Shown one piece after another: positions 1-64,000 of a stretch of 64,000 bases of DNA (its first letter is position 1; every line of letters begins with the position of its first letter). A program made the position numbers and the translations under genes. The DNA lies in NCBI RefSeq assembly GCF_002886045.1, contig NZ_CP025791.1, positions 5,595,001 through 5,659,000 on the forward strand, given 5' to 3'. Source of the stretch: Flavivirga eckloniae (GTDB taxonomy: Bacteria > Bacteroidota > Bacteroidia > Flavobacteriales > Flavobacteriaceae). Below the pieces are notes generated by a model that saw nothing but the letters and a program-made list of their open reading frames with translations, was not told the origin of the DNA and did not search any database.

Positions 1-3000
1 CCAGAAATAGTATTAATGATTATGGATGCATTGTTATCTCCATAACATTCAATTTCTGTTTGGGTGTAATCTATAATAATTTCGTCGGTTTGGCTTAAAA
101 TGACTTCTAAGGTGTCTGTACAACCAGATTTATCGGTAACTGTTAAGTTATACGTGCCAGCAAATAACCCTGATAGGTTTTGAAGGTTGCTTGTGTATCC
201 ATTAGGTCCAGTCCATGCATACGCATAGTCAAAAACACCTGTAGAAACTTCTATTTGTCTTCCACCTATAGTATTGATATTAATTTCGCCAGTCGCCTCT
301 CCAAAGCAAATAATATCAACTTGATTAACTAAGCCAACCTCTAATAGAGGAGGCTCGATAATTTGAAAACTTTGGGTGATCGGTGTACAGTTATTGGCAT
401 CTGTAACTGTTATTTCGTAATCTCCTGGAGCAAGGCTAGATATATCTTCTGTGTTAGAGAAAAAGGTTCCGTTTCTGGTCCAATTGTATTGATAGGGGGT
501 AGTGCCTCCAGAAATATCAATACCAATAGAACCATCATTGGCACCAAAACAAGATATTGTTTCAGGATTAAAAGTTGTCGTACTAAAAACCAACGCATCC
601 GGTTCTGTTATTGTATAGTTTTTTGTGAAAGGACAACCACCTTCATCACCAATAGTCAGGGTGTAGTTACCGGGTTCTAAGTTGGAGATATCTTCATTAG
701 CATTAATATATCCATTTGGACCTGTCCATGAAATTAAATAAGGACTTCCAACGGTAAAAGGAACGCCCCCACTTATGGTTATGTCTATAGCGCCTGAATT
801 TTCTAGATAACACCTGCTATTGGTTACATTGTCTACTACACTAATAGATGGATTAACTGTTATGGTTACGGTAAAATCTGCGCCGGAACAAGTCCCAGAA
901 ACAGGAGTTACCGTATAGGTTACTGTAGCAGGATTTGTTGTCGTATTTATTAAGGTTTGACTAATGTTGTTTTGCGGATTGGTTTCGTTAGAAGCACCAG
1001 TAATAGCTCCCGTAGGACTTATTACAGGATTCGTCCAAGTGTATAATGTGTTCGCGGGTACAATATCTCCTCCAGAAGTATTTGGCGTTATATCGAACGT
1101 GATGCCGCTACAAATGGTTTGTGTTTTTGCGCTTATTTCTGGTGTTTGATTTACTGTTTGTTCTGAAACCTGTGAGGTTATTTCAGTACAACCGCCAGAT
1201 GAAAACGTAATGACGGCATAATAGTAAATTGTTCCAATTGAATTTGAAGGAGGAGCATATGTTGCATTGGTTTCGCCAGTTATGGCAATTCCGGTAGTCG
1301 CGTTATTTATCGTATTGGAATACCATTGATAGGTTGGTGTACCAACACCGTTTGTATATCCTACAGACAAGGTATTGAAGGTGTCTCCTGAACAAATGGC
1401 CTCAGAAATTGGGTGTGAGGTAAAAGCCGGAGCAGCGTTTATGTCTACTTCAGCAGTATTACTTACAACACGACAACCAGGATCTGTTTGTGTAATGACA
1501 CAGTAATAGTAAAGTGTACCGACAGCTGTTGTGGGTGGTGTAAATATAGAACTTGTTGCACCAGTAATTAATGTACCACCAGAATTGGTATTTGTGGTGT
1601 TGCTATACCATTGGTAAGTGTACGAACTTCCTAATCCACCAGTTGCAACTACTTCCAAGTTTTGTGGCGTGGTGCCTTGGCAAAGCGATTGTGAGGCTAA
1701 AGGCTGGGTTGTTATTGTAGGATCGTTAACAACAATAACCTCTGCAACATCACTAGTTATATCACTACACCCACTACCATTTGGCGTTATAACTACATAA
1801 TAATAGTAGTTTCCAGTAATCGTAAAAGTTGGAGGCGTATAGTTGGCGTTTGTTGCTCCTGTTATAATTGTACCTCCTGTATTGGAGTTTGTTGTGTTAG
1901 CATACCATTGGTAGCTAATTGTCCCTGTACCTCCAGAATGGGTGACTAATAATGGGGTAGCAATATCCCCGCCATTACAAATACTTTGTGAAGTAACGGG
2001 ATGTGTATCTATTTGAATCCCATTTACAACTTCAATTCTGGCGGTATCCGAAATTATTTCGTTACAACCCGTGCCAGATGTAAAAGATACGATAGCATAG
2101 TAATAGGTTACACCAACAGGATTATTTGGTGGTGTTAATGTCGCGTTGGTTGCACCGGGAATTGCTGTTCCAGTGGCTGTATTGTTTGCGGTATTTCTGT
2201 ACCATTGATAACTCGGTGTTCCCGGGCCATTAACGGTTACAGACAAGGTTGCTACAGGACCGTTTAAACAAATGGTTTCAGACTGTGGCTGACTGGTAAA
2301 TGCAGGAGCAGGATCGACCGTTACTACCAGATTTACAGGTGTACCGTCACAATTACCTACAGATGGTGTAATGGTATATGTAACATCTTCTGATGTTGTA
2401 TTTGTATTAAACAAGGTTTGTACAGGAATTGTACTGGTATTTCCAGACGCTATAAACCCGGTAACACCTGCAGGAGCAGTTGCCGTCCAGGTATACGATG
2501 TATTTGTAATATCTGATGTTAGGATAACTTCTGCTGTATCGGTTCCAGAACAAATGGTTTGGGTTAGATTGGTGTTTGTTATCGTTGGAATCGGGTTTAC
2601 AGTAAAATCTTCGGTATCTGTTGTTATACCACAGCTAGTCTCAACGCTAAATGAAACTTGATATGTTCCGGGACTGCTATACGTAATGGTACCAGGGTTT
2701 AGAGTATTTGCTGACGTTGGCGTTCCACCAGGAAACAACCAACTATAGATAGGTGTCTCCGACGCTGGTGAGCAGCTGTTAACTGTAGCTACAGGGGTTA
2801 TGGATGCCGATCCGCAAGAATCTGTAATAGGGTTAATGATATTGGTTGGTGGTTGTTTTACTATAATATCCTGAGAAGCAATGAAATCTCCACAAGAATT
2901 TGATGCTGTTAAATTTAGAGTATATGTTCCGGGTGTATCAAAACTAAAAGATGGGTTTTTTGAGTTTTGGTTGCTACCATTTGTAAAATTCCAAACTCCC

Positions 3001-4460
3001 GGTGCAGTACCACAATAATTAGGGGCATACGAAACTTGCCATAAATATGTTGGTGGTGAGCAACTATCAGTTTCATCAGTCGTATTTGTAACGTTTACGT
3101 TTAGTGTACTACAACCATTATCTGTATTTGTAGAGAAAGTTGGAGCAAGAGGGGGTTCAATACATATGTTTTGAGTGTAAGTTGTTTTTTCGCAAATATT
3201 ATTATCAGCAGTAAGCGTTACTGTATAAGTGCCAGGATTTGTAAATGCATGATTCACATTTTGATAACTATTCACAACAGTAGGCGTAGTACCATCACCA
3301 AAATCCCATGTAAAGGTCATATCAGACGAGCAATTAAATCCAAAACCAGGATCTGTCGTATTTATAAATAGAACAGGCGTATTTTGACATTCAGAACTTG
3401 GAGCTGTAAAACTCGCATTTGGACTTATTAATATTAAAATATTTGGAAGTGTTGCTGGATTAGGATTAGGTGCACAAGCGTTTCTAATCCAAAGTCTAAC
3501 CGTAAATTCGTTTGGACAGTTTGATGTTGTATAAGAATGGGGTGTTATAGGAAATGGTAATGAAGCAGATGGATCTGAAGCATTGTAAAAAGAAGATGCT
3601 ACCAAGTCTGCTTGTGTATAGGAAATAGTTGTTCCGTCGTCAAAGTCAATATCGTAAGTCGTATCTGAAGTATTGGTTCCCCAATTAGTAATTTCGAATT
3701 GTAAACTTGCTGTAGGAGCGCATAAGTTTTGTGTATTTCCGGGTCCAGATATACCACCAGAAGGATTTGTTGCATTTTTAACAAGATATGTCACTTCATT
3801 GGTACAACCATTACTACCATTGGCAGTAACTTTCATGGGGTAGGTTCCAAATCCTGAATAATTATGTGAAAGAGGAAATGTTACGCTGTTTTGAGTGTTA
3901 CCATCTCCCCAATCAATATCGTAAGAATCAATACATGAATTGGAAGAAGAGTTATTACCTACTTCAACCAAATACTCAGAGCTTGCACTTGTGTTGCCAC
4001 AATTGTTAAATGCTCCTGCAACACCCGGGTTGATATCAAAAAATGAGATGTCTGGTTTTTCCTTTATGGATACAGTTTTCGTATTTGATGCAGACAAACC
4101 ATTAACATCTGTAACGGTAAGTGTTACGCTAAAATCTCTAGTACCACAGCCTGTTTCTTCAAAGGGATGATTTGGATTTTGTTCTGTTGAGGTTACTCCG
4201 TCTCCAAAATTCCAAGTATAATCAAAACCACCATCTCCGGTAACAATAGAAGTAAAGGAAACCGTTTCTCCTGAACATAAATTATTGGTGAAATTAAAAT
4301 CTACGGTTGGTGGTGGATGTGATACTGAAGTATTGTTTGAATAACGGGAAGAGGTTTTAATGTTTATTTGTTCTTTATTTTTTTCAGATTTGTTAGAGGA
4401 GAAAATTGAAACACTAATTGTAAACACAAATAGTGTTGTAAGAAAATAAATCTTACGCAT
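1..4460 (-). CDS. Giant secreted PKD/Ig-like/SprB-repeat surface protein, partial (C-terminus outside window)
   Basis: An open frame runs leftward from the ATG at 4460-4458 through 1486 codons to the window edge, so the C-terminus is missing. The first residues, MRKIYFLTTLFVFTISVS, form a signal peptide. Residues of about 50-640 hold PKD-type domains with WNFGDG, WDFGDG and DIDWGDG motifs. Residues of about 720-1105 hold four Ig-like repeats of 95-99 residues, each with a YQWYxNT core, an ITGAT-like turn and a YYYxV strand. A PKD-like domain lies on each side of this block. From about residue 1205 the SprB-type repeat appears several times (SCFGANDGSI, ICFGEATGEI, ECYGDNNASI). Known relatives are huge cell-surface adhesins exported by the type IX secretion system, usually ending in a gliding-motility/T9SS sorting domain; such an end is expected here but lies outside the window. 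Ligand unknown. Confidence 0.88.
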   Translation of the reverse strand, partial: MRKIYFLTTLFVFTISVSIFSSNKSEKNKEQINIKTSSRYSNNTSVSHPPPTVDFNFTNNLCSGETVSFTSIVTGDGGFDYTWNFGDGVTSTEQNPNHPFEETGCGTRDFSVTLTVTDVNGLSASNTKTVSIKEKPDISFFDINPGVAGAFNNCGNTSASSEYLVEVGNNSSSNSCIDSYDIDWGDGNTQNSVTFPLSHNYSGFGTYPMKVTANGSNGCTNEVTYLVKNATNPSGGISGPGNTQNLCAPTASLQFEITNWGTNTSDTTYDIDFDDGTTISYTQADLVASSFYNASDPSASLPFPITPHSYTTSNCPNEFTVRLWIRNACAPNPNPATLPNILILISPNASFTAPSSECQNTPVLFINTTDPGFGFNCSSDMTFTWDFGDGTTPTVVNSYQNVNHAFTNPGTYTVTLTADNNICEKTTYTQNICIEPPLAPTFSTNTDNGCSTLNVNVTNTTDETDSCSPPTYLWQVSYAPNYCGTAPGVWNFTNGSNQNSKNPSFSFDTPGTYTLNLTASNSCGDFIASQDIIVKQPPTNIINPITDSCGSASITPVATVNSCSPASETPIYSWLFPGGTPTSANTLNPGTITYSSPGTYQVSFSVETSCGITTDTEDFTVNPIPTITNTNLTQTICSGTDTAEVILTSDITNTSYTWTATAPAGVTGFIASGNTSTIPVQTLFNTNTTSEDVTYTITPSVGNCDGTPVNLVVTVDPAPAFTSQPQSETICLNGPVATLSVTVNGPGTPSYQWYRNTANNTATGTAIPGATNATLTPPNNPVGVTYYYAIVSFTSGTGCNEIISDTARIEVVNGIQIDTHPVTSQSICNGGDIATPLLVTHSGGTGTISYQWYANTTNSNTGGTIITGATNANYTPPTFTITGNYYYYVVITPNGSGCSDITSDVAEVIVVNDPTITTQPLASQSLCQGTTPQNLEVVATGGLGSSYTYQWYSNTTNTNSGGTLITGATSSIFTPPTTAVGTLYYYCVITQTDPGCRVVSNTAEVDINAAPAFTSHPISEAICSGDTFNTLSVGYTNGVGTPTYQWYSNTINNATTGIAITGETNATYAPPSNSIGTIYYYAVITFSSGGCTEITSQVSEQTVNQTPEISAKTQTICSGITFDITPNTSGGDIVPANTLYTWTNPVISPTGAITGASNETNPQNNISQTLINTTTNPATVTYTVTPVSGTCSGADFTVTITVNPSISVVDNVTNSRCYLENSGAIDITISGGVPFTVGSPYLISWTGPNGYINANEDISNLEPGNYTLTIGDEGGCPFTKNYTITEPDALVFSTTTFNPETISCFGANDGSIGIDISGGTTPYQYNWTRNGTFFSNTEDISSLAPGDYEITVTDANNCTPITQSFQIIEPPLLEVGLVNQVDIICFGEATGEININTIGGRQIEVSTGVFDYAYAWTGPNGYTSNLQNLSGLFAGTYNLTVTDKSGCTDTLEVILSQTDEIIIDYTQTEIECYGDNNASIIINTIS

Positions 4461-4656
4461 GAAATGTTGTTTTGTTAATAGCTGATACTAAAGTAATTAT
4501 TCTTTTTAATGGAGCATCATTAAAAAATGGTTTGTGTAGGTTTTTTCTTTAAAACGCATATTTATAGGTATGAAATGCAAATTGTAAGAGAATATCTTAT
4601 GTCTTTAATTTTTTAGATGTTTTATTGTTAGTTATATTTATATAAAAAAAGAAACT

Positions 4657-5568
4657 GTGAAAGCATTAGTAATTTCAGGAGGAGGAAGTAAAGGTGCTTA
4701 CGCCGGAGGCGTGGCTCAGTATTTAATACAGGAGGAAGAAAGGGATTATGATCTGTTTTTGGGTACGTCTACAGGAAGTTTGTTAGTACCACATCTGGCT
4801 GCAGGTAAGATTAGTAAGCTTAAAGAAGTTTTTACAAATGTGAGTCAGAACGATATTTTTAGCGTGAGTCCTTTTGTACAACGTAAAAAAGGAAAGCGTG
4901 AATTCGTTTCTATCGATTTTATAAATACGCTTTGGCAATTCATTAGAATGAAACGAACTTTTGGTGAAAGCAAGGCTCTAAGACGTCATATTAAAAAGCA
5001 TTTTACAGAAGTTGAATACAATCTCATTAAGGAAACCAAAGATGATGTTGTTGTTACGGTATCTAATTTATCTAAAAATAGAGTAGAGTATAAGTCTATA
5101 AAGGAATTTAGTTATGATGAGTTTTGTGATTGGATATGGATTTCTTGCAACTACATTCCATTTATGTCCTTAGTGAAAAGAAATGGTTTCGAATATGCAG
5201 ATGGCGGTTTAGGGTGTGTTATTCCTATAAGGGAAGCTATTTTACGTGGCGCTACCGAAGTTGATGCCGTAGTTTTGGAGTCTGAAAATATGGAATACAA
5301 TAAAGTATTGGGTAAAAATCCATTTTCCTTAATGATTAATTTGTTTAGCCATTTACTAGATCAAGTGGAGCGTAGCGATATAACTATTGGAAAATTAGCA
5401 GCCAAGAATAACGACGTAAAACTTAACTTATATTACACACCTTCTAAGCTAATTGAAAACTCTCTAATTTTTAATAAGAAGCTAATGACCTCTTGGTGGC
5501 AACAAGGGTATGATTATGCTAGGGAAAAATGTAAGGAGGCACGATCTAATGAGCTTCGTATTGATTAG
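4657..5568 (+). CDS. Patatin-like phospholipase
   Basis: 303 residues starting at a GTG (4657). The glycine-rich oxyanion loop GGGSKGAY is at residues 8-15, the nucleophile elbow GTSTG has Ser38, and the catalytic Asp182 is in ADGG. Ser and Asp of the patatin dyad are both present, so an active acyl hydrolase acting on membrane lipids is likely. There is no signal peptide or membrane segment, so it should be cytosolic. It is transcribed divergently from the giant adhesin, and the 196-bp gap between them must hold both promoters. Substrate and physiological role cannot be read from the sequence. Confidence 0.9.
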   Translation: MKALVISGGGSKGAYAGGVAQYLIQEEERDYDLFLGTSTGSLLVPHLAAGKISKLKEVFTNVSQNDIFSVSPFVQRKKGKREFVSIDFINTLWQFIRMKRTFGESKALRRHIKKHFTEVEYNLIKETKDDVVVTVSNLSKNRVEYKSIKEFSYDEFCDWIWISCNYIPFMSLVKRNGFEYADGGLGCVIPIREAILRGATEVDAVVLESENMEYNKVLGKNPFSLMINLFSHLLDQVERSDITIGKLAAKNNDVKLNLYYTPSKLIENSLIFNKKLMTSWWQQGYDYAREKCKEARSNELRID

Positions 5569-5682
5569 TTTTGATTTTTGTAAGCCATTCTTTTTTTTAG
5601 GAAATTGTTAGATACATTGATAGAAGCGTCCGAGAGTACTATCATAGAGCGCTCAAACAAAAAACAAACTGAACAAAGTAGA

Positions 5683-6399
5683 TTAACTCCTAAAATTCTT
5701 ACCTCTAAATTTTTGAAGGTTAATCTCTATTTTTTTTATATGTTGTTTATATTCTCCAATGGTACTATTTATTTCCTTTACTTCTTTTTCATTTTTTATT
5801 GGGGGTAACTTCTTAAGCTCTTTTATCAAAATATTGATTGAATTTTTAGTAGCGTTTATTTGATCAATATAATCCTTTTCCACCGCCTCAACCATTTTTT
5901 CGTAAGCTTCAATCGCTTCATCATCTTTAATTTCCAAATTAATAGAAGCAAAATTAACGGCTTTTAGCACAGACCCCATATCTTTCAGTTTTTGGACTTG
6001 ATTCAAAATAGCAGGATTATTTGAAAGAGACGCAATGGTAAGTAATTTTTTAATATCATCTGGTAATTTTTCATTTGTATGAATATCTATCAAACTATCA
6101 TTTACCTTCATAATGTTCTCTATATTGATTCCTTTAGCTTCGTTAGCAATTTTAGCCGCTTCTGCAAGTTTTTTCTTTGCCTCTGCCTTTTTTATTTCCG
6201 CTTCTGCTTTTATTACATCATTATTTGCAGTATAGATGTTTTTACCAAATTTCACAAAACCATTAAATAGAGAGGGGATTTTATTTTTAAGTACTGAATT
6301 AAAAATGATCCAAAACGACGATTCGTTAGGTTTGTCTCCGTTTTCAGGTGATGCATCGAATTTACCTGTATATTCTGATTGTTCTTTTTCTCCCAGCAT
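5683..6399 (-). CDS. Hypothetical coiled-coil protein
   Basis: 238 residues, not recognised. Residues of about 60-92 form an Ala/Lys/Glu-rich helix (KAEAEIKKAEAKKKLAEAAK) and residues of about 165-235 are a second charged coiled coil. No signal peptide or clear membrane helix. The start lies one base after the stop of the upstream 149-aa gene, so the two are almost certainly co-transcribed and translationally coupled. The DNA is very A/T-rich. Its opposite-strand ORFs are short and compositionally poor, which supports this frame. Confidence 0.7.
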   Translation of the reverse strand: MLGEKEQSEYTGKFDASPENGDKPNESSFWIIFNSVLKNKIPSLFNGFVKFGKNIYTANNDVIKAEAEIKKAEAKKKLAEAAKIANEAKGINIENIMKVNDSLIDIHTNEKLPDDIKKLLTIASLSNNPAILNQVQKLKDMGSVLKAVNFASINLEIKDDEAIEAYEKMVEAVEKDYIDQINATKNSINILIKELKKLPPIKNEKEVKEINSTIGEYKQHIKKIEINLQKFRGKNFRS

Positions 6400-6400
6400 A

Positions 6401-6850
6401 TTAATAACTATTAATTAAAACTTTAACGTTATTTGGATTATATACTATCCCAGAACCTCCCATCATCATATATAATTTTTTGAGTTCAATCAGATACTCA
6501 GCAATTTGATCCGAAGTTGCTGTTCCTGGATCAATATTTATTTGTAATGATTCTTCTCCAGTTAGATTTTCTGCTACTTCTAGGAACTCGCTGTATTGAG
6601 TTTTTAGTGCATTCAGTGTTATTACTTTATAACGAGCGCCTTCTATAAGTTTATAGAATATATGATCTCCCTTCTTAATGATTTCGTTTTCTAATTTGGT
6701 GATATCATCATTTTTAGAAAACATCATGCTTGATCGCTCAATTTTCCGTTCATTTAAATCATCATTAACAAAAAACATAGTTATAGCATTTTCATTTGGG
6801 CGATTTACTACTTCAATTTTTTCAATTATACCTAATTCCATAAAAAACAA
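6401..6850 (-). CDS. Hypothetical protein, first gene of a two-gene operon
   Basis: 149 residues, not recognised. A second in-frame Met (Met4, 6841) could be the true start, giving MELGIIEKIEVV. The C-terminal part has a predicted helix followed by a short Gly motif (LKKLYMMMGGSGIVY, residues of about 121-135). That looks like a small adaptor-type domain, but I cannot assign a family. No signal peptide or membrane helix. Coupled by a 1-nt gap to the downstream coiled-coil gene, so the products probably act together. Confidence 0.65.
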   Translation of the reverse strand: MFFMELGIIEKIEVVNRPNENAITMFFVNDDLNERKIERSSMMFSKNDDITKLENEIIKKGDHIFYKLIEGARYKVITLNALKTQYSEFLEVAENLTGEESLQINIDPGTATSDQIAEYLIELKKLYMMMGGSGIVYNPNNVKVLINSY

Positions 6851-6992
6851 TTTATTGATCGGTAAAGTATAAACAATAAAGAAACTGGCTAAATCAAATC
6901 GACAAAATGCAAGATTATTCAGATTTTCTATATGTTTTATTTATTACATTTGCTGCGATATAACATATTCAAAACAAACGGTTTAATTTTTT

Positions 6993-7547
6993 ATGAGCTT
7001 TAAAAGTGATTTTGACGAGTATATCTCCGATTTCAAGAAATACCCATTTTGGTTAAAAATTGTTCTTGGTGTGATGCTTTTAGCTACTGTAAGTTCCATA
7101 GCATCAATATCAGATATTTTTTTTAACTGGAAGGGGTTTATTTTAGAAGGATTAGAATCTTATAGAAAATGTATAAATAGACCAATAAGAGTTGTAGCTG
7201 AAAACCTAGGTGTTATTATACCTGAAAAAAAAGTTGATGAATTGATTTTGCTTCAGTTAATATATTTGCCCTATATAAGAATGGAATTACTAAATTTTAT
7301 AAAACACAAAAACTTGCTTATACTATTTATAGGTGCACTTTTAATTCATATATATTTAATGTATGACATATTATCTGGTGGTATCAATATGTTTATATTT
7401 ACACCAATATATGTTATATATATAATGATTGGATCAAAGAAAAATGAGCTTATTAAAAAACATATTTTAAGACTTTATATTCCAGTATTAATTGGTTTGT
7501 TCTTAGTATGCTTATTAGCAGCTATAAACGAGGGATTGACTAGGTAG
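6993..7547 (+). CDS. Small polytopic membrane protein of unknown function
   Basis: 184 residues with about four hydrophobic segments (residues of roughly 20-44, 103-125, 130-147 and 158-178) and a short charged N-terminus. I do not recognise the family. It is transcribed away from the 149-aa/238-aa pair, and the 142-bp gap between them probably carries both promoters. With that pair it forms a three-gene block of unrecognised, A/T-rich genes between two conserved regions, which suggests accessory DNA. Confidence 0.6.
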   Translation: MSFKSDFDEYISDFKKYPFWLKIVLGVMLLATVSSIASISDIFFNWKGFILEGLESYRKCINRPIRVVAENLGVIIPEKKVDELILLQLIYLPYIRMELLNFIKHKNLLILFIGALLIHIYLMYDILSGGINMFIFTPIYVIYIMIGSKKNELIKKHILRLYIPVLIGLFLVCLLAAINEGLTR

Positions 7548-7594
7548 GAGTTGTCAAAATTAAGAAATCCTAATTTTTATTTAAGTATAATTAA

Positions 7595-8116
7595 TTACCA
7601 CATATCCGAAACCTCCTCCTTAATAAAAGAAAGTGCCGCATCACTAGGGGAACGGCGATCCATCATTTCGGTTAAAACAACTTCTCGTAATTTATTGGCA
7701 GAATCTGTTTTTTCAAGCAAATTGGCTTTTCTAATAAGTTGAATGGTAGCGTTTTTTGCTGTAGTAATGATGTTCCAACATTTATCGCTAATATATATTT
7801 GTTGCGATAAATTGTGTTCGAATTCTTGTTCAATACTGTGTATTAACAAGGCTTCGTAGTCATCTTTATCTTCCGATGTTGGAGCTGTTCTAACAAGTAG
7901 TTTAGAAGGTGTAATACGTTCTAAAAACAAAGTCATTCTTTCGTAGGCTTGAAGGCGTAAAGGCATGGCAGTAACTTGCAGGTCTTTTTTTAACAAAAAT
8001 CGTCTTCTGCCGTCCTCATTTTTTGTATGTTCTCTAAAAAAGTAATAAGCAATAACGCCTGTTATTAATGATGGTATGGCGAATAAAAATAAATCTAAAA
8101 TTCTTTGTGTATCCAT
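7595..8116 (-). CDS. Conserved hypothetical protein with one N-terminal membrane anchor
   Basis: 173 residues. Residues of about 8-26 form a single membrane helix (LFLFAIPSLITGVIAYYFF), followed by a basic stretch and a soluble helical domain with RLQAYERMTLFLERI. Short anchored proteins of this look are widespread in Flavobacteriia, but I know of no function. It starts 7 bp after the stop of the GltB-like gene, so it is probably its operon partner. Confidence 0.75.
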   Translation of the reverse strand: MDTQRILDLFLFAIPSLITGVIAYYFFREHTKNEDGRRRFLLKKDLQVTAMPLRLQAYERMTLFLERITPSKLLVRTAPTSEDKDDYEALLIHSIEQEFEHNLSQQIYISDKCWNIITTAKNATIQLIRKANLLEKTDSANKLREVVLTEMMDRRSPSDAALSFIKEEVSDMW

Positions 8117-8123
8117 AATATAG

Positions 8124-9698
8124 TTAGTCGATCTGGGTTTTGTTAAAATCTCCGCCCAAATATAAACAATCTTTTAAATTTTGCATGCTAATAAATGGTA
8201 CAGGTGTTTTTTCATACATGTATGTTCTGCTTAATTCTTTTGAGATATTATGATCGTCGACATTAATTTCTACATCGTCCATTTTAAATTGGCAAGGGTG
8301 TTCGTACCCCGCTGCATGAGTAATTTCTATAAGTTCTTTTTTAAAGGTTTTAAAGTATTGTGCCAGTCGTTCCGATTTTAAGGTTATATCGATACCGTTT
8401 TGTAGCCATTTGCTTTGAGTTGCAATGCCAGCTGGGCATCGGTTGGTATGGCAAATTTGAGCCTGTATGCAACCAATACTCATCATGGCTTCGCGTGCTA
8501 CATTTATACAATCTATACCCATAGCAAATGCCATAGCTGCTTTGGCAGGAAATCCTAATTTTCCGCTACCAATAAAAACAATACGTTCAGATAGACCTTT
8601 TCCTTGAAATAGTTTATATAAATCGCTAAACCCGTACACCCAGGGGAGTGATACATGATCTGCAAAACTAGGAGGCGCAGCACCAGTACCACCTTCGCCG
8701 CCATCAACAGTAATAAAATCTGGACCTTTTCCGGTTTCTAGCATGATATCTGCAAGCTCTTCCCATTGCTCCAATTTTCCAATGGCTGCTTTAATACCAA
8801 CTGGTAATCCTGTAGCTTCTGCAATATCTTCAATAAAATTTACCATTTCCGGAACATTGGAAAATGCTTTATGATTAGGTGGGGATAACACATCCTTCCC
8901 AACTTCTACACCACGGATAGCAGCTATTTCTTTAGTGATTTTTGCACCCGGTAATACACCACCTTTCCCGGGTTTTGCCCCTTGGGATAGTTTTACTTCA
9001 ATGGCTCGTATAAAAGGGTTGTCTTTAACCAACTTTTTCATTTTCTCCATAGAGAATCCACCATCTTCAGCACGAACACCAAAGTAGCCCGTACCAAAAT
9101 GAAACACCACATCACCACCGTTGCTGTGATAGGGAGATAAACCACCTTCACCTGTATTATGGTAGGCTTCGGCTATTTTTACCCCTTTGTTTAATGACTC
9201 TACTGCTTTTGCCGAAAGTGAACCAAAACTCATAGCAGACACATTGATAACCGATGCTGGACGGTATGGTTTTTTACGTTTATTAAACGCACCTATTACC
9301 TTAGCGCAGGGCAAAAAGGTTTTGTCTATACTATTCGGATGGTTTTTATCAATTTGAAAAGGCATCATGGCATTGTTAATAAATACGTGCTGATGCTCGT
9401 AGATATCTCTGTCGGTACCAAAACCTTCGTAATTGTTTTCTTTTTTTGCAGAGGCATAAATCCAACCGCGTTCAATACGGTTAAAAGGCAATTCCTCTCT
9501 GTTGTTGGCCACAAAGTATTGCCGCATTTCTGGGCCTATACTTTCGAACCAATACCGTAAGTGACCAATTATTGGGAAGTTATGACTTATGGTATGACTT
9601 TTTTGAACGAAAATATCGCGAATGGCTACAAGAGCTAAACCAATTAAAATCCAGCCCCACCAAGGGATGCTTGATAAAAAATCTAATATGTTGTTCAT
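8124..9698 (-). CDS. FMN-binding glutamate synthase-related (GltB central domain) protein
   Basis: 524 residues. A membrane helix at residues of about 10-27 is followed by a GOGAT-type (beta/alpha)8 domain. Visible family motifs are GGEGGTGAAP (flavin phosphate site) and CIQAQICHTNRC near residues 408-420. The C-x5-C-x4-C spacing is that of the 3Fe-4S ligands in glutamate synthase. The glutaminase domain and the C-terminal GXGXG domain of full GltB (about 1500 aa) are both absent. This is therefore a stand-alone flavin/Fe-S oxidoreductase, and its substrate is not established. It lies 1 bp after the M20 amidohydrolase gene and 7 bp before the anchored hypothetical. Confidence 0.88.
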   Translation of the reverse strand: MNNILDFLSSIPWWGWILIGLALVAIRDIFVQKSHTISHNFPIIGHLRYWFESIGPEMRQYFVANNREELPFNRIERGWIYASAKKENNYEGFGTDRDIYEHQHVFINNAMMPFQIDKNHPNSIDKTFLPCAKVIGAFNKRKKPYRPASVINVSAMSFGSLSAKAVESLNKGVKIAEAYHNTGEGGLSPYHSNGGDVVFHFGTGYFGVRAEDGGFSMEKMKKLVKDNPFIRAIEVKLSQGAKPGKGGVLPGAKITKEIAAIRGVEVGKDVLSPPNHKAFSNVPEMVNFIEDIAEATGLPVGIKAAIGKLEQWEELADIMLETGKGPDFITVDGGEGGTGAAPPSFADHVSLPWVYGFSDLYKLFQGKGLSERIVFIGSGKLGFPAKAAMAFAMGIDCINVAREAMMSIGCIQAQICHTNRCPAGIATQSKWLQNGIDITLKSERLAQYFKTFKKELIEITHAAGYEHPCQFKMDDVEINVDDHNISKELSRTYMYEKTPVPFISMQNLKDCLYLGGDFNKTQID

Positions 9699-9699
9699 G

Positions 9700-10971
9700 T
9701 TAGTTGTTTAAGTAATCGAAAGTTATGTTGGTTAGGGCTTTTACTCCTAAGAGCATGCCTTTGTCATCAATTTTAAAGTCTGGTGTATGGTGTGGGAAAG
9801 CCTCTTTATTTCCAGGTGTCATGCCTCCTAAAAAGAAATAGAACCCGGGGATAACTTCTTGAAAATATGAAAAGTCTTCACCTCCTGTAGTTGCTTTTCT
9901 TAACCGGACATTTTTAACGCCAGCAACTTTTTGCAGAGTGGGAAGCATTTTGTCTACCAGATCAAAATCATTGTAGGTAATAGCTGTATTGTTTTGAAAA
10001 CTAATAGTTGCTTCGCCTCCGTAAGCTTTTGCTAGCGTCGTTACCATTTCTGTCATGCGGCGCTCAATATGCGCTTTCATTTTGGGATCTAAAGTTCTTA
10101 CGGTACCTATTAATTCTGCACTTTCTGGTATGATGTTAAAACGTGTGCCAGCTGTAATTTTTCCTACTGTAATTACTGCTGCTTCGTCTACTAATTTAGA
10201 TTCTCTACTCACTATAGTTTGTAAGCCATCAATAATTTTGGCAGAAATTAAAATAGGGTCTACGCCTTGCCAAGGCCTTCCACCATGAGTTTGCTTGCCT
10301 TTTACATTAATTAAAAAACGCTCTACGGAAGCCATAATGCCTCCTTTTTTATAGTAAATGGTTCCCACTTCGTAGTTTGATCGTATATGCAATCCGAATA
10401 TGGCATCTACCTTTGGATTTTCTAATACGCCTTCTTTAATCATGAGTTTTGCTCCGCCTTCTTCTCCCGGAGGAGGGCCTTCTTCTGCAGGTTGAAAAAT
10501 AAATTTTACCGTTCCGTTAATTTTTTCTTTGTTTTTGGCGAGTATTTCTGCTACACCCATTAATATGGCTGTATGTGTATCGTGACCACAAGCATGCATC
10601 ACACCTGTTTCTGTATTTAAAAACGTGGTTCTTACTTCAGATTTAAAAGGGAGGTCGTTTCGTTCGGTAACTGGCAGCGCATCAATATCGGCACGTAAAG
10701 CAATGACTTTTCCTGGATTTTTTCCTTTTAAAATACCAACAACACCTGTATGCGCAACTCCTGTTTGAACTTTAATACCTAGGGATTTTAAATGTTTAGC
10801 AATTTTTTCAGCAGTTTTAAACTCTCTGTTTGATAGTTCCGGGTTTTTATGGAAATGATGTCTCCATTCAATAACCTTACTTTCAATGTCTATAAATTGT
10901 TGCTCTAAATCGTTTTGTCCTTGAGTTCTAGCAACTACAAAGAGAATACATGCCAAAAAAAAGTATTTCAT
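9700..10971 (-). CDS. Secreted M20 family amidohydrolase
   Basis: 423 residues from the preferred ATG at 10971, which begins with the signal peptide MKYFFLACILFVVARTQGQ. An upstream in-frame ATG at 11010 would add 13 residues and bury the signal. M20 motifs are complete: ALRADIDALP, MHACGHDTHTAI (metal ligands), EEGPPPGEEGG (catalytic Glu region), GLHIRSNYEVG and GGEDFSYF. Relatives hydrolyse N-acyl amino acids or short peptides such as hippurate-type conjugates. The export signal points to periplasmic peptide or amino-acid scavenging. The downstream GltB-like gene is one base away, so the two are probably co-transcribed. Confidence 0.9.
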   Translation of the reverse strand: MKYFFLACILFVVARTQGQNDLEQQFIDIESKVIEWRHHFHKNPELSNREFKTAEKIAKHLKSLGIKVQTGVAHTGVVGILKGKNPGKVIALRADIDALPVTERNDLPFKSEVRTTFLNTETGVMHACGHDTHTAILMGVAEILAKNKEKINGTVKFIFQPAEEGPPPGEEGGAKLMIKEGVLENPKVDAIFGLHIRSNYEVGTIYYKKGGIMASVERFLINVKGKQTHGGRPWQGVDPILISAKIIDGLQTIVSRESKLVDEAAVITVGKITAGTRFNIIPESAELIGTVRTLDPKMKAHIERRMTEMVTTLAKAYGGEATISFQNNTAITYNDFDLVDKMLPTLQKVAGVKNVRLRKATTGGEDFSYFQEVIPGFYFFLGGMTPGNKEAFPHHTPDFKIDDKGMLLGVKALTNITFDYLNN

Positions 10972-11269
10972 AAATGCTAATTTTGAATATTTGAAGCTAA
11001 AGATATTCAAAAAGTAGATGCTATACCATTTCTAACTAAAAATGACTCAAATAAAATAGTTCTTTTTTCGTCATGCTTTATCATAAAACTAAACCGTAAC
11101 TAAGGCCACACTTGAGTTTTATTTTTCGACTAACACAAAAATATTCTATTTTCTTATGTGTAATTTTACATCAGAATTGATATAAGTTATGATTGTTTAT
11201 AATTATTAATAATTCCCTTTAATTAAAAGGTTAACAATGGTTATTTTCACGTCGTAAAATTTTAATGGT

Positions 11270-13627
11270 TTGGAAAAGTATTTAAGTCAGCTAAATGAAG
11301 CGCAATTGGAGCCCACAATTCAAATTGATGGTCCTATGATAGTTATTGCGGGAGCGGGATCTGGAAAAACACGTGTGCTTACGTATCGTATTGCTTATAT
11401 GATGAGTAAGGGCATTGACGCGTTTAATATTTTATCCCTGACTTTTACCAATAAAGCGGCTCGCGAAATGAAAGAGCGTATTGCTTCTATTGTTGGAACT
11501 AGTGAAGCCAAAAATTTATGGATGGGTACTTTTCACTCGGTGTTTGCTAAAATTTTAAGGATTGAGGCAGATAAATTGGGATACCCGAGCAATTTTACCA
11601 TTTATGATACTCAAGATTCTGATAGATTAATTGCGTCTATTATTAAGGAAATGAATCTTGATAAAGATATTTACAAATATAAGCAGGTACGTTCCAGAAT
11701 TTCATCGTACAAAAACAGTTTGATTACGGTGCGGGCGTATTTTCAAAACCCTGAACTTAAGGAAGCGGATGCTATGGCGAGACGCCCTAGAATGGGGGAG
11801 ATCTATAAAGAATATGTAGATCGTTGCTTTAAGGCCGGTGCTATGGATTTTGACGACTTATTGTTAAAAACCAACGAGTTGTTAACACGATTCCCAGAGG
11901 TTTTAGCAAAGTATCAAAATCGTTTTAAATATATTTTAGTTGATGAGTATCAGGATACCAACCACTCGCAATATTTGATTGTAAGAGCGTTGTCTGATAA
12001 GTTTCAAAATATATGTGTGGTGGGAGATGATGCGCAGAGTATTTATGCTTTCCGTGGTGCTAATATTAATAACATTTTGAATTTCCAGAAGGATTATGAT
12101 GACGTGAAGGTATTCAGGTTGGAGCAGAATTATCGTTCTACAAAGAATATCGTTAATGCAGCAAATTCGGTTATCGATAAGAACCAAACGAAACTAGACA
12201 AAGTGGTTTGGACGGCTAATGATGAAGGAGGCAAAATAAAGGTAAACCGTTCGTTAACTGATGCAGACGAAGGTCGTTATGTTGCTAGTACTATTTTTGA
12301 AACCAAGATGCAAAACCAGCTAAAGAATGGCGATTTTGCAATTTTATATAGAACGAATGCGCAGTCGCGTTCTATTGAGGATGCGTTGCGTAAGCGTGAT
12401 ATACCGTATCGAATTTATGGTGGATTGTCGTTTTATCAGCGTAAGGAGATAAAGGATGTGTTGTCTTACCTCAGGCTTATTATTAATCCCGCCGATGAAG
12501 AGGCTTTAAAACGTGTGATTAATTTCCCGCCTCGTGGTATTGGCCAAACAACGGTAGATAAATTAATTGTTTCTGCTAATGGTTACAACCGCACCATGTT
12601 TGAGGTGATGAAGAACATTGATAAAACCGATGTTAAGATTAATTCCGGGACTAAAACCAAACTCCAGAATTTTGTAACCTTAATAGAAAGCTATCAGGTA
12701 TTAAATCAAACCGCCGATGTGTTTGAATTGGCTGAGCATGTTACAAGAACGAGCGGACTTATAAAAGAGTTTAATAAAGATGGTACTCCAGAAGGTGTTA
12801 CCCGTATGGAAAACATTGAAGAACTCTTAAATGGTATGAAGGATTTTGTGGAAGGGCAGAAAGAGATTGTCGATTCAACAGGATCTTTAGCGGAGTTTTT
12901 GGAAGATGTAGCCTTGGCGACCGATTTAGATAACGATAAAGGTGAGGACATGGATCGGGTGTCGCTTATGACTATTCACTTAGCTAAAGGGCTCGAGTTT
13001 CCATATGTATATATTGTTGGTTTGGAAGAAGATTTATTCCCTAGTGCTATGAGTATGAATACGCGCAGTGAACTAGAGGAGGAGCGCCGATTGTTTTATG
13101 TGGCTTTAACTCGTGCTGAAAAGCAAGCATATTTAACATATGCGCTATCGAGATACCGTTGGGGTAAGCTTGTGGATTCTGATCCTAGCCGTTTTATTGA
13201 AGAAATTGATGAACAATATTTAGAGGTTTTAACACCTCCTGAGGAACGCCGTTTTAATCCTATGTTAGATGCCGATATTTTTGGGGATGTTCCTACCGAA
13301 CAAAAAAGTAAGGTGTCTCCAGATAAACTTAGATTTAAGCCAGCTAAACAAGTGGTGCTTAAAAAAGGATCGACTAAAAAAGCACCTGAAAAATTTCAGG
13401 TTACACAGCCTAAAAACTTAAAACCGGTTAGCAAAACTACAGAAAACACGAATTTATTTGATAGTAAACTTGCGGTAGGAAATATTGTTAAGCACATGCG
13501 TTTTGGTGCGGGAGAGGTTATGAAAATTGAAGGTACTGGAGCCGATGTTAAGGCTGAAATCAATTTTCAGCATGGTGGTGTTAAAAAGTTATTGCTGCGC
13601 TTTGCTAAGTTAGAGGTTGTGGGGTAA
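11270..13627 (+). CDS. UvrD/PcrA-type ATP-dependent DNA helicase
   Basis: 785 residues from a TTG start (MEKYLSQLNEAQLEP). The nearby ATG at 11265 is out of frame and stops after six codons. SF1A helicase motifs are in order: Walker A AGAGSGKTR (residues of about 28-36), LTFTNKAAREM, DEYQDTN (near 225), GDDAQSIYAFRGA, EQNYRS, MTIHLAKGLEF (near 568) and ALTRAEKQ. The C-terminal about 50 residues (VGNIVKHMRFGAGEVMKIEG) form the Tudor-like tail typical of PcrA. Length fits the family. It should unwind 3'-5' in repair and replication-conflict resolution. Confidence 0.95.
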   Translation: MEKYLSQLNEAQLEPTIQIDGPMIVIAGAGSGKTRVLTYRIAYMMSKGIDAFNILSLTFTNKAAREMKERIASIVGTSEAKNLWMGTFHSVFAKILRIEADKLGYPSNFTIYDTQDSDRLIASIIKEMNLDKDIYKYKQVRSRISSYKNSLITVRAYFQNPELKEADAMARRPRMGEIYKEYVDRCFKAGAMDFDDLLLKTNELLTRFPEVLAKYQNRFKYILVDEYQDTNHSQYLIVRALSDKFQNICVVGDDAQSIYAFRGANINNILNFQKDYDDVKVFRLEQNYRSTKNIVNAANSVIDKNQTKLDKVVWTANDEGGKIKVNRSLTDADEGRYVASTIFETKMQNQLKNGDFAILYRTNAQSRSIEDALRKRDIPYRIYGGLSFYQRKEIKDVLSYLRLIINPADEEALKRVINFPPRGIGQTTVDKLIVSANGYNRTMFEVMKNIDKTDVKINSGTKTKLQNFVTLIESYQVLNQTADVFELAEHVTRTSGLIKEFNKDGTPEGVTRMENIEELLNGMKDFVEGQKEIVDSTGSLAEFLEDVALATDLDNDKGEDMDRVSLMTIHLAKGLEFPYVYIVGLEEDLFPSAMSMNTRSELEEERRLFYVALTRAEKQAYLTYALSRYRWGKLVDSDPSRFIEEIDEQYLEVLTPPEERRFNPMLDADIFGDVPTEQKSKVSPDKLRFKPAKQVVLKKGSTKKAPEKFQVTQPKNLKPVSKTTENTNLFDSKLAVGNIVKHMRFGAGEVMKIEGTGADVKAEINFQHGGVKKLLLRFAKLEVVG

Positions 13628-13652
13628 TTTTTTGTAATGATGTATGGGTTCG

Positions 13653-13700
13653 TGTTTCATTCAGAGTGAAACGAATCTGCCTGCCGACAGGGAATCTTTT
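13653..13700. repeat. Intergenic palindromic repeat of the CTGCCTGCC/GGGAATCT family
   Basis: The gap between the helicase and the hydrolase holds a short hairpin (GTTTCA/TGAAAC around 13655-13671) and then CTGCCTGCCGACAGGGAATC. The same CTGCCTGCC...GGGAATCTC words occur in the element after sppA (30796-30983), so this is a small interspersed repeat and not part of a gene. It lies between convergent genes and may help terminate both. Confidence 0.5.
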
Positions 13701-13714
13701 GGTCACGTTGTTGT

Positions 13715-14620
13715 TTAATTTTTTACTTTTCCTAAGTATGTATTAATGTTTTCAAAGTATGCTTTTGGTTGGTCCAACCATCCATAATGCCCACATTTTT
13801 CAAGTATAACTAACTTTGAGTTTTGAAATGCATTTGCCGACGTTTCTGCCGTTATTTTATCAACGATATCTTCTTTACCTTGAATAATCAGAACGGGTGC
13901 CTTAACATCTTTTAATCCTTTTGAGCAATCAAAGTTAATAGCTCTCATGTTTTGAAAAACCAATTGGCTAACGGCAGAATTCAATTGTGTTAATCTTTTG
14001 GAAATTATAGGTGTAAAAGATTTATCATATACATAGGCAGGGGCTAAAAACTTGCCTCTTTGTAATTTTGCATGTAGGGTTGTGTTTCCGTTTGAAATTT
14101 TATCGTTCCAATAGTTTAAGGAATCTCTTTCTGTTTTTGTTAGTCTTGCTTCAATATTGATTCTTGAAAAAATTCCCATATCAATGCCACCAGAAGCAGA
14201 TAAAATAAGCCCTTTGATTCTTTTTGGATGTTTTGAGGCGTAATGCGAGCCGAGCATACCTCCGAATGAATGCCCCAGTATAATCCATTTATCCAGTTTT
14301 AAATGATTTCGAATTGCCTCAATATCTTCTACCATTAAATCCATTGTAATGGTACTGGTATTTATCTCAGACATTTTAGATTGCCCTGTACCTCTTTGAT
14401 CGTAAATGATTGCTTTATTTGTTTTACCTATAATTTTAGCTAGATGTTTGAAACCTTCGCTATTCATCCCTGGACCTCCATTTATAATTAATATAGGTTC
14501 TCCTTTACCATAAGTTGTATAATGAATTATATTATCTTCAGAAATAATGTTTTGTTCAATTTGTGAGCTTAGTAAACTGCAGTTAATTAAACACGTTAGG
14601 TAAATAATTATTTGCTTCAT
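13715..14620 (-). CDS. Secreted alpha/beta hydrolase (proline iminopeptidase-like)
   Basis: 301 residues from the preferred ATG at 14620, which gives a signal-like N-terminus (MKQIIIYLTCLINCSLLSSQ). The longer frame from 14719 overlaps the upstream gene and is less likely. Alpha/beta hydrolase features are all visible: the oxyanion motif NGGPG, DQRGTGQS, the nucleophile GHSFGG (Ser near 115), the acid in GKEDIVD and the His in KCGHYGW. The HGGPG-type motif is shared with prolyl aminopeptidases, but substrate is uncertain. It is the last gene of the exported three-gene cassette. Confidence 0.85.
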   Translation of the reverse strand: MKQIIIYLTCLINCSLLSSQIEQNIISEDNIIHYTTYGKGEPILIINGGPGMNSEGFKHLAKIIGKTNKAIIYDQRGTGQSKMSEINTSTITMDLMVEDIEAIRNHLKLDKWIILGHSFGGMLGSHYASKHPKRIKGLILSASGGIDMGIFSRINIEARLTKTERDSLNYWNDKISNGNTTLHAKLQRGKFLAPAYVYDKSFTPIISKRLTQLNSAVSQLVFQNMRAINFDCSKGLKDVKAPVLIIQGKEDIVDKITAETSANAFQNSKLVILEKCGHYGWLDQPKAYFENINTYLGKVKN

Positions 14621-14703
14621 GTTCTTATTATCTTGTTTTGTTACATTATTTTTGGGAAATATCAGGAGTACTTCAAAATTGTATCGTTTTGATAACGAAA
14701 CAT

Positions 14704-15672
14704 TTATTTTACCATACATACAGAGTTTACATGTCCATTTCCATCGTATTCCTTAACACTATTGTTGGGATCTACAACCCAAACGCCATCAACTATAAAT
14801 TTATAATGATGTTTTCCGCCGGATAGAGGTACGACGTATTTCCATCCATAGTCCATTTTACGCATAACAAAATCGTGCTCGTCCCAATTATTAAAGGAGC
14901 CAGCCAGAATTACTTTTTTAGCAGTTGTATACCCTTTTAGTTTAAATGCGGTATATTTTTTTATATCTATAACAGAATTATATTCATCAAACTCGTTTGT
15001 TACTTTGTTGGAATTGTTGGGGTCTTCCATCCAATGACCATCAACAATAAAACGATATTCGTATACCCCAGGTTTTATTTGCAATGTTAATTCCCAGCCA
15101 TCATGGGTTTTATTCATTTTAAAAAGCGATTCGTTCCATTTGTTAAAAGAACCTGCCAAAATTACTTTTTTGGCATTTGTATATCCTTTTAGTTTAAAAC
15201 TAGCATTGCCATTATATTCTGGGTAAGCCGTATACATTTTTAGGTTATAAACGTTACGGAGTTTTCGTCCTTCTTTTATTGCTTTGGAAATATTGGGGTC
15301 GTTTTTCGAAGGTTCTGCCCAATAAGAGTTATTGATAACAAATTTGAATTCCCATGAAAATTCATCGGTAAAATCGTCCAAGCTTTTTCTAAGTTCGTAG
15401 TTGTACTCATCAATCTTATTCATTTTCCAATTATCTCTGGACCATAAATTGAATTCTCCAGATACGACAACATTTTCTATGTCAAAATCTTCAAAATCAT
15501 GTATTTGACCAGTGTACTCTTGAGTAAATTTTGAATAATCTCTAACATCGAAAGCAAATACTACAGTGTCTCCTTCTATTTTATAACCTTTAAACGTATC
15601 GTTTTGTGCGAACGAACAAAGGCTAATAAAAGTAAAAACTAAAAAGCTTATATGTTGTTTTATTTGCTTCAC
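14704..15672 (-). CDS. Exported protein with three tandem glycogen-binding (AMPK/CBM48-like) domains
   Basis: 322 residues. A signal peptide (MKQIKQHISFLVFTFISLCSFAQ, cleaved near 22) is followed by three early-set beta-sandwich repeats at residues of about 60-140, 155-235 and 240-318. The last two share FKLKGYT.AKKVILAGSFN.W followed by a YKFIVDG.W or YRFIVDG.W core and DPNNS. These match the AMPK beta/CBM48 fold that binds alpha-glucans. No catalytic domain is present, so it is a binding or scaffold protein. Its start overlaps the stop of the upstream protease gene by 4 bp (ATGA type), which implies coupled translation. Confidence 0.82.
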   Translation of the reverse strand: MKQIKQHISFLVFTFISLCSFAQNDTFKGYKIEGDTVVFAFDVRDYSKFTQEYTGQIHDFEDFDIENVVVSGEFNLWSRDNWKMNKIDEYNYELRKSLDDFTDEFSWEFKFVINNSYWAEPSKNDPNISKAIKEGRKLRNVYNLKMYTAYPEYNGNASFKLKGYTNAKKVILAGSFNKWNESLFKMNKTHDGWELTLQIKPGVYEYRFIVDGHWMEDPNNSNKVTNEFDEYNSVIDIKKYTAFKLKGYTTAKKVILAGSFNNWDEHDFVMRKMDYGWKYVVPLSGGKHHYKFIVDGVWVVDPNNSVKEYDGNGHVNSVCMVK

Positions 15673-16634
15673 TGTGTATTTAACGGGTAATTTATGAAAT
15701 ATAATTTTTCTTTTTGATAATTAATAATGGTTCTTTTTTGGGCAAAAAAAGCATAGCCTAAAACACCATCTAACTGCGTACCAAACGCTTCGTTCATTTT
15801 ATTTAGATTGGTTAGAACGGTAAGCATAGGGCCAAAATATACGGTTTCGCTTAGTTTAACCCGATGTAACTTGCCTGCCAGAACTTCTATTTTCTTGTTA
15901 CTTATACCCGATAATGATAATCGTTTCTTTGGAATAAAGTACTTAAGGGCTTTTTTGTTAATCTTTTTGTTTATTTGGTTAAATTCTGCTGCAGTGTCTA
16001 AACCAAATTTAACTTTTTGGTCGTTAATGGTTCCATTTATTACAATGGTATGGTTCTTTAGGTTAAAACTTAGGCTATCTACAATTTTTTCCAAATACAC
16101 ATTATTACTTAACTTATTTCCATAGCGATCTACTTTTGTAAGTGTTATTTGGTTTAAGTATAAGTCTATAAAAACTTCGTAATCTTTTAAAATATTATAG
16201 CCTATAACGCCCAAAAGTTTAATTTTTTTACTTTTTTCGATATGAGAAAGGTCAATAACATGAGAATTCTTATCGTGAAGTTTTAGACTTTTTAAAGCAA
16301 ACTCTTTAACCTTTCTTTCATAGATATCATCAATGGATTGTAAAACACCAGATGTTGCTTTCTGTTTTCTTTGATATTCGTAAAAGTCTGGAAAATGGTG
16401 TTTATTAAGTATCATGGTTTGAGAACCGGTATCGATAATGAAGTTGCCTTTTTTATTTAAAAGTTCGGCTTCTACAACAATTAAATGGTCAACTAATTTA
16501 AAAGGGATTCGGGTCGTATAATTATTTACAATTTCTGCCTTTGGGAAAAGAATAGGCGGGGTGTGGCTATGATCTGCATGTAACAGACTAACACTAAAAA
16601 CCAGAAATAATATAAAACAGCAGTGTTTTGGCAT
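15669..16634 (-). CDS. Exported two-domain retropepsin-like aspartyl protease family protein
   Basis: 321 residues with a signal peptide (MPKHCCFILFLVFSVSLLHA). Two related lobes are visible. The first has FIIDTGSQTMIL (Asp near 67) and LLGVIGYNIL. The second has VKFGLDTAAEFNQI (near 211) and LDGVLGYAFF. The second active-site motif is DTAA in place of DTGS, so catalysis by that lobe is uncertain. Related proteins are common exported proteins in Bacteroidota with no assigned substrate. First gene of the cassette with the CBM48-like protein and the alpha/beta hydrolase. Confidence 0.8.
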   Translation of the reverse strand: MPKHCCFILFLVFSVSLLHADHSHTPPILFPKAEIVNNYTTRIPFKLVDHLIVVEAELLNKKGNFIIDTGSQTMILNKHHFPDFYEYQRKQKATSGVLQSIDDIYERKVKEFALKSLKLHDKNSHVIDLSHIEKSKKIKLLGVIGYNILKDYEVFIDLYLNQITLTKVDRYGNKLSNNVYLEKIVDSLSFNLKNHTIVINGTINDQKVKFGLDTAAEFNQINKKINKKALKYFIPKKRLSLSGISNKKIEVLAGKLHRVKLSETVYFGPMLTVLTNLNKMNEAFGTQLDGVLGYAFFAQKRTIINYQKEKLYFINYPLNTQ

Positions 16635-16767
16635 ACTTATATTAAGAAGACTAAAATAAGTATGAATTGTTACAGGTTTTGGCGTATAAATAATTATTTA
16701 TGAAAACTTTAAGTTTATCTAGTAAAGTTGTTTTTGAAAGCGATAGAAATAAACTGCTTTAAATGTA

Positions 16768-16801
16768 TTTGTGTAAGGGTGGTCTTAATAAATTATTTTT
16801 G
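16768..16801 (+). promoter_or_regulatory. Predicted Bacteroidota promoter for the tsaC-like gene
   Basis: TATTTTTG at 16794-16801 fits the -7 consensus TAnnTTTG, and TTTG at 16768-16771 sits 22 bp upstream as a -33 element. This predicts transcription starting about 40 bp before the ATG at 16850. Based on pattern match only. Confidence 0.45.
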
Positions 16802-16849
16802 TACAAAAAATAGTATTTACTTTGTAAGCGGAAATGAAAGATAGTTGTT

Positions 16850-17470
16850 ATGGCCGATTTTTTAAAAATATATGAGGAGAACCCTAACCCGAAAGCGATT
16901 GAAAAAGTTGTGACTGTTTTAAAACGAGGCGGGGTTATTATTTATCCAACCGATACTGTTTATGGTTTGGGTTGCGACATTACTAATATTAAGGCTTTAG
17001 AGCGTATTGCTAAAATTAAAGGCGTAAAGCTCGAAAAGTCTAATTTCTCATTTATATGCCATGATTTAAGTAATTTGAGCGACTATGTAAAGCAAATAGA
17101 TACATCGGTTTTTAAGATTTTAAAACGAGCGCTTCCGGGACCTTATACGTTTATTCTTCCAGGGTCTAAATCGTTACCTAATCCGTTTAAAAAAAGAAAA
17201 ACGGTTGGTATTCGTATACCTGATAATAGCATTGCTTTAGAAATTGTGGAACAGCTTGGAAATCCTATTATATCTACTTCTATTTATGATGAGGATGAAG
17301 TTATTGAATACACCACAGATCCTGAGCTTATTTTAGAAAAATGGGACAATTTGGTCGATTTAGTAATCGATGGTGGTTATGGTGATAATGAAGCTTCTAC
17401 TGTTATTGATTTGTCTGAAGATGAGCCTGTAGTTATAAGAGAAGGGAAGGGGAGTCTGGAGATTTTTTAA
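16850..17470 (+). CDS. tsaC: L-threonylcarbamoyladenylate synthase (TsaC/Sua5, YrdC domain)
   Basis: 206 residues, a stand-alone YrdC domain as in TsaC without the Sua5 C-terminal extension. Family motifs: GGVIIYPTDTVYGLGCD, KRALPGPYTFIL, KKRKTVGIRIPD, PIISTSIYDED and STVIDLSED. It should make threonylcarbamoyl-AMP from threonine, bicarbonate and ATP for the t6A37 modification of ANN-decoding tRNAs. Cytosolic. It is followed by a strong hairpin terminator shared with the convergent OmpA gene. Confidence 0.92.
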   Translation: MADFLKIYEENPNPKAIEKVVTVLKRGGVIIYPTDTVYGLGCDITNIKALERIAKIKGVKLEKSNFSFICHDLSNLSDYVKQIDTSVFKILKRALPGPYTFILPGSKSLPNPFKKRKTVGIRIPDNSIALEIVEQLGNPIISTSIYDEDEVIEYTTDPELILEKWDNLVDLVIDGGYGDNEASTVIDLSEDEPVVIREGKGSLEIF

Positions 17471-17494
17471 TTAAGATAAGTAACAAAAAGTCAT

Positions 17495-17526
17495 AAAAAA
17501 AGCTCAACTTTAAGTTGAGCTTTTTT
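17495..17526. terminator. Bidirectional rho-independent terminator
   Basis: Stem AGCTCAACTT/AAGTTGAGCT at 17501-17521, flanked by an A-run on the left and a T-run on the right. It can terminate both the rightward tsaC-like gene and the leftward OmpA gene. Confidence 0.85.
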
Positions 17527-17545
17527 AATATGTTTTTAAAACTGA

Positions 17546-18385
17546 TTAGTTTCCACCAGCTTCAAGATTTTTCATTTCTTTTTCAATCATGTCGTAGAAC
17601 TGATCGATTTTTGGAAGAACAACAATACGTGTACGTCTGTTTTTAGATCTGTTCTCAGCAGTGTCATTATCTACTAACGGTACGTGAGAGCTACGACCAG
17701 CAGCAATTAATCTACTAGGGTTAACATCTAAAGTTTGAAGTACTCTAATGATAGATGTAGAACGTTTAACACTTAAATCCCAGTTGTCTAATAATGGATC
17801 TTTTTTGTAAGGTACGCTATCTGTGTGTCCTTCAACCATACATTCGAAATCTGGCTTGCTGTTTACTACTTTAGCAACTTTAGCAAGAACTTCTTTTGCT
17901 TTTGATGTTACATTGTAGCTACCACTTTTGAATAATAATTTATCTGCGATAGAAATAAATACAACTCCTTTTTCTACATTAACTTCGATATCTGGATCGT
18001 TAATACCAACTTCTCTTTTAAAGCTTGTAACTAATGCTAAAGTTACACTGTCCTTTTTAGTTAATGCATCTTGTAAACGAGTAATCTTTAAATCTTTTTC
18101 TTTAATACTTTCTAAAGTTTTTTCAATATTACTTGCTCCTTTAGCAGATAAAACTTGTAAGTTGTCATTACTCTTACGTAAATCCTCAATTCGCTCTTCT
18201 AAAGCTTCTGCTCTAGCTGTAGCCGCAGATTTGTCTGCGATACAAGAATTTAATTTTACTGTTGTTGAATTAAGTAAATCTTGAGTTTCTTTGTGTTTTG
18301 CCTCAAGGTCTGTAAATTGTTTTTTAGAAACGCAAGAACTTAGTAGAAGCGTTGTAGATAAACAAAGTAATAAAAGTTTTTTCAT
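17546..18385 (-). CDS. OmpA-family outer-membrane lipoprotein
   Basis: 279 residues. Signal peptide with a lipobox ending LLSSC (Cys18), then a coiled coil (residues of about 25-120) and a C-terminal OmpA-like peptidoglycan-binding domain (residues of about 145-270) with VEGHTDSVP, LSVKRSTSIIRVL and NRSKNRRTRI. It should anchor in the outer membrane by its lipid and bind peptidoglycan non-covalently. The coiled coil probably spans the distance. No beta-barrel segment is present, so it is of the Pal/lipoprotein type and not a porin. Confidence 0.9.
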   Translation of the reverse strand: MKKLLLLCLSTTLLLSSCVSKKQFTDLEAKHKETQDLLNSTTVKLNSCIADKSAATARAEALEERIEDLRKSNDNLQVLSAKGASNIEKTLESIKEKDLKITRLQDALTKKDSVTLALVTSFKREVGINDPDIEVNVEKGVVFISIADKLLFKSGSYNVTSKAKEVLAKVAKVVNSKPDFECMVEGHTDSVPYKKDPLLDNWDLSVKRSTSIIRVLQTLDVNPSRLIAAGRSSHVPLVDNDTAENRSKNRRTRIVVLPKIDQFYDMIEKEMKNLEAGGN

Positions 18386-18483
18386 AATGTGATATGTGGA
18401 TTAGAATTCCTTAAAATTGATTAAACAAAAATATGTAAAAAACACTTAATTTTAGCTATGTTAACAAAACTTTTGCTAACTAT

Positions 18484-19473
18484 TCATAAACTATTGTAAA
18501 TGTTCTTTTTATTTACGAAATAATCAAACACTATGGATGTTCTCTTATAATATTTTATTTTATTCTTTGTCGATTTTCTCTGTTTTAACAGTCGGATAAA
18601 GCTTTTATAAAACCCAAAGTGAGCTTTAATTATTGCGATGGTATGCTTTGGTTTTAATTCTACTAAAAACTTTAGCCCAGCGATACCATCTAAAACCAAT
18701 CTAATAAGTATTAAAGGCAGCAATAACCCCTTTGCATTTTTTGTTAATGTAAACAGGCTGTTTCTAAAATTTAAATACGTTTTTTTAGGGTTAGTATTAT
18801 TGAGGGTAGCACCACCTACGTGGTAAACTTCAGATTGACCGACATATTTTACAGTATACCCAGCATTTTTAGCTCTCCAGCACAAGTCTATTTCTTCCAT
18901 ATGAGCGAAAAAATGTTCATCCAATCCATCAAGCTGTTCGAATATATCTTTTCTAATAAAAAAACATGCTCCAGATGCCCAAAATATTTCAGCAGTATCA
19001 TCATATTGTTGGGTGTCTTTTTCTATGGTGTTAAAAATGCGTCCCCTGCAATATGGGTAACCATATTTATCTATATAACCTCCGGCAGCACCTGCGTATT
19101 CAAAATAATCCTTCTTTTTATAATCTAATAGCTTCGGTTGAATTATGGCAGTATTGGTTTCTTTTTCAAAGATTTCAATAACAGGAAGCAGCCAGTTTTT
19201 AGTAACTTCAATATCGCTATTAAGTAAACAAAAAGCATCTGCATCTATATGCTTTAATGCATCGTTATAGCCTTTGGCATAACCTCCATTTTCTTTGTTC
19301 TGAATTATTTCTACAGAAGGATAATGTTCTTTCACATAAGAAACAGAATCGTCGGTAGAGGCATTGTCTGCTACATAAATAGAAGCTTCTTGGGAGTATT
19401 CGGTAACAGATGGTAAAAACTGCTCTAAAAGTTTTTTGCCGTTCCAATTTAGTATAACGATTGCTAGTTTCAA
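18484..19473 (-). CDS. Family 2 glycosyltransferase
   Basis: 329 residues with a GT-A fold: MKLAIVILNWNGKKLLEQFL at the start, VADNASTDDS, ENGGYAKGYNDAL, the DXD-like LLNSDIEV, and the acceptor region GLDEHFFAHMEEIDLCWR. A hydrophobic stretch near residues 240-270 could associate with the membrane. Relatives add sugars such as rhamnose to cell-surface polysaccharides; the specific donor and acceptor cannot be inferred. Its leader contains the seven-unit heptad array at 19520-19568. Confidence 0.88.
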   Translation of the reverse strand: MKLAIVILNWNGKKLLEQFLPSVTEYSQEASIYVADNASTDDSVSYVKEHYPSVEIIQNKENGGYAKGYNDALKHIDADAFCLLNSDIEVTKNWLLPVIEIFEKETNTAIIQPKLLDYKKKDYFEYAGAAGGYIDKYGYPYCRGRIFNTIEKDTQQYDDTAEIFWASGACFFIRKDIFEQLDGLDEHFFAHMEEIDLCWRAKNAGYTVKYVGQSEVYHVGGATLNNTNPKKTYLNFRNSLFTLTKNAKGLLLPLILIRLVLDGIAGLKFLVELKPKHTIAIIKAHFGFYKSFIRLLKQRKSTKNKIKYYKRTSIVFDYFVNKKNIYNSL

Positions 19474-19519
19474 ATTGTAATAATATGTTTTAAAAATTTA
19501 TTTCTTTGCTTGTTTTTTT

Positions 19520-19568
19520 ACTGCCAACTGATCACTGCCTACTGTCTACTGCTAACTACCTACTAAAA
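19520..19568. repeat. Degenerate 7-bp tandem array (ACTGNNN type), 7 units
   Basis: Seven consecutive heptads in perfect register: ACTGCCA, ACTGATC, ACTGCCT, ACTGTCT, ACTGCTA, ACTACCT and ACTAAAA. It lies in the leader of the glycosyltransferase gene and overlaps the stop codon of the HsdR-N gene. The last unit, ACTAAAA, is the same as in the arrays before marR and the AAA+ gene. Confidence 0.85.
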
Positions 19569-20002
19569 TCAGGGATTTCCCTTAAAAAATTATACTGTTC
19601 ATTTTCAAAATCCATTTGACAATAATAATGATTTAATCCGTTTGTAACCATTAAATAAGTCGCATTCAGCTCTAAATTATAGCGTGCTATTTGATCGAAT
19701 GTATCTTGATTTATAACAATTTTGGGTGCTTTACATTCTACAATTAAATGAATACTGCCGTTAGAATTATAAACCACAATATCGTATCGTTTTTTTAAAG
19801 TGTTAACGGTCAGTTCTTTTTCAACATTAATTAAAGATTTCGGATAGCCCTTGTTATGTATTAAATATTGAACGCAGTGCTGACGTACCCATTCTTCGGG
19901 TTGTAAAATCACAAATTTTTTACGAATGCTATCGAAAATAGAAATTTTATTTTCGTTATTTTTGAATCGAAACGAAAACTTTGGAAAATTAAGTTCTTGC
20001 AT
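19556..20002 (-). CDS. Type I restriction HsdR N-terminal-domain (PD-(D/E)xK nuclease-like) protein
   Basis: 148 residues. The pattern KRYDIVVYN...HLIVECKAPK is the D...ExK core of the HsdR N-terminal nuclease fold, preceded by EEWVRQHCVQYL. It stands alone: no HsdR motor, HsdM or HsdS gene is present. In Bacteroidota such single-domain proteins occur at housekeeping loci, so a restriction role is not implied. It is divergent from holA with a 129-bp gap. Confidence 0.8.
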   Translation of the reverse strand: MQELNFPKFSFRFKNNENKISIFDSIRKKFVILQPEEWVRQHCVQYLIHNKGYPKSLINVEKELTVNTLKKRYDIVVYNSNGSIHLIVECKAPKIVINQDTFDQIARYNLELNATYLMVTNGLNHYYCQMDFENEQYNFLREIPDFSR

Positions 20003-20131
20003 TAATGCATACTGATTTTTTTCAAAGTTAAGTTACAAAACCAGAAATCACAATATTCAAGCATCAAATCCTATATAAATTATAATTCCTACTTTGGGTT
20101 TTGAGCTTGTAATTTGAAAATTTAAGAGAGT

Positions 20132-21139
20132 TTGGACGAAGTCAAACAATTAGTTACCGATATAAAGAATAAAAATTTAAAGCCAATTTACTTTCTTATG
20201 GGAGAGGAGCCTTATTATATAGATAAGATTTCCGATTTTATTGAAAGCTCGGTTTTAGCAGAAGAGGAGCGTGGTTTTAACCAGATGGTTTTATATGGTA
20301 GGGATATTACAATTGATGATATTGTTAGTAATGCGAAGCGCTTTCCTATGATGGCAGAGCATCAGGTGGTTATTGTTAAGGAAGCTCAAGACTTATCGCG
20401 TACTATTGAAAAACTGGCAGCTTATGCCGAAAATCCACAACCTACCACAGTTTTAGTGGTTAACTATAAGTATAAAAAGATTGATAAACGTAAAGCTTTA
20501 TATAAAACCCTGAAAAAAACAGGTATAGTTTACGAAAGTAAAAAGCTTTATGAAAATCAGGTAGCCGATTGGATTCGTCGGGTTTTGGCTCCTAAAAAAT
20601 ACTCAATTGCTCCCAAGGCCGCCCAGATGCTTGTTGAGTTTTTAGGAACAGATTTAAGTAAAATAAATAACGAGCTGGAAAAGCTTCAAATTATTTTACC
20701 AAAAGAAACTCAAATTTCACCAGAACATATTGAAGAAAATATTGGTATTAGTAAGGATTATAACAATTTTGAGCTTCGAAAAGCTATTGGAGAAAAGAAT
20801 ACGATAAAAGCATACCGAATAGTTAATTACTTTGCAGACAATCCTAAGGATAACCCTATGGTTGTAACCGTATCTTTGTTGTTTAACTTCTTTTCTCAGT
20901 TACTTCATTTTCATGGATTAAAGGATAAATCGCCTCGAAACGTTGCTTCTGCCTTAAAGGTGAATCCGTATTTTGTAAACGAATATATTACTGCGGCAAG
21001 ACATTACCCAATGCGTAAAGTAAGTGCTGTGGTTGCTACATTAAGAGAATTTGATGTAAAGAGTAAAGGTGTAGGAGCTCATGCAGTTCCGCAAGGTGAT
21101 TTATTAAAAGAATTGTTGGTAAGAATATTATCTAATTAA
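20132..21139 (+). CDS. holA: DNA polymerase III subunit delta
   Basis: 335 residues from a TTG start (MDEVKQLVTDIKNKNLKPIY). Clamp-loader delta features include YFLMGEEPYYIDKI at the N-terminus, KRFPMMAEHQVVIVKEAQ, a AAA-like lid region (LVEFLGTDLSKINNELEKL) and a C-terminal helical collar domain (LLFNFFSQLLHFHGL). It opens and loads the beta sliding clamp. It is followed 3 bp later by ung, so the two are probably co-transcribed. Confidence 0.92.
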   Translation: MDEVKQLVTDIKNKNLKPIYFLMGEEPYYIDKISDFIESSVLAEEERGFNQMVLYGRDITIDDIVSNAKRFPMMAEHQVVIVKEAQDLSRTIEKLAAYAENPQPTTVLVVNYKYKKIDKRKALYKTLKKTGIVYESKKLYENQVADWIRRVLAPKKYSIAPKAAQMLVEFLGTDLSKINNELEKLQIILPKETQISPEHIEENIGISKDYNNFELRKAIGEKNTIKAYRIVNYFADNPKDNPMVVTVSLLFNFFSQLLHFHGLKDKSPRNVASALKVNPYFVNEYITAARHYPMRKVSAVVATLREFDVKSKGVGAHAVPQGDLLKELLVRILSN

Positions 21140-21142
21140 AAT

Positions 21143-21808
21143 ATGGCAGTAGATATTCACGAAAGCTGGAAACCTTATTTAGAAAAGGAATTTGAGAAAC
21201 CTTATTTTAAGGATCTGATACGTTTTGTAAGATCTGAGTATAAGTCTCAAACATGTTTCCCGCCAGGAAAACAAATCTTTAATGCTTTTAACCATTGTCA
21301 TTTTGACGATGTAAAAGTAGTTATAATTGGTCAAGACCCTTACCATGGTCACGGACAGGCCAACGGTTTATGCTTTTCTGTAAATAATGGCATTGCTCAT
21401 CCGCCTTCATTAATCAATATTTTTAAAGAAATTGAAGCAGATTTAGGTATTCCGTATCCAGAAAGTGGCGATCTTATGCGTTGGGCAGACCAAGGGGTGT
21501 TATTGCTAAATGCTACATTAACAGTTAGAGCACATCAAGCAGGAAGTCATCAAAAGCAAGGTTGGGAGACTTTTACCGATGCTACTATAAAAATTATAAG
21601 CGATAGCAAAGAGAATATCGTGTTTTTACTATGGGGTGGCTATGCCAAGCAAAAAGTAAAGTTGATAAACACTAATAAGCATAAGATATTAACTTCCGGA
21701 CACCCTTCACCCTTAAGTGCAAACAGGGGCTACTGGTTTGGAAATAAACATTTTAGTAAGACTAACTCCCTGTTGGAGCAAGCTGCTCAGGCTCCTGTTC
21801 GTTGGTAA
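21143..21808 (+). CDS. ung: Uracil-DNA glycosylase, family 1
   Basis: 221 residues of the normal family length. Motif A GQDPYHGHGQANGLCFSV holds the catalytic Asp, LLLNATLTVRAH and VFLLWGGYAKQK are conserved, and motif B GHPSPLSANRG holds the catalytic His. It removes uracil from DNA to start base-excision repair. The 3' end overlaps by 47 nt a short convergent reading frame. Confidence 0.96.
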   Translation: MAVDIHESWKPYLEKEFEKPYFKDLIRFVRSEYKSQTCFPPGKQIFNAFNHCHFDDVKVVIIGQDPYHGHGQANGLCFSVNNGIAHPPSLINIFKEIEADLGIPYPESGDLMRWADQGVLLLNATLTVRAHQAGSHQKQGWETFTDATIKIISDSKENIVFLLWGGYAKQKVKLINTNKHKILTSGHPSPLSANRGYWFGNKHFSKTNSLLEQAAQAPVRW

Positions 21809-21938
21809 TGTGAGGCGTAAGCACCACAGGTTTTTTATTAGGCTTAACTGTTCTTTCAATTTTGTTAGAGCTAAATTTTAGCAATAACAAATTGATTGTT
21901 ACGAGTACGGTGAGGGAGATGGAAATTGTTAATAGCAT
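21762..21938 (-). CDS. Small single-pass membrane protein (58 aa), convergent with ung
   Basis: A 58-codon frame from the ATG at 21938 to the TAG at 21762-21764. The product starts MLLTISISLTVLVTINLLLL, a membrane helix, followed by a basic then Pro-rich soluble tail (KPNKKPVVLTPH). Its last 15 codons overlap the end of ung on the other strand. The clear anchor-plus-tail layout supports a real gene, but length and overlap make this uncertain. No other coding potential is seen in the 303-bp gap after ung. Confidence 0.45.
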   Translation of the reverse strand: MLLTISISLTVLVTINLLLLKFSSNKIERTVKPNKKPVVLTPHITNEQEPEQLAPTGS

Positions 21939-22111
21939 ATCTTCGGGGCATTAAAACATCGGCAAAATACAATTTTTGTCGATCAAAAACAAACTTAATT
22001 AATTATTAATCAAATATTAACGCAAAATTAGTAAATATAGAGCTACGTACAATAAGTAGTTCTACGTATATTTTACATTTTTAATATTATGATAATTCTT
22101 ACTTGTAATAA

Positions 22112-23224
22112 TTAAGGTTTTCTTATTTTTTTAAGAATTTTTTTTGAAAGTGCATGTTTATTTAACGTAATTGATATTGCTTTTAATTTAAAATAAGCTT
22201 CACTCATATAAATATAGCCGCCATTGCCCACTCTTTCCGAGTCTTTTCCCCACGAATTCTTCACTTTATAGTAGGTATTTCCAGTTTGGTCTTTCAATAA
22301 TCCGGTGATATGCATTAAATGATCGTCTGTGGTGTTAAAGTTTTCAAATTCTTGTTGTCTTAATTCTTGGGTTATTGTTTTTTCTTCCGAAACATTTACA
22401 AAAGCATCTTCTATTTTTATGTCTTCCTTTGGGATAATTGCTAAACCATATTTGGAAGAAAATGCTTTTTCGCTAACATCACAGTCCAACTCAATAGTGA
22501 AACCTTTTTCGAGAGCATCATTTACAATACGTGTTAATTCATTCAGTTCTACATTGAAAAAAAGACCATTGGAAAAATTATCAGGAATGTTTAATATAAA
22601 ATTTGTGTAAAAGGGTTTATGGGCGAACGAAGTAATGGTAACATAGTCTTTTGGGTTAATGCCCATTTGCTGCATAAAAGATATTGGGGTATGTTGAACA
22701 TCATTATAACTAAACCTAGAAACATTTTTACCGAGGTAAGTATCTAAAATAGCATTAACATCTTTTTTCCAATTAAAACTTCCAGGTTCCTTTATATAGT
22801 TATCTAAAGTTTTTTTCAACGTATCTACTAATTTAGAATGGTCGTGTTTGGTACTTTCGTTTAACAAGCCTGTATAAGTCGTATTTGGTACAAATCCGTG
22901 TTTCGATATACTATTAATAACATCATGAGCAAGTCCACCCTCGCTAAATTGTGCTTTTCCTTGTCTCATAATATAGTTCCAGGATTTGTTAATATAGGTG
23001 TGGCGGACGTTGTACATTTCAGATAAATCGACTTTGTGTCCATTAATACGAATTATTTCACTTTCTAGAAAAGACGAGGTAGAAAAACTCCAACAAGTAC
23101 CTGTTTTATCTTGGCTAATTACATCTGTAGCCTCTAGGTCTATAATGGTCTTAAAATCATAAGATTGTGAATGTGAAAAAAATATAAATAACACAAAAAT
23201 GACAGCTGAAAATTTATTTTTCAT
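22112..23224 (-). CDS. Secreted C1 (papain/bleomycin hydrolase-like) cysteine peptidase
   Basis: 370 residues with a signal peptide (MKNKFSAVIFVLFIFFSHS). The active-site Cys44 lies in DKTGTCWSFST, the catalytic His near 302 in DDHLMHITG, and the Asn near 322 in KNSWGKDSE. This order and spacing match the C1B PepC/bleomycin hydrolase group, which are usually cytosolic aminopeptidases of about 450 aa. Here the protein is shorter and carries an export signal, so a periplasmic or secreted aminopeptidase is likely. Confidence 0.88.
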   Translation of the reverse strand: MKNKFSAVIFVLFIFFSHSQSYDFKTIIDLEATDVISQDKTGTCWSFSTSSFLESEIIRINGHKVDLSEMYNVRHTYINKSWNYIMRQGKAQFSEGGLAHDVINSISKHGFVPNTTYTGLLNESTKHDHSKLVDTLKKTLDNYIKEPGSFNWKKDVNAILDTYLGKNVSRFSYNDVQHTPISFMQQMGINPKDYVTITSFAHKPFYTNFILNIPDNFSNGLFFNVELNELTRIVNDALEKGFTIELDCDVSEKAFSSKYGLAIIPKEDIKIEDAFVNVSEEKTITQELRQQEFENFNTTDDHLMHITGLLKDQTGNTYYKVKNSWGKDSERVGNGGYIYMSEAYFKLKAISITLNKHALSKKILKKIRKP

Positions 23225-23272
23225 AATGAAATAAGCGATTTAATGAAATAAAATTTATTTTTGACTAAAATA

Positions 23273-24118
23273 ATGAAAATGAATCAAGACGATTGGGTAA
23301 TTGTTAAAGAATATCAAGACATTACTTATAAAAAACGTAATGGTGTTGCGCGTATCGCTTTTAATAGACCAGATGTTCGTAATGCGTTTAGACCGAAAAC
23401 AACTAGCGAATTATATGATGCCTTTTATGATGCCAATGAAGATGTTAATATTGGTGTCGTATTATTATCTGCTGAAGGGCCGTCGAGTAAGGATGGCGTA
23501 TATTCTTTTTGCAGCGGAGGCGATCAAAAAGCAAGAGGTCATCAAGGTTATGTAGGCGAAGATGGATATCATCGTTTAAATATTTTAGAAGTTCAACGAT
23601 TAATTCGTTTTATGCCCAAGGCTGTTATTGCCGTTGTACCGGGTTGGGCTGTTGGTGGTGGACATAGTTTACATGTTGTTTGCGATTTAACACTTGCAAG
23701 TAAAGAACATGCTATTTTTAAACAAACGGATGCCGATGTTACCAGTTTCGATGGTGGTTATGGGTCTGCTTATTTAGCAAAAATGGTAGGGCAGAAAAAA
23801 GCACGTGAGATATTTTTCTTGGGCAGAAACTATTCGGCACAAGAAGCTTTCGAGATGGGCATGGTTAATGCCGTAGTGCCTCATGAAGAATTAGAAGATA
23901 CTGCTTATGAGTGGGCACAAGAAATATTGGCGAAATCTCCTACATCTATAAAAATGCTTAAATTCGCCATGAATTTAACAGACGATGGTATGGTTGGTCA
24001 GCAAGTATTTGCAGGAGAAGCTACTCGATTAGCGTATATGACCGATGAAGCCGTTGAGGGTAGAAATGCCTTTCTTGAAAAACGTAAGCCTAATTTTGAT
24101 AAAAAATGGATACCTTAA
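23273..24118 (+). CDS. menB: 1,4-dihydroxy-2-naphthoyl-CoA synthase
   Basis: 281 residues from the ATG at 23273; a TTG at 23261 would add four residues. Crotonase-fold motifs: the oxyanion loop CSGGDQKARG, WAVGGGHSLH and SFDGGYGSAYLA. The residue after QT in KQTDADV is Asp, as in the bicarbonate-independent (Mycobacterium-like) MenB class, not Gly as in E. coli. It closes the second ring of the menaquinone naphthoquinone. A TATTTTTG -7 box at 23256-23263 suggests a very short leader. First gene of the menaquinone cluster; menA follows with no gap. Confidence 0.95.
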   Translation: MKMNQDDWVIVKEYQDITYKKRNGVARIAFNRPDVRNAFRPKTTSELYDAFYDANEDVNIGVVLLSAEGPSSKDGVYSFCSGGDQKARGHQGYVGEDGYHRLNILEVQRLIRFMPKAVIAVVPGWAVGGGHSLHVVCDLTLASKEHAIFKQTDADVTSFDGGYGSAYLAKMVGQKKAREIFFLGRNYSAQEAFEMGMVNAVVPHEELEDTAYEWAQEILAKSPTSIKMLKFAMNLTDDGMVGQQVFAGEATRLAYMTDEAVEGRNAFLEKRKPNFDKKWIP

Positions 24119-25021
24119 ATGAATAAAGTCTCTCACTGGATTGCCTCAATGCGTTTACGAACGCTTCCCTTATCTATATCGGGCATCATTTTGGCATCGT
24201 GTTTAGCTGAATATAATGGTTGTTTTGACTGGAAAATAGGTTTACTGGCTATTCTTACTACCTTGAGTTTTCAAATATTATCCAACTTGGCCAACGATTA
24301 TGGCGATGGTATTAAAGGAACGGATAATAACGACAGAATTGGTCCAGAGCGTGCCATTCAGTCTGGAAAAATATCACCGGAAGAGATGTTTAATGCCATT
24401 AAAATAAATGTCTTAATCTCTATAGGGTTAGCTTTTTTACTCATTTTTACGGCGTTTGGAGTAAAACACTTTTTGCTTACATTGTTGTTTTTTGTGTTAG
24501 GTATTGCATCTGTTGTAGGTGCCATAAAATATACTGTTGGGAGTAATGCTTACGGTTATAGAGGCTTGGGCGATTTGTTCGTATTTGTTTTCTTTGGATT
24601 GGTAAGTGTTATTGGGTGCTATGTTTTGTATGCAAAAACTATAGACCACGTAGTATTTCTTCCAGCTTGCACCATTGGCTTGTTAAGCGTCGGTGTACTC
24701 AACCTTAATAATATGCGGGATATTATATCGGATAAAAAATCGAATAAAATAACTCTGGCAGTTAAGTTGGGAAACGAAAATGCTAAAAAATACCATTATC
24801 CACTCATTGGGCTAGCCATTGTGTTGTCTGCTTTGTTTGGGATTTTATATTATACCTCGCCTTATAATTTAATTTTTGTTGTAACTTATATACCTTTATT
24901 CATCCATATAAAAAAGGTAAGTAAAAATGAAAATCCAAAACTATTGGATCCGGAATTAAAAAAGTTAGCTTTAACTACAGTGCTATTAGCAATTCTAATG
25001 GGAGTAGGACATTTATTGTAA
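24119..25021 (+). CDS. menA: 1,4-dihydroxy-2-naphthoate polyprenyltransferase
   Basis: 300 residues, polytopic (about eight or nine membrane helices), UbiA superfamily. The first Asp-rich motif is NDYGDGIKGTD and the second NNMRDIISDKKSNK. It prenylates DHNA to demethylmenaquinone in the inner membrane. The start codon follows the menB stop directly, indicating coupled expression. Confidence 0.94.
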   Translation: MNKVSHWIASMRLRTLPLSISGIILASCLAEYNGCFDWKIGLLAILTTLSFQILSNLANDYGDGIKGTDNNDRIGPERAIQSGKISPEEMFNAIKINVLISIGLAFLLIFTAFGVKHFLLTLLFFVLGIASVVGAIKYTVGSNAYGYRGLGDLFVFVFFGLVSVIGCYVLYAKTIDHVVFLPACTIGLLSVGVLNLNNMRDIISDKKSNKITLAVKLGNENAKKYHYPLIGLAIVLSALFGILYYTSPYNLIFVVTYIPLFIHIKKVSKNENPKLLDPELKKLALTTVLLAILMGVGHLL

Positions 25022-25185
25022 AATAGAACTATAATTGTAATAGAATTTATAACCATTATATAATATATTCATTGCACTATAATTACAATGTTTACAAAAG
25101 AAAATTTCTTATTACTAAAAAGAGCAAAAAGCAATTTTTAATTCTCGAGTAAAAGCTGTATTTTTCTAAATAAATACATATTCAA
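25022..25185. other. 164-bp gap within the menaquinone cluster
   Basis: No gene seen. The region is A/T-rich and holds two similar words, CTATAATTGTAAT (about 25029) and CTATAATTACAAT (about 25077), whose ends are inverted relative to each other. A second promoter for the downstream MBL-menC-CPBP-menE genes could be located here. Confidence 0.4.
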
Positions 25186-25863
25186 ATGAAGATTACATTT
25201 TATGGTCACGCAAGCTTGGGTATACATGTAAATAATGTAGATATACTAGTAGATCCGTTCATTACTGGTAATCCTAAAGCATCACATATAGATATAAGCG
25301 AATTAAAAGCCGACTACATTTTGGTAACGCATGCGCATCAAGATCATATTTTAGATGTTGAAGCTATTGCTAGACGAACCGGAGCTGTGGTTGTTTCAAA
25401 TTATGAGATCGCTACACACTATGGGAAATTAGGAATAGAAAGCCATCCAATGAATCATGGAGGAACATGGCGTTTTGATTTTGGCACGGTTAAATATGTA
25501 TATGCTGTACATACATCGTCTTTCCCAGATGGTAGTTATGGTGGACAACCAGGAGGTTTTGTGATTGAAAGCGAGCACAAAAATATTTATATCGCGGGAG
25601 ATACAGCATTAACTTACGATATGAAACTTATTCCGCTTCAAACCAAGTTGGATTTAGCTATTTTACCTTTAGGTGATAACTTTACCATGGGTGTTAACGA
25701 TGCTATTTTGGCCAGTGATTTTGTGGATTGCGATAAGGTGTTAGGCTGCCATTATGATACGTTTGGATACATAGAAATTAACCATGAGCAAGCTAAACGA
25801 AAGTTTTTCGAAAAAGAAAAGGATTTAATGCTTCTAGAAATTGGTGATTTTATTGAATTATAG
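25186..25863 (+). CDS. UPF0173-type metal-dependent hydrolase (metallo-beta-lactamase fold)
   Basis: 225 residues. The zinc motif HAHQDH lies in ILVTHAHQDHILD, followed by a third ligand in AVHTSSFPDG, GDTALT, and a terminal His in GCHYDTFGY. This matches the small UlaG/UPF0173 metal-hydrolase group; the substrate is unknown. It sits between menA and menC, and menC begins on the next base after its stop. A quinone-pathway thioesterase-like role is possible but unproven. Confidence 0.88.
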   Translation: MKITFYGHASLGIHVNNVDILVDPFITGNPKASHIDISELKADYILVTHAHQDHILDVEAIARRTGAVVVSNYEIATHYGKLGIESHPMNHGGTWRFDFGTVKYVYAVHTSSFPDGSYGGQPGGFVIESEHKNIYIAGDTALTYDMKLIPLQTKLDLAILPLGDNFTMGVNDAILASDFVDCDKVLGCHYDTFGYIEINHEQAKRKFFEKEKDLMLLEIGDFIEL

Positions 25864-26901
25864 ATGATAACAGCATCTTATAAGAAATACATCTTAAATT
25901 TTAAACAAGCTAGTGGTACCTCTCGAGGTATTTTAAAAACTAAAGAAACCTGGTTGCTTGTTTTAAATTCAAAGGAGAAGCAGGGTATAGGTGAGTGTGG
26001 CGTGTTTAGAGGACTTTCCGTCGATGACAGACCAGACTACGAAGAAAAACTACAATGGCTTTGTAAAAACATTAATAATAGCTTAGATGATTTACTGTCC
26101 GAATTAATCGAATTCCCAAGTATTCAATTTGGTTTGGAAATGGCTTTGAAATCTTTAAAAAGCCAGGATAGATTTGAATTATTTCCGTCAAAATTCACAC
26201 AGAGTAAAGATTCAATTCCAATAAACGGTTTAATCTGGATGGGAACAGAGGCTTTTATGAAACAGCAGATAAAGGAAAAGCTAAAAGCAGGTTTCACATG
26301 CATTAAAATGAAAATTGGAGCCATCGATTTTCAATCGGAAATAGATCTTCTAAAATCTATTAGAAAAGAATATACGTCCAAAGACATTGAGCTACGCGTA
26401 GATGCTAATGGTGCATTTTCGCCTACCGAAGCCCTGGAAAAATTAAAGGTATTATCCGATTTCGATTTGCATTCTATTGAACAGCCCATAAAACAAGGTC
26501 AGATTGAAGCTATGGCAGATTTATGTAACACCACACCATTGCCTATTGCCTTAGATGAAGAATTAATTGGTGTTTTTACTGTAACAAAGAAGCTGGAATT
26601 ACTACAAATGATAAATCCGCAGTATATCATTTTAAAACCAAGTTTGGTTGGAGGGTTTAAAGGCAGTGACGAATGGATCGATATAGCAGAGCAATTACAG
26701 ATAGGATGGTGGATTACCAGCGCCTTAGAAAGTAATATTGGGTTAAATGCTATTGCACAATACACCTATAACAAGCAAAGTAATTTGCCACAAGGCTTGG
26801 GAACAGGAACATTGTTTACCAATAATTTCGATTCACCATTACAAGTTAAAAATGGTACATTGCAATACAATAACAGTATGAATTGGAACATAAATATTTA
26901 A
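25864..26901 (+). CDS. menC: o-Succinylbenzoate synthase (enolase superfamily)
   Basis: 345 residues. Enolase-superfamily residues are all present: the KxK acid/base in CIKMKIG, metal ligands in ELRVDANG, SIEQPI and ALDEEL, and the opposite Lys in ILKPSLVGG. It dehydrates SHCHC to o-succinylbenzoate. Some relatives act instead as dipeptide or muconate epimerases/cycloisomerases, but the position between men genes supports MenC. Confidence 0.93.
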   Translation: MITASYKKYILNFKQASGTSRGILKTKETWLLVLNSKEKQGIGECGVFRGLSVDDRPDYEEKLQWLCKNINNSLDDLLSELIEFPSIQFGLEMALKSLKSQDRFELFPSKFTQSKDSIPINGLIWMGTEAFMKQQIKEKLKAGFTCIKMKIGAIDFQSEIDLLKSIRKEYTSKDIELRVDANGAFSPTEALEKLKVLSDFDLHSIEQPIKQGQIEAMADLCNTTPLPIALDEELIGVFTVTKKLELLQMINPQYIILKPSLVGGFKGSDEWIDIAEQLQIGWWITSALESNIGLNAIAQYTYNKQSNLPQGLGTGTLFTNNFDSPLQVKNGTLQYNNSMNWNINI

Positions 26902-26904
26902 AAG

Positions 26905-27888
26905 ATGTATATAACTCAAGCTTATAAAGGATTGCATGATTGGTGGCGGTATATAATAGGAGTAATAATTGCCATTTTAGGTGTTTTTGCTTTTTCCTTA
27001 CCGCATGTAGTAGCCATAATAATCGGTACATTTAAAGGTGATATAGACCAATCGCAAATGAATGATACAAGCTATGTTATGGGACTATTTGAACCTAACT
27101 TAAACTTAGTTTTTATATTATTACCTTTTGCCGGTGGATTGTTATTTCTACTATTAGCAGTTAAATATTTACATAAGCAATCGTTAAAACATTTAACAAC
27201 TACCAGAAAAAAAATAGATTGGAAACGGTTTTGGTTTATTTTCTTTCTATGGGGTATTGTTTCAAGTAGTTTTGTTTTAATTGACTATGTTCTTACACCA
27301 GAAGACTATGTATTTAATTTTAAATTGGGTCCCTTTTTAATACTTTGTGTTATTGCCATTGCGCTAATACCTTTACAAACGAGTTTTGAAGAGTATTTAT
27401 TTAGAGGGTATTTAATGCAAGGGATTGGAATTATTGCAAAAAACAAATGGGTGCCATTAGTCATTACTTCATTGGTTTTTGGCGTGTTACATATTGCAAA
27501 CCCAGAGGTTGAAAAATTAGGGTATGTTATTATGGTTTATTACATCGGTACAGGATTGGTATTGGGGATAATGACGCTTATGGATGAAGGTATGGAGTTG
27601 GCTTTAGGGTTTCATGCTGCAAATAATTTGTTTACGGCCCTTTTGGTTACAGCAGATTGGACAGCTTTTCAAACACATTCTATCTTTAAGGATATGTCAG
27701 ATCCGCAAACCATGGGAGTTATGGAAATATTTGTTCCCGTATTTGTAGTGTTTCCTATATTGCTTTTTATTCTATCTAAAAAGTACAAATGGACAAATTG
27801 GAAGGATAAACTTTTCGGAACCGTTACAGAACCACCAAATGAAAATTATAAAATAATAGAAGATATAGGAAGTGACACCAGAATATAA
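26905..27888 (+). CDS. CPBP family intramembrane glutamic endopeptidase
   Basis: 327 residues, polytopic with about eight membrane helices. CPBP (Rce1-like) motifs are present: EEYLFRGY (EExxxR), FGVLHIAN (FxxxH) and HAANN. It should cleave within the membrane, but its substrate is unknown. The gene is embedded between menC and menE and overlaps menE by 17 bp, so it is co-expressed with menaquinone genes. Its role there is not established. Confidence 0.9.
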   Translation: MYITQAYKGLHDWWRYIIGVIIAILGVFAFSLPHVVAIIIGTFKGDIDQSQMNDTSYVMGLFEPNLNLVFILLPFAGGLLFLLLAVKYLHKQSLKHLTTTRKKIDWKRFWFIFFLWGIVSSSFVLIDYVLTPEDYVFNFKLGPFLILCVIAIALIPLQTSFEEYLFRGYLMQGIGIIAKNKWVPLVITSLVFGVLHIANPEVEKLGYVIMVYYIGTGLVLGIMTLMDEGMELALGFHAANNLFTALLVTADWTAFQTHSIFKDMSDPQTMGVMEIFVPVFVVFPILLFILSKKYKWTNWKDKLFGTVTEPPNENYKIIEDIGSDTRI

Positions 27889-28957
27889 TAAAGTTCATAA
27901 CAGGTTTAAGCTTAATGGTATTCATTATACATATGAAGACCTTATGGAAGTGGCATATAGTTTTGTTAAAGAGGGTATGCCATACGAAGCACTTATTGGT
28001 GAGTTTTTACTCGATTGGTTAGATCATCATGAGGTTATAAAAGTGAATACCTCTGGCTCTACAGGAAAACCAAAACGTATTTCAATTAATAAACAAGCTA
28101 TGGTAAGTTCTGCCATAGCCACAGGAAATTTTTTCAATTTAAAGCCGGGCGATAAAGCATTACATTGTTTACCATCAAATTTTATAGCTGGTAAAATGAT
28201 GCTTATTAGAGCTGTCATTCTTGGATTAGAAGTGGATTTGGTAGCACCAACTTTACAACCGGATTTTAACACAAAAACCTATTATGATTTTTGTGCCATG
28301 ATTCCAGCACAACTGCAAAATTCATTAGATAAGTCTAGTCGAATAAAAACAATTATTGTTGGAGGAGCACCAGTTTCGAGTGCATTGAGGCATGCTGTTC
28401 AAGATATACCTTCTAATGTTTATGAAACTTACGGTATGACCGAAACGGTTACCCATATTGCAGTTAAAAAAACAAATAATTTTAACAGTGAAAAAGAAGA
28501 AGGGCTTGCAAAAGCCTCTTATTTTCAAACCCTGCCAAATGTTAGGATTTCTCAAGATAAAAGAGATTGCTTAGTAATAGAAGCCCCAGAGCTTTTAAAA
28601 GATAAGATTGTAACGAACGATATTGTTAAATGCCATTCGGAAACAGAGTTTGAATGGTTAGGGCGTTACGACAATGTTATAAATTCCGGAGGTCTAAAAC
28701 TGTTTCCTGAAACGATTGAAGCTAAACTTCAAGATAAAATAAAGGAACGGTATTTTGTAGCTTCAACCCCTCACGAAACTTTAGGAGAACAGCTTGTTCT
28801 AGTTCTGGAAGGCGATTCCAATAAGCTTAACGAATCTATTTTTGCTGACTTGGACAAACTTGAAAAACCAAAAAGTGTTTTTGCGGTAAAGGAGTTTGTA
28901 GAAACCGATTCAGGAAAAATTCAGCGCAAAAAAACATTGGAGTTATTAGATTTATAA
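27872..28957 (+). CDS. menE: o-Succinylbenzoate--CoA ligase (short form)
   Basis: 361 residues from a GTG start that overlaps the CPBP gene by 17 bp. Adenylate-forming motifs: the P-loop NTSGSTGKPK, YETYGMTET, WLGRYDNVINSGG, and the C-terminal catalytic Lys in DSGKIQRK. It is about 90 residues shorter than E. coli MenE; the shortening is in the N-terminal domain and seems usual in Bacteroidota. It makes OSB-CoA, the MenB substrate. Last gene of the cluster; menD and menF are not in this window. Confidence 0.92.
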   Translation: MTPEYNKVHNRFKLNGIHYTYEDLMEVAYSFVKEGMPYEALIGEFLLDWLDHHEVIKVNTSGSTGKPKRISINKQAMVSSAIATGNFFNLKPGDKALHCLPSNFIAGKMMLIRAVILGLEVDLVAPTLQPDFNTKTYYDFCAMIPAQLQNSLDKSSRIKTIIVGGAPVSSALRHAVQDIPSNVYETYGMTETVTHIAVKKTNNFNSEKEEGLAKASYFQTLPNVRISQDKRDCLVIEAPELLKDKIVTNDIVKCHSETEFEWLGRYDNVINSGGLKLFPETIEAKLQDKIKERYFVASTPHETLGEQLVLVLEGDSNKLNESIFADLDKLEKPKSVFAVKEFVETDSGKIQRKKTLELLDL

Positions 28958-28967
28958 CCTTAAGTCG

Positions 28968-28975
28968 TAACTTTG
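28968..28975 (+). promoter_or_regulatory. Predicted -7 promoter element for sppA
   Basis: TAACTTTG fits TAnnTTTG, 33 bp before the sppA ATG and 10 bp after the menE stop. No good -33 TTG is seen at the usual spacing. Confidence 0.35.
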
Positions 28976-29007
28976 TCAACTTTTTCAAGACTAATTAGAA
29001 AAAAATT

Positions 29008-30771
29008 ATGGATTTTATTAAACGTGTTTTATCTACTGTAACAGGTATTATTGTATTTTTTGTTATCTGTTTTTTAGGTTTTATAATCATTGGACTTTTA
29101 TTCGGGTCATCATCAGAAGACACCGTACAAGTAAAAACCAATTCTGTTTTAGAATTAACATTGGACTTTCCTATAAAGGATTATGCCGATAAAACAGAGT
29201 TTGCAAAATATCCAATTTTGAACGAAGACGAAAAAAATGGTTTATTCAACATTATAGATGCTATTGATTATGCTGCAACTGATAGTAAGATTAAAGGCAT
29301 TTCAATAGATAACAACTTCATTAGTGCTGGAATTTCACAAATAAGAGCTTTAAGGAATGCTCTGCTTAAATTTAAGGAATCCGGAAAATTTATCGTAGCA
29401 TACGCCGATGTTTATACACAAAAGGATTATTATTTAAGTTCCGTAGCCGATACGGTTTATATAAATCCAGCTGGTATGATGGAGTTTAAAGGACTCTATT
29501 CGGAGCGTTTGTATTTTAAGGATTTTCAAGAAAAATCTGGTTTTAAGATGGAAGTGGTACGATTTGGAAAGTACAAAAGTGCCGCAGAACCATTTTTAGC
29601 AAATAAAATGAGTGATGAAAACAGAGAACAAATTTCTGTTTATTTAAATGGTCTTTGGCATGAAATGAAGCAGGATATTTCTAAGAGCAGGAATATTGCA
29701 CCAGAGCGATTAAACACAATTGCAGATAGCTTGTTGGCAAGAAATGCAGATTTAGCCAAAAACTCTCAGTTAATAGACAAAATAGCTTATCATGACGAAT
29801 ATGTAAGCGATATAAAGAAAGCTGTTAGCGTCTTGCCTAATAAAGATTTAAAAACTATAGCCATTGCAGATTATAGTATTTATGTAGCTAATAAATTGAA
29901 AGCTAATAAAAGTAAAAACAAAATAGCTGTTGTTTATGCTGAAGGTGATATAGTTTATGGAGAGGGTAGTAAGGAGAACGTTGGAAATATTGTTATGAAT
30001 GCCTCTTTAAAAGAGGTGAGAGAAGATGATAGAGTCAAAGCCGTTGTTTTACGTATCAACTCTCCAGGAGGAAGTGCCTTGGCAAGTGAATTAATCTGGA
30101 GGGAAATAGAATTAACCAAAGCAGTAAAACCCGTTATTGTTTCAATGGGGGATGTTGCGGCTTCTGGTGGTTATTATATCGCATGTAATGCCGATAAAAT
30201 TATAGCAGAACCAACAACCATTACTGGAAGTATTGGTGTATTTGGCATGCTACCCAATGGAGAGCAATTAGCAGAAAATATGGGGATTAATGCAGAACAG
30301 GTTGTAACGAACAAAAATGCAGTTACTTATAGCTTTTTTGAGCCTTTAAATGAGGAGCAACGCGCTTTTATTAAAGAAGGCATTGTAGATATTTATGAAT
30401 TATTTACGAGTCGTGTTGCAGAAGGTCGTAGTATGGAACAGGATAGTGTAAAAGTGATTGCCCAAGGGCGTGTATGGACGGGAGTGGATGCTTTAAATAA
30501 CGGTTTGGTAGATGAATTAGGCGGATTGGATTTAGCGTTACAAAGAGCCTCTGAAGCAGCCGAAATTGAAAATTACAAAATAAAAGAGTTTCCTGTTTAC
30601 GAAAAGAACCTTGACGAAATGCTTAAGGATTTAGGTTTGGTAGAAGCTAAAGAAGCGCTTATAAAAGAGGAACTTGGCGAAGAAAACTATAGAGTTTTCA
30701 AAGAAATAAAAGCGATGTCCAGAAAGAAAGGGGTTCAATTGTTGTTCCCTTATAGTTTGGAGATTAAATAG
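29008..30771 (+). CDS. sppA: Signal peptide peptidase SppA, 67-kDa type
   Basis: 587 residues with an N-terminal membrane helix (residues of about 8-32) and two S49 domains. The catalytic Lys190 is in GKYKSAAEPF of the N-domain. The nucleophile Ser386 is in GDVAASGGYY of the C-domain, followed by TTITGSIGVFG. This split Lys/Ser dyad is that of the long SppA form. It degrades cleaved signal peptides in the inner membrane, facing the periplasm. Confidence 0.95.
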   Translation: MDFIKRVLSTVTGIIVFFVICFLGFIIIGLLFGSSSEDTVQVKTNSVLELTLDFPIKDYADKTEFAKYPILNEDEKNGLFNIIDAIDYAATDSKIKGISIDNNFISAGISQIRALRNALLKFKESGKFIVAYADVYTQKDYYLSSVADTVYINPAGMMEFKGLYSERLYFKDFQEKSGFKMEVVRFGKYKSAAEPFLANKMSDENREQISVYLNGLWHEMKQDISKSRNIAPERLNTIADSLLARNADLAKNSQLIDKIAYHDEYVSDIKKAVSVLPNKDLKTIAIADYSIYVANKLKANKSKNKIAVVYAEGDIVYGEGSKENVGNIVMNASLKEVREDDRVKAVVLRINSPGGSALASELIWREIELTKAVKPVIVSMGDVAASGGYYIACNADKIIAEPTTITGSIGVFGMLPNGEQLAENMGINAEQVVTNKNAVTYSFFEPLNEEQRAFIKEGIVDIYELFTSRVAEGRSMEQDSVKVIAQGRVWTGVDALNNGLVDELGGLDLALQRASEAAEIENYKIKEFPVYEKNLDEMLKDLGLVEAKEALIKEELGEENYRVFKEIKAMSRKKGVQLLFPYSLEIK

Positions 30772-30795
30772 TATAAAAGCGTAATATTTAAAAAG

Positions 30796-30983
30796 AGGTC
30801 TAAAAAGTGTCATTCAGAACACCCGCCTGCCGGACGGGCAGGTAGTGAACCTGCCTGCCGGCAGGCAGGGAATCTCATAAAAATTAAATATCTGTTTATT
30901 AAAGTGTTGAGATTTTTCGACTTTAGTTTATGCTGAGCATAGTCGAAGTACTCAAAATGACAATCCAAGAACTTTTTAGACCT
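30796..30983. repeat. Composite palindromic repeat element bounded by 13-bp inverted repeats
   Basis: AGGTCTAAAAAGT (30796-30808) and its exact reverse complement (30971-30983) bound the element, with inner inverted words GTCATT/AATGAC. Inside are a perfect 20-bp palindrome of CCTGCCTGCC type (30850-30869) and the word GCTGAGCATAGTCGAAGTA. A T-run follows the right arm, so the whole may also terminate sppA transcription. No coding potential. It fills most of the 313-bp gap. Confidence 0.75.
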
Positions 30984-31084
30984 TTTTTTATGCTTTACTC
31001 ATCCAAAAGAATACTTCACTCATTGTAGGTTTTATAAGAAGTGGTTTGCAGTTAGTTTTATGCTAAACTTTAAAATCGACTATC

Positions 31085-32539
31085 ATGAAAACACTACTTA
31101 AAATCTTTTTTTTATTTGCAATTTCTGTTCAAATACAGGCTCAAGATCTACGTTTAATATCAGGAAAAGTAACAGCCGCTAGTGATAATTCCCCACTACC
31201 CGGAGCAACTGTGATAATTAAAGGTACCTTAAAGGGAGCCTCTACTAATTGGGAAGGACTTTATCAAATTAAGGCAAAGCCAACAGATACACTTGTTTTT
31301 AGCTATGTTGGTTTTAGATCACAAGAAAAAAAAGTAGGAAGCCTCAGCGAAATTTCCGTTACTCTTGAAGACGATATTTCTACATTAGATGAAATTGTTG
31401 TTACGGGGTATGCAGTGACTAAAAAGGCTAGTATAACAGGTTCTGTTGTTTCTGTTAAGTCTGAATCAGTAGCTTCAAAAATATCAGGAAAAGTTAGAGG
31501 AGTTAAGGTTGGTAAAGAAGAACCGCAATCTGGTTTATTAACTGCTGGAGAAATTAATGATCTGGAAAAATGGAATGAATGGAAAGAAAATCTAAAGAAA
31601 GAAGAATATAAAACCATACAGCAGAACTGGAATTTCTATTTAGAAAACAAAATACAAGTAAGTGTAAACGATAAAAAGGGAAAGCCATTAAACAACATAA
31701 AGGTGTCGTTGTTTAATGAATCAAACCAATTGATAATGACCGCAAGAACAGATTTTACTGGAGAAGTAACATTATTTAAAGATTTAAACTATAAAAGTGA
31801 AGATGATTTTTATACAATTCAAATTCAGCAAAAAAACAAAGTTTTAGGTAAAAAAATAACAAACACATATCAGCGTATTGCATTTGTATTAGATGAGCAA
31901 TCGCAGACAAACGATATTGATGTTATGTTTACTATCGATGCTACCGGATCGATGGGAGACGAAATAGATTATTTAAAATCTGAATTAAAAAATATCATTT
32001 CAAGATTAGATGAAAGCATAGACGATAAACGTGTGGCGTTAACATTTTATAGGGATTTTGGCGATGCATATGTTGTTAAGGATTTCGATTTTAATTCGAA
32101 TATCGATGCCGTAAAGGATATTCTATCTAAACAAAGCGCAGATGGTGGTGGAGATTACGAAGAAGCCGTAGAAGAAGCTTTAAAAGTCTCAATGAGCAAG
32201 AATTGGAATATCTATGCAAAAACTAAATTGATGTTTTTATTGCTTGATGCTCCACCACACTTTACCGAAAAGAACGTGGCAATTATTAAAGAGCAGATAA
32301 AACTGGCACAGGAGAAAGGCATAAAGATAATCCCGATTGTAGCGAGTGGAGCAAATAAAAATGTTGAATTCTTAATGCGTTTCTTTAGTGTTTCAACAAA
32401 TGGGACTTATGTGTTTATTACAGATGATAGTGGGATTGGCAATCCGCATTTAAAACCAAGTACCGATGATTATAAAGTGGAAAAACTAAATGATTTAATA
32501 GTGAGGTTAATAGAAAAGTATTCTGGGGTGGTGAGTTGA
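31085..32539 (+). CDS. Exported CarboxypepD-regulatory/VWA hybrid protein
   Basis: 484 residues. Signal peptide (residues 1-20), then a CarboxypepD-reg-like domain (25-100; ISGKVTAASDNSPLPGATV, FSYVGFRSQEKKV). A segment that normally begins a SusC-type TonB plug follows (LDEIVVTGYAVTKKASITGSV), but no plug or barrel comes after it. Next is LLTAGEINDLEKWNEWKE, a phrase typical of YfbK-like VWA proteins, and then a VWA domain (residues of about 278-450) with the metal motif DATGS and DGGGDYEEAVEEAL. It is probably a periplasmic or surface protein binding a partner through the VWA metal site. Well isolated, with no obvious operon partner. Confidence 0.85.
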   Translation: MKTLLKIFFLFAISVQIQAQDLRLISGKVTAASDNSPLPGATVIIKGTLKGASTNWEGLYQIKAKPTDTLVFSYVGFRSQEKKVGSLSEISVTLEDDISTLDEIVVTGYAVTKKASITGSVVSVKSESVASKISGKVRGVKVGKEEPQSGLLTAGEINDLEKWNEWKENLKKEEYKTIQQNWNFYLENKIQVSVNDKKGKPLNNIKVSLFNESNQLIMTARTDFTGEVTLFKDLNYKSEDDFYTIQIQQKNKVLGKKITNTYQRIAFVLDEQSQTNDIDVMFTIDATGSMGDEIDYLKSELKNIISRLDESIDDKRVALTFYRDFGDAYVVKDFDFNSNIDAVKDILSKQSADGGGDYEEAVEEALKVSMSKNWNIYAKTKLMFLLLDAPPHFTEKNVAIIKEQIKLAQEKGIKIIPIVASGANKNVEFLMRFFSVSTNGTYVFITDDSGIGNPHLKPSTDDYKVEKLNDLIVRLIEKYSGVVS

Positions 32540-32568
32540 TTTTAAGCACACTATCGTTCCCGAGTTAC

Positions 32569-32612
32569 GACCGTGGTAATCTTAGTTTTTAATTTAAAAG
32601 ATTACCATGGTC
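32569..32612 (+). terminator. Hairpin after the VWA gene
   Basis: GACCGTGGTAATCTT (32569-32583) pairs with AAGATTACCATGGTC (32598-32612) with one mismatch. It starts 29 bp after the stop. No strong T-run follows, so termination is likely but not certain. Confidence 0.5.
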
Positions 32613-32669
32613 ATACCTCCAATAACATTAGGTTTTATGAGATTACTTAATAACAGTTTAACCTCGTTT

Positions 32670-33092
32670 TTATTTCTGCATTTTAAAATAATAGTCCAGG
32701 GAATTTTTGCCAGAACCATAAATCAAGAAAAAGAGACAAACAAAGAAAGTCATAACAGCTAGAAACAAATTATTTTTATCCATTTCTCCTGCAAAGTTTA
32801 TAACAATAGCACCAATTAAAATGGGGAGTTGCGCAATAATGGTCCATCTGGTAAGCAGTCCGCAAGCAATTAAAACCCCTCCAATAAAATGAGCAGGAGC
32901 AACATAATGAATAACAATCATACCACCGGCCAGATTCTGTATTGGCTTAAATAATTCCATCAACATGGCACTGTCTGCCATAAAACTAATGCCCTTAATA
33001 AATAAAAAGACACCAAGAGCAATACGTAGTAAATCAAGGGGTAAATACGTGTGCGCATTTGCCCACTTGTTAAGCGTTTTTATTCTTCCCAT
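32670..33092 (-). CDS. DoxX family membrane protein
   Basis: 140 residues with four membrane helices. DoxX features include LDLLRIALGVFLFIKGISF near the start and HFIGGVLIACGLLTRW in the middle. Such proteins are inner-membrane, quinone-associated or redox-stress-associated small subunits of unclear function. Transcribed alone, 80 bp downstream of the 664-aa gene start side. Confidence 0.85.
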   Translation of the reverse strand: MGRIKTLNKWANAHTYLPLDLLRIALGVFLFIKGISFMADSAMLMELFKPIQNLAGGMIVIHYVAPAHFIGGVLIACGLLTRWTIIAQLPILIGAIVINFAGEMDKNNLFLAVMTFFVCLFFLIYGSGKNSLDYYFKMQK

Positions 33093-33172
33093 GATTGAAA
33101 TATATTGGTTATCAATCTATAAGATACTGAATTTTCATGAGAAATGAAAAAATCTAAAAACCAATTATGGCG

Positions 33173-35167
33173 TTAAAACCGCTTTTTATATACAACGTCT
33201 TCTTCAAAATTATAAACACGCCAAACACCATTTTGCTCATCCCTGGTATATTTACCAGAGATTTTTAGTTTCCCGTTCTTATAATATTCGTTATAGTCTC
33301 CATGCTTTAGTCCATCTTTAAGTTCTACCGAAAATCTAACTTTTCCGTTAGCATATTTCTTAACAAATTCCTTTGCTGTTAAATCTGATGGGAAAATTTC
33401 AGGAATATTAAAAACAGTCTCTTTATTTAAGTTTTCCTCGGTGATTTCCATTATTTGCGGAAGAGTAGTTGTTTTTGTCGGTGCACTCGTATCTGCAAAT
33501 GTGTATTTGGTTTTTACAATGTCAGGATCTTCATAATCGACAACTATTTTACTTTCAAAAAAGCCTTCATCTGGAGTTAGTTGAACCCCAATTTGTGGAA
33601 AACAAATAAAATAGTCTTTATTTGTTTTTAATTGTTTTTTGGTACTAGCGTCTACAAAATTATATGCGCTATTATACAAATAAGGCGCATTAATGTATGC
33701 AAAAACACTACACTTGCTATTGAACTTATCGTTAAAGTCGGTATAAGCTTCAAACGTGTCTAAGGTTTCTTTGTTGGTATAACTATTAACAATACTTTTT
33801 AAGGTATTGGGATGGTTGCTAAACACCACATAATCCTCAATTATGGTAAAGTAGGGTTTGTCGATCTCTTTAAATAAGTTACCTACGAGTAGCTTAAAAA
33901 AACCTTTAATAGACATAAAATTTATAGGGTAGCCTTTGTAATTAACCTCTTTAAATTTTACAGGGCTGCGTTTTCGTATTTGTTCCAAAATAAAGTCTAA
34001 ATTTTCTTTAGCCTTTTCGGTGTCATTAGCTTTTAAAACTATAGCAACATCCTTTTTAGATTGAGATACGGTAGAATGGAGTTGGAGTAGTGCCACTTCA
34101 TCATCTATCCAACTAAAAAAGTTTTCCTTTAAATCGATTTTTAAAAAGTTTTCAACCTTTTCTATACCGTCTAGATAGCTTTTAAATTGTTCTGGGTTTT
34201 CTTTTTGGATAGATTCAAAATTATTATGAAACTCGTTAAAGCTGCTAAACGAAAAACTCAAATAAACCGCTGTTTGTTTTGGTGCAATTTCACTTATGCT
34301 TCGTGCACCTTTTCCAGAACCTTGCAGTGCTTTTAAATAAGCGTTTGCATCATCTTTAGAGTTTGTAATACCATTTGCTACGATGGTGTTATCGTCCAAA
34401 TCAAAACTAAAACCACTAAATTCTAAACTACTGCTTAGAGTTTTCCCAAGCGACCCTGAGTTATTTGAAAATACTTTAATAAAATCGTCTAAATATTCAT
34501 ATTGAAAATATAAACGGAACATATCGTTATACCCAACTGCACTGCTTACATCTATATAATTAAGGTTTCTTCCAATTACAGGCTCTGCATATTGATCGAT
34601 AGAAGCTTCAACCAGTGTATGCGTATAAGACACTATCATCTGGTTTTGTATAAAGCTAATGTAAAGCGTTTTGCGGGTTTTTATATCCTCAATTTCTGTT
34701 ATTTGATGTTCATGGTATTTACGCTTACTTACCTTAAAATCACTATTAACAATGGTGTTTAAATGATCTTTTAAGATATCGAGTTTGGCTATTTTTTGTA
34801 AGTCGATTATATAAAGAAAATCATATTTCCCTGGCGTGTAAATGTGGGAAGATATTAGTATTTCCCTATCTCCAAATCGTTTAAAAGTACTCTCTTCCTG
34901 TTTAAAAATAGTATCTAGTTTATTCAGACTTTCCGAAAGGTTGTTAAAATAAGCATTGGTATTTAAATGTTTCCAAATATCACTTTTGCTTATGGCATTC
35001 CAATTATCAATTGGCTTTTGGGTTTCTATGATGTAAACGGCGTCTTTAGGAACCAAATAAATAGATTTTATATTGTCGTTAGTATCAATATAAAATGTAT
35101 AAACTAGATAAAGTGCATAACTAACGAGAAGTAGGCCTAGAATGGTTAAGATGTTCTTTTTTTTCAT
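33173..35167 (-). CDS. Exported or anchored protein of unknown function with C-terminal MORN-like repeats
   Basis: 664 residues. One N-terminal membrane helix (residues of about 8-25) anchors a large domain that I do not recognise beyond a general similarity to conserved flavobacterial exported proteins (VPKDAVYIIETQKPIDNW near the start). The last about 55 residues (KDGLKHGDYNEYYKNGKLK, GKYTRDEQNGVWRVY) are YwqK/MORN-type repeats. Function unknown. It lies 44 bp downstream of the acyl-CoA carboxylase gene on the same strand. Confidence 0.78.
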   Translation of the reverse strand: MKKKNILTILGLLLVSYALYLVYTFYIDTNDNIKSIYLVPKDAVYIIETQKPIDNWNAISKSDIWKHLNTNAYFNNLSESLNKLDTIFKQEESTFKRFGDREILISSHIYTPGKYDFLYIIDLQKIAKLDILKDHLNTIVNSDFKVSKRKYHEHQITEIEDIKTRKTLYISFIQNQMIVSYTHTLVEASIDQYAEPVIGRNLNYIDVSSAVGYNDMFRLYFQYEYLDDFIKVFSNNSGSLGKTLSSSLEFSGFSFDLDDNTIVANGITNSKDDANAYLKALQGSGKGARSISEIAPKQTAVYLSFSFSSFNEFHNNFESIQKENPEQFKSYLDGIEKVENFLKIDLKENFFSWIDDEVALLQLHSTVSQSKKDVAIVLKANDTEKAKENLDFILEQIRKRSPVKFKEVNYKGYPINFMSIKGFFKLLVGNLFKEIDKPYFTIIEDYVVFSNHPNTLKSIVNSYTNKETLDTFEAYTDFNDKFNSKCSVFAYINAPYLYNSAYNFVDASTKKQLKTNKDYFICFPQIGVQLTPDEGFFESKIVVDYEDPDIVKTKYTFADTSAPTKTTTLPQIMEITEENLNKETVFNIPEIFPSDLTAKEFVKKYANGKVRFSVELKDGLKHGDYNEYYKNGKLKISGKYTRDEQNGVWRVYNFEEDVVYKKRF

Positions 35168-35211
35168 AATCTATTATAATTTGGGGAGGGCGAGATGTCG
35201 AAAATGTTTGG

Positions 35212-36840
35212 TTATACTTGTAATACGCCTAAGTTAAACTTTTTCTCTATAGGAGCATGATTAGCAGCTTCAATTCCCATACTAATCCAATTACGAGTAT
35301 CTAAAGGATCGATGATGGCATCAGTCCAGATACGGGCAGCAGCATAGTATGGAGATACTTGATTATCGTATCGGTCTTTAATTTTATTGTATAGTTCGGC
35401 TTCTTTTTCGGGAGTAATTTTTTCACCCGATTTTTCTAAAGAAGCTTTCTCGATTTGTAGTAATACTTTGGCTGCCGAATTACCGCTCATTACGGCAAGT
35501 TCTGCACTTGGCCAAGCTACAATCAATCTAGGATCGTAAGCCTTGCCACACATGGCATAATTACCAGCACCATAACTATTTCCGATAACAATAGTAAACT
35601 TAGGCACTACAGAATTACTAACGGCATTCACCATCTTAGCCCCATCTTTAATAATACCGCCATGTTCACTTTTACTACCTACCATAAAACCTGTAACATC
35701 TTGTAAAAACACTAATGGAATTTTTTTCTGGTTACAATTTGCTATAAAGCGTGTAGCCTTGTCGGCACTATCGTTATAAATAACACCACCAAACTGCATT
35801 TCACCCTTTTTGGTTTTAACCAATTTACGCTGATTAGCAACAATACCAACGGCCCAACCATCTATTCTGGCGTAACAAGTTATAATGGTTTGTCCGTAAC
35901 CAGCTTTATATTCGTCAAATTCAGAATCATCTACCAACCGCTTAATAATCTCATACATATCGTATTGATCGGCTCTCGATTTTGGTAAAATACCATAAAT
36001 ATCCTCAGGGTTTTCTAATGGCTTTTTTGAACCTGAGCGATTGAAACCAGCCTGATCATAATCCCCAATCTTATCAATAATATTTTTTATGGTATTTAAG
36101 GCGTCTTTATCATTTTTAGCTTTATAATCGGTTACACCCGAAATTTCGCAATGCGTAGTAGCACCCCCTAAAGTTTCATTATCGATAGTTTCGCCAATAG
36201 CTGCCTTTACCAAATAGCTACCGGCAAGAAATATACTTCCGGTTTTATCAACAATTAAAGCCTCATCGCTCATAATAGGTAAGTAGGCACCACCGGCCAC
36301 ACAGCTTCCCATAACAGCAGCAATTTGAGTAATTCCCATACTGCTCATAACGGCATTGTTTCTAAAGATACGTCCAAAGTGCTCCTTATCAGGAAAAATT
36401 TCATCCTGAAGCGGTAAATACACTCCGGCAGAATCCACTAAATATATAATAGGTAGTTTATTTTCAATAGCTATTTCCTGGGCGCGTAAATTCTTTTTCC
36501 CGGTTACAGGAAACCAAGCACCCGCTTTAACAGTAGCATCATTAGCAACAACTATACATTGCTTACCTTTAATGTAGCCAATCTTTATAACCACACCACC
36601 AGAAGGACAGCCACCGTGTTCTGCATACATATCTTCGCCTGCAAAAGCACCAATTTCAATTGATTTAGAATTAGTATCCAAAAGAAAATCAATACGCTCT
36701 CTAGCGGTCATTTTTCCCTTGGCATGAAGCTTTTCAATACGTTTTTTTCCACCGCCCAGACTAACCTTAACCAGGCGCTTGTTTAATTCAGAAAGTAAGA
36801 GTTTATTGTGATCTTCGTTTTTATTGAAGTTGATATCCAT
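35212..36840 (-). CDS. Acyl-CoA carboxylase subunit beta (carboxyltransferase)
   Basis: 542 residues, normal for the beta subunit of biotin-dependent acyl-CoA carboxylases. Visible motifs: KGKMTARERIDFLLD, GGVVIKIGYIKGKQC, MGSCVAGGAYLP (acyl-CoA oxyanion region), GDYDQAGF, and IGNSYGAGNYAMCGKAY with WPSAELAVMSG in the C-domain. The methylcrotonyl- or propionyl-CoA carboxylase role cannot be decided here. The alpha (biotin carboxylase) subunit gene is not adjacent, which is unusual enough to note. Confidence 0.88.
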   Translation of the reverse strand: MDINFNKNEDHNKLLLSELNKRLVKVSLGGGKKRIEKLHAKGKMTARERIDFLLDTNSKSIEIGAFAGEDMYAEHGGCPSGGVVIKIGYIKGKQCIVVANDATVKAGAWFPVTGKKNLRAQEIAIENKLPIIYLVDSAGVYLPLQDEIFPDKEHFGRIFRNNAVMSSMGITQIAAVMGSCVAGGAYLPIMSDEALIVDKTGSIFLAGSYLVKAAIGETIDNETLGGATTHCEISGVTDYKAKNDKDALNTIKNIIDKIGDYDQAGFNRSGSKKPLENPEDIYGILPKSRADQYDMYEIIKRLVDDSEFDEYKAGYGQTIITCYARIDGWAVGIVANQRKLVKTKKGEMQFGGVIYNDSADKATRFIANCNQKKIPLVFLQDVTGFMVGSKSEHGGIIKDGAKMVNAVSNSVVPKFTIVIGNSYGAGNYAMCGKAYDPRLIVAWPSAELAVMSGNSAAKVLLQIEKASLEKSGEKITPEKEAELYNKIKDRYDNQVSPYYAAARIWTDAIIDPLDTRNWISMGIEAANHAPIEKKFNLGVLQV

Positions 36841-36948
36841 GTATAATTTAGTTTGTTGCTAATGTACAAAAGTTGACATTTCTGTGAAAATGGGAATTTT
36901 ATTAATTTTACTACAATTTGTTAACAAAATCATAAATTTGTATTACAT

Positions 36949-36967
36949 GGAAATATATTCCTAGGAA
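36949..36967. promoter_or_regulatory. Putative MarR operator (overlapping TTCC-GGAA dyads)
   Basis: GGAA-ATATA-TTCC (36949-36961) and TTCCTAGGAA (36958-36967) share one half-site. They lie about 18 bp before the TATATTTG -7 box, in the -33 zone of the flavin reductase promoter. The extended word TTCCTAGGAAAATAAA nearly repeats upstream of the first pirin, suggesting one regulator. Confidence 0.6.
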
Positions 36968-36984
36968 AATAAATATTTTTGTTC

Positions 36985-36992
36985 TATATTTG
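36985..36992 (+). promoter_or_regulatory. Predicted -7 box of the flavin reductase promoter
   Basis: TATATTTG matches TAnnTTTG, 22 bp before the chosen ATG at 37015. The dyads at 36949-36967 occupy the expected -33 region, as for a repressor site. Confidence 0.5.
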
Positions 36993-37014
36993 TACTATAA
37001 ATATTTTAAGACTT

Positions 37015-37545
37015 ATGAAAAACATTATATCATTTGCAGGAAGCAATAGCAAAAATTCAATAAATGTAAAATTAGCGGCCTATGCTTCAGGCTTGGTAGA
37101 AAATGCAAACGTTAATTTTTTAGATTTAAACGATTTCGAATTACCACTGTATGGTATGGATTACGAAATAGAACATGGTATTCCAGATAACGCACATAAA
37201 TTTTTAGAAGCGATTAAATCATCAGACGGGATAGTATTATCTTTAGCGGAGCATAATGGAGCTTATTCAGCAGTATTTAAAAATCTGTTTGATTGGATGT
37301 CTAGAATTGAAGGAAAAACATTTTTTGGTAAGCCTATGTTACTAATGGCAACGTCACCAGGAGGTAGAGGAGGAGCTTCTGTTTTGAGTATATCGCAAGA
37401 TAGATTCCCACGCCATGATGCTAATATTGTAGAAGTGTTTTCATTGCCGTCATTTGGTGATAATTTTGTAGAAGGTAAGATTGCAGATGAAGCATTAAAT
37501 TCAGAATTGAAAGGTAAGGTGATTGCATTTCAAAAGGCACTGTAG
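37015..37545 (+). CDS. NAD(P)H-dependent FMN reductase/oxidoreductase
   Basis: 176 residues from the ATG at 37015 (MKNIISFAGSNSKNSIN). A further upstream ATG at 36979 lies before the -7 box and is rejected. Flavodoxin-like fold: FAGSNSKNSINVKLA binds flavin phosphate, and LSLAEHNGAYSAVFKNLFDW and SPGGRGG are conserved in NADPH-FMN reductases. Likely reduces quinones, azo compounds or flavins in the cytosol. First gene of the presumed MarR regulon. Confidence 0.88.
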   Translation: MKNIISFAGSNSKNSINVKLAAYASGLVENANVNFLDLNDFELPLYGMDYEIEHGIPDNAHKFLEAIKSSDGIVLSLAEHNGAYSAVFKNLFDWMSRIEGKTFFGKPMLLMATSPGGRGGASVLSISQDRFPRHDANIVEVFSLPSFGDNFVEGKIADEALNSELKGKVIAFQKAL

Positions 37546-37596
37546 CAAATTACAGAAAACTGAACACTGAGAATCGATTGCTAATAATAATTAGAT

Positions 37597-37661
37597 TCTC
37601 GCGAAGACGCGAAGACGCAAAGGAAAACTGTAAACTGATCACTGATCACCGAATACTAAAA
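37597..37661. repeat. Composite repeat: CGAAGACGC units plus five ACTGNNN heptads, ending at the marR start
   Basis: CTCGCGAAGACGCGAAGACGC (about 37598-37618) is followed by GCAAAG and then ACTGTAA, ACTGATC, ACTGATC, ACCGAAT, ACTAAAA (37627-37661). The last unit ends one base before the marR ATG. A similar two-part block precedes the ATG at 47898. Two more heptads (ACTGAAC, ACTGAGA) are at 37559-37572. Confidence 0.8.
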
Positions 37662-37662
37662 A

Positions 37663-38100
37663 ATGGGAGATTTCTCTAAAGATATTAATTCAAAGTTTCC
37701 AAATAATAGGATTAAGGCTTTGTTGAACATTGTTTATACAGCAAGTTGGATAAATAGTTATCAAAACGATTTCTTTAAATCATATGGAATTTCTCCACAG
37801 CAATACAATATATTAAGAATACTAAATGGAGCTAAAGAACCTTTAAAAGTTCAGGTGATCAAGGATAGAATGTTAGAGCGTTCTCCTAATGCAACCAGAT
37901 TAATGGATAAATTATGTGCTAAGGATTATATAGAAAGGTTGCCATCTGAGCATGACAGACGTGTTGTTAAAATTGTAATTACAGACGAAGGAAAAAAGCT
38001 ATTAAAGGCTATACCAAATACAATTAATAAAGATTTAATAAAAAACTTAAGTGAAGAGGAAGCAGAACAATTAAGCAATTTGCTAGATAAAATGCGATAA
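37663..38100 (+). CDS. MarR family transcriptional regulator
   Basis: 145 residues with a winged HTH: QQYNILRILNGA, LKVQVIKDRMLERSPNATRLMDKL (recognition helix) and the wing RLPSEHDRRVVKIVIT. Its only Cys is residue 85; there is no N-terminal sensor Cys as in OhrR, so it more likely senses a bound ligand such as a quinone or phenol. It sits between the flavin reductase and two pirins. The matching dyads TTCCTAGGAA and TTCCATGGAA are the best candidates for its operator. Its own leader instead carries the heptad array. Confidence 0.9.
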   Translation: MGDFSKDINSKFPNNRIKALLNIVYTASWINSYQNDFFKSYGISPQQYNILRILNGAKEPLKVQVIKDRMLERSPNATRLMDKLCAKDYIERLPSEHDRRVVKIVITDEGKKLLKAIPNTINKDLIKNLSEEEAEQLSNLLDKMR

Positions 38101-38122
38101 CCGTATTTTTTTGGATAAATAG

Positions 38123-38134
38123 TTTCCATGGAAA
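38123..38134. promoter_or_regulatory. Putative MarR operator upstream of the first pirin
   Basis: TTTCCATGGAAA, a perfect 12-bp palindrome 16 bp before the pirin ATG. With its right flank (GGAAAATAAA) it matches the dyad before the flavin reductase, differing in the two central bases. Confidence 0.6.
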
Positions 38135-38150
38135 ATAAAAATAATTTGTT

Positions 38151-39023
38151 ATGAAGTTAAACACGATAAAATTAGTAGGGAGAAGCGATTTCGTAAATAT
38201 GGGACCCATACAATTGAGGCAGCCATTACCAGGTCGAAATATAGATATGGTAGACCCTTTTATACTATTACACCATTACGGACCTTATGAGATTTCGGAA
38301 GAGAATAATCCTTTCGATTTAGGGCCACATCCACATCGCGGATTCGAACCCATTACCTTTTTAATTCAGGGCGAACAATTACACAGAGATTCCTTGGGAA
38401 ACGAAAGTGTGGTTAAATCAGGTGATGTGCAATGGACAACTGCCGGAAGAGGTATTATTCACGCCGAAGCCCCAACAAAGGCATTTGTGCAAAAAGGCGG
38501 TGTGCTTGAAGGGATTCAATTGTGGTTGAATTTACCGGCAGAAAAGAAAATGATTCCGGCTAATTATCAGCATGAAAAAAATGAGAGTTTTAATGTTATC
38601 ACATCTCAGGATGGAAAGGTTAACATTCAAGTTATTGCAGGTGAGTTAGAAAACAATTACGGAAGGATTAGAACACAAACTCCTGTAAACGCCTTTATGA
38701 TTGATGTTGAAGCGGATGGCGAACATTTTGTTAAAGTGCCAGAAACACATCAGTCTATGTTGTATTTATTACACGGCGATGTTGTTGTTAACGATTCTGA
38801 AAACCTAAAAGATGATGAAAAGCAAATCATTCAGTTTAATCAAGATGGTGACGGTTTTTCTGTAAAAGGAAATAAAGCAAGCAAGCTATTATTCCTTTCT
38901 GGTGAGCCTTTTAATGAAGAAGTAACAACTTACGGTCCTTATGTTATGAACACCCAAACAGAAATCATGGAAGCCATGCGCGATTACCAGATGGGTAAAA
39001 TGGGGTTTCTTCCTGCGAATTAA
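38151..39023 (+). CDS. Pirin family protein
   Basis: 290 residues, a bicupin. The metal site is complete: HPHRGFEP, LHRDS, and HAEAP with the Glu ligand. C-terminal cupin residues GEPFNEEVTTYGPYVMNT are typical of pirin. Relatives act as quercetinases or redox-responsive cupins. The operator-like palindrome 16 bp upstream points to control by the neighbouring MarR protein. Confidence 0.9.
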   Translation: MKLNTIKLVGRSDFVNMGPIQLRQPLPGRNIDMVDPFILLHHYGPYEISEENNPFDLGPHPHRGFEPITFLIQGEQLHRDSLGNESVVKSGDVQWTTAGRGIIHAEAPTKAFVQKGGVLEGIQLWLNLPAEKKMIPANYQHEKNESFNVITSQDGKVNIQVIAGELENNYGRIRTQTPVNAFMIDVEADGEHFVKVPETHQSMLYLLHGDVVVNDSENLKDDEKQIIQFNQDGDGFSVKGNKASKLLFLSGEPFNEEVTTYGPYVMNTQTEIMEAMRDYQMGKMGFLPAN

Positions 39024-39030
39024 GTAATAA

Positions 39031-39146
39031 ATGTCATTCCGGCCTACTTGAGCTGAGCGTAGCCGAAGCATAGGAGAAACCGCATAATCAAATTATTATA
39101 AGCTAGTATTATGCGATGTCTCAATCGTTCCTCATTTCGACATGAC
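39031..39146. repeat. Interspersed element bounded by TGTCAT/ATGACA
   Basis: Begins TGTCATTCCGG and ends CGACATGACA. Inside are GCTGAGCGTAGCCGAAGCAT and an inverted pair GCATAAT/ATTATGC. This is the same family as the element after sppA and the short copy at 54191-54220. A further small hairpin (TTCCCGT/ACGGGAA) lies at about 39194-39211. No gene is visible in this 203-bp gap. Confidence 0.65.
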
Positions 39147-39226
39147 AAAAGGAGTATTAACCTAAATATTAAAAGAATAAATTCAATTAAAAAGATTCCC
39201 GTCTTCACGGGAATGATAAATATATT

Positions 39227-39946
39227 ATGAAAACAATAATCCATAAATCAGACACCAGGGGATATGCCAATCATGGTTGGTTAAAATCACATCATACATT
39301 TAGTTTTGCAGGCTATCAAGATGCAGAACGCATGAACTTCGGAGCACTGCGTGTGCTTAACGACGATGTTGTAGAACCAGAAATGGGTTTTGGAACACAT
39401 CCGCATAAAAACATGGAGATTATCTCTATTCCATTAAAAGGCGCACTATCGCACAAAGACAGCATGGGAAATAAACGTGCCATTGAAGTAGGAGAGATAC
39501 AGGTAATGAGTGCTGGTACAGGTTTAACACATTCTGAGTTTAACGATAGTAAAACTGATGACGTTAACTTTTTGCAACTTTGGATCATACCAGAAGAAAT
39601 GGGTGTGACGCCTAATTATGAGCAAAGAAAATTCGATACGTCAGCTCAAAAGAATAAACTACAAACAGTAGTAGCTCCAAAAGATAAGTTAGAAGGAGAT
39701 GCGTTACCCATAAGTCAGCAAGCATATATTTACAGAACCGATTTAGAAGCAGGTAATTCTATATCGTTAACAGTTAAAAATGAAAACAATGGACTCTATA
39801 TATTCGTGGTTGAAGGAAGTATTGCTGTAGAAGGAAACACACTGGAAAACCGAGACGCTGTAGGGGTATGGGGTACAGATGCAACCAAAATAACTTCGAA
39901 TGAAAATTCTAAGGTTATTATTGTTGAAGTTCCAATGACATTTTAA
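39227..39946 (+). CDS. Pirin family protein (YhhW-like)
   Basis: 239 residues, shorter than the first pirin. Metal ligands are retained: HPHKNMEI, SHKDS and THSEFND. The N-terminus GYANHGWLKSHHTFSFAGY is typical of YhhW-type quercetin 2,3-dioxygenases. It is not a close copy of the 290-aa pirin, so this is not a recent duplication. Probable member of the same redox response group, though no matching operator lies directly upstream. Confidence 0.9.
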   Translation: MKTIIHKSDTRGYANHGWLKSHHTFSFAGYQDAERMNFGALRVLNDDVVEPEMGFGTHPHKNMEIISIPLKGALSHKDSMGNKRAIEVGEIQVMSAGTGLTHSEFNDSKTDDVNFLQLWIIPEEMGVTPNYEQRKFDTSAQKNKLQTVVAPKDKLEGDALPISQQAYIYRTDLEAGNSISLTVKNENNGLYIFVVEGSIAVEGNTLENRDAVGVWGTDATKITSNENSKVIIVEVPMTF

Positions 39947-39978
39947 GTCAGGTAACTAATTCAAAATAAATTAATAAA

Positions 39979-40025
39979 GCTGCCCTGAAAAGTGATTTAT
40001 TATCATTTATTTAGGGCGGTTTTAT
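39979..40025 (+). terminator. Terminator after the second pirin
   Basis: GCCCTGAAAAGTGAT (from about 39982) pairs, with a few mismatches, with ATCATTTATTTAGGGC ending near 40017, followed by GGTTTTATAT. Convincing hairpin plus T-rich tail. Confidence 0.65.
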
Positions 40026-40129
40026 ATATTTATATATACCCGATTTTGCCAATTCACGACTTGATACAAGGCAATTTCAAAAAATATGCGATATTTGCGT
40101 TCTGATTAACCACCAAAATAGAAAAGATT

Positions 40130-40312
40130 ATGGCAATGAATAAAAACACAGTGTTAGCATGGGCGACATGGATTATGATTTTTGTAGGATTCGGACTGAT
40201 TGGTCTGGGAGCCTTTAGGTATGATGATGTAGCAGGATGGGGCTTTGCCGCTGTAGGCGTTGGTTTCTTTGCTAATGCATGGGTGTTTAATGCCTTAAAA
40301 GGAAGAGTTTAA
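40130..40312 (+). CDS. Small membrane protein of the CAL67264 type
   Basis: 60 residues with two membrane helices (TWIMIFVGFGLIGLGAF and GWGFAAVGVGFFANAWVF) around a short YDDV loop. The sequence resembles a conserved flavobacterial small membrane protein usually found next to ettA, which is also the case here (72 bp upstream). Function unknown. Confidence 0.75.
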   Translation: MAMNKNTVLAWATWIMIFVGFGLIGLGAFRYDDVAGWGFAAVGVGFFANAWVFNALKGRV

Positions 40313-40384
40313 TAATCTCCTATTTCTAATTAGCGGTTTTTAATGTACCAAAAGTATAACGATCATAAATTAATAAACTAATAA

Positions 40385-42076
40385 ATGAGTGACGATAAGA
40401 AAGTGATTTTCTCTATGTCTGGTTTAACCAAGACATTCCAAGGAGCAAATACACCAGTATTAAAAAATATTTATTTAAGCTTCTTCTATGGAGCTAAAAT
40501 CGGAATTTTAGGTCTTAACGGTTCTGGTAAATCTACATTGTTAAAAATTATAGCGGGCGTAGATAAAAATTATCAAGGAGACGTAACCTTTTTACAAGAT
40601 TATTCCGTTGGTTTTTTAGAGCAAGAACCAAAACTTGACGATAACAAAACCGTAATGGAAGTGGTACGAGAAGGCGCAGCCGAAACCGTAGCTATTCTTG
40701 ACGAGTATAACAAGATTAACGATATGTTTGGTTTGGAAGAAGTGTATTCCGATCCGGACAAAATGGAGAAGCTTATGAACCGTCAGGCAGAGCTTCAAGA
40801 CCAGATCGACGCTGCCAATGCATGGGAACTCGATACCAAACTGGAAATTGCCATGGATGCCTTGCGTACTCCCGATGGTGATAAGAAAATTAGTGTGCTT
40901 TCTGGAGGAGAAAAACGTCGTGTAGCCTTATGTCGTTTACTTTTACAAGAACCAGACGTATTATTATTAGATGAGCCTACCAACCATTTGGATGCCGAAT
41001 CGGTACACTGGTTAGAGCATCACTTAGCACAATATAAAGGAACAGTAATCGCAGTAACACACGATAGATACTTTTTAGATAACGTAGCAGGCTGGATTTT
41101 AGAACTAGATAGAGGAGAAGGTATTCCGTGGAAAGGAAACTACTCATCTTGGTTAGATCAAAAATCAAAACGATTAGCACAAGAAAGTAAAACCGCTTCT
41201 AAACGTCAAAAAACCTTAGAACGCGAGCTAGAATGGGTAAGACAAGGCGCCAAAGGGCGTCAAACCAAGCAAAAAGCACGTTTAAAGAACTACGATAAGT
41301 TGATGAGTCAAGATCAAAAACAACTTGACGAAAAACTGGAAATATACATTCCTAACGGTCCACGATTAGGAACTAACGTTATTGAAGCTACAGGTGTTAG
41401 TAAAGGTTACGACGATAAATTGTTATACGACGATTTAAACTTCAATTTACCACAAGCTGGAATTGTTGGTGTTATTGGACCAAATGGAGCTGGTAAGACC
41501 ACTATTTTTAGAATGATAATGGGAGAAGAAACTCCGGATAAGGGCGAGTTTAAAGTTGGTGAAACAGCTCAAATAGCTTATGTAGATCAAAGCCATTCTA
41601 ACATAGATCCAGAAAAAACAATTTGGCAAAACTTCAGCGATGAGCAGGAGCTGGTTATGATGGGAGGAAAGCAAGTGAATTCACGAGCCTATCTAAGTCG
41701 TTTTAATTTCTCAGGAAACGAACAAAACAAAAAAGTAAAATTACTTTCTGGTGGGGAAAGAAACCGTTTGCACTTGGCTATGACATTGAAGGAAGAAGGC
41801 AATGTGTTGCTTTTGGATGAACCAACAAACGACCTTGATGTGAATACATTACGAGCTTTAGAAGAAGGTCTGGAAAACTTTGCGGGTTGTGCTGTAGTAA
41901 TATCGCACGACAGATGGTTTTTAGATAGAATATGTACCCATATTTTGGCTTTCGAAGGTGATTCTCAGGTGTATTTCTTTGAAGGTAGCTTTAGTGATTA
42001 TGAAGAAAACAAAAAGAAACGTCTTGGTGGTGATTTGATGCCAAAACGAATTAAGTATAAGAAATTGGTGCGGTAA
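40385..42076 (+). CDS. ettA: Energy-dependent translational throttle protein, ABC-F ATPase
   Basis: 563 residues with two ABC domains. Walker A: GLNGSGKST and GPNGAGKTT. Signatures: LSGGEKRRVA and LSGGERNRLH. Walker B: LLLDEPTNHLD and LLLDEPTNDLD. The linker (SKTASKRQKTLERELEWVRQGAKG) and length fit EttA. It binds the ribosomal E site and gates entry into elongation according to ATP/ADP. The stop is followed by the heptad hairpin. Confidence 0.95.
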   Translation: MSDDKKVIFSMSGLTKTFQGANTPVLKNIYLSFFYGAKIGILGLNGSGKSTLLKIIAGVDKNYQGDVTFLQDYSVGFLEQEPKLDDNKTVMEVVREGAAETVAILDEYNKINDMFGLEEVYSDPDKMEKLMNRQAELQDQIDAANAWELDTKLEIAMDALRTPDGDKKISVLSGGEKRRVALCRLLLQEPDVLLLDEPTNHLDAESVHWLEHHLAQYKGTVIAVTHDRYFLDNVAGWILELDRGEGIPWKGNYSSWLDQKSKRLAQESKTASKRQKTLERELEWVRQGAKGRQTKQKARLKNYDKLMSQDQKQLDEKLEIYIPNGPRLGTNVIEATGVSKGYDDKLLYDDLNFNLPQAGIVGVIGPNGAGKTTIFRMIMGEETPDKGEFKVGETAQIAYVDQSHSNIDPEKTIWQNFSDEQELVMMGGKQVNSRAYLSRFNFSGNEQNKKVKLLSGGERNRLHLAMTLKEEGNVLLLDEPTNDLDVNTLRALEEGLENFAGCAVVISHDRWFLDRICTHILAFEGDSQVYFFEGSFSDYEENKKKRLGGDLMPKRIKYKKLVR

Positions 42077-42086
42077 TTTAGCACGA

Positions 42087-42170
42087 AGAATAAAGAGCAA
42101 AGAATATAGAGAATAGAACATGATGAAGTCATCGACTCTATGCTCTATATTCTTTGCTCCCTTTTCTAAA
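42087..42170. repeat. Twelve 7-bp units folded into a 17-bp-stem hairpin
   Basis: Read in steps of 7 from 42087: AGAATAA, AGAGCAA, AGAATAT, AGAGAAT, AGAACAT, GATGAAG, TCATCGA, CTCTATG, CTCTATA, TTCTTTG, CTCCCTT, TTCTAAA. Positions 42095-42111 are the exact reverse complement of 42143-42159 (17 bp). It lies between ettA and the convergent response-regulator gene and could terminate either. Confidence 0.8.
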
Positions 42171-42228
42171 GACTTAGAGTAAAAGTATTTAATCAACATT
42201 ATTTGAAGAACAAAGAGGACAGAAACTA

Positions 42229-42918
42229 CTACCTTAAAGCTTCCATTTTCTTAAAAACAATAACCTTATACATCGCACTTACGGGAACTTTTTTATCCTC
42301 AATTAATACATGTGTTCTGGTTGCTTTTGTAACTCTGTTTAAATTGGCAATGTATGATTTATGTGTACGTTGGAAATTTTCAGATAACAAAGAGGTCATA
42401 TTAATGAGCGTTTCAGAGATAAGGTACATTCTTGAATCTGTAAAGATTTTTAAATAATTTCCAAAACTCTGAATATACAGAATGGATTTAAATGAAATAT
42501 TAACAGGCATACCATCATGTTTTATTTGAAGCTCTTCGTTACCGGTATGTTCTTTAGTTTGTATGATGTTTGAAGCTGAAACTTTGTTTATTGCTTTTAA
42601 AAAACGTTCAATTTTTATGGGTTTCAATAAATAATCTAACACACCATAATTATAACTTTCCAACGCGTACTCAGAATAAGCCGTAGTTAATATAACTTTA
42701 GGAGGATTTATCATAGCACTCAAAATTTCAATGCCATTAAGCTCTGGCATTTCTATATCAAGAAAAATGAGATCAACGTCATTTTGTTGAGCAAAATTGA
42801 TGAATTCAAGCGGGTTCCCGGTACTTAATACTAGTTCAAAATTGTCAATTTTAGAACAATAATCTTCTAACACTTTACGCGCCAGTACCTCATCGTCTAT
42901 GATGCCAATTTTAATCAT
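42229..42918 (-). CDS. LytTR family response regulator
   Basis: 229 residues. Receiver domain with phospho-acceptor Asp in IFLDIEMPELNG and conserved TTAYSEYALESYNYGVLDYLLKP, then a C-terminal LytTR DNA-binding domain (IQSFGNYLKIFTDSRMYLI, RTHKSYIANLNRV). The gene follows its histidine kinase by 19 bp on the same strand. It should be phosphorylated by that kinase and bind direct-repeat sites; targets unknown. Confidence 0.93.
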   Translation of the reverse strand: MIKIGIIDDEVLARKVLEDYCSKIDNFELVLSTGNPLEFINFAQQNDVDLIFLDIEMPELNGIEILSAMINPPKVILTTAYSEYALESYNYGVLDYLLKPIKIERFLKAINKVSASNIIQTKEHTGNEELQIKHDGMPVNISFKSILYIQSFGNYLKIFTDSRMYLISETLINMTSLLSENFQRTHKSYIANLNRVTKATRTHVLIEDKKVPVSAMYKVIVFKKMEALR

Positions 42919-42937
42919 GAATTGTATTTTTTAGTAT

Positions 42938-43927
42938 TTAAATGGTTAAGTCAATAGATAAATTTACACAATATGTTTTTTCCGTATCGTCAATTTCTAA
43001 TACATGAGCATTAGGATATAATAAATTTAAACGTCTTTTTACATTTTCAAGCCCCATACCTTTTCTTTCAGACTCAGAAATCATAGAAGGTTTAGAGTTT
43101 ATTACACAAAAATGAAGCGTGCTATTATTTATGGAGACGGTAATATCAATATTACTCTGTTCATTCGTAATTTGAGCGCCATGCTTAACTGCATTTTCAA
43201 CAAAAGGGATTAGTAACATTGGGGCAATCCTTAAGTTTAACAAATCGCCTTCAATTAAAAACTCAATATCACACCGTTTACTAAGCCGTTTTTCTTCAAG
43301 TAATAAATAATTTTCTATAAACTCGAGCTCTTCTTTTAACAGAACAGTATCTTTTTTAGAACTTTCTAATTGATATCGCATTAGTTCTGAGAGTTGCATC
43401 ACCAGATCGGGAGTTTCTGGTGATTGCTGCCTGGAGAGTGAAAAAATACTATTTAATGAGTTAAACAAAAAATGGGGATTTACTTGCTGTTTTAAATAGT
43501 TAAGCTCCATCTCTTTTTGTAATTTTTCTTTTTCACTTTTTTCTTTTTGGATGATCATACTTCTTCTTAAAAAGAAAGCAGCCATACCGGTTCCGGTCGT
43601 ATAAATAAGAAAGAAAAACATTTTAGAAACGGTATTCCATCCGTGGACGTATCCCCTTATATAAGAACCAATAAAAATGATCCCAATTAGCAGTATGCCA
43701 TATAAAAAGTAGTATCTCTTGTCTAAAACAAAAGGGATAAAAACAAAATGGTTGATCCAAATAATCACCATGATGATTATGGTATATTTAAGCCCATGCA
43801 TGTAAAAGGAATATTCCGTATCAAAATTATCCTTGGCTGCCCACATACTTAATACTTCAAGTATAGCAACCAATAAAAAGGCTCCAACATTAAGTAGTAT
43901 GGTATTTTTCAAAGACTTTTTAAACAT
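42938..43927 (-). CDS. LytS/YehU-type membrane sensor histidine kinase
   Basis: 329 residues from the preferred ATG at 43927 (MFKKSLKNTILLNVG); a longer frame from 44008 would add 27 hydrophobic residues. Four membrane helices (to about residue 130) are followed by a short coiled linker and the catalytic part: H-box HFLFNSLNSIFSLSR, N-box ENAVKHGAQ and G-box GMGLENVKRRL. Pairs with the adjacent LytTR regulator. Divergent from the serine hydrolase gene; the gap holds a long dyad. Confidence 0.92.
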   Translation of the reverse strand: MFKKSLKNTILLNVGAFLLVAILEVLSMWAAKDNFDTEYSFYMHGLKYTIIIMVIIWINHFVFIPFVLDKRYYFLYGILLIGIIFIGSYIRGYVHGWNTVSKMFFFLIYTTGTGMAAFFLRRSMIIQKEKSEKEKLQKEMELNYLKQQVNPHFLFNSLNSIFSLSRQQSPETPDLVMQLSELMRYQLESSKKDTVLLKEELEFIENYLLLEEKRLSKRCDIEFLIEGDLLNLRIAPMLLIPFVENAVKHGAQITNEQSNIDITVSINNSTLHFCVINSKPSMISESERKGMGLENVKRRLNLLYPNAHVLEIDDTEKTYCVNLSIDLTI

Positions 43928-44075
43928 AAATGCTTGTATTAGAAGGAGTGTAAAAATAATAGTTACAGATACGAATTTCCATAATTTTTTACAAAAGACA
44001 TATATCAATGACGAAATAAGGTTGTCATTTAATTGTGGAGTATGTCCTGTTTATGGTATTAGACAAGGATTATGC

Positions 44076-44119
44076 TATACTTTTAATTAGCAGTTAGTTA
44101 AAACTGTTATGAAAGTATA
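44076..44119. promoter_or_regulatory. 44-bp near-symmetric dyad between kinase and serine hydrolase
   Basis: TATACTTT (44076-44083) and AAAGTATA (44112-44119) form the outer arms; CAGTT (44091-44095) and AACTG (44102-44106) the inner arms. The right arm ends 18 bp before the serine hydrolase ATG. Could be an operator or a leader stem-loop. Confidence 0.5.
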
Positions 44120-44137
44120 ACTAAAATAAAACTATAA

Positions 44138-45364
44138 ATGATAAAAATGATGAAAAACACAGGGCTCTTACTTTTTACGCTTTTATTACTCTCCAATATT
44201 GGTTTTGCCCAACAAATTGATCCCGCACCAAAAGCTACAGTCGATCAAATCAAAGGTGCGTTTAGGGATGTTCCTGATCTGCAAAAAGCTTTTATCGATG
44301 CCTCACCAAAGGCTAGAAAAGATGGTATTCCTGTGGGGAAACTAGGTGCAGATGGGGGAGATAAAGCGATGATCCTTAAACTGGCACAAGAAATCGGTGA
44401 TAGTCTACATGGAAAGTTTGATAGCTTTCTTATTGCTCACAAAGACAAACTGATTTTTGAATCTTATTATTCTCGCGGTCGTATCAATCTGCCTCACCCA
44501 CAGGCCTCAGCCACTAAAGCCCATACTGGCCTGGCATTGGGCCGCGCTATTCAGTTGGGATATCTAACAATGGATGATCTCCACAAGCCCCTGATTAGCT
44601 TTTTAAAAGAACTCGATCCCACAAAATTTGTTGTAGGTGCGGAAAAAATCACACTGCATAAGGCACTTACTATGCGCTCTGGTATTCGGCTTAGTAAGGA
44701 GCAACGAGAAACATTTAAGAAAAACCCAGACTTGGTAAAAGGACAAAAAGAAGTACAAGCTTGGCTTACCCATAGCGAACCCATTACTTCTGCCACCCAA
44801 ACATTTCAATATAGTGGCGATCCTGTATTGATCATGCAAGTGATTGATGCGGTGGTACCCGGATCAGCCAAAGACTTTATTAAAACTGAACTACTCGACA
44901 AAATGGGTATTACCAATTATATTTGGCCGACTGCTTTTAATGGTCTACCACATGCCGGAAGTCGCGCCAGGCTAACATCACGAGATATGATTAAAATTGG
45001 CACCTTAGCCAGAAACAATGGTAAATGGAATGGCAAACAGTTGATCCCTGAAGCCTATATCAATAAAGCTATCAGCAGGATTCTTTATACGGGGGATGAA
45101 GAAATACACTACGGAGGTAAAGATGTCTCTAAACAAGGCTATGGTTATTATTGGTGGAGTGCTAACTTAAAACATGGCGATAAGAGCTATTTTGCCGTAT
45201 CTGCACAAGGGGGCTATGGTCAGTTTATCGTTTTGATCGAGGAGTTGGATTTGATGGTTGTATTTACGGGGCATGATAACGATACCAATTATTTGCAAAT
45301 AATTGCGGAGCGAATTTTACCAGCTTTTGATCTAAACTCCAGCTCAGCTATGAGTAGTAATTAA
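44138..45364 (+). CDS. Exported class C beta-lactamase-type serine hydrolase, probably acquired
   Basis: 408 residues. Signal peptide (MIKMMKNTGLLLFTLLLLSNIGFA). The catalytic SxxK is S124-A-T-K127 in PQASATKAHTG; the second motif is YSGD in place of YxN, and a third GG-type motif is at SAQGGYGQF. Relatives are penicillin-binding-protein-like esterases or peptidases, and true beta-lactamase activity cannot be assumed. Composition is unlike the neighbours: around the active site (44461-44520) G+C is 50%, with many CTG, ATC and GGC codons. This suggests horizontal transfer. An AraC-type relic lies 0.5 kb downstream. Confidence 0.88.
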   Translation: MIKMMKNTGLLLFTLLLLSNIGFAQQIDPAPKATVDQIKGAFRDVPDLQKAFIDASPKARKDGIPVGKLGADGGDKAMILKLAQEIGDSLHGKFDSFLIAHKDKLIFESYYSRGRINLPHPQASATKAHTGLALGRAIQLGYLTMDDLHKPLISFLKELDPTKFVVGAEKITLHKALTMRSGIRLSKEQRETFKKNPDLVKGQKEVQAWLTHSEPITSATQTFQYSGDPVLIMQVIDAVVPGSAKDFIKTELLDKMGITNYIWPTAFNGLPHAGSRARLTSRDMIKIGTLARNNGKWNGKQLIPEAYINKAISRILYTGDEEIHYGGKDVSKQGYGYYWWSANLKHGDKSYFAVSAQGGYGQFIVLIEELDLMVVFTGHDNDTNYLQIIAERILPAFDLNSSSAMSSN

Positions 45365-45403
45365 GGAAGGGTTGAAGAATAGAATTTGCGTAGCTACATT
45401 TAC

Positions 45404-45432
45404 AACGCCTGCTGAGAAGTGGGCGTTTTTAT
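45404..45432 (+). terminator. Terminator after the serine hydrolase
   Basis: AACGCC (45404-45409) pairs with GGCGTT (45422-45427), followed by TTTTATTT. It runs into the stop region of the convergent small gene. Confidence 0.55.
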
Positions 45433-45623
45433 TTGTTATCATACATATGCCCCTCAGTAAAGTCTTTATAAGGTTCATCTTCATCGGGCATTTTTGTGTC
45501 TATTTTGTTTAGCCTCTCGTTTTCCTTTTTAAGTTTATAAGACTTTCTCACACCAAGAATTAGTAAAACTGAGAAAATTACAACTACAATAATTAATAAC
45601 GTAACTATGTCAGATTGGTTCAT
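45429..45623 (-). CDS. Small single-pass membrane protein (64 aa)
   Basis: 64 residues from the ATG at 45623 (MNQSDIVTLLIIVVVIFSVL); the longer frame from 45662 adds 13 residues with no clear benefit. One membrane helix (residues of about 6-27), then a basic segment (RKSYKLKKENERL) and an acidic tail ending DFTEGHMYDNK. The tail resembles conserved small proteins of Flavobacteriaceae. Function unknown. Confidence 0.65.
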   Translation of the reverse strand: MNQSDIVTLLIIVVVIFSVLLILGVRKSYKLKKENERLNKIDTKMPDEDEPYKDFTEGHMYDNK

Positions 45624-45874
45624 AAAAAGACTGGTTATTAAATGTAAGTAGTTAACTACCATGGTTTTGTAATGCGACTTGGATTAATACTTCTTCAAAT
45701 ATAAGATATTTTATTTATAGCACAATTTAGTAAAAAATTGTGATAAAACGACAGAATAAACCTTCATTTTAGTAAGCATAAGTTTTTGTAATGCCGACTA
45801 TCTTAGATAGAGGATGTTAATCAAAACATTGTGTTTTAAACAAAAAAACTCCGCTTTTAGCAACGTTTTTGTAT

Positions 45875-45882
45875 TAGATTTG
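45875..45882 (+). promoter_or_regulatory. Orphan -7 box upstream of the AraC relic
   Basis: TAGATTTG matches TAnnTTTG. Four bases later ATG AAC GTA begins a 10-codon frame that stops, as if a promoter and start survived an internal deletion of a gene. Confidence 0.35.
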
Positions 45883-45902
45883 AGTATGAACGTAAATACT
45901 AA

Positions 45903-46055
45903 GTTTTTTGGAACTTAATAGAATACAACGAACGCTCCAGTATTAGTGAAATTGCTCATGAATTGGGAATGAGTAATTTACCACACTTTGCACAAGCTTT
46001 TAAAAAGCGGTTTGGAAAACTTCCTTCGGAATGTATGTCAAAACAAAGCCCATAA
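45903..46055 (+). pseudogene. Relic of an AraC-family regulator (C-terminal HTH only)
   Basis: After a stop at 45900-45902, 50 codons encode the end of an AraC DNA-binding domain: ISEIAHELGMSNLPHFAQAF is the second HTH, followed by the conserved KKRFGKLPSE and a stop at 46053-46055. No start codon and no N-terminal half exist. The nearby 10-codon frame at 45886 is in another phase, as expected after deletion. The rest of the 567-bp gap (45663-46229) shows no other coding potential. Confidence 0.75.
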
Positions 46056-46229
46056 TATGCTTTTAGGATGGGTAAAACTGTAACATAATTGTTTCTATGT
46101 CTACTAATCTGATATAAGTAATATAATTTAATGAAAATCTCAAAAAAGTAACCTTCGGTATACTTTTACCTATGGGTTTTTTACTAAATTGCTTATCTTA
46201 ACATTTATAACTTAAAAACAATCTAACCT

Positions 46230-47579
46230 ATGTCAGACGATTTTGATTTATTAGAAACTAATTCTAACGAAAAAACAGAGAAAGTAGATGTCAATTGGGG
46301 AAAAGCCATCGACACTATGAAATCTAAATTGTCCCAGGAAGATGATCCCGAAGTAAGGCAACGTATACTAAATGCCACTTTAGACGACGTGGTACATATG
46401 GCAGAAAAAGACAGAACGACACTTTTAGATGCTATTAAAGACCTAACGGACTATCAAGATGAAGTAGGGATTATTTTCGAAAAATTTTCATCACTTAACG
46501 CTACCGAACAAAAGGTAATCGACGATGCCCAAAAAGCTCTTGATCGAGCCAAAATTGAGCTCGAAGATGCCGAAGCAAAACCAGACACCTGGTGGAATAA
46601 CCTATGGGGGCGAAAGAGCAAAATAAAAAAGGCTCAAGAAGAGCTTAAAGCAGCCGAAAAAACACGTGCTTCTGCCGATAACAAAGCAAAAGCTATGTTT
46701 CAGGAACGTATAGAAAGTGCAGATGTGCAAACGCTTTTAAGTGAATTATCATATAAATCGCAGGCAGCTGTTAGCAGATTAAAAAATCGTGAGATAGAGA
46801 TTAAGGAAGTAGAAGATAAGCTGCAAGACGCTATTGTAGAAGCTACCAAAAATCATACAAAGGCTTTAGAAAAAAAGAAAGAAGTAGAAGCCAAATTGGA
46901 AGAACGTTATGCATTGCTAAAACAAGCGCGCCAAGAGCTTGAAGATATAGCCGATAAACAATCTGCAGATTATGCCCAAGCCGTTGGTAAAGTAACAAGT
47001 CTTGAGCAAAAAGTAGAAGAACTGGAAGGTTTAAAAAATGCATATACTACATTGGCAGCCAGTAAGGATAGCTTTGTTCATAAGCATAATTTAACCATTA
47101 AAGTATTAACCTCGTTACGTAGCAATTTACAAACACACCGTGCTAAATTAAAAAGTGATACCGAAGAGCGTTTAAAATATTATGATGGTTATGTTGTAGC
47201 TTTAAAAGCCAGAACAGATCAGGAGTTTGCCGCTATTTTAGAACACTTAGGAGTAAAAACCGATGAGCATATTGGAGAAACTTTAGCATCGATGCACACC
47301 GCAAGTGCCAAAGCGCGTCAGGAAATGATGGATAATATCCCAGTTCACGAAAAAGTGATGCAAGGTGTTTATAGCAGTTATGCAGAAGCTTTACAAGAAA
47401 TTCGAGCTAAAGACACAGATATTCAAAAGAATTTTGCAGAGCGTTATGGTATCGATATGAAAGAGATTTTTGAAGATTACTATAAAGTCGATCCAAATAA
47501 AGCTTCTGAAGGTGATGATGGCGGTGAGCCAGAAGGAAAACCAAGACCAGAAGCCAGTGACGAAGATTTGTTGGGTTAA
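46230..47579 (+). CDS. Long coiled-coil protein, first gene of the unassigned AAA+ cluster
   Basis: 449 residues, acidic and soluble. A heptad-rich coiled coil covers residues of about 85-310 (AQKALDRAKIELEDAEAK, LEKKKEVEAKLEERYALL). The middle has WWNNLWGRKSKI, and the C-terminal tail is disordered and acidic (GDDGGEPEGKPRPEASDEDL). No signal peptide or membrane helix. I do not recognise the family; such proteins are sometimes labelled microtubule-binding only because of the coiled coil, which should be ignored. A scaffold for the downstream ATPase is a reasonable guess. Confidence 0.82.
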   Translation: MSDDFDLLETNSNEKTEKVDVNWGKAIDTMKSKLSQEDDPEVRQRILNATLDDVVHMAEKDRTTLLDAIKDLTDYQDEVGIIFEKFSSLNATEQKVIDDAQKALDRAKIELEDAEAKPDTWWNNLWGRKSKIKKAQEELKAAEKTRASADNKAKAMFQERIESADVQTLLSELSYKSQAAVSRLKNREIEIKEVEDKLQDAIVEATKNHTKALEKKKEVEAKLEERYALLKQARQELEDIADKQSADYAQAVGKVTSLEQKVEELEGLKNAYTTLAASKDSFVHKHNLTIKVLTSLRSNLQTHRAKLKSDTEERLKYYDGYVVALKARTDQEFAAILEHLGVKTDEHIGETLASMHTASAKARQEMMDNIPVHEKVMQGVYSSYAEALQEIRAKDTDIQKNFAERYGIDMKEIFEDYYKVDPNKASEGDDGGEPEGKPRPEASDEDLLG

Positions 47580-47581
47580 CT

Positions 47582-47610
47582 GTCATTCCTGCTTAGGCAG
47601 GAATCTCATG
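47582..47610. repeat. Short GTCATTCC...GGAATCTC hairpin repeat
   Basis: TGTCATTCCTGCTTAGGCAGG followed by AATCTCATG; ATTCCTGC/GCAGGAAT pair as a hairpin. Same word family as the repeat after sppA. It follows the stop of the coiled-coil gene by 2 bp and may act as a terminator or attenuator inside the cluster. Confidence 0.6.
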
Positions 47611-47702
47611 AAAAGAAATTGTTAGTTCCGTAGTGGTGTTATTCTTACTTGATAAAAAGTCTGTATCACACACAGTAGCAAAGATTCTAGTGCTTTATAT
47701 AT

Positions 47703-47895
47703 ACTGTTCACTGAATACTGCAACACGAAAACTATTTCACAAAGCCGTGAAGCCACAAACAAGATACTGTTTACTGAGTACTGAACACCGAATACCAAAA
47801 TAGCAAACTATGATTCATGTTTTTCTCGCAAAGCTGCTAAGACGCAAAGAAGATACTGCTAACTGAGACAGAACACTGATTATTGAACACTTATT
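47703..47895. repeat. Three ACTGNNN heptad arrays upstream of the 349-aa gene
   Basis: Array 1, 47703-47723: ACTGTTC, ACTGAAT, ACTGCAA. Array 2, 47766-47800: ACTGTTT, ACTGAGT, ACTGAAC, ACCGAAT, ACCAAAA. Array 3, 47855-47895: ACTGCTA, ACTGAGA, a 6-bp unit, ACTGATT, ATTGAAC, ACTTATT, ending two bases before the ATG. Between arrays 2 and 3 lies TCTCGCAAAGCTGCTAAGAC, like the block before marR. These fill most of the 318-bp gap, and no gene is seen. Confidence 0.8.
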
Positions 47896-47897
47896 AA

Positions 47898-48947
47898 ATG
47901 ACCATCAACCACATTGTAACACCTTTAGATTCAGCAGTTCTAGATTCCAAAGAACAATATGTCTTCTATCATAAAATGATCGATTTTGCATTTAAGGAAC
48001 TTGTAGTAGCAGTGCAACGACAAGGTATATGCAATAAGCAGGAGGTGCTTTTATTTAAGCAATATTGTGATTTGTTACTATACACCATTGAAGCCATGCG
48101 TGTAAAATATATGTACGATGAAGAAGATCATATGAAGATTGATTTAACCTATTCAGGGTTCCCCAATTATTTGGAGTTTAGGTATTTGTTTAACGATTTG
48201 GAGTTGCGAGATGAGTATTTGGGTAAACTCACACCGATAAACGATTTAAAAGAGGAGTTTTTAGATACGCTTTTGCGAAAGAAACAGCCAATAAAAAGAA
48301 GTAAACTGTTTCAAGCCGCTTCCATAGTTTATTATTCGTCAGTTAAAAAGGAGTATATCTTCAATCGTTTTGTACAAGGAAAAATAATTGATGCAGACAA
48401 AGAATTTGAAGGGGATTATCTTGTTAGTTGGGGATTTTTTGATGTAGCTCATAACCGACCATTTATCTGCTTTATGTACTTTAATTACGACGGCTCTAAA
48501 GTTGGTGAATATAGAGATGAGATTTATGAGGCACTAAAATCTACAGCCGATAGAAAGATGAATCTGGATACCATGGCTTATGCGATAGATAGAAAATTAC
48601 CAAAAGTATTTCCAAAGCTAATAAGAAGAATTGATTTAGGGCCATTACACAATGTGTTTGCAAAAGATGAAAACAGTATAACACATGCTATTTTAGAGGG
48701 TATTGGGAAAAAAGAAATTCCCTTGGAATCTTATGCTTTTTCTCTGGAAATAGATGAAGTAGCCTCTGGTAGCGAATTTAAAGAAGGCGGATTTTTTTCG
48801 AAGCAGATATTGCAAAAGTGGAATGACGCATTTAAACGAAAATATGTGTTTGCTCCACACCGAATTATCCAATTATTACATAATAAAACCCCTGAGATTA
48901 TGAACGATTTGGCGAAACAACCTATTGAATTGGCTGGATTGAAATGA
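47898..48947 (+). CDS. Unrecognised soluble protein of the AAA+ cluster
   Basis: 349 residues, soluble, mixed alpha/beta, no signal peptide or membrane helix. Distinct stretches are QYVFYHKMIDFAFKELVVAV at the N-terminus and YLVSWGFFDVAHNRPFICFM in the centre. I cannot place it in a family. Its position between the coiled-coil protein and the AAA+ ATPase, on the same strand, suggests a partner or adaptor of the ATPase. Confidence 0.78.
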   Translation: MTINHIVTPLDSAVLDSKEQYVFYHKMIDFAFKELVVAVQRQGICNKQEVLLFKQYCDLLLYTIEAMRVKYMYDEEDHMKIDLTYSGFPNYLEFRYLFNDLELRDEYLGKLTPINDLKEEFLDTLLRKKQPIKRSKLFQAASIVYYSSVKKEYIFNRFVQGKIIDADKEFEGDYLVSWGFFDVAHNRPFICFMYFNYDGSKVGEYRDEIYEALKSTADRKMNLDTMAYAIDRKLPKVFPKLIRRIDLGPLHNVFAKDENSITHAILEGIGKKEIPLESYAFSLEIDEVASGSEFKEGGFFSKQILQKWNDAFKRKYVFAPHRIIQLLHNKTPEIMNDLAKQPIELAGLK

Positions 48948-49456
48948 CGTATTTAGTGAGCAGTGTTCAGTCTCAGTTTGCAGTGTTTAGAGGGTGATGA
49001 TTGAAATTTATAATGAAGAAAATAATTAGTAAGCTGTGTTCAATATTCTGAAGACAGTGAACAGTTGTAGATAAACAATAAGTAATTTAAAAACATTCAA
49101 GTTTATTATTAAGTAAATAACATATAATTATTTGTAAATAAAAGAATATGTAATCAAAAGTTTAAAGTAATAGTAATTAGTTTTTAGTGAACAGCTATAG
49201 GGATGAAAAAAGTAATTCGAAAACATAAAAACTTACTAGTATGTAAATTAAGTATACTTATCTGTAAATAAAAGTATAATACCCAAAACATATAAAGTAT
49301 GAGTAAGTACTGTCTACCGAATACTGTTTACTACATATTGAACACTGAACACTAATAGTAAACGATATATAATATTTTAAAATAATTAAAGTCAGAGCAT
49401 TAACAGCAACAGTAAGCACTGCAAACTGAGGCTGAACACTGACTACTAAAACAAAA
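48948..49456. repeat. 509-bp repeat-rich gap before the AAA+ gene
   Basis: No gene seen. Opposite-sense units (CAGTGTT, CAGTCT, CAGTTTG, CAGTGTT) are at 48961-48987. A perfect seven-unit array is at 49309-49357: ACTGTCT, ACCGAAT, ACTGTTT, ACTACAT, ATTGAAC, ACTGAAC, ACTAATA. A last array at 49418-49451 (ACTGCAA, ACTGAGG, a 6-bp unit, ACTGACT, ACTAAAA) ends five bases before the ATG at 49457. The stretch between is A/T-rich, and TAAATAAAAG recurs near 49137 and 49266. Confidence 0.8.
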
Positions 49457-51421
49457 ATGGAACACAACTCAACATTCCCCATAAAACTAACCGAACTCGA
49501 CATGCTGCGAGATGAAGCTTCTTCCTATTTAAAAAGTATACAATGGGAACAAGGGCAGCGTGCAAAAAACAGAGATAAAGATGCAAAGGACGAATCTATT
49601 TTACTGTATCTATCTCGGGCAAATAATGGTAGTAATGCGTTAGAAATCACTTCAGTATCAAAAACTATTCTGGCATTAAAAAAGCGGCTATTACCAGATT
49701 CTATAGCCATTCCTATTTACTTAAATCAAACACTTTATGCCGTTCAGGAAGGTATTACATTAGGTATTTGGATTAAAGATAGTTACTACGATGCATCGGG
49801 CTTATCGAGTTTAAACGAAAACAAAACAGCCTTAAACACCGACGGAAAACGGGAGTTTGAGAGCAAAATGCATACAGCCACAGCATTTATGCTATTTGCT
49901 ATGGCATACAAAATATTAAATGACCTAAAGTCTTATGCATCTGATGATTTAAGCGTGATGAAACAGAAATTTGCAGGTATCCCAGAGGTATCTCTGTTAT
50001 CGCCATTAAAAGGAATTTCATGCAGTTTGTTCTATTACGATAAGTATTTAGCGCATCCGGAGATTGTAAAATCCGATAAAGATGTTATAAACTTTACGGT
50101 GGTTTATTTTGAATCGCTAATTGACGAAATTCAGCAAAGAAAAAGTTCTTTAGAATACACCGAAACTATAGAAGATAGAACCTATAAACTGGAAAACTCC
50201 GAATTTGCTGTATCTGGTTGGAGCAATGTATTTCAAGGTGCAGCCAAAAGTGTTGAGTTCAATAAAATTAAGTTTGAACAAATTGTAGGGAATCGGGATG
50301 CCAAGCACTTTGCACGTCGTTTAACCGAACGTATGCTGAGTTACGATTTTACGGCTAAAAAGAACCCGTTTCAGGAATTAGGTGGTTTTATGCCGGTTTT
50401 CATGGGCTATGGTATACCGGGAACAGGAAAGAGTATGCTCATAGCAGCTATAGCAACACGGCTTAAGGAGCATTGCGATACTTTAGATATTCCGTTTTTA
50501 TTTCACCCCATGCCAGATACGCTAATAAGTACTTTTCAGGGTGGTTCAGCAGAAAAAATGGTGGAGTGGATGAAACCATTGCAAGACCCTTCAAAATTAA
50601 TTTTTGCACCTATTGATGATGCAGAAAACAACCTGCAGGAGCGAACAGCACAAGGCGTTTCGGCAGGTGTAAAAGAAGTTATAGGCGTGTTTTTACGTTA
50701 TACAGAAGGTGCCTATGCAGTAAACTACGGAAACAGTTCCATAGGGTTATTTACCAACCTACCCGAAATGCTTGATAAAGCTGTGATTTCACGTGTTCAG
50801 GGACGATTCAAGATTGACGGAGCCAGAACAGAACACGATTTTTTAGATCAGGATCATTTATGGTGGCGTAAATTGGATGATACCATGCCGGATTTTGTAA
50901 ACATGGAAGGACCTGAAAACTATAGCTATTTGCAAGATCAGGGATTGGCTAAAAACATGGGAGAAATTCTTAATGAGATTAAAAAACCAACCGAAGAGCG
51001 TGTACATGACATCTATGATAAAGTAGAAAAACAATTTAAAAGCAATCAGCACTTATTCTATGCGAACCTTTACAAAGACATGCAAGAAGCTTTTCCATTC
51101 TTTTCATCACGAGATGTTAGGAACATTCAAAGTGCCGTATCATTACGATTAACAGATTTTGATTTAGAAGAAGACTGGTTCGAAAACCCAGATATTTATT
51201 TTAAACAGGATTACGATACCAAGTATAACATGCTTCAGGAATTAATGCGTGCCAATATGAAAGGATTGGATTTTTCAGAGATCAGACGTCAGGAAGTGGT
51301 CCGTTATTTAGATAACGTAGCAACCATAGCAGACACCGATTTTAAGCGAAAAGTAGATGCCAGAGTAAATCAATTAAACATAGAAAGAGAAGCTAGAAGC
51401 AGTTTTGAAAATGACAACTAA
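49457..51421 (+). CDS. AAA+ ATPase, core of the unassigned cluster
   Basis: 654 residues. The AAA+ module is central: Walker A GYGIPGTGKS (residues 317-326), Walker B FAPIDDAE with Asp387-Asp388-Ala-Glu390, and a sensor/second-region-like GLFTNLPEMLDKAVISRVQGRF. The about 300 N-terminal residues are helical and of unknown type; the C-terminal about 170 residues are also helical. No membrane helix. The extended N-domain and the neighbours suggest remodelling of a protein partner and not a DNA-directed role. It overlaps nudK by 11 bp, so translation is coupled. Confidence 0.88.
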   Translation: MEHNSTFPIKLTELDMLRDEASSYLKSIQWEQGQRAKNRDKDAKDESILLYLSRANNGSNALEITSVSKTILALKKRLLPDSIAIPIYLNQTLYAVQEGITLGIWIKDSYYDASGLSSLNENKTALNTDGKREFESKMHTATAFMLFAMAYKILNDLKSYASDDLSVMKQKFAGIPEVSLLSPLKGISCSLFYYDKYLAHPEIVKSDKDVINFTVVYFESLIDEIQQRKSSLEYTETIEDRTYKLENSEFAVSGWSNVFQGAAKSVEFNKIKFEQIVGNRDAKHFARRLTERMLSYDFTAKKNPFQELGGFMPVFMGYGIPGTGKSMLIAAIATRLKEHCDTLDIPFLFHPMPDTLISTFQGGSAEKMVEWMKPLQDPSKLIFAPIDDAENNLQERTAQGVSAGVKEVIGVFLRYTEGAYAVNYGNSSIGLFTNLPEMLDKAVISRVQGRFKIDGARTEHDFLDQDHLWWRKLDDTMPDFVNMEGPENYSYLQDQGLAKNMGEILNEIKKPTEERVHDIYDKVEKQFKSNQHLFYANLYKDMQEAFPFFSSRDVRNIQSAVSLRLTDFDLEEDWFENPDIYFKQDYDTKYNMLQELMRANMKGLDFSEIRRQEVVRYLDNVATIADTDFKRKVDARVNQLNIEREARSSFENDN

Positions 51422-52013
51422 TCGTATAAAGAATATAGCAAGCAAGCTGCTTTCAGATAATTATTATATCCTCAAAAAGTTAACTTTCGATTATTTAATG
51501 AAAGATGGACGTTGGGTTACGCAAGCCAGAGAGGTTTATGATCGAGGAGACGGAGCTGGAATACTGCTTTATAATAAAGAGAAACAAACCGTTATCCTAA
51601 CAAAACAGTTTAGGATGCCTACATATATGAATGATAATACAGATGGGTTTTTAGTTGAAATTTGTGCCGGTATGCTTGATAAAGATAACCCCAAAGCTTG
51701 TATTATAAGAGAAACCGAAGAAGAAGTAGGGTATAGAATAAAAGAAGTAAAAAAAGTATACGAAGCCTATTCATCACCTGGCGTAATGACCGAAAAGATG
51801 CATTTCTTTATTGGTGAATACACCGATGATATGAAAGTAAATAATGGTGGCGGATTAGATAGCGAACATGAAGACATTGAAGTATTGGAACTGCCTTTTA
51901 GAGAGGTGGTTGATATGCTATATAAAGGAGAAATTGTGGATACTAGGACTATTGTATTGTTGCAGTATGCTATAATTAATAGATTGATTGAATTAGAAGA
52001 GATAAGTCATTAG
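51411..52013 (+). CDS. nudK: NudK-type Nudix hydrolase (GDP-mannose/ADP-sugar pyrophosphatase family)
   Basis: 200 residues from the ATG at 51411. The Nudix box region GMLDKDNPKACIIRETEEEV keeps the catalytic RExxEE core, and LVEICAGMLD, EAYSSPGVMTEKMHFFIGEY and DIEVLELPF match the E. coli NudK pattern. The fold hydrolyses nucleoside-diphosphate sugars. It is coupled by an 11-bp overlap to the AAA+ gene, so a housekeeping-looking enzyme is built into the cluster, where it could remove or sense a nucleotide signal (inference). Confidence 0.88.
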   Translation: MTTNRIKNIASKLLSDNYYILKKLTFDYLMKDGRWVTQAREVYDRGDGAGILLYNKEKQTVILTKQFRMPTYMNDNTDGFLVEICAGMLDKDNPKACIIRETEEEVGYRIKEVKKVYEAYSSPGVMTEKMHFFIGEYTDDMKVNNGGGLDSEHEDIEVLELPFREVVDMLYKGEIVDTRTIVLLQYAIINRLIELEEISH

Positions 52014-52089
52014 GTAAATGGCATAAGAAGATATGAGGTAAATAACACAGCTTTTACCTTTTCACTAATGCCTTTCATTTAAAATAAGA

Positions 52090-53328
52090 ATGCAAAAATT
52101 AAAAGAAGCCAATTTATACAGAAGCGAACTCATTCCGGTTAGTGGAAAGCTGGTGGAACGTTATAACAAATGTCTGCTAAAACTTGGATTTACAGAAACA
52201 AAGTTAGAAACATTTCATATAGATGGTATTGGGTGGAGTCCGGAGATTGCAGAAGAAAAAAACGAAACACATTATTTAAACAATGGTGATGCCAATGCGC
52301 ATGGCATTATAATTTCTCCCCTTCAAAAAGGAAAACCGGTGTATGTGCCTTTCCATACCTTCGATCGGGATATGATGCAATACGTTTTTAAGACTTACGA
52401 AGAAAAAATTAATGACATCACCAGAGATTCTGCCATTTGCCTGGATTTCGATCAAAAAATTGATGCTTTTTATGAACCTTTAGATGTGTTAAAATATAAT
52501 ACCATACACATTAATTTTCACTTGATGAATAATCTATATCATCAACAAAAAGAACAACTGGAGCTCATAAATAAGTTCAAAAAAGACCATAATTTTATAA
52601 ATGAAAGTATTCATTTGGAATTATTGAATTCAGCTAAAACTTACGGAGACTTACGAGCAAGGGATTTAGAAATGCCAGCTATAGATTTTTCGGTGAGTTC
52701 TTTTTATACCAGAGCTTTTGGTGGGGTATACGTATTACGTGATTTTATAAGTCCAATATTGGTTTTTGAGGATGAAAACTCACATAAAGAAGCTATTAAA
52801 GATACGAATTATGAGGTGTTGATATATCATATTCATCAACCAGAATTAATGGCTAAATTGCGCGATCATATTATTATAGATTACGATTTGGAAGAAACAA
52901 TAAAAACAGATCGTTACGAGCGTATTAAAAAATTCGAGATAACTCAATATCTGGAAAAACCAGAGCACCCTGTTAAAGATATTTTAGATAATCCTATTCT
53001 ATATAAGAGGTATCTTAATAAATTAGATATTGAATCGCGTAAAAAGGTAATGAGTGTTGAACGTTATTTAGAAAAATTGGAAACAAGCAATCAATACAAA
53101 ATAGCAGATATTGTAGATTCAAAATTGTTTGAAGCCTTACACAAACCACATTCTTCTTTAGAAGCAAAGCATCAGGATTTAATATGGAAACTGTTGGTAA
53201 ACGTATCACCTAAAGATGTGTTATATTGGTACTGGTACGATAAAGAAGATTTTTACACTAGCTTTGAGTCATGGGATGATTCGCTTAAAGATTGGGTTAT
53301 AGCAACGATTAGTAACAATATTGGGTAA
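52090..53328 (+). CDS. Unrecognised soluble protein of the AAA+ cluster
   Basis: 412 residues, no signal peptide or membrane helix. The N-terminal part begins LYRSELIPVSGKLVERYNKC and has GDANAHGIIISP. The middle holds SSFYTRAFGGVYVLRDF, and the C-terminus is Trp/Asp-rich (YWYWYDKEDFYTSFESWDD). Not recognised. The leader has a small hairpin (AGGTAAA/TTTACCT, 52036-52059). It follows nudK by 76 bp on the same strand. Confidence 0.8.
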   Translation: MQKLKEANLYRSELIPVSGKLVERYNKCLLKLGFTETKLETFHIDGIGWSPEIAEEKNETHYLNNGDANAHGIIISPLQKGKPVYVPFHTFDRDMMQYVFKTYEEKINDITRDSAICLDFDQKIDAFYEPLDVLKYNTIHINFHLMNNLYHQQKEQLELINKFKKDHNFINESIHLELLNSAKTYGDLRARDLEMPAIDFSVSSFYTRAFGGVYVLRDFISPILVFEDENSHKEAIKDTNYEVLIYHIHQPELMAKLRDHIIIDYDLEETIKTDRYERIKKFEITQYLEKPEHPVKDILDNPILYKRYLNKLDIESRKKVMSVERYLEKLETSNQYKIADIVDSKLFEALHKPHSSLEAKHQDLIWKLLVNVSPKDVLYWYWYDKEDFYTSFESWDDSLKDWVIATISNNIG

Positions 53329-53367
53329 TTGTATACTAATTATATAAAGTATAATAATTAATAAGTT

Positions 53368-53487
53368 CCTTCCCTTTTTAAGGGAAGGTGGCTTTAATTC
53401 TCTTAAAGAATTAAAGACGGAAGGGAAAACCACCTCGTCTTTTGATTTTTTGGGAATCAAAAGCCACTCCTCCTTAAAAAGGAGGAG
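53368..53487. repeat. Four consecutive hairpins with perfect 9-bp stems
   Basis: CCTTCCCTT/AAGGGAAGG (53368-53388), CTTTAATTC/GAATTAAAG (53392-53416), CTTTTGATT/AATCAAAAG (53439-53463) and CTCCTCCTT/AAGGAGGAG (53467-53487). They follow the 412-aa gene by 39 bp and precede the heptad array at 53523. No coding potential. May be a compound terminator or processing structure. Confidence 0.8.
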
Positions 53488-53522
53488 AGCGACTAAAATA
53501 ATTAATGGATATATGAGTAAGA

Positions 53523-53585
53523 ACTTCAGGCTTCCAACTCCTAACTTCGAGCTTCAAGCTTCAAGCATCTAACTCAATCCTTAAA
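53523..53585. repeat. 7-bp periodic array (ACTTCNN/GCTTCNN type)
   Basis: In strict 7-bp register: ACTTCAG, GCTTCCA, ACTCCTA, ACTTCGA, GCTTCAA, GCTTCAA, GCATCTA, ACTCAAT, CCTTAAA. It ends 11 bp before the ATG at 53597. The unit sequence differs from ACTGNNN, but the period and position relative to a start codon are the same. Confidence 0.8.
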
Positions 53586-53596
53586 ACTCTAACAAC

Positions 53597-54127
53597 ATGG
53601 GACTAGAATTAATAATTTTCATAGCAGCAATCTTTTTCGGAGCTTTTCTATATTGGAGGGAATCTCGTGGTAATGGTCTGTATCGATTCTTTAATAAGGT
53701 TTTTAATTCGAAGGAACTACAAATGAAACCTACTGATAAAAAAGGTTTTGTGTATCAACAAACATTTTTAGTCCGATTGATTTTTATTGGGTTTCTGTTT
53801 TTAATAGGTATTGTTATCGTTCGTTTTTTAATTCCCATAGATCTTGCAACTATTTCAATATTTGCTTCCATGATTGTGGGTACATTGGCTGGTACTTATT
53901 TGGCTAACTTTGTATTTAAATCGGGTGAAGTTATAGAAGAAAAAAGTGATTCTTTAGAAGATATCGTACATGATACAATAGAAAAGGGAAAAGAGATCAT
54001 TGATGATTTAAAAACAAAAGATGCTGACGTTGAAGAAGTAGAAGATGTTGAGGGAAAAAAGGAAGCACCTGAAGAGGAAAAAAAGAGTGCCAGAGAGCGT
54101 TTGAAGGATAAGGGGTATCTTAAGTGA
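53597..54127 (+). CDS. Membrane protein of the AAA+ cluster (three helices, acidic tail)
   Basis: 176 residues. Membrane helices near residues 3-19, 57-76 and 81-105, then a long charged cytoplasmic tail (EEVEDVEGKKEAPEEEKKSARE). Not recognised. The acidic tail resembles that of the coiled-coil protein and may dock a cytosolic partner (inference). Confidence 0.75.
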   Translation: MGLELIIFIAAIFFGAFLYWRESRGNGLYRFFNKVFNSKELQMKPTDKKGFVYQQTFLVRLIFIGFLFLIGIVIVRFLIPIDLATISIFASMIVGTLAGTYLANFVFKSGEVIEEKSDSLEDIVHDTIEKGKEIIDDLKTKDADVEEVEDVEGKKEAPEEEKKSARERLKDKGYLK

Positions 54128-54128
54128 G

Positions 54129-54220
54129 CAGTTGACAGTCGCAGTGTTTAGTCTCAGTTATTTGCAAATAAAATGAAGATTGTGAACTAAAATGTCATGC
54201 TGAGCTTGTCGAAGCATCTT
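54129..54220. repeat. Reverse-sense heptads and a TGTCATGCTGAGCTTGTCGA repeat
   Basis: CAGTTGA, CAGTCG, CAGTGTT, TAGTCT, CAGTTAT lie at 54129-54161, in opposite sense to the other arrays. TGTCATGCTGAGCTTGTCGA followed by AGCATCT is at 54191-54217, the short form of the elements after sppA and the first pirin. No gene in this 167-bp gap. Confidence 0.7.
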
Positions 54221-54294
54221 TATATTGAAACTAAAAGAACAAACAGATTACCACATCACACTAAAAGTGTAATTTGTAATAACCATAAGAAAAT

Positions 54295-56031
54295 ATGATC
54301 AAAAATTACTGGAACAGGGGGAAACGTCAAAAGATTAGAGTAATAATTATTGGTTTAATCTTACTCATCTTATTATTCATTTTACGAGACGATTATCAAC
54401 CAGCATTGTTATTCGTTAGAAAATTCATTTTCATCATTTTACTAAGCACCATTGCTTTGTTTTTTGGATTACGTAAATTCAGGAGATCTGCAAGCACTGG
54501 AGCTCGTATAGGTATTCTAGGATTATTAATTGGTTTCTTTGCAATCTTATATGTTGTTGGTTGGCACTTTAGGATGTATGATTATATGAAAACCTATAAT
54601 GTGTTTAATAATCTAAACAGGGTTCAGATTAACGAACTGCCCTTAACACAAAACGAAAGAATACAGCCCTTAAGAAATGTGTTTTCTATGGCAAACGAAA
54701 GTGTTGGAGAAACTAAGGATGTTTCTTTGCCGCATTTGGTAAGAGTAGGAGATGAGAACAAATGGACTATGGCTATTCAACCCACAGAGAAATATGTGTG
54801 GCAAGGTATAACAGATAATACAGAAGAAGTGTTTTCGGTATCCAGTACCACGCCGTTTCCAAGGTTTTCCAGTGAGAATAGAATTCCAGTAACCTTTTCC
54901 ATAGGCGAGTCTTTAAAGTTTAGTAGAAACACCTATAACGCCGTAGTACAGCGTTTCAATTTCTTTCAATTATTCACCATGGAGCCCAGTGATACCTATT
55001 ATATGAAAAATGATACAGGGCAATGGGTAGAAGTGGTTAGTTTAATTAAATGGAAAGGTTTTTTGTTTCCCTATCCAACCTTTGGAGGGGTGATGGTTAT
55101 TGATAATGGCGAACACGATTTTGGTGATTATATTGAACGTATTTTAATAGGTAAAGGCACTTATATAAGACCGGAAGAGATGCAGAATCATCCATATCTC
55201 ACACGACAAAATACACTGGCAGAAAGTATATCGCGTTTACAAGCCGAGTCATTAAAGTTTTTAGGTGGGTTTAGCGATCCGTTGCCGTGGAATATGGAAA
55301 CTGCTGTGAAAATACCTGATTTGCCAGACGATCAAAATGAGCAACCGTTTGTAACAGACTTTGATTTTTCCGATACGAATTCTGATGCATATAGTGGGTT
55401 GTACCACTGGTTTGGTTTAGAGCCGGTAGGGGATGAGCGTACCAGTTTAACCTTTAGCGTTTTTATACCAGCAGATGGTACCGATAAGATTTATTATTAC
55501 GACCATGCATCTAAAAAACAAGGGTATGCAGGGGTTTCTGCCATGCCTTTAAAGGTGATTGAATCTCGTAAGGAGTTTGACTGGTCGGTAAATAAACCAG
55601 TTGAGTTTAGACCGTATATAAAAGATATTGCGGGTAGAAAGCGTATGTTCTTTTTAGGCACAATATCTGCCGTAAGAGAAGGTTCCGATAAATTTGATGG
55701 TTCTGCTACCCCGGATTTAGCATTGATTGATAGCGAATATAGAGATGTAGTTTGGATTGATGTAAAACATCCAAGCCAATGGAATAAAACAGTTTACGAC
55801 CAGTTGAATGAAGCGTGGAGAGCCAGTGAAGGTATTGGGTATTATTTTGTAGAAGAGACAAAAGAGATTGATATAGTTGAAACTGTAAAAGATTCTATCA
55901 AGGTAATTTCTGATGATGAGATACTAAAACAAACTTCGACTACGCTCAGTACAAGAATTCAGGATAATAAAAATACTGCAGAAATTGAAAGATTGCAGAA
56001 ACAAATTGATTCATTAAAAGCTATTAATTAA
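54295..56031 (+). CDS. Large membrane protein of the AAA+ cluster
   Basis: 578 residues. Three N-terminal membrane helices (residues of about 15-33, 40-60 and 75-95) are followed by about 480 residues of soluble, Trp/Tyr-rich domain (GLYHWFGLEPVGDERTSLTF near the middle) and a C-terminal coiled coil (AEIERLQKQIDSLKAIN). Not recognised. The three-helix anchor puts the large domain on one side of the inner membrane, probably outside (inference). Followed by the 92-aa gene after 4 bp. Confidence 0.8.
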   Translation: MIKNYWNRGKRQKIRVIIIGLILLILLFILRDDYQPALLFVRKFIFIILLSTIALFFGLRKFRRSASTGARIGILGLLIGFFAILYVVGWHFRMYDYMKTYNVFNNLNRVQINELPLTQNERIQPLRNVFSMANESVGETKDVSLPHLVRVGDENKWTMAIQPTEKYVWQGITDNTEEVFSVSSTTPFPRFSSENRIPVTFSIGESLKFSRNTYNAVVQRFNFFQLFTMEPSDTYYMKNDTGQWVEVVSLIKWKGFLFPYPTFGGVMVIDNGEHDFGDYIERILIGKGTYIRPEEMQNHPYLTRQNTLAESISRLQAESLKFLGGFSDPLPWNMETAVKIPDLPDDQNEQPFVTDFDFSDTNSDAYSGLYHWFGLEPVGDERTSLTFSVFIPADGTDKIYYYDHASKKQGYAGVSAMPLKVIESRKEFDWSVNKPVEFRPYIKDIAGRKRMFFLGTISAVREGSDKFDGSATPDLALIDSEYRDVVWIDVKHPSQWNKTVYDQLNEAWRASEGIGYYFVEETKEIDIVETVKDSIKVISDDEILKQTSTTLSTRIQDNKNTAEIERLQKQIDSLKAIN

Positions 56032-56035
56032 AGGT

Positions 56036-56314
56036 ATGTTTGGAGGTGCGGGACATCAACTTTTTAAAGAGATAGCTAATAGGCGCAGAGATCGAAAAGA
56101 TAAAGCCAGTAGTAAGTTTGATAAAAAGAAACTACTCAACAAAAGACATGGAAAAAAGCTTGAATTTAATTCTCCAAACTTAAGAACGTCAGAACTTGAA
56201 AGGTTAAAAGCAGGCATAAGGAGTAACCTTAAAAAAGACAGATTAAAAGATTATTTATTGTTCTTCATTCTTTTTTTGATTCTCTTTAGTTCATTTTATT
56301 ATTTTATGAATTAA
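56036..56314 (+). CDS. Small basic tail-anchored membrane protein, last gene of the AAA+ cluster
   Basis: 92 residues. A very basic N-terminal two-thirds (EIANRRRDRKDKASSKFDKK) precedes a single C-terminal helix (YLLFFILFLILFSSFYYFM), as in tail-anchored proteins. Starts 4 bp after the 578-aa gene. Not recognised; the basic part could bind the acidic tails of the 176-aa or 449-aa proteins or the membrane surface. Confidence 0.72.
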   Translation: MFGGAGHQLFKEIANRRRDRKDKASSKFDKKKLLNKRHGKKLEFNSPNLRTSELERLKAGIRSNLKKDRLKDYLLFFILFLILFSSFYYFMN

Positions 56315-56335
56315 TTCAATTTATTATTAAGAGAA

Positions 56336-56374
56336 AATAAAAAACCGTTTAAATTTTTATTTAAACGGCTTTCT
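56336..56374 (-). terminator. Terminator of the lipocalin-like gene
   Basis: CCGTTTAAA (56345-56353) pairs with TTTAAACGG (56360-56368). On the minus strand the stem is followed by TTTTTATTTTC, a good T-tail for the leftward gene. Confidence 0.7.
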
Positions 56375-56395
56375 CATTATTTATGGATTACTATA

Positions 56396-56821
56396 TTATT
56401 TTACAAACGTATTTGTATATATGTTAGTCTCGTTATTCTCAGTTTCTTCAAACTTTAATACCAATGTTGTTGAATTAAGCGTAATTATTTCATAAGTCTT
56501 AGTAAGAGCTATTTCTATATCAGAAGTTATAATATTACCATCAATAGTGTATGTATCACTAAATGTATTAGCCGTTGCACATGGAGCAGTTCCTTCTTCA
56601 TGAGATGCGTAAGATATCTGTGTATCAGTAAAAGTAAGTGTATCTAATAAATCGCATTCTGTTAGTGTTTCGGCAACACCATCCTGAGTTCCTTCAGTCC
56701 ATTTCCATGTCCCAATGATTAATTCTGCATTGCTTTTTGCTGGCGAATCATCATCACTATTACATGAAAAAGTTAAACAAGCTGTAATAATTGTTAGTAA
56801 TGTAAGTTTTAAGGTTTTCAT
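56396..56821 (-). CDS. Lipocalin-like lipoprotein
   Basis: 141 residues. Signal peptide with lipobox LTFSC (Cys20) followed by NSDDDS, the acidic stretch that in Bacteroidota often marks surface export. The mature part, LIIGTWKWTEGTQDG to LVLKFEETENNETNIY, has the beta-rich look of lipocalin-like domains. Two Cys in the mature part may pair. Monocistronic with its own terminator. Ligand unknown. Confidence 0.82.
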   Translation of the reverse strand: MKTLKLTLLTIITACLTFSCNSDDDSPAKSNAELIIGTWKWTEGTQDGVAETLTECDLLDTLTFTDTQISYASHEEGTAPCATANTFSDTYTIDGNIITSDIEIALTKTYEIITLNSTTLVLKFEETENNETNIYTNTFVK

Positions 56822-56984
56822 TTTTTATTTGGGGTTTAAATTTCTACAAATAAAAGAAATAAGATTCTAACAGTAACAATCAAAAAGTGTTTAATCGCAT
56901 TTTTATGTTCTTAATCGATGTTTTTAATTTTGGAAATTAATATTAAAATCAACTCGAGCTAAATTTTGAATATTAAAGAAAGGC

Positions 56985-57935
56985 TCAAAACACCAATTCC
57001 ATTTTAATATCACTTCGTTTATAAGGTGTGTCAATCTCCAAAGGTTTTTCAATAAATCCATATTTTCTGTAGATATAAATGGCATTCTCTAGCTTAGTAT
57101 TAGAATAGAGAACTAGTTTAGGTAATCCCATTCCTTTGGCATAATCAATACAATGCTGCATGAGTTGTTGCCCAATTTTATGACCCCGATGCTTGGGGGA
57201 AACAGCCATTTTTGTTAATTCAAAAAGACCATTATTGCCAATAGGCATTAAAGCGACCGTTCCAACTATTTGATCATTTAGTTTTGCAAAAAAGATATGG
57301 CCTCCTTTATCTATGATATATTGTTCTGGTTTACTTAAAACTTCTTCATCGTAAGGCTCTACATAAAAGAATATTTTTAACCATTCCACATTTAGTTCAT
57401 AGAAATATTTAGCATATTGTTTATCAAAAGAAATAATTTCTAGTGCTTTTGTTGTATTCATTTTTACATTATTTATAATAGTACTACTAAAACTTTTAGT
57501 GTTAAGTTTGTTTTCTAAAATATTTAAATGTTCTATTAAAGAAGAAGAACTCTCTAAAGTATATTCCTTAATAACTTTATCAATACTTTTCCAGATGGGT
57601 TTTAACTTTAATAGTATCTGATTTCCCTTTTCTGATAAGGAAATAATTTTTTTTCGTTTATCTAATTTATCTGATTGGTAGATAATTAAACCTTTGTCGT
57701 TTAGTTTATTAATGGCTTGAGTTATTGCAGGTTGTGTAAACTGTAAAGCGTTTTGTATTTCAGAATTTGTTACCCCGTTTTTATTAACTATTATTTTAAA
57801 TATAGGGAATAGATAGGGGTCGAAATCTACATTAAAATGATCGTAAACCACTTGAGTTTCTTTCATCATGTATTCACTCACTCTTTTAAGTCTCGAACCT
57901 AGTCCTAATTCTCCATAACCTCTTAATGCATCCAT
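56985..57935 (-). CDS. MarR regulator fused to a GNAT acetyltransferase
   Basis: 316 residues. Residues of about 1-145 are a MarR-type winged helix (VTNSEIQNALQFTQPAITQAI, SDKLDKRKKIISLSEKG). Residues of about 160-316 are a GNAT domain with the acetyl-CoA loop KMAVSPKHRGHKIGQQLM and the NAIYIYRKYGF end. Length fits the known fusion family. The protein could acetylate a metabolite that it also senses, or be modified itself; target genes are not evident. Monocistronic. Confidence 0.9.
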   Translation of the reverse strand: MDALRGYGELGLGSRLKRVSEYMMKETQVVYDHFNVDFDPYLFPIFKIIVNKNGVTNSEIQNALQFTQPAITQAINKLNDKGLIIYQSDKLDKRKKIISLSEKGNQILLKLKPIWKSIDKVIKEYTLESSSSLIEHLNILENKLNTKSFSSTIINNVKMNTTKALEIISFDKQYAKYFYELNVEWLKIFFYVEPYDEEVLSKPEQYIIDKGGHIFFAKLNDQIVGTVALMPIGNNGLFELTKMAVSPKHRGHKIGQQLMQHCIDYAKGMGLPKLVLYSNTKLENAIYIYRKYGFIEKPLEIDTPYKRSDIKMELVF

Positions 57936-58037
57936 AATATTGTTATTTATATAAGTGCTTATACAAATGTATAATAATTATTATATATTCTAAAATAAAA
58001 TGGCATTTTTAAATGGGTTAGGAGAGTTGCATTCGTT

Positions 58038-59798
58038 TTATCGTACGTTTATAATCTCTTTTAGAGAAACTGGAATACCGTTTTTAGTAAAACCCTCTAT
58101 GTTAATCTCATAGTTTCCAATATAATCTGAAGTATAAAAGGTAACGATACTTTCCTTTTGATTTATATTGAAATTAGGTTCCCATAACAATTGACTCCTA
58201 TAGTCTGGAATACGTTTTAATGACTCTGTATCATTATACTTCTGAACAAAGTAATCCTTACTATTCAAAGGTTTAATTAGGTTAATACTTTTTGTATACT
58301 TAGTTGAAATAGTATTCTTAAAATCTGCATTTATAGTTTCTACAGAAATAATTCCTCTAAAAATACCACTTCCATACTGATACTTTTTATTAACAATACT
58401 GATACTTTTAATTTTTCTTGCGTCATAATTGATTAAATCATCATGATTTAGAGTTAAAAGTCCATCTACAATAATTAAAATTGGTAAATCCTTGCTATCA
58501 TGATATTTATTTCTCAATCTAAATTGTTTTACTCCTTTTTTTTCCTCAATCCAAACGTTATTAATTATCTCGACAATAGTTTCTTCAACACTTTTAAATC
58601 GCTTATAGTCATCCAGATTATAAATGATCTCATGTCCTTTATAAAATGGCAATATGCTATCTTGCTGCTTTACATTATGTTTTTTTACACTGTAATAGGC
58701 GTTTTCAATTTGATTATTTATACTGTGCTCTAATATTAGCTTTTCCATTTCGGAACTAATTTTAAAATCACTAAATATGAGTTTATCATAATTTGGAGAA
58801 GGATACCGATCTAATACAATTTTATATTTTTCTGAGTCACTATCCATAACATGTAGATTGGCGTTAAATACCTCATAAGGGGTATCTAAATTAAAATAAA
58901 ACTTTCCAGAGTTATTGGTAGTTGATAATTTAAAGACAGGATTTTTACCAGTAATGGATAAACTTACTTTTTTAAAAAGCACATGCTCTTTAGTGTCTTT
59001 GGTTAAAACAGTACCACTAATTAATTCTCCTCGAAGTTCTGGCAGATAAATAGATTTTTTATTTGATGGTATTTTCGATTTTTTAGTATTAGAAAATACA
59101 TGCTCATATGCATTAGCACTAGGTCGCTTAGGAAGTAATATAGAATCTATTTTTCTTACGGAGATAGAATAATTTCCAAACGAAGCTTGATCTAATAAAG
59201 TGCTAATTTTTAAGATAACCTTTTCCCTTTTAGAAAAATGCTTTGTATTTATATTTAAACCAATAAATCTGTTAGTTTTATTTGCTTTGATTTCATTAGA
59301 GTATTGTATTCTGTTTGAAATAGAATCAAGTATTTTTGCCTCTGCAGTAGGGGGTTGGTTTTTCAAAAAGGGATTAATAATACTAACATTGCCTTGGAAA
59401 AAATAATGATTTCCAACATTTTTCATCCATTGCGTATAGGCTATTAATTTATAATTACCAGAAGGAACAGATGATGGTATAAAGAAATCACCTTGTCCTA
59501 ACCCAGATTCTAAATTAATTTTATGTTTAAAAACAAACTTTTTATCGACCCCAATTAATTCAACATAGGCAATTTTGCTTAAGGTACTTAGTTTTTTTGT
59601 TTGAGAATTAATATTATAAATTTTATAAAACAAATGATCTCCAGAAAATAAAAGAGATGCATTGTAATGTATAAATATTTGTTCTTGAGGCATCTTGTTA
59701 TAGATAATTGCCTGGTCTTTATCGAGTAAAGCTTGCCCACTAATTAAGCCGATATTGCTAAAAAAGAGGATTATTATTATTGAAAAATATTTTTGCAT
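58038..59798 (-). CDS. Exported protein with a TonB-plug-like segment, partner of the TonB receptor
   Basis: 586 residues with a signal peptide (MQKYFSIIIILFFSNIGLISG). The N-terminal part (EQIFIHYNASLLFSGDHLFYK) looks like MG2-type beta domains; a CarboxypepD-like sandwich follows near residues 250-330. The end of the protein has DLPILIIVDGLLTLNHDDLI and KIKSISIVNKKYQYGSGIF, which resemble a TonB-receptor plug without a barrel. Third complete gene of the operon, 12 bp after the DUF4249 gene. Periplasmic or surface, function unknown. Confidence 0.8.
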   Translation of the reverse strand: MQKYFSIIIILFFSNIGLISGQALLDKDQAIIYNKMPQEQIFIHYNASLLFSGDHLFYKIYNINSQTKKLSTLSKIAYVELIGVDKKFVFKHKINLESGLGQGDFFIPSSVPSGNYKLIAYTQWMKNVGNHYFFQGNVSIINPFLKNQPPTAEAKILDSISNRIQYSNEIKANKTNRFIGLNINTKHFSKREKVILKISTLLDQASFGNYSISVRKIDSILLPKRPSANAYEHVFSNTKKSKIPSNKKSIYLPELRGELISGTVLTKDTKEHVLFKKVSLSITGKNPVFKLSTTNNSGKFYFNLDTPYEVFNANLHVMDSDSEKYKIVLDRYPSPNYDKLIFSDFKISSEMEKLILEHSINNQIENAYYSVKKHNVKQQDSILPFYKGHEIIYNLDDYKRFKSVEETIVEIINNVWIEEKKGVKQFRLRNKYHDSKDLPILIIVDGLLTLNHDDLINYDARKIKSISIVNKKYQYGSGIFRGIISVETINADFKNTISTKYTKSINLIKPLNSKDYFVQKYNDTESLKRIPDYRSQLLWEPNFNINQKESIVTFYTSDYIGNYEINIEGFTKNGIPVSLKEIINVR

Positions 59799-59810
59799 TT
59801 TATATATGAA

Positions 59811-61022
59811 TTATTCTACCCAAAAGTCAGGAACTACATTACTTCCAAGTGTTGTACAGTCTCCACATTTTGGAATGACCATAACATAAGGACCTCCATC
59901 GGGAATAAGTGGAGGCTCGAAAGGTGGTTCGCCATTCAATGTGTAATATTTAAGCCTTCCTTCCCGAATAATTTCAACTAAAGAATTGCCATTTGTTGCG
60001 TTAACACGAGGAGCTAAAAGTTCGCAGGGTACTATATGGGCAGGACGTTTTTCGGGAAATGGAAAAAGATCTCGAAAATTAAAAAATATTCTTTTGCTGG
60101 AAACCGATGATACATCAAAAAAACCTAGTACTTTTTGGTTAGGATTATTAACTGAAACGATGTTGCTACTAATAAAGCCAGGCTGGTTTTGTGAAAGTAA
60201 GCTTTCGGAACCTGATAACTCATTAAGTGTCTTAAAATAAGTATACGATTCTAATGATTGAACATATTGTTTTACCAAAATGCTGTATCTGTGGGTAATA
60301 ATAAAATCATTTGCAGGTATAAACCTAACTAGTTTTTGTGTTACACGATCTTCGGAAAGCTTGGTGGTTTCTGTTTGTATAATACCTGTAGAAGATAAAC
60401 TATTGTAGCATACTCTTTCTTCTTTAGTTTTTTGGGCAGTATAAAATGTTGTAGCAGATGTAAGAATAGCATCAAGGTTAGACCAGTATGGAGCTATTAT
60501 CTTATATGTTTCTTCATATTCGTAACGATAATATTTAGAATTTCCTAGGGGATCAAAACTGTTTACAAATATGCTAACTCCCAAAGTTCCGTTCTCATTA
60601 GTCTCTGCTGTATAATTCACATCCTCTATTTGAGTTTCGTTTGTTAAAGTTAATGGGTTTGAGGTATACGAATCGCCTTTGCTAGTAGTTATGGATAACT
60701 GATAGGTATTATTAGGCGTAGCTGCAAATTCTGATGTAGAAATATATTTACCAGGTGTATCCTCATTGAAATTATATACGTTTTGTGAAGCATCAATAAT
60801 CTTAACTTCTGCATTGCTTTCTGGAGAGGGGCCGTCTTGGTTTAGTTCAAACGTTTTTGATATTTTTATTTCATGACGTTTAAGTTCATTTGTTATTATA
60901 GCTTCTATAACTATAACATCTTCAGATGTACTACTGTTATCGATATTAATAGGTTCTACACAACTGTTAAATATAACATTTACAAGAATTAGATAAATAA
61001 TATGGCGTTTTGTTTTTTTCAT
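59811..61022 (-). CDS. DUF4249 family lipoprotein
   Basis: 403 residues. Lipoprotein signal with FNSC (Cys21), then the DUF4249 layout: VVIEAIITNELKRHEIKISKT, NAEVKIIDASQNVYNF and NTYQLSITTSKGDSYTS. Proteins of this family are encoded next to TonB receptors and are thought to act as surface lipoproteins of the transporter. Here it lies 15 bp after the receptor gene. The C-terminal CGDCTT pair may bind metal or form a disulfide. Confidence 0.9.
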   Translation of the reverse strand: MKKTKRHIIYLILVNVIFNSCVEPINIDNSSTSEDVIVIEAIITNELKRHEIKISKTFELNQDGPSPESNAEVKIIDASQNVYNFNEDTPGKYISTSEFAATPNNTYQLSITTSKGDSYTSNPLTLTNETQIEDVNYTAETNENGTLGVSIFVNSFDPLGNSKYYRYEYEETYKIIAPYWSNLDAILTSATTFYTAQKTKEERVCYNSLSSTGIIQTETTKLSEDRVTQKLVRFIPANDFIITHRYSILVKQYVQSLESYTYFKTLNELSGSESLLSQNQPGFISSNIVSVNNPNQKVLGFFDVSSVSSKRIFFNFRDLFPFPEKRPAHIVPCELLAPRVNATNGNSLVEIIREGRLKYYTLNGEPPFEPPLIPDGGPYVMVIPKCGDCTTLGSNVVPDFWVE

Positions 61023-61037
61023 AATATTGTATACTAA

Positions 61038-63797
61038 CTAAAACTTTAAGTTGTAGGTTATTGTTGGTACTGGAATAGCAAAAATGGAACTTTGATAAGC
61101 TTGGATATTGCCATTTTCTGTTACAAAGAATACAGAATAAGGGTTATTTCTTCCCAGTACATTATAAACAGAAATATTCCAAAAGCTATGAGCCAGTTTT
61201 TTTATTTTATGATTTCCCTCAATATTTAGTCCAAGATCTAATCTATAATAGTCAGGAATTCTAAATTTATTACGATCACTATATAAAACACGTTCAACAC
61301 CATTTAAAATATAACTCCCAGTTGGAAATGTTACAGGTCGGCCTGTTTGATAAGTAAAATTAGAGGAAAAGCTAAAACGTCTTGTTAATTTATAGTTTGC
61401 AACAAGGCTTATATCATGAGGTTTATCAAAATTTGAAGCAAAGAAATTACCATTATTAACTTGTTCTTCAGCAAACTCACTTGCTAACTTAATAAAAGAT
61501 CTGGAATAGGTATATCCTAACCAACCATTTAGCTTTCCTTTAGTCTTTCTTATTAAAAATTCGATACCATAGGCTTTACCTTCTCCTTGTAGGACTTCTG
61601 TTTCAATGGTTTGATTTAATATTAAATCTGCACCAACCTTGTAGTCAAGAATGTTTTTAGACTTTTTATAATACCCTTCTACACTAAGTTCATAAAGGTT
61701 TTCATTTAAATTTTTATAAATACCTAAAGAGAATTGGCTGGCTTGCTGGGGTTTAATGTTTATATCGGATAGTCTCCAGGTATCTGTAGGAGATACTGTA
61801 GTGTTATTAGTTAAATTATGAATATATTGATATGTTGTATTGAAACCTCCTTTTATTGATAAACTTGGATCTAAAAAATATCTTGCAGACATTCTAAATT
61901 CGGGACCTCCATAGGTTTTTATAATTTCATTTTTATCAAATTCTTGAGTTTCTATTAAAGAACCAACATTTCGAGGCGAATTATCCTGATAGATGCGTTG
62001 TTCAGCCTCTCCAAGTGCAGCATACATAGAATAGCGTACTCCTAAATTAAGCAAAAGTTTATTGCTTAATTCAAAATTACCAGAAAGATACAAAGCAGAT
62101 TCCAAAGCTCTTTCTTTAGGAATTTCTATAGCTTGAACAATGGATTCAGATCCTTTAGGGTCTATACTTCCGGGGTTTATTGAATATAGTTTACTGGAAA
62201 TACCATAATCGAACTTATATTTTTTGTTCATAAGGTACTTCATTCTTATTTTAAATTCGGTTTCGTTTACTCGATAACCAAGATCGAAGTTTTTATCGAG
62301 GTTACTATTGTGTTCTATATTAAATCTATATTCACTATTGGAGACGATAAAATTACCTATATTCTTATCGTTAAACGTATGATCCCATTTAAGAGACATG
62401 AGTCTATTACTGTAACCAAATAAAGAATCAGATGTAATACTAAAAGCATCTTTGCTGTAGTAACCAGTAGCTTCTATTGAATTTTTATCATTTATTTTAT
62501 GTCTATATTTCCCAACAAAATCATAAAATGAAGCTTTACTATTTTTTAGCGATTCGTCATCTAATGATCTTAAAATCCATTGAGAGTAAGTTCCTCTAGC
62601 ACCAACCATCAAAGAAGATTTGTTTTTAATTACAGGTGTTTCTATTGTAATGTTACTAGTTACAGGACCAATAGAGGCTTCTCCCGAAAACTTTTCCGTA
62701 TTACCATTTTTAGTTTTGATATCAAAAACGGAGGATAGTCTACCACCAAACTCACTTGGTATATTGCCCTTGTAAATATTAACATCACCTGATGTAAAAG
62801 GGTTTAACGCAGAGAAAATCCCAAAAAAGTGGGTTGGATTATAAAGTACACCATTATCTAATAGTATTAGATTCTGGTCTTCTTTACCACCTCTAACATT
62901 ATAACCAGAAGAACCTTCTCCCGCTGTTTTTATACCAGGAAGTGTCGTGGCTATTTTTAATATATCACGTTCCCCTAAAACAAGAGGAATGGTCTTTATT
63001 TCTTTGGCTTTTATCTGCAAAACGCCAGTTAAAGCCTCTTTAACGTTTTTATCTTTATTTGCTTCTATAACCACTTCGTCTAAAAGTTCAATGTCGTCAC
63101 TTAAGTTGAAATTAAACTTACCATTACTGTACATTATGATTCTTTTTTTAGAATCTGAAAGTCCTAAACCTTTTGTTTCAATAATATTAACCCCATAAGG
63201 TAATTCTATCGAATAATAACCTTTTTCGTCTGTTTGGGTGTTTATCTTTTTATCTGCAGTAACGATTACTAAATTTGCAATCGGTCTATTTGTTGTGATG
63301 TTTTTTACATACCCAGATAAAACATACGTTGATTGTTTTAACCTATTATTTTCTTTTCCAATTTTTATTGTTTGATCAATATCATTTTCAGATAAAGTAG
63401 GGTTGGTATATAATATTGGTGATGGATGGTTTTCAGAATAGGAATTTGTCTTTGTATTATTGAAATAGTCTTTAGGGAGTTTACTATTGATTAAACTATT
63501 TTTTGTTAAAATAATATTATTGTCAGACTTTATGTAATAATTAATATCTGTCAATTTGAAGATGTCATCTAATACTAATCTTATAGAAACATTAGAATAT
63601 TGTACAGAAATAGGTATATCATCTATCCATTCTTCAAGAAAGAGAAAACGATAATCAGTTAAACTTTCAATACGCTTAATTACATCAATTTTTTTTACGT
63701 TTTCATATTGTAATGAAATTTTTTGATCATTTTCTTCTTGTGAAAAATTAAAGTTAAAACTAAGAACGCATAGTAAGATGATAAGAGCATGTTTCAT
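61038..63797 (-). CDS. TonB-dependent outer-membrane receptor with STN and CarboxypepD domains
   Basis: 919 residues. Signal peptide, then an STN domain (residues of about 25-100, YRFLFLEEWIDDIPISVQYS), a CarboxypepD-reg-like domain (about 155-235), a plug (GEGSSGYNVRGGKEDQNLIL) and a 22-strand-type barrel to the C-terminus. The STN domain usually lets such receptors signal to an anti-sigma factor, but no FecI/FecR pair is seen in the window. Substrate unknown; the DUF4249 partner suggests peptide, glycan or metal-complex uptake. Confidence 0.93.
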   Translation of the reverse strand: MKHALIILLCVLSFNFNFSQEENDQKISLQYENVKKIDVIKRIESLTDYRFLFLEEWIDDIPISVQYSNVSIRLVLDDIFKLTDINYYIKSDNNIILTKNSLINSKLPKDYFNNTKTNSYSENHPSPILYTNPTLSENDIDQTIKIGKENNRLKQSTYVLSGYVKNITTNRPIANLVIVTADKKINTQTDEKGYYSIELPYGVNIIETKGLGLSDSKKRIIMYSNGKFNFNLSDDIELLDEVVIEANKDKNVKEALTGVLQIKAKEIKTIPLVLGERDILKIATTLPGIKTAGEGSSGYNVRGGKEDQNLILLDNGVLYNPTHFFGIFSALNPFTSGDVNIYKGNIPSEFGGRLSSVFDIKTKNGNTEKFSGEASIGPVTSNITIETPVIKNKSSLMVGARGTYSQWILRSLDDESLKNSKASFYDFVGKYRHKINDKNSIEATGYYSKDAFSITSDSLFGYSNRLMSLKWDHTFNDKNIGNFIVSNSEYRFNIEHNSNLDKNFDLGYRVNETEFKIRMKYLMNKKYKFDYGISSKLYSINPGSIDPKGSESIVQAIEIPKERALESALYLSGNFELSNKLLLNLGVRYSMYAALGEAEQRIYQDNSPRNVGSLIETQEFDKNEIIKTYGGPEFRMSARYFLDPSLSIKGGFNTTYQYIHNLTNNTTVSPTDTWRLSDINIKPQQASQFSLGIYKNLNENLYELSVEGYYKKSKNILDYKVGADLILNQTIETEVLQGEGKAYGIEFLIRKTKGKLNGWLGYTYSRSFIKLASEFAEEQVNNGNFFASNFDKPHDISLVANYKLTRRFSFSSNFTYQTGRPVTFPTGSYILNGVERVLYSDRNKFRIPDYYRLDLGLNIEGNHKIKKLAHSFWNISVYNVLGRNNPYSVFFVTENGNIQAYQSSIFAIPVPTITYNLKF

Positions 63798-63827
63798 TGG
63801 AGCTAGATGTACTACTGTTTTAATGAG

Positions 63828-64000
63828 TTAATTCAAATGTTTCAATAGATTAATCAAAAATGTATCATAATTAGATTTTCTCAAAACTCTATTCTTATCA
63901 TAAAATGCATTAATTGCTTTTTTTTGTTCTGGGAGTAATCGGATCAAATCTTTTTTAGATCTTATATTAGAAATCTTATTATTGTGCTTGATTAAGAATT
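63828..64000 (-). CDS. C-terminal end of a hypothetical protein, partial
   Basis: A frame of 56 residues enters from the right edge and stops at 63828-63830. It is highly charged and helical (RSKKDLIRLLPEQKKAINAF, then YDKNRVLRKSNYD). It lies 30 bp before the TonB receptor start on the same strand, so it is probably the first or preceding gene of that operon. Family not recognised from this fragment. Confidence 0.6.
   Translation of the reverse strand, partial: FLIKHNNKISNIRSKKDLIRLLPEQKKAINAFYDKNRVLRKSNYDTFLINLLKHLN

Follow-up and report, generated by a model that had tools for sequence, protein, structure and literature searches.

What are the arrays of seven-base units that occupy gaps between genes in this part of the Flavivirga eckloniae chromosome, and what gives them their place and direction? 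In the 64,000-nt stretch of DNA analysed here (the window), ACTG, or CAGT where an array lies on the minus strand, reappears every 7 bp, the three letters from one core to the next being free, in the interval 48961–49451 and in the other gaps named in Table 1. The units at 49309–49357 (ACTGTCT, ACCGAAT, ACTGTTT, ACTACAT, ATTGAAC, ACTGAAC, ACTAATA) keep a single register, with an exact ACTG core in 3 of 7 and one mismatch in the other 4. A preliminary description of this DNA had located that seven-unit register correctly, as well as the array that reaches 49451 and stops short of a start codon, and arrays are present at all the further sites that it named (19520, 37559, 37627, 47703–47895 and 54129). 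Its strict 7-bp register holds at 49309–49357 but not elsewhere, where spacings of 6 and 13 also occur. Likewise, its array positions stand but the strand was missed, part of 48961–49451 and 54129–54158 being minus, and the orientation towards gene edges was overlooked. Minus-strand arrays open the interval 48961–49451, with CAGT at 48961, 48968, 48974, 48981, 49055 and 49062.

Table 1 Heptad arrays in the window, with strand and neighbouring gene edge
Feature	Coordinates	Strand	Context
7-unit array	19520–19568	+	Runs into the stop end of minus-strand gene 19556–20002 (HSDR_N_2 domain)
Short array, 2 exact cores	37552–37572	+	Near the stop of 36979–37545, directed away from that stop
Array	37627–37661	+	Runs into the start of 37663–38100 (MarR family)
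First of 3 serial arrays, gap 47580–47897	47703–47723	+	
Second of 3 serial arrays, gap 47580–47897	47766–47793	+	
Third of 3 serial arrays, gap 47580–47897	47855–47892	+	Spacings 7, 13; ends just before start codon 47898
Array	48951–48984	-	Faces the stop codon of 47898–48947; spacings 7, 6, 7
Weaker array	49024–49065	-	Second to face the stop of 47898–48947
7-unit array, one register	49309–49357	+	Directed at gene 49457–51421 (AAA domain)
Array	49418–49451	+	Spacings 7, 13; five bases separate it from the ATG at 49457
Array	54119–54158	-	Faces and overlaps the stop of 53597–54127; spacings 7, 6, 13
Related heptad array, other core (about ACTTCNN)	53510–53596	+	Up to start codon 53597

The spacing is far above chance. 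Across 39 gaps of the window (6,748 bp), exact ACTG pairs at distance 7 number 17, against a mean of 0.14 in shuffled sequence (maximum 2 in 300 shuffles), while distance 6 gives two pairs and distances 4, 5, 8, 9 and 10 give none. The pattern (ACTGNNN)3 with at most two mismatches finds 28 matches against 2.08 expected, a number reached by 0 of 100 shuffles. The surroundings had been called an AAA+ cluster; a Pfam AAA match was obtained for only one of seven genes tested between 46230 and 56031, namely 49457–51421. Rfam gave no match at the gathering score for window positions 46000–55000.

Other repeats share these gaps. The ACTTCNN array, inside which a period-7 tandem repeat is called at 53545–53566, can be seen by eye in all 12 species compared, though more weakly in G010, and most of them share the leader GAGTAAG. 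By eye, the place immediately behind an ACTG array is often taken by 8-bp arrays of the CGCNAAGA type (37600–37622, which is called as period 8, 47730–47765 and 47826–47850 in the window, and stretches L052, L055, L057–L059 and L061). Palindromes like CATTCCTGC..GCAGGAATC fill several array-free orthologous gaps, again by eye; they occur at 47583–47612 in the window and in the congener orthologues of gaps 52014–52089 and 54128–54294. Between the left and right arrays of the interval 48961–49451, at about 49080–49300, two diverged A+T-rich copies of about 100 bp are visible.

Genome-wide, a motif search of the kind proposed in the preliminary description clearly separates the arrays from their control, with 212 exact three-core in-register matches against 6 for the reversed pattern. 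Among the matches listed, array sites are dispersed over the chromosome; a replichore bias was considered and dropped, the reverse-strand sites reaching only up to 0.78 Mb among the matches listed. The other proposed measure, autocorrelation at lag 7 over all intergenic DNA of an even sample, is not raised (z = 1.1; 186 gaps, 49,030 bp), because the arrays are sparse. This sample of 20 stretches of 20 kb is the only even one of the F. eckloniae genome; most other stretches were chosen for listed or expected heptads (including 14 of 20 in one set) or as orthologous regions. In a tetramer scan of its 400 kb at lag 7, ACTG ranks first with 26 runs of three, about 18 of which stem from one 20-unit array; at lags 6, 8 and 9 there are no ACTG runs of three, and at lag 10 there is one. 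A detector blind to the core found three arrays of period 7, two of period 8, one of period 4 and none of five other periods in the even sample, a weak lead for period 7. In stretches mostly chosen for heptads, it found 76 period-7 arrays in the genus, 61 in genome G348 and 107 in the multi-phylum loci listed, against 0–3 arrays each for periods 6, 8 and 9. The arrays are thus sparse, and what marks them is the recurring core.

All 11 congeners searched carry three-core matches, from 20 to 227 each. At least one such match occurs in 33 of 60 genomes, F. eckloniae included, and at least one four-core match in 148 of 395 genomes of the phylum. Any function of the arrays is therefore dispensable, given their patchy presence (33 of 60 genomes). 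In some genomes of the phylum the reversed-pattern control is itself abundant (202 matches in G348 in the four-core scan of 395 genomes), and a second core was therefore examined in G348. GTCANNN heptads are numerous in genomes G170, G158, G178, G236, G193 and G311, either replacing ACTG or alongside it.

Direction of the arrays relative to gene edges

An array faces the gene edge that it abuts, start or stop alike. In the F. eckloniae genome, 49 of 54 intergenic arrays (55 less one duplicate, in stretch L070, which overlaps the window) are directed at the nearer gene edge, and 141 of 142 arrays are intergenic when F. eckloniae and its congeners are pooled. We call the end towards which ACTG runs the front, and an end flush if it lies at −9 to +12 bp of a gene edge. 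Among the 120 pooled genus arrays whose gaps leave 60 or more bp to spare (L069 and L070 left out), the front is flush in 64 and the back in 3, and the front is the nearer end in 103; orthologous arrays enter these figures singly, so that the counts are not of independent events. The flush fronts comprise 45 at stops and 19 at starts. F. eckloniae alone (26 front-flush and 1 back-flush of 48) and the congeners alone (38 and 2 of 72) give the same picture. Gene edges were taken from simple in-house ORF calls, not annotation, which missed one IVP gene in L517.

Outside these species, G024, a genome of genus g14, has 11 front-flush and no back-flush arrays of 22, with the front nearer in 19. The front is also nearer in all five arrays of the F. 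eckloniae even sample at the threshold of the pooled count. For 80 of at least 120 multi-phylum loci, assigned by title to Cyanobacteria, Chloroflexi, Planctomycetes, Acidobacteria, Bacteroidetes and others, 71 arrays have the front nearer and 22 the back (n = 93, after removal of 8 arrays within ORFs and 20 whose gaps lie at a contig end). Cyanobacterial loci, picked by record title, obey the strand rule in 19 of 20 flush arrays. In viral contigs (80 of at least 120 stretches), the front is nearer in 125 arrays and the back in 42, with 57 arrays inside ORFs and 28 in gaps at contig ends left out. Four stretches from the viral collection (L393, L399, L417 and L425) hold 7 to 12 array matches in 5–7 kb at a G+C content of about 0.6, and are possibly misfiled bacterial DNA or array-rich mobile DNA.

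The direction of ACTG is not the sole rule, which was ruled out as strand composition counts too; core and composition both carry information. Among the multi-phylum loci listed, the ACTG direction is kept where the ACTG strand is C-rich (23 vs 7) or balanced (12 vs 5) and is not kept where it is G-rich (9 vs 10). In G024 it is kept by 7 of 8 balanced and 1 of 3 G-rich arrays. The core-free detector leads to the same geometry: among G/C-skewed period-7 arrays flush on one side, the C-richer strand runs towards the gene in 35 of 36 in the genus, 22 of 22 in G348 and 26 of 30 in the multi-phylum loci listed. Non-array windows of the genus show no such bias at stops (133 of 268), and the stop-side bias of the arrays is therefore not background composition; at starts they are biased (259 of 370). 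In the multi-phylum loci listed, non-array windows at stops lean the same way as the arrays (64 of 100), and the multi-phylum geometry result is weaker than the genus one.

The core in G348 is a different one, GTCATCN followed by AACATCC, often in outward pairs. GTCATCN arrays nevertheless point at the nearer edge in 44 of 47 cases, with 8 front-flush and none back-flush. Three gaps of this genome (L344:4989–5265, L347:4510–4922 and L347:8348–8853) contain near-perfect long inverted repeats with heptads and inner palindromes.

Relation to known heptamer repeats

We regard the ACTGNNN arrays as the form taken in this lineage by a class of intergenic heptamers that includes the cyanobacterial STRRs, the TAACTGA repeats and the G-rich heptamers. 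The kinship with cyanobacterial heptanucleotide repeats suggested in the preliminary description is upheld, as unit length and geometry are the same and cyanobacterial loci hold an ACTG core. The REP/BIME palindromes, intercistronic elements between co-directional genes that can form hairpins in the message, are another comparison; the present unit, however, is not palindromic, and arrays mostly occupy one side of a gap only. Gramella forsetii and Aequorivita sublithincola are both Flavobacteriaceae. These two are among the five Bacteroidetes which, together with Beggiatoaceae and Cyanobacteria, carry direct TAACTGA repeats according to the accessible sections of MacGregor 2015 (PMC4679880), so the belief that no description existed for the family does not hold. 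In the same sections, the repeats are intergenic and mostly end just before start codons, a minority facing stops; a fixed heptamer was searched, and related heptamers were rarely repeated in the main genome studied (PMC4679880). The finding is cited in an accessible portion of a Thiomargarita paper (PMC4853749). TAACTGA is ACTGATA, that is, the ACTG core of the present arrays in a shifted phase. Here, however, the spacers are free, the exact ACTGATA spacer being found in only 2 of 187 seeds, and the flush arrays face stops over starts.

Cyanobacterial STRRs are presented as tandem repeats, usually of 7 bp, with function unknown and a hairpin possible; in the available part of the source they are fixed-unit repeats, described without a core/spacer split or edge geometry (PMC2670836), and the work is cited in an accessible part of PMC4748335. 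The heptamers GGGAATC and GGGGA(T/C)T of Xanthomonas and Nostoc, for which quadruplexes have been proposed, have the same edge geometry as the present arrays, as far as the accessible text of Rehm et al. 2015 (PMC4692102) goes. Written in the other phase, GGGGACT is ACTGGGG, with ACTG running away from the gene; the G/C strand, not ACTG, therefore rules there. In the genus, too, the G-rich strand of flush skewed arrays leaves the gene, as in quadruplex-forming heptamers. That our arrays are themselves quadruplex elements is nevertheless scarcely credible in spite of the common geometry: with no run of three or more G per unit, ACTGNNN lacks a G-tract, and composition excludes quadruplexes for these units. 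The geometry is kept without quadruplex potential, so the published quadruplex explanation cannot be the general one.

Within open-access literature, with subscription journals mostly outside, we found no description of ACTGNNN with free spacers and none of a geometry common to quadruplex and non-quadruplex heptamers. Heptamer arrays in Bacteroidetes were known already; what is added is the edge geometry, the split into core and spacer, a gap whose arrays are kept between species and the avoidance of divergent gaps. STRRs, TAACTGA repeats and G-rich heptamers have so far been treated apart, yet they have the unit length and the tested geometry in common. The question can thus be sharpened: by what are these heptad arrays read or made, given that they are directed at the starts and stops of genes alike?

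Core, spacer and turnover of units

The array detector rewards ACTG; core conservation therefore rests on a next-unit test, as the geometry rests also on the core-free detector. For 187 seeds of two exact units, the following unit matches the core at rates of.76/.71/.70/.57 over its four positions. For the 106 seeds whose spacers differ at two or more places, the core still matches at.67/.58/.61/.42, while agreement of the three spacer letters with the preceding unit (.35/.31/.38) is no better than the.32/.31/.31 expected by chance. The earlier claim that only the first three or four positions of each unit are conserved is thus borne out, with about four of seven letters held and three drifting. 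Among the 187 seeds, AAC (46) and AAT (24) occur as spacers, and ATA only twice. Spacer letters in the genus are 3–4% G on the ACTG strand.

Orthologous gaps show how units turn over. In the gap after a 3-hydroxyacyl-CoA dehydrogenase gene (L054:7620–8510), CAGT arrays face the stop in 9 of 9 species for which both flanks were found, F. eckloniae included (a flank was not found in 3 congeners). Each species has 5–12 exact cores here, with spacers that read GGT, GTT or a mixture, and a step of 7 separates the cores in 60 of 65 cases. The longer the arrays extend, the longer is the gap (rho.93, slope.86, n = 9), so that length in this gap changes in unit-sized steps with the arrays. Other gaps turn over faster. 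In the gap that holds 48961–49451, five congeners have arrays at left and right (weak in one of them) and one has them at the right alone; another congener has scattered cores, and in four the gap holds unrelated inserts of 2–4 kb.

The suggestion, made from recurring unit orders, that entire arrays were copied from locus to locus was rejected. Among 56 F. eckloniae arrays (428 units), a run of three different units is common to three pairs of loci, which does not exceed what shuffling within arrays gives (mean 1.7, with 50 of 200 reaching 3); independent draws give 4.3 and a first-order Markov model 25. Units cluster within arrays.

We tentatively favour the reading that the arrays are intercistronic elements grown by slippage, with a selected core that is most likely read in the transcript. 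Arrays mostly sit between two co-directional genes, about half with one end on a gene edge. Whole 7-nt units would be gained and lost in place by slippage, so that unit number and spacer letters vary between species while core, site and direction stay. The core survives where three other letters drift to chance, and for this reason we take it to be read by something.

The strongest rival is an account by neutral slippage without any reader, which we also regard as possible but hold to be doubtful. Here ACTA at gene edges (a leader ACTAA..ATG, or a stop TAG followed by T) would seed arrays; slippage by 7 nt would lengthen them, and they would be tolerated in places free of promoters. The seed does exist: at non-array edges of the genus, ACTA is directed towards rather than away from the gene 84 against 30 times at 733 starts and 114 against 55 times at 677 stops, and the bias is slight 15–50 bp off (140/110 at starts, 101/89 at stops). 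ACTA is the core of the last unit in 30 of the 64 flush arrays of the pooled genus, and TAG is over-represented among the stop codons faced by flush arrays (25 of 55 vs 65 of 351). The clustering of units within arrays instead of between loci, and the patchy distribution over genomes, fit as well. A seed bias of two or three to one, however, stands against an array bias of 64 to 3, about twenty to one. Moreover, neutral decay should strike core and spacer alike, whereas spacers are at chance and cores stay.

Transcription, pairing and candidate readers

The transcriptional setting of the genus arrays is biased. Array gaps comprise 91 tandem, 9 convergent and 1 divergent (n = 101), compared with 148, 32 and 43 among 223 gaps of the even sample and the window, and divergent gaps are thus avoided (p = 7e-7). 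Under the favoured account of a core read in the transcript between cistrons, ACUG runs would lead into the next start codon and CAGU runs would come after the previous stop. Where both occur in one gap they could pair, and the resulting intercistronic hairpin may uncouple the two cistrons in expression or decay. An array at one edge of a gap does tend to be accompanied by one at the other (12 gaps, odds ratio 6.5, p = 1e-5), and two-sided gaps of 50–250 bp fold more stably than shuffled copies (median z −3.2; below −2 in 9 of 10). One-sided gaps, which are 87 of the 101 in the genus, show no such advantage: their median z is −0.92 (n = 25), that of controls −0.86 (n = 40). Being so common and without fold excess, they imply that a hairpin cannot be the general function. 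No association was found between arrays at both edges of one gene (odds ratio.75), and a gene cassette with arrays at both ends was rejected.

It counts against reading in the transcript that one RNA-binding protein must read ACUG before starts yet CAGU after stops. The many one-sided gaps are a further weak point, as is the symmetry about the gap, which a reader at the DNA level would explain with a single motif. Such a directional process would be either a reader of double-stranded DNA (candidates are a Chi-like recombination signal, a nucleoid protein or a topoisomerase site) or array growth directed towards the gene, whatever the transcription. Direction that is symmetric about the gap and takes in stops and starts, the C-richer strand entering the gene in core-free arrays and the equivalent behaviour of GTCATCN all argue for it. 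On the other hand, the avoidance of divergent gaps ties the genus arrays to transcription (G348, with arrays in 7 of 23 divergent gaps, shows no avoidance). In addition, arrays add length in the one gap measured, and do not overwrite. A gradient of growth is likewise not seen, unit identity being equal in back and front halves (.38 vs.40); core mismatches per unit are.23 in the back half and.13 in the front half. We consider a DNA-level process unlikely for the arrays studied here. A broader proposition, that several phyla carry a directional mark of gene edges made of period-7 arrays with a lineage-specific core, its strand polarity following the gap edge instead of the direction of transcription, non-quadruplex and with its own reader or directional growth, strikes us as speculative but not far-fetched.

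In G024, spacers are purine-richer on the message strand on both sides, those facing starts having A.61 and G.21 and those facing stops C.29 and T.29 on the ACTG strand. Spacers therefore seem to follow transcription there, while cores follow the edge. These G-containing start-facing spacers bear on the suggestion that arrays are Rho-loading insulators, in which a gene-entering strand that is C-rich, G-poor and stop-rich would cause incoming transcripts to be terminated. The composition of the gene-directed strand in the genus fits, but the G024 spacers do not, and the cyanobacterial loci follow the strand rule too although, to our knowledge, most Cyanobacteria lack Rho; we judge the suggestion improbable.

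A very improbable alternative is that the arrays form the inverted termini of a mobile element, such as one with a 23S-IVP four-helix-bundle gene between outward arrays, as at L054:8666–9049. The gene is found in this position in several congeners, and an IVP gene of G024 seems to be placed likewise when positions are compared by eye. An array lies within 400 bp at only 1 of 30 PF05635 loci, against 8 of 278 even-sample genes, a weak test in that arrays are scarce or absent in the source genomes of several of the 30. In the genus, 8 of 13 IVP ORFs have an array within 300 bp, but 7 of these 8 are orthologues of the L054:8666–9049 locus. The mobile element is not supported. IVP gene number in 60 genomes predicts arrays poorly (G018 has 16 IVP genes and 3 array matches), although genomes without IVP genes have at most 3 array matches each; small genomes lack both. 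Small ORFs do visit such gaps, at L054:8666–9049 and in gap 53329–53596 of G006, G011 and G009; they are PF05635 four-helix-bundle genes and, in G009, an ORF that reads like a GIY-YIG nuclease.
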